The notes below the pieces were generated by a model. It was not told where the DNA came from and ran no database searches. It worked only from the letters and a program-made list of their open reading frames with translations. DNA of 24,874 nt. Source: a virus. Both the position numbers and the translations under genes were made by a program. Positions 1 to 24,874 of this stretch are shown piece after piece (within the stretch, counting starts at the first letter, position 1; every line of letters starts with the position of its first letter). The stretch is from positions 1 through 24,874 of the IMG/VR virus record IMGVR_UViG_3300043100_000010, one strand, 5' to 3'.

Positions 1-1
1 G

Positions 2-118
2 CTTTACCGCGATGCGCGCCCCGGCTCACCGTGGGAGATTCGCGGTGATGTGGTAATCGTGCCCGATAGCGACTATGCGAAACCTGATGGCATGCCCTAT
101 AGCAATCGACCCCTATGA
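2..118 (+). CDS. C-terminal end of a truncated phage protein of unknown function
   Basis: The frame is open from the left edge of the window and stops at TGA 116-118, leaving 38 codons of C-terminus (it ends GMPYSNRPL). The composition is protein-like, with no low-complexity bias, and the stop overlaps the next start as ATGA, the same coupling used by most genes downstream. This supports a real gene and not a chance frame. No family is recognised from so short a piece and the start lies outside the window. It is presumably the upstream neighbour in the rightward small-gene operon. Confidence 0.6.
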   Translation, partial: LYRDARPGSPWEIRGDVVIVPDSDYAKPDGMPYSNRPL

Positions 119-399
119 ACAGTGACGCCACCGTTTTTAAAAATGACGATGCCGGTTTTCGCGCGTGGCTTGCGAGCCATCCGCAGGGCTTCGTACTTAA
201 CCGGCAGAAAGGCAAAACCGATCTTTACCTTATCCTGCACCGTGCCCGGTGCCGTCAGCTTGCCACGCATAACGGAAACCCCCACGCCTGCACCGGCATG
301 AAATACATCAAGGTGTGCGCCGATAGCATCGAGCCGCTTGAGACGCATGCCAGTGAGCAGGGCGGCCCACTGACGAAGTGCAGGATATGCAATCCATGA
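115..399 (+). CDS. Small Cys-rich phage protein of unknown function
   Basis: A 94-residue protein of unknown function. The ATG at 115 overlaps the previous stop (ATGA) and the TGA at 397-399 overlaps the next start in the same way, so it sits in a translationally coupled chain. Five cysteines (C46, C59, C68, C89, C92) include a terminal CRIC pair, which fits one small zinc- or metal-binding fold. The segments HPQGFVLN, YLILHRARC and YIKVCADS look like a compact alpha/beta domain that I recall from small proteins in phages and bacterial islands, though I cannot name a Pfam family. There is no signal peptide or membrane segment. An early or regulatory role is inferred only from position. Confidence 0.75.
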   Translation: MNSDATVFKNDDAGFRAWLASHPQGFVLNRQKGKTDLYLILHRARCRQLATHNGNPHACTGMKYIKVCADSIEPLETHASEQGGPLTKCRICNP

Positions 400-824
400 G
401 CGCGCCCCACACGTTTGAGATTGCCAGTGATGGCCGGTCAATCCGCTGCCTTGTGTGCGGGCGTGAATCATTCAATGCGAACGATGTGCGCGGGTGTTAC
501 TGCGGCTCGTGTCACCTCTCTCATGAGGGCCTGGGCCTGCTTAACGTGATGCATGCCAGGGGTGCCCTGTATGCGCCGCATCATGGCGCATGCGTGAGGC
601 TCGGCGTGCATGGTGCCTATGATCTTTATGTGGGCCTGCAGGCACCACTACCGCCCACGCTGATCGCGCGATATGGCAACGATCCAGGCGATTACGAAAC
701 ATGGAACCCGCGCATATGCGGGCGCGCAACTGTTGGCCTGTACGGTGAGCACTTTGTCGAAGCGCTGCGCCGCGCGGATGCGTGGCAGGTGCCGCTACTG
801 GAGAAACGCAATGGCCTCACGTGA
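396..824 (+). CDS. Zinc-ribbon-like phage protein of unknown function
   Basis: A 142-residue protein. Start chosen at ATG 396 because it overlaps the previous stop and has AGGA about 10 nt upstream; ATGs at 378 and 387 are in frame but less well placed. Residues 18-39 read CLVCG...GCYCGSC, a Cys cluster (C18, C21, C34, C36, C39) typical of a treble-clef or rubredoxin-like zinc site. The second half (YDLYVGLQ, NPRICGRATVGLYGEHF) is soluble and unrecognised. It is a common type of small phage protein; nucleic-acid or protein binding through the zinc site is possible but not shown. Its TGA (822-824) overlaps the next gene by 14 nt. Confidence 0.75.
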   Translation: MSAPHTFEIASDGRSIRCLVCGRESFNANDVRGCYCGSCHLSHEGLGLLNVMHARGALYAPHHGACVRLGVHGAYDLYVGLQAPLPPTLIARYGNDPGDYETWNPRICGRATVGLYGEHFVEALRRADAWQVPLLEKRNGLT

Positions 825-1437
825 GGTAGTGCCCGCCGATATCGAAGCGGCCTATGAGCGCGTGGCCTATCCCTGCGTGCGTGAATTTAACCTTGAGGGG
901 CTGGTGGTGCCGAGCATGACAGGCTTCGCGCTCGGTGATGAGCCTGGCACCCTGCTCGGTGATGCGGTGCCGATGCCGATGGGCATGATGAAGGAAATGT
1001 TTTCGCGCGATGAGGCCACCCGGCAGGCCATGGTGCGCCGCTTCGTGCGTGAATTGCTCGTTGACGGCTCAACCCTGCGCGATAACCTGCCGCGCTTCAA
1101 CATGCCCAAACCTTCATTGGTGGTGCTCGCGTGTGAGGGATGGATGGCGAGCACCACCGGTGATCTGCTCGATGAGGTGCGCAAGGTGGGCGGCGTCAAG
1201 AATATCCCAGGGCGCACCGAGTGCATCATGATATTCGTGCACACGCGGGTCGACACGTTCATGGGTTTCTGCCCGGTTGAGGGCGAGCCCAAGCGCGCGA
1301 GCCTGGCACCGCTGCTGCCTGGGCAGTTCGATGGCAGGGGTGGCGTTGAAGGCCCGATGACCAACGGGCCATTGCAGGGGCTTGACACGCACGAGGCCGA
1401 AACGTGGTCGGCCATCAGGAAAAAGGAAACACCATGA
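811..1437 (+). CDS. Phage protein of unknown function, 208 residues
   Basis: Start at ATG 811, inside the end of the previous gene and preceded by GAGA (GAGAAACGC). The reading frame is open back to 673, but the upstream stretch lies over the previous gene and is Arg/Cys-rich, so it is not used. The protein is soluble, with an alternating hydrophobic core (SLVVLACEGW, ECIMIFVHT) consistent with an alpha/beta fold. No catalytic motif is recognised. The C-terminal third is Gly/Pro-rich. The TGA at 1435-1437 overlaps the next ATG. Function unknown; it belongs to the same rightward operon as its neighbours. Confidence 0.7.
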   Translation: MASREVVPADIEAAYERVAYPCVREFNLEGLVVPSMTGFALGDEPGTLLGDAVPMPMGMMKEMFSRDEATRQAMVRRFVRELLVDGSTLRDNLPRFNMPKPSLVVLACEGWMASTTGDLLDEVRKVGGVKNIPGRTECIMIFVHTRVDTFMGFCPVEGEPKRASLAPLLPGQFDGRGGVEGPMTNGPLQGLDTHEAETWSAIRKKETP

Positions 1438-1826
1438 GCAGCACCGCAGAGCAGGACGGCACCACCGATGATGAAGGCCTTCGTGCCGCGAGCACCCTGG
1501 CGCGCGCGCTCTTCGGCAAGCTGCTGATTGTGTCGCATGATGCGGGCTCACTGCTCGGGCGCGAGACTGCGTACCGTGATCTGCTGGCCGAACTCACCGA
1601 CATGCGCAAGGCCGCCGATGAAGCACTCAAACGCTCGCCAAAAAGTGAGCTGATACTTGCCGAGATCATGGCCTTGCAAAAACTGATTTCGCACTTCACG
1701 CCTGCGCCTGAATACTTCGCGCACAAGGGTGATGAGCGCACCGATAGCCTGCGCGACTATTGCGAGCATATCGGCCTTGCCCATATCGCGGATGAATTCA
1801 AACGCTCGGCAGTAAAGCACCGTTGA
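1434..1826 (+). CDS. Helical phage protein of unknown function, 130 residues
   Basis: Start at ATG 1434 (ATGA overlap with the previous stop), with AAAGGAAACACC immediately upstream as a good ribosome binding site. The sequence is strongly helical and charged (residues 17-75: alternating Leu/Ala with Arg, Glu and Lys), a possible coiled coil. No membrane segment, Cys cluster or enzymatic motif is visible. It is the last gene before the terminator at 1887-1917, so it closes the first rightward sub-operon. Function unknown. Confidence 0.72.
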   Translation: MSSTAEQDGTTDDEGLRAASTLARALFGKLLIVSHDAGSLLGRETAYRDLLAELTDMRKAADEALKRSPKSELILAEIMALQKLISHFTPAPEYFAHKGDERTDSLRDYCEHIGLAHIADEFKRSAVKHR

Positions 1827-1849
1827 TGCGAGCCCGGTGGCAGTAAAGC
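1808..1849 (+). repeat. 11-bp direct repeat with an interleaved inverted repeat
   Basis: GGCAGTAAAGC occurs at 1808-1818, inside the end of the 130-residue gene, and again at 1839-1849, after its stop. Between and overlapping them, GCACCG (1817-1822) is complementary to CGGTGC (1849-1854). This lies just upstream of the terminator and may be part of a structured 3' UTR; it could also be a small local duplication. Confidence 0.5.
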
Positions 1850-1886
1850 GGTGCAGCACCCCAGGGGCTGCGGCGTGTGTGTTTGA

Positions 1887-1917
1887 AGCCCCGCCCGCAC
1901 GTGGCGGGGCTCTTTTT
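1887..1917 (+). terminator. Rho-independent terminator after the first small-gene block
   Basis: Perfect 9-bp stem AGCCCCGCC (1887-1895) with GGCGGGGCT (1903-1911), 7-nt loop, followed by CTTTTT on the plus strand. It separates the 115-1826 genes from 1934-2787. GGGGCT at 1864-1869 can pair with AGCCCC (1887-1892), giving a weaker competing hairpin. Confidence 0.9.
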
Positions 1918-1933
1918 CAACGAAGGGTAAGCA

Positions 1934-2143
1934 ATGCCAAATTTCAACGGGCCGGGTAAGTACGACCCCGAGTGTCAGAAAGCATTTGATGAGACTGGCG
2001 CGCGCTGCGTGGCGCTCATCGTGCTCGGTGGTGACCGTGGGCACGGCTTCGCGGTCACCGGCGAACTGCCCGAGATTCTCAAGCTGCCCGAGATGCTTGA
2101 GCACATGGCGCGCGAGATACGTGCGCAGCGGGGTGACGCGTGA
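1934..2143 (+). CDS. Small phage protein of unknown function, 69 residues
   Basis: ATG at 1934 with GAAGGGTAAGCA in front of it. This is the first gene after the terminator at 1887-1917, so it needs either read-through or its own promoter; no clear sigma-70 boxes are visible in the 16-nt gap. The protein has a small alpha/beta look (CVALIVLGGDRGHGFAVTG, then an amphipathic helix ILKLPEMLEHMAREIRAQ). It resembles small phage proteins with the same GGDRGHGF-type centre that I recall, but no function is known to me. The next gene starts at a GTG overlapping its stop. Confidence 0.72.
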   Translation: MPNFNGPGKYDPECQKAFDETGARCVALIVLGGDRGHGFAVTGELPEILKLPEMLEHMAREIRAQRGDA

Positions 2144-2787
2144 TTTTCGAAGCCGAAGCGCAGGCGCGGGCCGAAGCCTTTAACCGCTCGAAGCCGTGGG
2201 AGAGCGAGCCCGATTACCACACGTTCAAGGCAAGCGGCCTCACGTGCGTGGTGCGCCGTGCTCACCCCGAGGTTGGGCACCTGTGTGGCTATGTCGGCGT
2301 GGGCCGCGCTCATCCGCTCTTTGAAGTGCGCCCCACCGATCTCGTGCCCGCACCCGATACGTGGCTCACGCGCCCTTTCGATATCGATGAGCATGGCGTC
2401 ATCGACACCTTTATCACGATGATGGACATTCACGCGGGCGAGGTTCCTGATGGCTTCGCCCCGCTCAATGCGCTCATCGGTGTGCACGGCGGGCTCACAT
2501 GGGGTAACCGCATGTACGATCACACCGGGTGGTGGTTCGGCTTCGATTGCGGGCACACCGACGATTTTTCACCGGGTATGGCCGCCGTACTTGAGCACAT
2601 CGGGCACGACACTTCGTTTCTGTACAGCTTCGGCATTTACCGCACACTCGATTATGTGATAGGTGAATGCGCGGTACTGGCGCAGCAGATAGCGGATTGG
2701 AGTGCAAAGATACCGCACGTTGAGGCGGCAAAGGCCGCGATTGCAGCGGCGCGCGAGGCGCAGCACAACCGGGATGATGAGGCATGA
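2140..2787 (+). CDS. Conserved phage protein of unknown function, 215 residues
   Basis: GTG start at 2140 overlapping the upstream TGA (GTGA), with GGGGTGA as SD. The family is recognisable by general form: a VGHLCGYVGV segment near residue 50, then VHGGLTWGN near residue 125 and WWFGFDCGHTDD near residue 142, a pattern found in many phage small-gene regions. Conserved His, Asp, Cys and Trp residues suggest a metal site or enzyme fold, but no activity is known to me. The C-terminal 45 residues form an Ala-rich charged helix. It is the last clear gene of the rightward block; a 203-bp gap with the candidate RNA and terminator follows. Confidence 0.78.
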   Translation: MIFEAEAQARAEAFNRSKPWESEPDYHTFKASGLTCVVRRAHPEVGHLCGYVGVGRAHPLFEVRPTDLVPAPDTWLTRPFDIDEHGVIDTFITMMDIHAGEVPDGFAPLNALIGVHGGLTWGNRMYDHTGWWFGFDCGHTDDFSPGMAAVLEHIGHDTSFLYSFGIYRTLDYVIGECAVLAQQIADWSAKIPHVEAAKAAIAAAREAQHNRDDEA

Positions 2788-2906
2788 AGCGGGCGGATGA
2801 AATACAGGCGGAAAACCGGCCTATTCCGTCCGCCATGAGGCGCGCGCGCTGCAGGTGGCATTACCCCTCACGCGGCTTGCGGCAGGCGCACCACGCGCCT
2901 ATTATT

Positions 2907-2989
2907 GGTTGGGTTCGTGCTCTCCCTCGTTTGCGCGAACGGCTTAAACCCTTCGAATCGGCCCGCGCTCTCACACGGGCCGTTTTTTT
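2907..2989 (+). ncRNA. Candidate small RNA or 3' UTR RNA with CU-rich loop
   Basis: Two successive hairpins lie in the 203-bp gap after the last rightward gene. The first pairs GTTCGTGC (2913-2920) with GCGCGAAC (2933-2940), 8 bp including one G-U, and exposes the 12-nt loop TCTCCCTCGTTT. The second is the Rho-independent terminator 2959-2989. A CU-rich exposed loop plus a terminator is the layout of many base-pairing small RNAs, and UCCCUC is complementary to the GAGGGA ribosome binding site of the methyltransferase gene (3486-3491). No promoter was identified, so it could be processed from the upstream mRNA or be a plain 3' UTR. Very tentative. Confidence 0.35.
2959..2989 (+). terminator. 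Rho-independent terminator ending the rightward small-gene block
   Basis: Perfect 7-bp stem CGGCCCG (2959-2965) with CGGGCCG (2976-2982), 10-nt loop, then seven T on the plus strand. It has no T tract in the other direction, so it acts on rightward transcription only. It abuts the stop codon (2991-2993) of the leftward 57-residue gene. Confidence 0.9.
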
Positions 2990-2990
2990 G

Positions 2991-3164
2991 TCACGCGCAC
3001 ACCTGCGCAGCGGGAATAACCGGCCCATAGCGCAGCACGAGCAGCGCATCACAGGCCTGCTGCGCGGCCTCATGTTCCGGCCCGTCATCGAGCGTGCCCA
3101 CCAGCTTGAACACCGCATCAATGGCGGCCTTGTACGCTTCGCGCTGCTCTTTCGTGTGTTTCAT
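2991..3164 (-). CDS. Very small leftward phage protein of unknown function, 57 residues
   Basis: ATG at 3164 with a GGGCGGGGCG purine/GC patch upstream; the longer open frame back to 3353 is Arg-rich, overlaps the neighbouring gene antisense-like, and is not used. The protein is helical and charged (MKHTKEQREAYKAAIDAVFK, then an acidic linker and ACDALLVLRYG) with no membrane segment or Cys pair. It is separated from the upstream leftward gene (3256-3456) by 91 bp in which nothing was recognised. Unknown function. It could be translated from the distal end of the late transcript or from a local promoter not seen here. Confidence 0.55.
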   Translation of the reverse strand: MKHTKEQREAYKAAIDAVFKLVGTLDDGPEHEAAQQACDALLVLRYGPVIPAAQVCA

Positions 3165-3255
3165 GTTCGCCCCGCCCGGTTCCCGTTGAAAGCCATCACG
3201 GTGCCACGGGCGCAGCGCGCAGCACAATCGGACAAATCCCAAAGCGCGGCCCGCG

Positions 3256-3456
3256 TCAGGCATCCTCCAGGCCGCCCGATAGATCACCCGATAGATCACC
3301 CGATGCGCCGCCGAGTTCGCGGAACTCAACCACCCCTTCGGCGGCGGTGTCATAGGTCTGCGTATCGTTCGGGTCTAGCGTGAAGTCGTTCACGTTGTCC
3401 CGGTCAACAATCACCCGAACAGGATTTTCACCTTCATTCGTCACGGTCAGTTTCAT
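3256..3456 (-). CDS. Very small leftward phage protein of unknown function, 66 residues
   Basis: ATG at 3456 with GTGGAGTAACCC as a good ribosome binding site. The N-terminal 50 residues alternate polar and hydrophobic (MKLTVTNEGENPVRVIVDRD and following), which suggests a small beta-sandwich. The C-terminus is an acidic low-complexity tail with SGDL repeated, encoded by a 12-bp tandem repeat. It is divergent from the methyltransferase gene (46 bp between the starts), and no convincing promoter boxes were found in that gap. Function unknown. Confidence 0.65.
   Translation of the reverse strand: MKLTVTNEGENPVRVIVDRDNVNDFTLDPNDTQTYDTAAEGVVEFRELGGASGDLSGDLSGGLEDA
3275..3304 (-). repeat. 12-bp tandem repeat, 2.5 copies, inside the 66-residue gene
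   Basis: CCCGATAGATCA at 3275-3286 and 3287-3298, then a partial unit CCCGAT at 3299-3304 (plus-strand reading). The unit is a multiple of three, so it adds or removes SGDL units without breaking the frame. Confidence 0.9.
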
Positions 3457-3502
3457 GGGTTACTCCACAGGGTTTTAGACAACCAACGAGGGAAACACCA
3501 TC

Positions 3503-4453
3503 ATGCACGAACAGCAACTCAGCACCGTAGCCACCGAGGCCAATTTCAATGAAGGTGCCTATCTGCTCGCTAATCCTGATGTTGCGCAGGCCGTCCACAG
3601 GGGTGATTTTGCTTCGGGCCTGGCGCACTTCCGCGAGCATGGCCGCCGTGAAGGCCGCAAAATCACCGTGTTCACCAAAATCCGGGCCGCGAAGCGCGCG
3701 AAGGCCGAACAGTTCCGGCACCTGCTGCGCACTGATATGCCTTTCACCGAGGCCGCTGATGGATCGTTCGATTTCCTTAGCGATGCACTGCGCGCGCAAT
3801 TCAATATCATCGATACCGCGAACGTATCGAGCAATCATTACGACCCGATAGCACGCGGGATGATCGAAAAATATGCCGATGGCCTGTTGCTCGATTGCGG
3901 CGCAGGCCGCCGCGATACCTACTATTCAAACGTGGTCAACTTCGAGATTGCACCGTATGACACCACCGATGTGTGCGGCGTCGGTGAATGCCTGCCCTTC
4001 GTTGATAACTCATTCGACGCGGTATTTTCGCTGGCGGTACTTGAGCACGTCAAAGACCCATGGCAATGCGCGCGCGAGATCGTGCGCGTACTCAAACCGG
4101 GTGGTGAGGTCTATTGCATGGTGCCGCTGCTGCAACCCGTGCATGGGTTTCCGCATCACTACTACAACATGACGGCGCAGGGCCTGCGTAATCTCTTCGA
4201 GCCCGCCATCGAGGTCACCATGCACGAGGTGGGCGGATACGAAACCCCGATATGGGCGCTCACATGGATCGTGCAGAGCTGGGCACGCGGGCTCAAGGGC
4301 GCAGCACTCACCGAGTTCATGAGCCTGCGCATGGCCGATCTGATGGCACCGGCGCTCGAATACCTTGAGCGGTCCTATGTGACGGAACTGAGCGAGGAAA
4401 AGAATTTCGAGCTTGCGTGTGGCACCACCATAAGGGGCTCAAAGCGCTTATGA
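3503..4453 (+). CDS. Class I SAM-dependent methyltransferase (type 11-like) with an N-terminal accessory module
   Basis: 316 residues; ATG 3503 preceded by GAGGGAAACACCATC. Residues 14-52 (FNEGAYLLANPDVAQAV, then HFREHGRREGR) match the short AYLAANPDVAAAV-type module often joined to surface or glycan-modifying proteins. Residues 126-205 hold a class I methyltransferase core: motif I LLLDCGAG (128-135), then GVGECLPFVDNSFDAVF, a VLEHVKDP segment (189-196) and VLKPGGEVYCMVP. The domain family (methyltransferase type 11) is clear; the substrate is not, and the lack of DNA-methylase NPPY/DPPY motifs argues against DNA. It is a plus-strand gene after the rightward terminator, divergent from a small gene and convergent with the tail cluster (6-bp 3' overlap), as expected for a moron. 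Confidence 0.85.
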   Translation: MHEQQLSTVATEANFNEGAYLLANPDVAQAVHRGDFASGLAHFREHGRREGRKITVFTKIRAAKRAKAEQFRHLLRTDMPFTEAADGSFDFLSDALRAQFNIIDTANVSSNHYDPIARGMIEKYADGLLLDCGAGRRDTYYSNVVNFEIAPYDTTDVCGVGECLPFVDNSFDAVFSLAVLEHVKDPWQCAREIVRVLKPGGEVYCMVPLLQPVHGFPHHYYNMTAQGLRNLFEPAIEVTMHEVGGYETPIWALTWIVQSWARGLKGAALTEFMSLRMADLMAPALEYLERSYVTELSEEKNFELACGTTIRGSKRL

Positions 4454-4654
4454 GCCTTCGGGCGGATCGGCAAGCGCGGGCTTGCCGTCATCATCAATGA
4501 ACGGGCGCGCGCCCTTGCTCGCCCCTTCGAGCAGCATGATGTGCTCGGCTTCGGTGATCTCCACCACCTGCGCGCCTTCGGGTGGGTCGGCAATCTCCGA
4601 AACGTGAAACGCGATCACTGTGCGCTCGTCGTCGTACTGCGCGAATCGTGTCAT
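4448..4654 (-). CDS. Small tail-fibre-associated protein, possibly an assembly chaperone
   Basis: 68 residues; ATG 4654 with AAAGGGAGTGCAGAG upstream, 15 nt after the fibre stop. The N-terminus MTRFAQYDDERTVIAFHVSE resembles the start of small proteins found directly after phage tail fibre genes; the middle (AQVVEITEAEHIMLLEGASK) resembles the central segment of some fibre assembly proteins. It is much shorter than Mu gpU or lambda Tfa, so the chaperone call rests mostly on position. Its last 6 bp overlap the 3' end of the methyltransferase gene on the other strand. Confidence 0.65.
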   Translation of the reverse strand: MTRFAQYDDERTVIAFHVSEIADPPEGAQVVEITEAEHIMLLEGASKGARPFIDDDGKPALADPPEGS

Positions 4655-4669
4655 CTCTGCACTCCCTTT

Positions 4670-5326
4670 TTAGTAGCCTATTGCGATATACCAGATATTT
4701 GCGCCGGATACCCCTGCGCCGTTGGTGGTGTTAAAGGCATTGCCCACGAAGGTGCTGTTGTTCGTGGTATTCGCCGTGATGGCCGACACACCCATGGCGG
4801 TGCCCGAGGCGAGATAGGTGCACACCGCACGAAAAAGACCATTCGGAAACGTGACCGGAAACGCACCCGAGCCGACACCGCTGGCGGCTGCCGCCACGCT
4901 GCCCCACTGGATGATAAGGCCGCCGAGCCACGAGGGCAGCGCGATATATCCGATGGCACTGATAAGCATGCTCACGCCGTTGCGCATCTTTTTCGGCGTC
5001 ATCATGGTGGTGTCATCGGCCCCCGCGTTGGCGAGCGCCTGGGTGGCAATTTTCGCCACACCGGCGAGTGTTTCAGTGGCCTGCAGGCCGCGCGTGACGG
5101 TGCCGATTGAGTTGAGCAATTGATTAAATTGCGTCTTGTCCGGTGTGACATTCGCCGCCGCGAGCACGTTGAGCACTTCCATCATGATGGCATTCAACCA
5201 CTCGGCGGGCACGATGGTGGCGGCCTGCCCGGTGGCCGGGTTGCCATCGGTGAAATACCCCGCCACACCGGGCGGCGTGGGTGCCGGTTTTGTGTTCGCC
5301 ACCGTTGCATTGTCGATCTGGAACAT
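4670..5326 (-). CDS. Short tail fibre protein
   Basis: 218 residues from ATG 5326, which has TGGAGGTTTAACAGTT upstream and lies just after the gp48 stop; the longer frame to 5410 overlaps gp48 and is not used. The N-terminal part (FTDGNPATGQAATIVPAEWL, then FNQLLNSI near residue 80) is the typical phage fibre attachment segment. The C-terminal part (IIQWGSVAAA, PVTFPNGLFRAV, NIWYIAIGY) has the form of a gp53-like fibre tip domain, where the receptor is bound. It is short for a fibre, with no long repeat shaft; a longer fibre could be encoded elsewhere. No template/variable repeat pair was seen. Confidence 0.85.
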   Translation of the reverse strand: MFQIDNATVANTKPAPTPPGVAGYFTDGNPATGQAATIVPAEWLNAIMMEVLNVLAAANVTPDKTQFNQLLNSIGTVTRGLQATETLAGVAKIATQALANAGADDTTMMTPKKMRNGVSMLISAIGYIALPSWLGGLIIQWGSVAAAASGVGSGAFPVTFPNGLFRAVCTYLASGTAMGVSAITANTTNNSTFVGNAFNTTNGAGVSGANIWYIAIGY

Positions 5327-5331
5327 AACTG

Positions 5332-5949
5332 TTAAACCTCCAGGGTGAAGCCATCGAGATAATGAAATTGCAGGATCGTGTGCGCAGGCTTGAGCGCTTC
5401 GAGTTCGCATTCGAGCACGTCATTGCCCCACGTTGAAAGTGGATCACCCGCAGCAGACTGCCCCGCCGCAAAATGCGTGATGGTGTTCTCGGGCGCATCA
5501 ACGGACCACGTAAAAAACCAGTCCTGGTTACCAAGCTGCTGCCCGCAATGGCTCTGCCCCGCACGAAACGGCGCGTAATTCGTCACGTTGATCGTGTAGC
5601 CGAGTGCCGCCGCAAAATCGATGAAAAATTGCGCGCTCTGCCCGCCGCTACTCGTGAGGCGGGCCACCACCTGCGCGCGGCGCTGCTGCATTGAGGGGTT
5701 TTCGCCCGTGCATGGATCGGGCAGGCCTAGCGTTAATTCCCACTCGGGCAGCAGTTCGCTTGTGGTAGCCGGGAAAGCATCAATGAGCAGGTTGTTGGCG
5801 CGCGAGGTCTGCCATGCATACACACCCGAGAGCCCGAGCGCGGTGGCCGCCTGTATCGCGTCCGGTTCCTTCGGCCACACGCGCCCGCGTGGCAGCAGCG
5901 CGAGCAGCGCGCGCGCAAAATCATCGGCGGTGAGATTCGGTGCGAGCAT
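5332..5949 (-). CDS. Baseplate/tail protein, Mu gp48 (YmfQ, DUF2313) family
   Basis: 205 residues; ATG 5949 with GAGGCCGCGCG upstream, 9 nt after the gp47 stop. LLALLPRGRVWP near residue 16, LLPEWELTLGLPDPC near residue 66 and QQRRAQVVARLTSSGGQS near residue 88 are signatures of the YmfQ/gp48 family, which in Mu-type tails links the gp47 baseplate wedge to the fibre. The order gp46-gp47-gp48-fibre is the same as in Mu. The C-terminal region is Cys/Trp-containing and ends with a typical ALKPAHTILQFHY segment. Confidence 0.9.
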   Translation of the reverse strand: MLAPNLTADDFARALLALLPRGRVWPKEPDAIQAATALGLSGVYAWQTSRANNLLIDAFPATTSELLPEWELTLGLPDPCTGENPSMQQRRAQVVARLTSSGGQSAQFFIDFAAALGYTINVTNYAPFRAGQSHCGQQLGNQDWFFTWSVDAPENTITHFAAGQSAAGDPLSTWGNDVLECELEALKPAHTILQFHYLDGFTLEV

Positions 5950-5958
5950 CGCGCGGCC

Positions 5959-7068
5959 TCATGCGTAAGTGACGGTGCCGAGCACCGGCAGTGCGCCAAC
6001 GGGGCATTGAATATTGGTGTTGGGCACCGTGATGACGAAGCCCGAGGTGCCGGCGATTGCACCGATGGCGGTGTTGATATCCGATAGCGCGATGGTGCCG
6101 CCCGGTGTGCCGTTTCGATAGAACACATCACTGATGGCCGCCGCGATCTGCGCGCGCGTGGCCGTGGTGGCGTGGGTGAGCCCGGTGAGGGTGAAGTTGA
6201 TCGCATCCGCGAGCGGCGAGACGACATACACAAGCGCGGTCACCGGCTGCTCGGGATAGATCGCGTTAGCAACGGTCAATTGGTCGCCTGTAGCTGCCAC
6301 CCCGCGCGGCTCATCACTCGCCACGCCATCGGTGCCCTGCGGAAAGCCATCTTCGGCGGCGTTGGCGTCATCGAGCATCACATAAACCACCACGGTGCCG
6401 GTGCCGAAGCCGTTGGGTGTGACCCATGCGCGCGTCACACCCGGCACCGCCATGGCCCACCGGATGTAATCGGCCTGATTGCCGCCGCTTGCCGGTTGCT
6501 GGTACACCGCGAGCACACGCGCGCGATACTCTTCATTCCCCTCCACATCGGCACCGCCTGTAAATGCGGTGCTCGCGCTGCCGTTGGCCTGGATGCCATC
6601 GATCGGTGCGCCGAGTGCGAAGCCCACGCCCGCGAGGTTATTGCCTGCCGCGCCCGTTTCATCATCAAGCGCGGTCACGCTCACGCTGTTATTTTCGTCC
6701 ACCGTGCCGGTGGTCTGCGCGGTGTAGGTGCGCCCGTCACTGCGCACGATCTGCGTGCCTTCATCGAGCAGTTTGCCGGGTGTGCCGGTGAAGGTCACCG
6801 TGCCGCTCGCGCTCGTGGCGTCTTTCCGGTACACACCCTTGAGCGCACCCCACGCTTCGAGGTATTCATCGGTTGAGGTGTAGGGCACCGCCTGCAGGCT
6901 GATCCAGTCGAGATAACCAAAATGTTGGTTGGCAAGTCCCGATTGCACATCACCCATAATGCCGAGATTCGAAAATCTGAGCAGTGCGTCGGTGCCTGGC
7001 AGTGCGGCTGAAATGTTCGCGGCGGTACTGGCGCGAAGCTGCGCGAGAGTTGGGCGAGCGTAGGGCAT
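5959..7068 (-). CDS. Baseplate J-like protein, Mu gp47 family
   Basis: 369 residues. Start ATG 7068, 2 nt after the gp46 stop, gives MPYARPTLAQLR, the usual family N-terminus; a GTG at 7095 is in frame but overlaps gp46. LVRDGTQ-type region is seen as LLDEGTQIVRSDGRTYTAQ (about 117-135), then GGADVEGNEEYRARVL and ADYIRWAMAVPGVTRAWVTP (about 210-233), all typical of baseplate J/gp47. It forms the wedge of the contractile baseplate with gp46 and contacts the hub. Confidence 0.93.
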   Translation of the reverse strand: MPYARPTLAQLRASTAANISAALPGTDALLRFSNLGIMGDVQSGLANQHFGYLDWISLQAVPYTSTDEYLEAWGALKGVYRKDATSASGTVTFTGTPGKLLDEGTQIVRSDGRTYTAQTTGTVDENNSVSVTALDDETGAAGNNLAGVGFALGAPIDGIQANGSASTAFTGGADVEGNEEYRARVLAVYQQPASGGNQADYIRWAMAVPGVTRAWVTPNGFGTGTVVVYVMLDDANAAEDGFPQGTDGVASDEPRGVAATGDQLTVANAIYPEQPVTALVYVVSPLADAINFTLTGLTHATTATRAQIAAAISDVFYRNGTPGGTIALSDINTAIGAIAGTSGFVITVPNTNIQCPVGALPVLGTVTYA

Positions 7069-7070
7069 GG

Positions 7071-7517
7071 TTAATTGATCCCATTCCAGGCCCACGCGAA
7101 CGCGGTCGCCTGGGTTGTGCCGTCATTGCGGCGCGCGATGATCTGCGCGCCGAGCATGCTTTGCCGGGTCCACTCAACCTGAATATCGAAGCGCGCGACG
7201 ACCCCGTCATCGAGTAGCCATTGCACGCACTCGTTGAGGTAGTCATAAGCGCGGCGCAACGTTTCGTTGGTCTGCTTCGCCCGCTCAAGTAGCCACAGGC
7301 GCGAGCCGATGGGATAGGCCTGCGCGATGTCACCCCACCACCCACGCGGGTCGTTGCTGCCGTCCGGTATCACGTCGTCGGGCAGCGCGGTGCGGTCTGT
7401 AAAAGCACTGATGAGAATTGCGGTTGAGAGGTCATCACCGCCGAGCAGATCGGGACCACTTATCACCCAATCGCCGCACGAGCGCGCGACCTGCCACACC
7501 GTTGTGATATCGGCCAT
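7071..7517 (-). CDS. Baseplate wedge protein, Mu gp46 family (gp25-like)
   Basis: 148 residues; ATG 7517. DPRGWWGDIAQAYPIGSRLW (about 57-76) is the family signature, followed by the helix TNETLRRAYDYLNECVQWLL and a beta-strand tail ending FAWAWNGIN. It corresponds to Mu gp46 and, by position and size, to the gp25/W role of other myoviruses, anchoring the first sheath ring to the wedge. The SD is weak. It is separated from the gp45-like gene by 64 bp in which no site was recognised. Confidence 0.9.
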   Translation of the reverse strand: MADITTVWQVARSCGDWVISGPDLLGGDDLSTAILISAFTDRTALPDDVIPDGSNDPRGWWGDIAQAYPIGSRLWLLERAKQTNETLRRAYDYLNECVQWLLDDGVVARFDIQVEWTRQSMLGAQIIARRNDGTTQATAFAWAWNGIN

Positions 7518-7581
7518 GGCGTGAGAAACCCGGAAAGAGGAAAACTGCGAGGGAGTGCGAAGGTGTTGCGGGTGCTGCGGT

Positions 7582-8223
7582 CTATTCCTGCGGTTCGGCG
7601 GGCGGTTCGGCAGTCGGATCGTTGGCCGCCACGCGCATAAGCTGGTTCGGCACCTGGCTCACGATGGTGCTGCCGCCGCTCTGCACATTCGTCACGTTGT
7701 GCGTGTGGCCGTTGTGAATCGTGCGCATGCTTGCCATGCTCTGCGGCTGCGTATCGCAGTTATCCACCACATTGCCGGTCACTTCGAGTATCGGAGTCAC
7801 GCAACGGATTTTTGCCGAGGCTTCGATGGTGCAGGTGGATGCGCCGAGCACACTGACGGGTTGCCCATTGGCCTGCACTTCAATGCGGTCATTCGCAATG
7901 AGCACATGCTTGCCGTCCACGCTGTAAATGATCGTTTCCCCGGCATTCAGGCCGCGCGGGCGAGAGGCCTGGTGAGCGGTGCCGATGATGAGGCCTGCGG
8001 TGCGCTCGCCAGTCATGAAAATCATCACCGCGTCACTGTCGGCGGGCGGCATCGAGGAAAAACCGAACTCGGCAATGCGCGGGCGCGCGTCACCGGTTTC
8101 CATCGCGCTTACCTTCACCTGGTGAGTCTGCACACTGCCGCTATCGTTGCTCGTGGTGATGCGCCCGCGCCCCACGAGCATGCGCATGCGGTTCGAAAGA
8201 TTTTCAAGGGCTTCGGAGATCAC
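7582..8223 (-). CDS. Baseplate spike protein, Mu gp45 (gpV-like) family
   Basis: 213 residues from a GTG at 8223 (GTGA overlap with the gpP stop) with a strong GGGAGGTGTGCG. The N-terminal 90 residues form the OB-fold part (GRGRITTSNDSGSVQTHQVK, VMIFMTGERTAGLIIGT), then a beta-helix part with repeating short strands. At 170-176, HNGHTHN carries the HxH motif (H173, H175) that in P2/Mu-type spikes binds an iron ion at the membrane-piercing tip. About 37 residues follow it, including an acidic Pro-rich end, so the tip has an unusual C-terminal continuation. Confidence 0.92.
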   Translation of the reverse strand: MISEALENLSNRMRMLVGRGRITTSNDSGSVQTHQVKVSAMETGDARPRIAEFGFSSMPPADSDAVMIFMTGERTAGLIIGTAHQASRPRGLNAGETIIYSVDGKHVLIANDRIEVQANGQPVSVLGASTCTIEASAKIRCVTPILEVTGNVVDNCDTQPQSMASMRTIHNGHTHNVTNVQSGGSTIVSQVPNQLMRVAANDPTAEPPAEPQE

Positions 8224-9317
8224 CGCACACCTCCCACATCAATGGTGGTGGCGTCCCCAAACGGCGGGATGTACTGGAAGGGCTCGGGCGCGAAGGCATC
8301 GGGCGGCATCAATGAGAGATCGGCGTGTGTGCCGCCGTTGTCATCGAGCCGGTAAGTCACCTCACCGATAAGCAGCATGGTTTCCGCGAGCTTGAGCGTG
8401 GGCAGCTTCACGTGCACGAGCGTGTTGGGTGTCCACAGGGTGCCCGCCGAATCGCGCCATGAGTCGGTTGTGACCGTCACCACCGAGCCGCGCGCGGTGC
8501 GCCGGTTCATTTCCCATGCGGCACGCTGGGCCGCCACATCAATGCCGATAGCACTGACGTTTTCGGCCACAATCACGCGCTGCCGCCTGCGCGGCACCAT
8601 CGAATCGGTGAGCCGTGCAATCACGTTCATGCTGCCGCCCGACATATCGCCAAACATATCAAGCGCCATCTGTACGGCCACATATTCGCTAAAGCGGTCG
8701 AGCATCGAAAATGCCACGCTCGCGCTCTCCACGTTCATGCCTTCGAAGAGCCCGCCCGCCGCTTCATCACTGCCCACACGCGTGAGCACGAGGTTGCCAT
8801 CGGGGTTGTCGTACACGAGCGCCGCACTGAAACGCGCGTTGCGTTCGATCACTGCCCATGGTGTCTCACCGAGCATGATGTTTTGCGCCATCAGCACCGG
8901 TAAATCATCGATATCGCAGACCACCTCAAGCCCCTCATACGGTGCCACCAGGCGCGTGGCAATCTGTAGAAGGTCACTGTTCATGATCTGCATACCGGCC
9001 CACTCGGCGGCGCAGTCCACGAGATCGGCGCAGCGGCTGCGGCCCGCCACGTTGATCGAATGTGACTCTTCGGCAAGCTGCCCGGTTACCGTGTCGACAT
9101 AGCCGGTCATCACCGTGTCGGACCCGATGAGCAGTTGAAACGGATCACCGGCAGACACACTGACAAGTGAGTTATCAGTAAAGCGCTCGGTCATGCCGAT
9201 GCCAAAATCACTCGGCATGCGCTCGATGCCGCGCGTGACCCTCACGTCAGTCCACCCGCGCAACGCGGCCCCCGTGGTGCCCACCACGAGGGAAACGGAA
9301 TCACCGAGCAGGGTCAT
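8220..9317 (-). CDS. Baseplate hub protein, Mu gpP (gp44, gpD-like) family
   Basis: 365 residues; ATG 9317 overlaps the gpN stop (ATGA). VTRGIERMPSDFGIGMTER near residue 28 and DTVMTGYVDTVTGQLAEESH near residue 68 are typical of the Mu gpP / late-control D hub fold, followed by IMLGETPWAVIERNAR and the ALVYDNPDGNLVLTRVG segment. Three copies are expected to make the hub ring around the spike (gp45, next gene). Length is close to that of Mu gpP. Confidence 0.93.
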   Translation of the reverse strand: MTLLGDSVSLVVGTTGAALRGWTDVRVTRGIERMPSDFGIGMTERFTDNSLVSVSAGDPFQLLIGSDTVMTGYVDTVTGQLAEESHSINVAGRSRCADLVDCAAEWAGMQIMNSDLLQIATRLVAPYEGLEVVCDIDDLPVLMAQNIMLGETPWAVIERNARFSAALVYDNPDGNLVLTRVGSDEAAGGLFEGMNVESASVAFSMLDRFSEYVAVQMALDMFGDMSGGSMNVIARLTDSMVPRRRQRVIVAENVSAIGIDVAAQRAAWEMNRRTARGSVVTVTTDSWRDSAGTLWTPNTLVHVKLPTLKLAETMLLIGEVTYRLDDNGGTHADLSLMPPDAFAPEPFQYIPPFGDATTIDVGGVR

Positions 9318-10768
9318 GAGGCGAGGGCACTGAATGAAGCGGGCATAAAGGCCGGATGCACCGGGTTGGCCTGCTGCACGAGGTCATCGGCGCGTGACGG
9401 ATCGCGGTAAATCCGCTGCGCGAGCACGAGCGAAGGCATCGAGGCGTTAAACGTGTAAGGCACGATAGCCGCGAGCGCACCGCCGCGTGCCTTGAGGTCT
9501 GCCACCACAGTTTTTTTCGTGCTCGTGAGCGCGCTGAATACCTCATCACTGCCGGTATTGCCCGCGTTCTCGATGGCCGCGTCGAGCGCATCGCTCACAA
9601 GCCCTGAAACGTTCGACGCGTCATCCTCACTCGATGGCTGGTAGGCAGCGGCAGCGCTCGCCACTTCCACGAGTGACGCGCGCGTAAACAGATCGGTTGC
9701 GGCGGTCTGCATGGTGGCAATTGCACCGCCCACCGGTGATGACGTGGTTGCGGTGTGAGCGTCATAGGTGGCGAGCGAGAGCGTGAGGCGCAGGCGGTCT
9801 GATGGATCGGCGGCGCTCGATGCGAGTGCGCCCGCCATGGTGGCCGCTGCTGCGCTGTAGGTGGCCGCATCTGACGGATTGCCCGCCGCCGCGGTGAGCG
9901 CGCTGCCCGCCTGATCGAGCGCGGTGCGCGCCGCTGCATCGTTCGCAATAAGCTGGTCGACCGTGGTGGGTCCGGTGCGCACCGCGCGCGTGGGTGCGAA
10001 GCCCGAGTTGCTGCCGCCGAAGTAACGGCCATAGCTGCCCGCCACGGTGCTCGTGCTGTTCACCAGGGTGCTCACCGAGCCAAAAAACCGCTTCACGTCA
10101 TGCACGAGGCCCACCGCGCCGGTGTACCACCCGAGCGCCGCCGTGACGTTTGCCGAGATCACGGCAGAGCCGAACTGCAGGGCCGCCGCCGTGTCATTCA
10201 CGAACGCGGTGAGCGATGCCGAGCCGAGCAGACCGAGCGCCGCCGTTATCGCATTGCCGGTGCTCGTGCCCGTGAGCGGATAGAGCCGGTCGCCCTGCTC
10301 GATGAAGGTGAGGTTAAGTTCGAAGTACCGCCCGCCATCCCACCGCTCGTGACACTCGCCGCTCATGCCCGCCACTTTCACGCGCCCGAGCGTGGGGTGC
10401 ACGAGTTCACCAGGCCCATCACCTTCGAAGGCCGCAATAAATAGCTGCCGCTGCAGGTTCACCGGGCCGCCGCCATAAACCACGCTGTTCTCAATGAGAA
10501 ACGCGTTGAGGTGCAGCAGTCGCGCCTTGCGGCCTAAATCCTCAATCCACACGCCATCGCGCTGCGGATACGAATGCACCGCATTTTTGCGGCCGAACTG
10601 CGTGTCGGCGGTAAAGACACCGAACGGCACGCCCTTATAGGATGCCTGGCGAATCGCCGCCTGCCACGCGCCCGGTGCACCACCGGTGAGGGTGCTGGCA
10701 AGCGCTGCGGCGGCATTGCCGACACCGCCGAGCGAGCCGACTACGTTGAGAATCTGCGCTTGCCCCAT
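9314..10768 (-). CDS. Tail/DNA circularisation protein, Mu gpN family
   Basis: 484 residues; ATG 10768, one base after the tape measure stop. The N-terminal domain (about 35-150) carries WQAAIRQASYKGVPFGV, GRKNAVHSYPQRDGVWIEDL and FELNLTFIEQGDRLYP, the DNA-circularisation N-terminal signature. The rest is Ala/Ser/Thr-rich and helical. In Mu-type tails this protein is a tail and baseplate component between tape measure and hub; the circularisation name comes from SfV and related phages, and no direct DNA activity can be read from the sequence. Confidence 0.92.
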   Translation of the reverse strand: MGQAQILNVVGSLGGVGNAAAALASTLTGGAPGAWQAAIRQASYKGVPFGVFTADTQFGRKNAVHSYPQRDGVWIEDLGRKARLLHLNAFLIENSVVYGGGPVNLQRQLFIAAFEGDGPGELVHPTLGRVKVAGMSGECHERWDGGRYFELNLTFIEQGDRLYPLTGTSTGNAITAALGLLGSASLTAFVNDTAAALQFGSAVISANVTAALGWYTGAVGLVHDVKRFFGSVSTLVNSTSTVAGSYGRYFGGSNSGFAPTRAVRTGPTTVDQLIANDAAARTALDQAGSALTAAAGNPSDAATYSAAAATMAGALASSAADPSDRLRLTLSLATYDAHTATTSSPVGGAIATMQTAATDLFTRASLVEVASAAAAYQPSSEDDASNVSGLVSDALDAAIENAGNTGSDEVFSALTSTKKTVVADLKARGGALAAIVPYTFNASMPSLVLAQRIYRDPSRADDLVQQANPVHPAFMPASFSALAS

Positions 10769-10769
10769 A

Positions 10770-12911
10770 TCACACCCATGTGCCCGTTAGCATCGGCTCA
10801 CGCACCCGCGTGGTGGCCTCCACATTGCCGCTTGAGCGTGCCTTGGCGGTGGTGCCTGCCGGTGCGCCGCTGATGACCACCTCAACGAGCACCTTGCCGC
10901 CGCCACCGCCATCGTTGGCCGCGCGCCGGTTGCTCGCATACATCGGCTGCATGGCGGGCGGCATGGTGGTGGGTATCGGCATAACACCACCGGCACCACC
11001 TGCACCGCCCATCTGGGCGGTGACTTTCTGGATGTAGCCGCGCGTTTCGGCAGGCATCGCACCCATGCCCTGCCGCTGCACGTTGCCGCTGCCCCAGTTG
11101 TAGGCCGCGAGCGCTTGCGGCAGGTTGCCGCCGCTCTGCTTGAGCAGATCGGCATACATTTTCGCGGCCCCGGTGGCGCTCTGTGTGAGGTCATACGGGT
11201 TCGTCACGCCGTACTGCTTCGCGGTGGCGGGCATGAACTGAAAATGACCCTGCGCACCTGCCGGCGACACCATATTTTTGCCGCGTGAGCTTTCGGTGCT
11301 CCACACCGCATCGAGCAGGCCACCGGGCAACCCATATTGCTGCTCAAGGTTCGAAAAGAGCCCACCAGGCCCCGCGTTGGCCCCGCCATTGGCCCCGCCG
11401 AAGCCGGTGGGTGCCACATAGGCCGCGTCATTCGCAGCGGCACCACCGGGCGGCGCAAGCAATGGCGGCATCGCGGGCGGCGTGGCCCCTGCCGGTTGAT
11501 CGGCAGGCGCAGCGGCGGCAGGTGCACCGGCAGGCGCGGGTGCCGTGAGACTCTGCGCGATCTGCTCGTTGCTTGAGCCGCGCGCGCGCATCCACATGGC
11601 TTTAGCGAAGTCTTTGGCGGGCAGCAGTGTGGATGCGCTGAACCATTCGCCGCGCCGTACCGCATCGACGCCCTTGTCACGGTCGGTATCGGGCAGGCCT
11701 GCGGCCTTCGCCACCGCGAGCCCGCCCACGGCGGCGATACCGGCCACGCCTGCGGTGGCCGCGAAGCCTGCGAGGCCACCGCCCGCCGCACCGGCCACGC
11801 CCGCGAGCCCGCGCGCCGCTGCCGGTGCTGCCACGGTGGCGAGCTTCATGAGTGCACCGACAAGCGAGAGCACACCCGAGATAGGCCCCGCGAAGGTGAT
11901 GGCCGCGAGGCCGATCATCACGCCCTTCAGGCCGCCTATCGCGCTCACGAATTTGCCCACATCACGCGCCACGGCGGGCCAGTCGACCGACTTGATCCAC
12001 GTTGCGATCTGCTTGACAAACTCGGTCACCTGCGTGGCAATGAGTTCGCGGTTTTGCGTGACCCAATCGGATAGCCCCTTGATGAGCGGTTCGAGCACCG
12101 GAATGAGCGCGTTGCCGATGGTGTTTTTAAGGCCTTCGAGCGCCATGTCGAGCTTGGTCACGTTCTGTGCGTATTCCTGGGCATTTTTTATCTGCTCATC
12201 ACCCATCACGTTGCCCGCCTTGCCGCCCGCATTAACAAACTCTTCGATACCCTTGGCCCCTTTCTGCAGCATCGGCAATAACGCATCACTCACGCCAAAC
12301 TGCTGCAGGATTTTGCGCTGTACTGCCGTGTTGCCTTTCTGCGCCGCGATGACTTCGGCAAGCTGGCGAAGCGCGTGCATCGAATCCACGGCACCCGTTT
12401 TCGTGCGCGTGAGTGTCATGTTGAAACGGTGCATGAACTGTGCGGCCTCATTGTTCCGGCCATAGGTGGCATCCTCAATCGTGTCACCGAGTGACTTGAG
12501 GCTCGAATCCATATCGGCGGCACTCGCCCCGGCGAGGCGCGCGGCGTTGCGATAGGCCTGCAGATCACCGGCACCCACACCGAGCGCCTGCGAAGTCAGC
12601 GCGATTTCCTGCCCGAGCTTTCCCCACGAGTTAGCGAGCGCCACCACACCGGCCACGGTTGCCACACTCGTGATGGCACCCATGGCAGGTATCAGTGAGG
12701 TCACCGATTTAACGGCGCTTTGTGCGCTCGTGGCCACCTTGCCGAACGCGCTGCCTACCTTGTCAAAGCCGCTCGCGCGTGAGAAGTCCTGCACCGAGCG
12801 GCGCATGTCACGCACGGGGCTCGTGAGCTTCGCCATCTGCGCGTTGATCTTGCGCACGGTGGCGGTGGCCTTGTCGACCGCAGTGATGGTGACTGTGAAA
12901 GGTGCTGCCAT
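10770..12911 (-). CDS. Tail tape measure protein with lytic transglycosylase (SLT) domain
   Basis: 713 residues; ATG 12911 with GAGG 9 nt upstream. Residues 1-60 match tape measure N-termini (TVTITAVDKATATVRKINAQ). Residues 95-325 are helical; 330-400 are an Ala/Gly-rich hydrophobic stretch with several possible membrane segments; 455-515 are an Ala/Pro/Gly linker. Residues 517-632 are an SLT domain: the catalytic Glu is probably E540 in VWSTESSRG, followed by SPAGAQGHFQFMPATA and AAYNWGSGN. It sets tail length, and the SLT domain probably cuts peptidoglycan during DNA entry. It follows the frameshifted chaperone gene, the canonical order. Confidence 0.95.
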   Translation of the reverse strand: MAAPFTVTITAVDKATATVRKINAQMAKLTSPVRDMRRSVQDFSRASGFDKVGSAFGKVATSAQSAVKSVTSLIPAMGAITSVATVAGVVALANSWGKLGQEIALTSQALGVGAGDLQAYRNAARLAGASAADMDSSLKSLGDTIEDATYGRNNEAAQFMHRFNMTLTRTKTGAVDSMHALRQLAEVIAAQKGNTAVQRKILQQFGVSDALLPMLQKGAKGIEEFVNAGGKAGNVMGDEQIKNAQEYAQNVTKLDMALEGLKNTIGNALIPVLEPLIKGLSDWVTQNRELIATQVTEFVKQIATWIKSVDWPAVARDVGKFVSAIGGLKGVMIGLAAITFAGPISGVLSLVGALMKLATVAAPAAARGLAGVAGAAGGGLAGFAATAGVAGIAAVGGLAVAKAAGLPDTDRDKGVDAVRRGEWFSASTLLPAKDFAKAMWMRARGSSNEQIAQSLTAPAPAGAPAAAAPADQPAGATPPAMPPLLAPPGGAAANDAAYVAPTGFGGANGGANAGPGGLFSNLEQQYGLPGGLLDAVWSTESSRGKNMVSPAGAQGHFQFMPATAKQYGVTNPYDLTQSATGAAKMYADLLKQSGGNLPQALAAYNWGSGNVQRQGMGAMPAETRGYIQKVTAQMGGAGGAGGVMPIPTTMPPAMQPMYASNRRAANDGGGGGKVLVEVVISGAPAGTTAKARSSGNVEATTRVREPMLTGTWV

Positions 12912-12921
12912 GGTGATGGCC

Positions 12922-13355
12922 TCAAGGTTGAGACTGCTGCGCGGCTTCGGTTTCCGCGCGGCGCATGCGGATCATCTGTTCATGCCACCACTGCAGGCGC
13001 GAGAGCCGCAAGCCCCACGCATCGTGAGGCCCCCAATGAAAAAAACGGGTGATCTCTGCTACGGTGTCGGGCCACTCTCTTGACCATCCGGCGTAAAACC
13101 CCCCAGGTAATCGCTCGCCTCCCTCAAGTCACGTTGTGAGAGCTTTTCGGCGGCCTTGCGCGGGATGCCTGCGATAAGCTGGATGAGCGTGATGCTCACG
13201 CCCACATTCGTGCTCTCTTTGGTGGCCTTTTCGAGTTCCCCGGCCTCCGGTTCACGCAGGTGCAGTTCTGTGTATGTGATAGCCGCGTCACCGCTGCCGA
13301 TGGTCACGGGCTTGCGCAGCGGCATCACAAAATCATCGTCGTGTTGGGCGCTCAT
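12922..13355 (-). CDS. Frameshifted long form of the tail assembly chaperone (gp41 plus GpE-like extension)
   Basis: Predicted -1 ribosomal slippage product. Ribosomes starting at 13355 reach G GGG GGT (13104 down to 13098) in the correct phase for a slip and continue in the -1 frame for 58 codons to TGA 12924-12922, just before the tape measure SD. The extension (WSREWPDTVAEITRFFHWGP near its start, then LSRLQWWHEQMIRMRRAE) resembles P2 GpE-type extensions (VIFHWPPSE...LTELITWREKA), which are made only by frameshifting. An SD-like AGGGAGG sits at 13124-13118. The long form, here 144 residues, should recruit tube subunits while the chaperone coats the tape measure. No other ORF explains this stretch. 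Confidence 0.85.
13059..13355 (-). CDS. Tail assembly chaperone, Mu gp41 family (short form)
   Basis: 98 residues in the unshifted frame, ending PDGQESGPTP at TAG 13059-13061. Start: an in-frame ATG at 13364 overlaps the tube stop (ATGA), but GGAGG lies only 1 nt from it and 10 nt from ATG 13355, so 13355 (MSAQHDDD) is preferred. The body (KPVTIGSGDAAITYTELHLR, then GVSITLIQLIAGIPRKAAEK and REASDYLGGF) has the gp41/GpE+ chaperone form, ending where the slippery heptamer occurs. It binds the tape measure protein during tail assembly and is not expected in the finished tail. Confidence 0.9.
   Translation of the reverse strand: MSAQHDDDFVMPLRKPVTIGSGDAAITYTELHLREPEAGELEKATKESTNVGVSITLIQLIAGIPRKAAEKLSQRDLREASDYLGGFTPDGQESGPTP
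13098..13104 (-). promoter_or_regulatory. Slippery heptamer GGGGGGT for -1 frameshift
   Basis: The codons in the unshifted frame are CTG GGG GGT TTT, so the heptamer reads G GGG GGT, the X XXY YYZ arrangement. Slipping keeps five or six base pairs of the tRNA pairings. AGGGAGG at 13124-13118 is 13 nt upstream, similar to the SD-like stimulator of E. coli dnaX. No convincing downstream stem-loop was found by eye. Confidence 0.85.
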
Positions 13356-13360
13356 TTTTC

Positions 13361-13729
13361 TCATGCCTCCGTGACGCTGAAGCCTTCCCAGTGCACCTCA
13401 ACGGTGGCATCCGTTGAATGCACGGTCTGATCTTCAATCGTCCACATGTTTCGCCCGATCACCGTTTTGCCGTTGGCGAGTTCGGTGACGATGGTCACGT
13501 TGCGCATCGCATTGAAGTCGGCCACCGAGAGGCCGCCCGCATCACGCAGCGTGGCATTGATGGCACCCGGGCGCGGGTGTTCGCTGTAGCCGTGCACCCC
13601 GTCCATGCCCGAGAGGGATTCACGCGTATAGCTCGAAGGGTTGTATTCAAAATCCCCCACGAGCATGTAATTGCGCCCATCCACGGTGATGTTTGCCGTG
13701 CCCGCGAGCCGGTTTGTGTAGTCAGCCAT
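13361..13729 (-). CDS. Tail tube protein, Mu gpM family
   Basis: 122 residues; ATG 13729 with TTGGAGCGCTGAA upstream. RLAGTANITVDGRNYMLVGD and ESLSGMDGVHGYSEHPRPGA at about 7-58 and WEGFSVTEA at the end are typical of the Mu-type tube protein, with the usual length of about 120 residues. It follows the sheath gene, as in Mu. A hairpin with a T tract on this strand sits directly ahead of its SD. The product is made in large amounts, so that hairpin is likely to matter for its expression. Confidence 0.94.
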   Translation of the reverse strand: MADYTNRLAGTANITVDGRNYMLVGDFEYNPSSYTRESLSGMDGVHGYSEHPRPGAINATLRDAGGLSVADFNAMRNVTIVTELANGKTVIGRNMWTIEDQTVHSTDATVEVHWEGFSVTEA

Positions 13730-13744
13730 TTCAGCGCTCCAAAT

Positions 13745-13765
13745 AAAAAAACCGCCCTATGGCGG
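13745..13765 (-). terminator. Rho-independent-like hairpin between sheath and tube genes
   Basis: On the minus strand CCGCC (13765-13761), loop ATAG, GGCGG (13756-13752), then TTTTTTT (13751-13745). The stem is short (5 bp, all G-C) but the T tract is full. It lies in the 75-bp gap after the sheath stop, with the tube SD immediately behind it, so it would cap or partly terminate the upstream transcript. Confidence 0.7.
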
Positions 13766-13804
13766 CCTTGTCGATAGCGATGGGAAAGCGGCGCGATGCG
13801 CGAG

Positions 13805-15286
13805 TTACTGCAGGGTGAATTGAAAGAGCAGCGCGAAAATGCGTAGCTGGTTAATCAGGATGGCCGGATAGAGCACGTCGACGCGGTTCGGGTTGGTTGA
13901 ATTGATCTCAACGATGATCCCTTGCGCGAATACGTCAGACTGCTGCACGTAGCCATCCCATTCGAGTTCCTGGTATTTCGCGATCTGCCCCGCGCGGATG
14001 ATGCTGGGCGTGACGATGGCCGAACCCGGTGCGAAGCGCGTGCCATCGGCGGCGAGCTTCACGCGCGCATATTTGCTCGTCACATCGGCTTTAAGCTGGC
14101 GCAGCACATAAGCGATGGTGTTGAGCGTTTCCACCTGCAGATAGCTGTCATCAGGCATGCCGAACGAATTCACCTGATAGGTGGTGATCTGGTTTTCGAT
14201 GGCGACCGTGCCGTCCTGCGCCACGCTGAAGGTGCTGATGCCATCCCATAGCAGCACGTTGCGCTCGGTGAGAATGAAGCGCGATTCAGGCGGCGGCGGC
14301 AGCACCGCAGGTAGTGCGATGGTCTGCAGGGGCAAGGCCGGGTCGGCGCGCGCGGATACCGCCACCGCTGCAGCGAGCGAGGCCGCCCACTGCCACGGCG
14401 GCGTTGGCGAGCCGTTATAGCCGGTGATGCTCATGTGCTCATCGTTGCGCGTGGTGCCGAAGGTGGTGAGGTCACCGAGCGTCCCCTCGTAAGCCGCATA
14501 ACCGCCGCCATATATCTGCTCACTCCAGGACCACCGCCCGGTTGTGCTCGAAAGAAACGCCTTCATCGCGTCGAGGTTGGCCGCATCGGTATAAGGCACC
14601 GCGATGAAGTCGAACGCGTTATCAGAGAGGTTGGCAAGCGCATCGGTGATATCGGGATTGAGCAGGCCGCCCGCCATCGGTGTGATGGTCACCGCCATGC
14701 CTGCAGGCAGCGCTTCACCTGCGGCGCTGCCGCGATAGTTGAGCTGAACATCGATAGAGTTGCCCGCGAGGCCCGCATTTTTCGCGGTAAGCGTCACCGT
14801 GCCGGTGGCTGCCGCTGCCGTCACCGGCAGATCGAGATTCGTGTTGATCGCAGCGGCGAGCGCGGTGGCAACGTCAGCATTCGCCATCGAACTCGACACG
14901 CGCAGCGAGGTGAGCACACCGCCGATGTACAGCGAGAGCACACCGGTTGCCGTGGGCGGTGCGGTAATCGCCACGGTACCGGTGGCCTCAACGGCCTCTT
15001 CATCGTCAGCAATCGGCAGATACCACAGTTCACCGAACGAATCACCCGCACGGTAAGCATCCGTCATGCTGGCGAGCATCGAGCCCATGCCGCCCACCTG
15101 CTTCGCATTGGTGGCACCCTGCGAGATTTGCGGCACGTTCGGCGTGGCCGTGCCTTCGGCGGTGATCTGCCCGATGATGAGCGCGCGCAGGGTGCTCGCC
15201 CCGGTGTTCGCGCGCGAGTTGTCCAGTTCCGCATAGAAGAGCGGCACCCGCAGGTTTTGCGGGATATTTTTAAACGGGATGGTCAT
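13805..15286 (-). CDS. Contractile tail sheath protein, Mu gpL family
   Basis: 493 residues; ATG 15286 (ATGA overlap with the DUF2635 gene) with GGAGACAAGCA upstream. The start MTIPFKNIPQNLRVPLFYAE and LIIGQITAEGT near residue 36 are typical of Mu-type sheath proteins. The middle contains beta-rich insertions (TATGVLSLYIGGVLTSLRVS, ATGTVTLTAKNAGLAGNSID) and the C-terminal third holds the conserved sheath core, including FDFIAVPYTDAANLDAM and the ARVKLAADGTRFAPGSAIVT region. The length is close to Mu gpL. It confirms that the phage is a myovirus. Confidence 0.95.
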   Translation of the reverse strand: MTIPFKNIPQNLRVPLFYAELDNSRANTGASTLRALIIGQITAEGTATPNVPQISQGATNAKQVGGMGSMLASMTDAYRAGDSFGELWYLPIADDEEAVEATGTVAITAPPTATGVLSLYIGGVLTSLRVSSSMANADVATALAAAINTNLDLPVTAAAATGTVTLTAKNAGLAGNSIDVQLNYRGSAAGEALPAGMAVTITPMAGGLLNPDITDALANLSDNAFDFIAVPYTDAANLDAMKAFLSSTTGRWSWSEQIYGGGYAAYEGTLGDLTTFGTTRNDEHMSITGYNGSPTPPWQWAASLAAAVAVSARADPALPLQTIALPAVLPPPPESRFILTERNVLLWDGISTFSVAQDGTVAIENQITTYQVNSFGMPDDSYLQVETLNTIAYVLRQLKADVTSKYARVKLAADGTRFAPGSAIVTPSIIRAGQIAKYQELEWDGYVQQSDVFAQGIIVEINSTNPNRVDVLYPAILINQLRIFALLFQFTLQ

Positions 15287-15552
15287 TGCTTGTCTCCGCT
15301 ATCCTGCGTGGCACTCGCACCCGTCACGGGTGCACTCTTTGCGGCGGGCTTCGCAGTGCTCTGCGTGCGCTGCCCCTGATCGGGTGGCGGCTCGGGCGGC
15401 GGTGTGTCGTCCTTCGTCACGTCACCGTCACGCAAACGACGACGCCAGTAGATATCGTTCGGGTCCACCTGCATGCCCTTGTCCGGGTCGACATACTGGC
15501 CGGTAACCGGGTCGCGAATCATCTTTCCCTGTGCGGGTTTCACGGTAATCAT
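15283..15552 (-). CDS. DUF2635 protein (Mu gp38 position)
   Basis: 89 residues; ATG 15552 (ATGA overlap), with GAGGAAACCAA. The N-terminal half (MITVKPAQGKMIRDPVTGQY, then DPNDIYWRRRLRDGDV) is the DUF2635 signature of Mu-like tail clusters, always placed just before the sheath gene. The C-terminal half is a Pro/Gln/Lys tail without structure. Its role is unknown; the position suggests a tail assembly factor. Confidence 0.9.
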   Translation of the reverse strand: MITVKPAQGKMIRDPVTGQYVDPDKGMQVDPNDIYWRRRLRDGDVTKDDTPPPEPPPDQGQRTQSTAKPAAKSAPVTGASATQDSGDKQ

Positions 15553-16184
15553 TTGGTTTCCTCATCAGGTGGGATAACGATGTAACCCTCATCACGCCCA
15601 TCAGGGCCGCTCGTGCGCGGCGCGGGCTTGACGGCATCAGGGAATGGGGGGTTGGGGTAGGTGCCACCAGGATCGAAAACGTTGCCGCTATCCACGTGCA
15701 GGTGCAGTTGATCCACCTCACTGAAGGGATAGTCATAGAAGTCCTCCGGCCCCTGGTAGAACTCAAGGCCCACTTCAAAAACCATCCGCCCAAGGTGCTG
15801 ATCTCCGCTCGGGTCGGTGACGATGCGCGAACGGAAAAATGAGAACTGCTGCAGCTTGCTCATGAGCGGCGTGTAATTGATGAGTGCCTTTTTCACCTGC
15901 TCACGCATCTGCCCGAGATAGTCATAAACGAGGCCTGCGCCGATATCCTGGTTAAGCGGCTCCATCTGCACACGCGCCTCAATCGTCACGGTGGTGGTGA
16001 CGTTGTATTGCGGTGCATTGCGCCCGAGTGAATCGGCCTGCTCTTCGGTGTCCGCAATGAAGAGCACCGGATAAGAGCCATCGAAGGTGGGCCAGTCGCG
16101 CGGTGAATAGACATTGCCCGCCGCAGCGGTAGTGCCATCGAGCGCATCGACCACCAGGTCCATCAGTTCTATCGTGGTCGTCAT
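15549..16184 (-). CDS. Tail terminator or tail completion-like protein
   Basis: 211 residues from ATG 16184, which shares a base with the previous stop (TGATG) and sits 6 nt after a GGGGG patch; a GTG one codon earlier is also possible. SPRDWPTFDGSYPVLFIADT near residue 27, a TTTVTIEARVQ strand, and FEVGLEFYQGPEDFYDYPF near residue 140 match the general form of phage tail terminators, which cap the tail tube and join it to the head. The C-terminal 50 residues are a Pro-rich extension. Exact family assignment (Mu gp37/DUF1834 or lambda U/Z type) is unsure. Confidence 0.65.
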   Translation of the reverse strand: MTTTIELMDLVVDALDGTTAAAGNVYSPRDWPTFDGSYPVLFIADTEEQADSLGRNAPQYNVTTTVTIEARVQMEPLNQDIGAGLVYDYLGQMREQVKKALINYTPLMSKLQQFSFFRSRIVTDPSGDQHLGRMVFEVGLEFYQGPEDFYDYPFSEVDQLHLHVDSGNVFDPGGTYPNPPFPDAVKPAPRTSGPDGRDEGYIVIPPDEETK

Positions 16185-16528
16185 CACGTGCCCCCGCGCA
16201 TATCACCCGTCACCCGGTTAAGCTGCAGGCGCGCACCGCCGTGTGAGTCCGGCATCACGTTGCGCACGATGAAAGTGAGATCAAGGCGCGGCACGTATAA
16301 CCGGTCGTTCTGCTTCGGGTCACTGGTGAACTGCACCAGGCGGATGCCTGCCGTGGGGCTCACTGACGTAAAGCCAATGTTTCCGTCATCCATCAGCCAC
16401 TCACGCGTGTAGGCGCGATCAAAAATGATCTCTATCGGGAATGCCTCACCGCCCAACGGCAGATAGGTGGCAGGCTCACCGAACACGGCAAAATTCGGCC
16501 CGAGCACTACCGCATCCCAATCGATCAC
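16184..16528 (-). CDS. Head-tail joining protein, lambda gpFII-like
   Basis: 114 residues from a GTG at 16528 (GTGA overlap), with AAAGGGGGCACGCC upstream. The start MIDWDAVVLGPNFAVFGEPA, then FDRAYTREWLMDDGNIGFTS and RLYVPRLDLTFIVRNVMPDS are typical of the lambda FII-like connector family (117 residues in lambda). It completes the DNA-filled head so that the tail can bind. It is the last lambda-type gene before the Mu-type tail genes. Confidence 0.87.
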   Translation of the reverse strand: MIDWDAVVLGPNFAVFGEPATYLPLGGEAFPIEIIFDRAYTREWLMDDGNIGFTSVSPTAGIRLVQFTSDPKQNDRLYVPRLDLTFIVRNVMPDSHGGARLQLNRVTGDMRGGT

Positions 16529-16950
16529 GGCGTGCCCCCTTTCTTCACCGTGGTGGTGGTGCCGGGTTCCGCACCGGTCACGCTCACACCGGCATCGGTG
16601 CGCGTGCCCGGTTTCGGCTCGGGCTCTTCGGCGGGCTTGAGATAACCGAGCGCGCGCAGGCGCTCAATCTCATCGACGGGCAACGTGACCGTATCGCCCG
16701 CCACGTATTTTTTCCGGTTCTGTCCTTCGCCATGGCGCACGGTGCGCCCCGCCGCCACCACCGCGTCGGCGGTGGGGCCTTCATCGGCGCGCGCCTGTAC
16801 AGCGGCACGCGCTGCAATTGCGCGCGCATCCGCATCGAGGTCATCATCGATACCCGAAGCGGCAGCGGCCCGTGCTGCGACGGTGCTCTTTGATTCGGAT
16901 TTCTGATCGGCAGGCGTGTTTGTGCCGCTGCCGGTTTTATCGGTAGCCAT
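16525..16950 (-). CDS. Small head accessory protein (lambda gpFI position)
   Basis: 141 residues; ATG 16950 with GGAG about 10 nt upstream. The first 60 residues are Ala/Asp-rich and low complexity, like flexible head accessory proteins. Residues 66-105 (AGRTVRHGEGQNRK, YVAGDTVTLPVDEIERLRAL) form a small KOW/SH3-like module frequent in phage head clusters, where a short GRTV...GD.V.L..EEA.RL pattern recurs. The end is a Thr/Gly/Lys tail. The FI-like role (helping terminase or capsid completion) is inferred from position only. Confidence 0.65.
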   Translation of the reverse strand: MATDKTGSGTNTPADQKSESKSTVAARAAAASGIDDDLDADARAIAARAAVQARADEGPTADAVVAAGRTVRHGEGQNRKKYVAGDTVTLPVDEIERLRALGYLKPAEEPEPKPGTRTDAGVSVTGAEPGTTTTVKKGGTP

Positions 16951-17016
16951 AATCGGTACTCCAAGGGAAAGGAAAGAGAGACGCGCGCGAGGTGCGCGGC
17001 AGCACTGCGGCGGCAG

Positions 17017-18087
17017 TCAGTCGACCACGGGCGGGCACACGTTCGCAGAGAAGCCCGCATTTACCCGGCTCGGGATGACGATGGGCGCGCTCTGCATCAT
17101 CAGGAAACGTTGCGCAGGATCTTCGTTAAGCCAGGTTTTCGGCGCGTAGGCCATCGACGCATAGTTGAAGGCCGGGTCGAGAATCATGCCGAAGGCGCGC
17201 GTGCCCAAAAGATTTGGACCACTCATGAGCACCGTGCCATCGGGCAGCATCGGCTTCTCGATGTTGTCCACCGGGTCGATGTACCAGTCGTTATAGACCC
17301 AGAGGTTGTATTGCCCCCACATGCCTTTAAAGATCGCGCCGTGATCGATCTCGGCACCGGGATTCATCTGGTTACCGAAGGTGGCAAGCGTAGGAAAGAG
17401 CACCGCGCCCTTCACACCCGCATCGAGCATGAAGCGCTCGAAGGGCGTGGTCGTGAAAACAATGTCGGTCACCTTCGCGCCGCTCGCCTTGAGAATGCTG
17501 TGCTGCCATGCGCCCACGTCACTCGTGGGGCTTGCGGTGCCTGCGGTGATGTTGGCCGGTGTCCATTGCGCCGAGCCGGTGAGCACCACGGTGAGATTCG
17601 GGTCGCGTCCGAAGTCCACCACCACCGTGGGGTAACCATCACCGGCAATGGTCACCGCGCCCGTGGTGAGCGCACTGGCTGCCATCCATTCGAGGCGGCG
17701 GTTGAGAATGTCAATCTGATCGGTCATCTCGGCGGCGAGGTTCGCCATTTCGCGCTCGGCTCCGAGCAGTTCACCGCCGATGCGTTCACCGATCATGCGG
17801 CGCACCGGGCGGCGCAGATCGGGCGCGCGCTTGTCCTTGATGTAGGCCGGTTTAAAAATGTTGGTCTGAAAGCGGCGTTGTTCTACCAGCTTCCCCTCAA
17901 CGAGCGGTGACACGAACGGGGCCATGCGCCGAAGGCCAACATCCACATCAATGGAAACTTCTTCGGTGTCCGCCGTGATGACATTGGGGAAATACCGGTC
18001 GAGCAGAAAATTCTGCGAAACCTTCAGGTTCGGCACCACGCCCACGAGGGCGTTGGTGTCATACGTGAAACTCGTCGGGGTGCTCAT
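17017..18087 (-). CDS. Major capsid protein, lambda gpE family
   Basis: 356 residues; ATG 18087 with AAAGGACACGAAGCC. The N-terminus (VPNLKVSQNFLLDRYFPNVI), VDVGLRRMAPFVSPLVEG near residue 48 and FKPAYIKDKRAPDLRRP near residue 78 are typical of the phage major capsid protein E family with an HK97 fold. The C-terminal domain includes PDGTVLMSGPNLLGTRAFGM and MMQSAPIVIPSRVNA. It is a little longer than lambda E (341). It follows the decoration gene, as in lambda, but a terminator-like hairpin stands between them. Confidence 0.95.
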   Translation of the reverse strand: MSTPTSFTYDTNALVGVVPNLKVSQNFLLDRYFPNVITADTEEVSIDVDVGLRRMAPFVSPLVEGKLVEQRRFQTNIFKPAYIKDKRAPDLRRPVRRMIGERIGGELLGAEREMANLAAEMTDQIDILNRRLEWMAASALTTGAVTIAGDGYPTVVVDFGRDPNLTVVLTGSAQWTPANITAGTASPTSDVGAWQHSILKASGAKVTDIVFTTTPFERFMLDAGVKGAVLFPTLATFGNQMNPGAEIDHGAIFKGMWGQYNLWVYNDWYIDPVDNIEKPMLPDGTVLMSGPNLLGTRAFGMILDPAFNYASMAYAPKTWLNEDPAQRFLMMQSAPIVIPSRVNAGFSANVCPPVVD

Positions 18088-18112
18088 GGCTTCGTGTCCT
18101 TTTGAACGGGCG

Positions 18113-18137
18113 AAAAAAAACCCGGCACAAGGCCGGG
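18113..18137 (-). terminator. Rho-independent terminator between decoration and capsid genes
   Basis: On the minus strand CCCGGC (18137-18132), loop CTTGT, GCCGGG (18126-18121), then eight T (18120-18113). The stem is perfect and GC-rich. It lies in the 76-bp gap between two co-directional structural genes, with the capsid SD just after the T tract. No sigma-70-like promoter was seen between it and the capsid gene. Confidence 0.85.
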
Positions 18138-18163
18138 TCTGCTCTCATCTGAGGTCCGTTCTA

Positions 18164-18586
18164 TTAGCCCGGATCGCTCGCAGAAACAACAGAGTTCTTC
18201 ATGAAAATGCCTGCGTTGCGCAGGGCGGTGATTTCATCGTAGGTGAGCGTGGTGCCGAGCGGCGTGGTGCAATTGCCATTGAATTGCCCGGTGAGATAGA
18301 TACCGCCCGTGACATCGCCGCTCGGGTCGTTGATATCGTCCACGAGAATGCCCATCGGTGCGGCGGGTGTGCCTTCGGCACCGCCTGCGGCCCATGCGGA
18401 CCACTTGCCGGTTGCGCTATCCATTGCCATGAACTGCCCGCGCTTGAGCGAATCGGTGGCGGTGATGGTCACCGAGTCGGTGACAATCTTGAGATCACCT
18501 GCAATTAGCTGATCGGGAATATAGGTTTCTGAAACCATCCCCGGCTGAAACGGGTTGTTGCCCACGGGTGTGACATTGCTTGCCAT
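18164..18586 (-). CDS. Head decoration protein, lambda gpD-like
   Basis: 140 residues; ATG 18586 preceded by GGAGAAACACC. The frame is open further upstream, but that part is Arg/Ser-rich and lacks an SD. IAGDLKIVTDSVTITATDSL, KRGQFMAMDSATGKWSAWAA and GTPAAPMGILVDDINDPSG have the form of a lambda D-type beta-tulip protein, which stabilises the expanded shell as trimers at three-fold points. It is slightly longer than lambda D (110). It ends just before the terminator at 18113-18137. Confidence 0.92.
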   Translation of the reverse strand: MASNVTPVGNNPFQPGMVSETYIPDQLIAGDLKIVTDSVTITATDSLKRGQFMAMDSATGKWSAWAAGGAEGTPAAPMGILVDDINDPSGDVTGGIYLTGQFNGNCTTPLGTTLTYDEITALRNAGIFMKNSVVSASDPG

Positions 18587-18644
18587 GGTGTTTCTCCGAT
18601 GAAGAGATGAGAGAGAGGTGTGCGGGTCGAGCGCGGCGCGCGCG

Positions 18645-19271
18645 TTATTTCTTCGGCGCGATGCCGAGCCGCTTTTCGTTGGCCGCAATGATCTGCTGCG
18701 CGAGCGTGGTGGGCTTGTTGGTGCCACCGGCACCGATCTGCGGCAGCGGTTCGGATGCCATGCGCGCACCGAGCCCCGCGCGCACACCGCTCACGTTGCC
18801 CTGCACCGGCACCGTACCTGCTGCAGCGGCATCGAGCAGCGCGATGGCTCGCGCACTCGGCATACTGGTGTTAAAGGCAAGGTGCGCGGCAAGATCGGGC
18901 CGTGTTCCGGCAGAGGCCGCGCCAAAGATTGCAGCACACCGCGAACGCTCTGCCTTGCGCGCAGCGCGCGTGAGCTTCGCGGCCTTGGCAGTTTCGTCGG
19001 TGTCACTTTCCTCTTCGGCCTTTTTGGCGCGCTTGCCTGCAGGCTCATCGAGGTCACCGTTTTCCTCATCATCGTCATCCTCCTGCTCTTCCACGTTCTC
19101 GACCACCTGATCCTCAAGCTCGTCCACATCAACGGTGTCCTGGTTATCGGTGTCTTTCGGCTCGGCGGGCGGATCGGTGTCGTCGGCCTTCGCCACCTTC
19201 GCACGCCCTAGCAGGCCACCGAGCAGGTGGGCATAAGGCAGCGAGCGCTTTGATGCATTCGGTGTAGCCAT
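18645..19271 (-). CDS. Probable capsid scaffold protein (Nu3-like, separate gene)
   Basis: 208 residues; ATG 19271 with GGAGAAACGAC. Residues 30-78 are very acidic (DTVDVDELEDQVVENVEEQE, then a run of Asp/Glu), followed by a basic, helical stretch (KRAKK, KAAKLTRAARKAERSR; 80-112). Residues 105-145 (RCAAIFGAAS, DLAAHLAFNTSMPSARAIAL) match the segment that many S49 head proteases carry as a C-terminal scaffold domain. The basic tail AANEKRLGIAPKK could bind the capsid. It lies between protease and decoration genes, as expected for a scaffold. The scaffold role is inferred from these features. Confidence 0.75.
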   Translation of the reverse strand: MATPNASKRSLPYAHLLGGLLGRAKVAKADDTDPPAEPKDTDNQDTVDVDELEDQVVENVEEQEDDDDEENGDLDEPAGKRAKKAEEESDTDETAKAAKLTRAARKAERSRCAAIFGAASAGTRPDLAAHLAFNTSMPSARAIALLDAAAAGTVPVQGNVSGVRAGLGARMASEPLPQIGAGGTNKPTTLAQQIIAANEKRLGIAPKK

Positions 19272-19302
19272 GTCGTTTCTCCATCGGGTTTATCAAACGC
19301 GC

Positions 19303-20175
19303 CTATAGCGAGGCGAACAGTGAGCGGAAAGCCGCATCAGGTGCGGCGACTTCATCCGCGAGATTCGCGCGCACTGCTGCGCCACCGAGAAAGGTGGCGG
19401 CCTGCATCGCGCGGATTGCATCGGCGGGCACGTTGCGGTTGCGCGCCACGGTCTGCACAAAGAGATCACCCATGTCATCTATCTGCGCCTGAAAACCGGC
19501 CTTCGCTTCATCGGAAAGGGGTAATTCCGGGTAGCCGTCAGACTTGCGCTCACCGTAGGTGATGAAGGTGACCGTGAGGCCGCTTTGATTGAGCGCGCGT
19601 GACCAGTCCACATGAAGCATCAGCACGCCTATTGAGCCCGCACAACCGGTGCGCGGCACGCTGATGTGGTCCGCAGCACTGGCGAGCGCGTAGGCCGCCG
19701 AGCAGGCGTTTTCGTTGAGCACCGCCCACACGGGCTTAGTGCTGCGCGCGGCATACATCGCGTCGACAAGATCGAAGCACCCGGCCACTTCACCGCCCGG
19801 TGAATCGATATCGAGCATCACCGCGCGCACATCAGGATCGGTGAGCGCTGCAAAATAGTTTTCGCGGATGCCGTCATAGCCGGTCATGCCGCTGTACGGC
19901 TGCAGCGTGCCGAGCTTCTGCACGAGCGTGCCCGCGATCTCGATGCGGGCCACCCCGCCGATGTTGTCATAACCGGTGGCCCGCGATGAGCGCGCGCCGT
20001 CATCGTCATCCTCAAACCAGTCAAGCGCCATGGGCACGAGCGTGCTGCCATCGGCGCGCACGATCTGCGATATCCCCAGGCGCTCGGCAAGCACCGCCAT
20101 GATGATTTCGGCCTTTTCCGGCCTGATCGCAAGCGGCACATTAAAGAGCCGCTGCGCAAGGTGAGCGAAGCGCAT
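19303..20175 (-). CDS. Prohead maturation protease, S49 (SppA, ClpP-fold) family
   Basis: 290 residues from ATG 20175, which shares a base with the portal stop (TGATG). The upstream open frame to 20244 lies inside the portal gene and is not used. The Ser/Lys dyad is visible: S159 in NENACSAAYALASAAD and K211 in TYGERKSDG; LDIDSPGGEV (121-130) forms the oxyanion/substrate strand. The family, as in lambda gpC, degrades the scaffold and trims portal during prohead maturation. It ends shortly after the catalytic domain, without the fused scaffold that lambda C has; the next gene carries it separately. Confidence 0.94.
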   Translation of the reverse strand: MRFAHLAQRLFNVPLAIRPEKAEIIMAVLAERLGISQIVRADGSTLVPMALDWFEDDDDGARSSRATGYDNIGGVARIEIAGTLVQKLGTLQPYSGMTGYDGIRENYFAALTDPDVRAVMLDIDSPGGEVAGCFDLVDAMYAARSTKPVWAVLNENACSAAYALASAADHISVPRTGCAGSIGVLMLHVDWSRALNQSGLTVTFITYGERKSDGYPELPLSDEAKAGFQAQIDDMGDLFVQTVARNRNVPADAIRAMQAATFLGGAAVRANLADEVAAPDAAFRSLFASL

Positions 20176-21827
20176 CAGGTGGCCTCCGGTTTCTGCTGCA
20201 CCTGCTGCGCGTTCTGCACACCGGGTGTCTGCATGCCTGCCCATGTCGGCACCGGAATGCCGCGCTTTTTGAAGGCTTCGATTTCGCGCGCGCGCTGATC
20301 GAGCACTTCCTCATAATCGAGCCCCTGCTCGGCACATTCGGCTTCGAGTGTCGATAGGCCCGCATCCATGCCGAGCACCGCGCCCTGCTTTTCGGCGACC
20401 GGATCAATCCACCCCTTGCCTGGGCCGATCCACTCGCAGCGCGCATAAGCGGCGCGGCACTCATAGAACGGCGGCGCACCAGGCGGCAGCGGCAGCGCAT
20501 CCACCTCAAACGCCTCTTCGAGCCATGCGCAAAAGATCGGGTGCGCGAAGCCCGCGGCGAATTCGTGGCGGCGGCGGGTGAGCGTTTTCCACGCTTCGAG
20601 CAGCGCGGCGCGCGCGCTCGAATAGTTCACATCGCTCCAATCCTGTGAGAGCTGTTGCGCACTGATGCCGAGCGCCGATGCGCCGTTGCGCAACACCGCG
20701 CTCTCAAACTCCTTGAAATTTGAATTGGGCCGCGCGGCGTTGACGGTGTTGATCTTTTCACCGGGAAACAGGATCGGCATGCGCGCATCACCGAGCATGA
20801 TGCGGCGGTCGCAATGGAACTGCGTGCGCATGTTCTGGTAGTTCGAGAGTTCACCGCCGCCATCGTCACCGATGCCTTCCTCAACAAACTGATGGTCGAA
20901 CGGGCTTTCGATGTACGCGCCGAAAATCGCGTTGATGATTGAGGCATCGAGTTCGGTGCTGTCGTACTTCACGAGCATGCGGAAACGCTGCAGGATCGGC
21001 GTAAAGACACCGGCACCACCGCGATGCTGCCCGCCGCGCTCGTGCTCGAAGTCATGCACTACCACGGGCCGCCCCCACCATGTTTCACGCGGTACGCGCT
21101 CCCACGAGAGCGAATCAACGGCGTTGTACCAGTCGCCGGCATGTGCGCGGCGAATCCAGTAAGCCACCGCCGCGCCGTTGTCATCGATCTCCACACCCCC
21201 GCGCATGCTGCGTTGGTCCCACTGGTTATAGGGATTGGAGAGCCGGTCGGGGTCGATCACCTGCACGGCGGTGGCATAGCGCGCGCGGCCCGGTCCCACG
21301 CGCTCGGGCATCCACTGCGCCATGCCGAGCGCTTCACCGTCCACCAGCTTGTGCCGGAATGCGAGCCGGTAGAGTTGCGAGAGCGTGAGCGAGCGCGCGG
21401 TGTCCGCATAGCGCCCCGGATCGTTGGCCCACATGCGATAGTGAGCCTCCACCGTGCTGCCGAACTCATCGGCCCAATCCGGGTTGAAGCCTTCGTTGCC
21501 GGTGATCGCGCGCAGGGCGCGGTAATCCGGCTTCACAAGTGGCCGCAGGTTCGCGCCGACCGCGTTATCCAGGATGCGCGTGACGGCACCGTTGGCCCAT
21601 CCATCGTTGCGCACGAGATCGCGCACCCGCGACACGATGCGGTCACGAAACGTGAGATCGGTGTCAGCGCTGCCGAGATAGGGCAACCACGTTGCCATGT
21701 GCGCGCCGTATATGTCGGCGGCGTCATACGGCAGCACGTTGCCCCCCGCGAGCGCCTTGACCTTCGCGGCAGGGCTCACGCTCATCGGCTTGCCCGCTGC
21801 ATCGAGTATCTGCACTTCGTTTGCCAT
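20175..21827 (-). CDS. Portal protein, lambda gpB family
   Basis: 550 residues from ATG 21827, 5 nt after the gpW stop, with GGTGAG. ATWLPYLGSADTDLTFRDRI, then RVRDLVRNDGWANGAVTRIL and DNAVGANLRP (about 45-97) are the classic N-terminal portal signature; NGAAVAYWIRRAHAGDWYN near residue 220, FGAYIESPF near residue 310, and a YSSARAALLEAWKTLTRRRH segment complete the match. The ring of 12 forms the DNA entry channel. It ends with a Gln-rich tail (NAQQVQQKPEAT). Length is near that of lambda B (533). Confidence 0.95.
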   Translation of the reverse strand: MANEVQILDAAGKPMSVSPAAKVKALAGGNVLPYDAADIYGAHMATWLPYLGSADTDLTFRDRIVSRVRDLVRNDGWANGAVTRILDNAVGANLRPLVKPDYRALRAITGNEGFNPDWADEFGSTVEAHYRMWANDPGRYADTARSLTLSQLYRLAFRHKLVDGEALGMAQWMPERVGPGRARYATAVQVIDPDRLSNPYNQWDQRSMRGGVEIDDNGAAVAYWIRRAHAGDWYNAVDSLSWERVPRETWWGRPVVVHDFEHERGGQHRGGAGVFTPILQRFRMLVKYDSTELDASIINAIFGAYIESPFDHQFVEEGIGDDGGGELSNYQNMRTQFHCDRRIMLGDARMPILFPGEKINTVNAARPNSNFKEFESAVLRNGASALGISAQQLSQDWSDVNYSSARAALLEAWKTLTRRRHEFAAGFAHPIFCAWLEEAFEVDALPLPPGAPPFYECRAAYARCEWIGPGKGWIDPVAEKQGAVLGMDAGLSTLEAECAEQGLDYEEVLDQRAREIEAFKKRGIPVPTWAGMQTPGVQNAQQVQQKPEAT

Positions 21828-21832
21828 GGTGC

Positions 21833-22114
21833 TCACCGGTAAAGAAAGGTAGCCGGTCGACGGGCGCGGCACACGATGCCAAGCGCCTGCTGTAGCTGCC
21901 GGATGAAGGCCATCACCTGCGCGGTCGAGGTCATCGTGTAGGTGACCGAGCGCGCACCATCGCCCTGCGTGTAGCTGTAGCTCACACCCTGGCCGCCGAT
22001 CATCAGGCGCATATAGGCCGCCTGCGCATCGGCAAGTGCCTGCTCAAGCTGCTCGCGCGTCATGCCCGCGAAAACCGACACAGGCGCGCAGCAGCACCGT
22101 GAGAACGTGCCCAT
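21833..22114 (-). CDS. Head-tail joining protein, lambda gpW-like
   Basis: The family part begins at ATG 22063: MTREQLEQALADAQAAYMRL, then YTQGDGARSVTYTMTSTAQV and MAFIRQLQQAL give about 76 residues, the size of lambda gpW (68). However, ATG 22114 has a clear GGAG 9 nt upstream, while 22063 has none, so the longer form of 93 residues (extra MGTFSRCCCAPVSVFAG) is preferred. gpW plugs the portal after packaging. It lies between terminase and portal, exactly as in lambda. Confidence 0.85.
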   Translation of the reverse strand: MGTFSRCCCAPVSVFAGMTREQLEQALADAQAAYMRLMIGGQGVSYSYTQGDGARSVTYTMTSTAQVMAFIRQLQQALGIVCRARRPATFLYR

Positions 22115-22150
22115 AGGAAACACTCCGGGAAAGAGAACTCAAACGGGAAT

Positions 22151-24277
22151 TCAGGCGAGACGGCTGGCAATCGAGCGCTTCGCCGGTGGCTCACTCGTGC
22201 GCACCACCGGGCCGCGCGGCGGTGGTGGTGGCGCAGGCAGCGCAGGCGCACCCGTGGTGAGCACCTGCACCGCATCGGCGGCAGGTGTGGCGGGTGCCAT
22301 CACGGGGCCGTCATACGGCAGCGCAAGGGCTTCGGTGCGGCGGTTTAGCTGCAGGCCGAAGTGATACAGGCCACAAAGCGCCGCATACGCATAAACGCGG
22401 CAGTCAGTGGCCTCATTCGCGCGCCCGCGTGGCAGTTGCCACACGCGAAAACGGTGGCCGCCTACGGTCTTGGTAACCGGTACTTCGGCGGTGAGTTGCG
22501 CATACCACTCAAGGTCGCGATCTGCCGGAAAGTGGCAGTAACCGCTGCCGGGATTCTCGATGTGAAGCCGCGCGCGTACCGTGTCCTTCGCGGCATTCAC
22601 ACCCACAATCACCGGGCGAAAATTGGCCTTCGAGCGCCGTGAAGGTTTCTTCGTGGGCCACACCGGCGAGCGCGCGCCGCTGCGTGCGCTTTCGCCCTTG
22701 ATGGCCCACACGTGACGCCCCAAACGTGCCTTGGCAAACTCATAAACCTTTTGTGTGCAGTGCCCCGAATCGATACAGGCCGCAGTAACCGCAAAGGGTC
22801 GGCCATCGGCGCGATACCACACGCGCTTAAGGTACTCATCCACGCGCTCCCATAGCTCGGTGCCTTGCGGGTCACCTTCGAGCACGGTGTAATCCACCGA
22901 CCAGCTTTCCTCATTGCGGCCCCATAGCACCGTTTCGGCCTCAACCCGGTCATCCTGCACATCGATGCCCACGGTGAGCACGCCACCGCCATCGGGCACC
23001 GCTGCGGCCCACACCTCACCACGCGCCTGCAGGGCATCGGTGCGCAGTTCTTTCCCTGCGTGCGGGCGGTACGGTAGCCCCGCCTGCGTATTCCACCAGG
23101 TCTGTCGGCGGTCCTCATCATCGTGCGCGGCGAGCCACTTGGCCGCGATCTCGCGCGGGCGGTCCTTCGCCCATGGTGAATAGAGCTTGCCCGCCTGAAA
23201 GCCCGCATGCGCGTTATCCACGCCCCATCGTGCGCACTCGGGACACTTCGCGCGATACACCGCATGCACCGGTGACGTGCTGAAGTCCCACACCGCACCC
23301 ACGTGCTCACCGGGCTGCGCATCGAGGTCATTGCGCCACCGCGTTTCGTACAGATCGAGCGGCACGTGCAATTTGCCGCAGCAGAAAAACGGGCGCGTCT
23401 GATGCCACCGCGCGGTGCTCAGTGCGCGCAGGCGTTCGGCTTCATTCCAGGCCGCGCCACACGCTTCGCAGTACACACGCGCGCTCGATGGCTCATGCTC
23501 GCCATCGGCCTTATCCCACTGCACGTGTCTGAAAAACTCGGGAAACATCCGGTGACCACAGTGCGGACATTCGAGCGAGGCGCGGCGTTGGTCACTTTCG
23601 AGAAAGCTGCGTTCGATGCGTGATTCATCCTCAACCGTGGGTGAGCCTGCGCGGATGGCAAGCCAGTTCACGAAGGTAGCCATCCGCTCTTCGGCAAGCG
23701 CGATAGGGTCACCCTCACGCGTGACCGGGTAGCGGTCCACCTCATCACAGAGCACGATGCGCACCGGCCTGCGTGCAAGGTTGTCCGGTGAGCCCGCACC
23801 CTCAAGCGCGAGAAAGCCACCGGGAAAGGCCTTGTAAAGCAGGCTCTCTTTCGCGTTGCGCGTGTGCGTGCTGCCCACTATCGCGCGCAGCACGGGCGTG
23901 ACCCTCACGAGCGGCGTGATGCGCTCACGGCTAAAGGTTTCGGCGGCCTTCTCCTTTGGCTGCACGAGCAGGATAGGACACGGGTCGAGGTGCGCGAAGT
24001 AGCCGAACACGTTTTCGAGAAACGCGGTTTTGAGTAGCTGCGTGCACGTCATCACCGTGATCGTGTGCACCCCCGGCTCGGTCACCGCGAGCATCGGCCC
24101 GCGCGCGATCTCGACCGTCGTGGTCTGCCATGAGCCCGAGAGTGAACCCGCTTCGGGTGCGAGCTTGCGGTAACGGTCGGCCCAATCCGGCAGCGTGATG
24201 TGCGGCGGCGGTGTCCATCCCTTGCGCCATGCCGCTATCAGGCTTTCAATCTTCGCGGCTTCGGATATCAGAGCCAT
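22151..24277 (-). CDS. terL: Terminase large subunit, lambda gpA family
   Basis: 708 residues; ATG 24277, overlapping the small subunit by 32 bp. LPDWADRYRKLAPEAGSLSG (29-48) is the family N-terminus. A non-classical Walker A lies at 78-84 (CTQLLKT, K83), Walker B at 172-179 (VRIVLCDE, D178/E179), and a zinc knuckle at C237/C240 and C270/C273. The nuclease domain starts at LTVGIDVQDDR (434-444, D439), with ACIDSGHCTQKVYEF (D503) further on. It packages DNA by ATP hydrolysis and cuts concatemers; family members mostly use cos ends, but no cos site is visible here. Confidence 0.95.
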   Translation of the reverse strand: MALISEAAKIESLIAAWRKGWTPPPHITLPDWADRYRKLAPEAGSLSGSWQTTTVEIARGPMLAVTEPGVHTITVMTCTQLLKTAFLENVFGYFAHLDPCPILLVQPKEKAAETFSRERITPLVRVTPVLRAIVGSTHTRNAKESLLYKAFPGGFLALEGAGSPDNLARRPVRIVLCDEVDRYPVTREGDPIALAEERMATFVNWLAIRAGSPTVEDESRIERSFLESDQRRASLECPHCGHRMFPEFFRHVQWDKADGEHEPSSARVYCEACGAAWNEAERLRALSTARWHQTRPFFCCGKLHVPLDLYETRWRNDLDAQPGEHVGAVWDFSTSPVHAVYRAKCPECARWGVDNAHAGFQAGKLYSPWAKDRPREIAAKWLAAHDDEDRRQTWWNTQAGLPYRPHAGKELRTDALQARGEVWAAAVPDGGGVLTVGIDVQDDRVEAETVLWGRNEESWSVDYTVLEGDPQGTELWERVDEYLKRVWYRADGRPFAVTAACIDSGHCTQKVYEFAKARLGRHVWAIKGESARSGARSPVWPTKKPSRRSKANFRPVIVGVNAAKDTVRARLHIENPGSGYCHFPADRDLEWYAQLTAEVPVTKTVGGHRFRVWQLPRGRANEATDCRVYAYAALCGLYHFGLQLNRRTEALALPYDGPVMAPATPAADAVQVLTTGAPALPAPPPPPRGPVVRTSEPPAKRSIASRLA

Positions 24278-24809
24278 CAGGTTCCCCCATCGCGCTCACG
24301 TGCGCGTGCACCAGCTTCGTGAGCACGCGCAGCGCGTCGACCGGCTCAACCCCGAGATCGGCGGCGAGCAGCGGTGCCACCCGCGCAGGCCAGTTAAGCC
24401 AGTGATCGCGCGCACCACGCGCCTGCTCGAAGAGCACCCGCCGTGACGTTTCGATGGTGATGAGCACGCCCGCGCGCTGCTCGTATTCGAGACGGCGCAG
24501 CGCGGCAAGCGATTGCTCTTTCTGCAGCGAGGCCGCCGCGAAACTTGCGGCGCGCGCGGCGTTCGCCTTCGCGGCTTTCGCATCGGCGGCCTTCGCCTTC
24601 GGGCGGCCCGTCTTGCGCGCTGGGCTCGCGCTATCGGCGGCGGCTTTCGCGGAAACTTCCGGCTTCGCGCGCCACCGCGTTTTCAAAAGTTTTGGATCAA
24701 TGCCGCCTTCGGGCAGCAGCGTGAGGCGGCCCGCGCGCAGCGCGTTCGATACCGTGCTCTGCGTGCAACCCGCGCGCCGCGCGAATTCCGTTTGTGTCAG
24801 TCCGTCCAT
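24246..24809 (-). CDS. terS: Terminase small subunit or DNA-packaging adaptor, HTH-containing
   Basis: 187 residues from ATG 24809. An HTH lies at about 5-32 (TQTEFARRAGCTQSTVSNAL), followed by a long Ala/Lys-rich basic linker (50-95: ARKTGRPKAKAADAKAAKAN), then a helical C-terminal part (LAALRRLEYEQRAGVLITIE). The arrangement fits Nu1-like small subunits, which bind the packaging start and hand DNA to the large subunit that directly follows. The frame remains open to the right edge of the window (no stop in 24810-24874), so the start could lie further upstream, although that stretch is AT-rich and lacks a clear SD. Confidence 0.78.
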   Translation of the reverse strand: MDGLTQTEFARRAGCTQSTVSNALRAGRLTLLPEGGIDPKLLKTRWRAKPEVSAKAAADSASPARKTGRPKAKAADAKAAKANAARAASFAAASLQKEQSLAALRRLEYEQRAGVLITIETSRRVLFEQARGARDHWLNWPARVAPLLAADLGVEPVDALRVLTKLVHAHVSAMGEPDGSDIRSRED

Positions 24810-24874
24810 AGCCGAAATAAAAGCCGCAGAATTTTTGATAGCTGCGCAAATAACGAGCGCGCGCGATGCCCGCG
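24810..24874 (-). other. Edge region upstream of the small terminase gene
   Basis: 65 bp at the right edge. The minus strand is relatively AT-rich from 24850 to 24812 (TATCAAAAATTCTG, CTTTTATTTCGG), which differs from the GC-rich surroundings and could hold a promoter or regulatory site for the leftward late operon. No matching -35/-10 pair with usual spacing was found. The TerS frame is open through it. Confidence 0.35.

Follow-up and report, generated by a model that had tools for sequence, protein, structure and literature searches.

Frameshifting in tail assembly chaperone genes has long been known in lambda, P2 and, following Xu et al. 2004, many other phages (PMC5009743, PMC3091744). 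P2 produces gpE and E+E′ at the heptamer T_TTT_TTG, and P2 and its Burkholderia homologues KS5, KS14 and KL3 (PMC3091744) have the chaperone gene in the same position between the tube and tape measure genes as in the DNA studied here, with a −1 shift and a GpE-like extension. In lambda, a short chaperone, gpG, is accompanied by a minor −1 extended form, gpGT, and the system can be likened to ours in its logic, although its heptamer, G_GGA_AAG, differs. For Burkholderia phage PhiE067 (KT803877), the same heptamer as favored below has been proposed in the tape measure chaperone ORF16/16.1, whose proteins are described as longer, with the shift placed after G127 and a 204-aa long form (PMC7266877). 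Mu is the exception in shifting by −2 (PMC5009743, PMC2628397); gp41-41.5 of Mu and D108 lie in a tail module homologous to that studied here (sheath, tube, chaperone, tape measure and DNA circulation protein N), and the D108 extension is in the +1/−2 frame. The D108 record lists ORF 41.5 (5273-5419) as a hypothetical protein of its own; it is probably a Mu-type +1/−2 chaperone extension.

We analysed a 24,874-nt viral DNA (IMG/VR record IMGVR_UViG_3300043100_000010, hereafter the window), for which a −1 frameshift at GGGGGGT had been predicted in the tail chaperone gene and compared with frameshifting at the same place in lambda, P2 and Mu. The comparison is inexact for Mu, since the window extension lies in the −1 frame and is not of the Mu type. 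As judged from comparative sequence evidence, the window very probably carries a −1 programmed frameshift that is conserved, functional and of a familiar kind, and a longer second tail assembly chaperone is very probably made by a one-base backward slip.

The tail assembly chaperone gene and its surroundings

The 0-frame protein matched PF10109 Phage_TAC_7 at 46 bits (E 5.5e-12, cut-off 25) and the phrog_166 tail protein with an E of 3e-11, and a search of NCBIfam gave no match. Its gene starts either at the ATG at 13364, where it overlaps the stop codon of the tail tube gene, or at that at 13355, and its translation ends in SDYLGGFTPDGQESGPTP before the stop codon. The gene sits between the tail tube and tape measure genes (Table 1), and the wider neighbourhood encodes a sheath, a DNA circulation protein N and Mu gp44/gp45-like baseplate proteins, thus representing a contractile-tail module of the Mu/P2 type. 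By its PF10109 match, the window protein belongs with the tail assembly chaperones of the Mu gp41/P2 E type; it resembles its counterpart in the P2-like KS14 only marginally in sequence (36% identity, E 0.09). A lytic transglycosylase (SLT) domain is present at the C-terminal end of the tape measure protein.

Table 1. Features of the chaperone locus in the window
Feature	Coordinates	Strand	Basis
Tail tube protein, presumed partner of the extension	13361..13729	−	PF10618, E 1e-38
Tail assembly chaperone, short (0-frame) form, 101 aa	13059..13364	−	PF10109 Phage_TAC_7 and phrog_166
SD-like AGGGAGG, likely upstream stimulator	13118..13124	−	GGAGG in 34/34 Glu-bearing relatives
G_GGG_GGT, originally predicted heptamer, minor or no role likely	13098..13104	−	window and L001 only, among 76
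G_GGT_TTT (GGGTTTT), most likely slip site	13095..13101	−	55/76 distinct relatives and codon bias tests
−1 frame extension, GpE-like helical domain	12922..13095	−	conserved in relatives; Phage_P2_GpE, phrog_10636, AF2
Tape measure protein, presumed chaperone client	10770..12911	−	phrog_2013, phrog_2276, PF01464

Two overlapping heptamers at the probable slip site

Direct reading of the minus strand gave the context ...TAC CTG GGG GGT TTT ACG..., confirming that GGGGGGT is in the correct slip phase and that AGGGAGG lies 13 nt upstream of it. The G run continues as GGGGGGTTTT (13104-13095, minus strand), which occurs as a single copy in the window, and thus a second in-phase canonical heptamer, G_GGT_TTT, overlaps G_GGG_GGT. 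Slippage at either heptamer would yield the identical ...YLGG-F-YAGWSREW... product, so that the product cannot tell which is used. Across the minus-strand genes surveyed in the window, in-phase X_XXY_YYZ patterns were found at just 14 of 5890 codon positions, two of them at the chaperone site. Other in-phase heptamers of the window (GGGAAAG at 12624 and 15529, GGGGGGC at 21747) were set aside as probable chance occurrences, their −1 frames running for only 5-31 codons. GGGAAAG at 12624 and 15529 (minus strand) is a lambda-type heptamer located in the tape measure and DUF2635 genes, and that at 15529 was not retained in nine phage homologues.

By scanning viral contigs and bacterial genomes, we collected 76 loci with a distinct sequence at the site, the window included; three further loci (L059, L070 and L100) escaped the alignment motif and stand outside the 76, and by eye they agree with the same picture. 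G_GGT_TTT is kept in slip phase and against codon bias in 55 of the 76, with codons such as CTC GGG GGT TTT ACC, CTC GAG GGT TTT ACC and CTC GCG GGT TTT ACC. Fourteen loci instead have the P2 heptamer T_TTT_TTG (13) or T_TTT_TTC (1) two codons upstream, none of them carrying both sites; compared with P2, the window thus has its site two codons further downstream, together with an SD-like element. The remaining seven loci have T_TTT alone (L033, L037, L046, L075, L080, L081 and L083); L075 was rejected as a canonical C_CTT_TTT, having CCT and not CCC, and was grouped with the T_TTT loci. A tree with many unresolved forks, in which L075 was labelled apart, shows about seven changes between site types.

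Each part of G_GGT_TTT recurs beyond the expectation from the codon usage of the loci themselves, namely that G precedes GGT TTT in 55/55 loci versus 20.4 expected (38/38 versus 13.5 among representatives of clusters), GGT accounts for 55 of the 57 Gly codons at the site versus 12.8 (38/39 versus 8.6), and TTT all 62 Phe codons without an upstream T6 versus 18.7 (44/44 versus 13.6), the relatives not being independent, so that these expected counts overstate the significance and are guides rather than exact probabilities. In the −1 frame, the T of GGT and the TTT contribute to codons for Phe and Tyr, and their conservation may be partly coding; the leading G, supplied by five different codons (GGG, GCG, GAG, TCG and CAG), is free of −1 coding constraint if the slip occurs at G_GGT_TTT.

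All 64 heptamers were assayed in E. coli by Sharma et al. 2014 (PMC4066793). Among them, G_GG.G_GG.U without a stimulator gave the lowest frameshifting, 0.018%; R_RR.U_UU.Y heptamers, including G_GG.U_UU.U, were shifty despite their mixed composition, and U_UU.U tetramers needed a strong stimulator (PMC4066793). These rates, which come from E. coli reporters, favor G_GGT_TTT in the window.

A shift mainly at G_GGG_GGT, giving the same ..YLGG-FYAGW.. fusion, would profit from perfect P- and A-site re-pairing on the G-run codons and from the SD-like element 13 nt upstream, and the heptamer is shared by the window and L001. It is, however, broken (C_GGG_GGT, G_GCG_GGT, C_GAG_GGT and similar) in the 74 other loci, which have the same arrangement, and it is the weakest heptamer in E. 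coli (PMC4066793). GGGGGGT was rejected as the main slip site on its poor conservation and these published rates, and we regard such a shift as unlikely. The alignment of related genomes, suggested along with the original prediction as a check, upheld the −1 frame peptide and spoke against the heptamer, and GGGTTTT, three bases 3′ of GGGGGGT, is most likely the slip point. Nor is the site novel, as 5′-GGGTTTT-3′ had been proposed before for PhiE067 (PMC7266877); in the literature collection searched, no further phage paper with a GGGTTTT frameshift was found.

A conserved extension in the −1 frame

Past the slip site, the −1 frame runs for 58 codons (57 from TAC plus the TGA stop at 12924-12922), the TGA lying 10 nt ahead of the tape measure ATG at 12911, and the −1 ORF of the window has no ATG, GTG or TTG ahead of the conserved motif, all of which bears out the original description. 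The predicted long form has 147 aa, comprising short-form residues 1-89 followed by FYAGW...QSQP. The extension is present in every relative that reaches beyond the site. In L002, homology stops a few codons past the slip site, at ~2240, and unrelated sequence follows, which may reflect an insertion or chimerism of this contig.

Across 54 aligned representatives, the entropy of the extension peaks at the third −1 codon position (0.86/0.68/1.37), and Ala, Trp, Pro and Trp residues are invariant in a 37-member alignment; therefore, the extension evolves as a protein in the −1 frame. Pfam PF06528 Phage_P2_GpE was matched by 13 of the 37 aligned members (best E 8.7e-6), while the window extension itself reached 15.3-15.4 bits, under the curated cut-off of 23. 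The predicted GpE-like character is thus borne by the relatives, on whose matches the family assignment rests, and the extension is likely homologous to GpE. phrog_10636, a family of short stand-alone sequences without an assigned function, was matched by 36/37 members. AlphaFold2 predicted a small confident helical domain (pLDDT 84, pTM 0.63), and fold searches with the extension gave no significant match.

The stand-alone sequences of phrog_10636, together with AGGGAGG upstream, would suit an extension made as a separate protein through internal or re-initiation and without a frameshift. This reading is very improbable, as in 67 of 75 relatives the stretch from the preceding −1 stop to the conserved motif contains no ATG, GTG or TTG, and of the other eight only one shows an SD-like match by a start; besides, it leaves the conservation of the slip phase unexplained, and the P2 homologue is made by −1 frameshift, KS14 being annotated likewise by homology. 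Transcriptional slippage on the G6T4 run, by which mixed mRNAs would encode the fusion, could draw on the homopolymer pair GGGGGGTTTT of the window, yet can be practically dismissed, since many relatives keep the arrangement with G and T runs that are interrupted by other bases and too short for polymerase slippage of the ordinary sort (e.g. GAG GGT TTT ACC). The reading frames, the absent starts and the fact that site, extension and SD-like element are conserved are direct observations, and the conserved site, the extension and the absent starts support the −1 frameshifting predicted for the tail chaperone gene.

The SD-like element and downstream structure

In E. coli dnaX, an upstream SD-like AGGGAG serves as a stimulator for the A_AAA_AAG heptamer, roughly 10 nt away, together with a downstream hairpin. 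The window shares the SD-like element, which is conserved, and lacks the hairpin; its spacing, 16 nt to G_GGT_TTT, is longer than that in dnaX, and the 13 nt to G_GGG_GGT would fit better. The SD-like element of the original prediction is supported.

GGAGG is found in 34/34 G_GGT_TTT loci with Glu at the SD-like position. In these loci, the codon before Glu (AGG, ACG, AAG, CGG, GGG, GCG or CAG) always ends in G, versus 18.4 expected, and the Glu codon is GAG in all 34, versus 18.5 expected. This provides good evidence, at the sequence level, that the element is under selection beyond coding need, and a stimulation of frameshifting is predicted.

No downstream stimulatory hairpin was detected in the window, where the fold is weaker than that of nearly all synonymous recodings (z +2.2), in agreement with the original prediction. 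In SD-less Pseudomonas-type relatives, a downstream stem CTGGYCAG...CTGGCCAG starts 7 nt past the site. Such palindromic CTGGYCAG/CTGGCCAG arms were seen in L022, L024, L037, L038, L045 and others, mostly SD-less. Within the G_GGT_TTT group, the mean MFE was −13.1 kcal/mol for loci with the SD-like element versus −17.6 kcal/mol for those without, and with the T_TTT loci included the fold strengths differed at a Mann-Whitney p of 6e-5. The tree, however, provides only one independent SD/stem pair, and the stem arms coincide with the conserved −1 frame Trp-Pro codons, making selection for the structure uncertain; an SD/stem exchange is therefore suggestive only. Tentatively, one chaperone family may have kept the slip position fixed while swapping the stimulator, with the SD-like element in the Burkholderiales-type branch to which the window belongs and the stem in Pseudomonas-type relatives, along with a switch between G_GGT_TTT and T_TTT_TTG at a distance of two codons. 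If the stimulator exchange is true, these loci would form a natural series for how phages retune a frameshift ratio.

Proposed mechanism

We propose that most ribosomes would stay in the 0-frame and produce the 101-residue short form, while a minority would be paused by pairing of AGGGAGG with the anti-SD, with tRNA-Gly on GGU and tRNA-Phe on UUU. Both tRNAs would then slip together, from G_GGU_UUU to GGG UUU, and reading would go on in the −1 frame to give the 147-residue long form, which would end in a helical GpE-like domain. If lambda gpG/gpGT is taken as a guide, both forms may cover the tape measure protein and bring in the tail tube protein. We infer slippage itself, its rate and the assembly role of the two forms from sequence comparison, and assign this whole explanation, namely a Mu/P2-type chaperone with a −1 slip at G_GGT_TTT, an SD-like pause and two forms, a probability of about 0.86. 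The placement at GGGTTTT names the bases to mutate.

Annotation of the predicted long form

Although tail assembly is set up by the chaperone in its two forms, gene callers generally report the short form alone, as the original prediction expected for this gene. Short forms only are annotated in the records of eight phages, i.e. Serratia BZS1, Citrobacter phiNP, Burkholderia BgVeeders33, Pseudomonas DVM-2008, Yersinia YeP1, Bordetella PBb001, SfV and Pantoea AH07, which leave a gap of 118-141 nt to the tape measure gene; in all eight, the −1 frame past a T_TTT_TTN site reaches the tape measure start. The same holds for the annotation of Pseudomonas PG1, in which T_TTT_TTG is present and the −1 frame is less clear. 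Among the phage records examined, a joined gene is annotated in KS14 only. The GGGTTTT placement is usable as a rule by which many proteobacterial myovirus prophages can be annotated.

The site of BgVeeders33 (chaperone 4908-5198) is GGGTTTTTTC, read as GCG GGT TTT TTC, and contains both G_GGT_TTT and T_TTT_TTC, a double heptamer that is plausibly an intermediate between the two site types.
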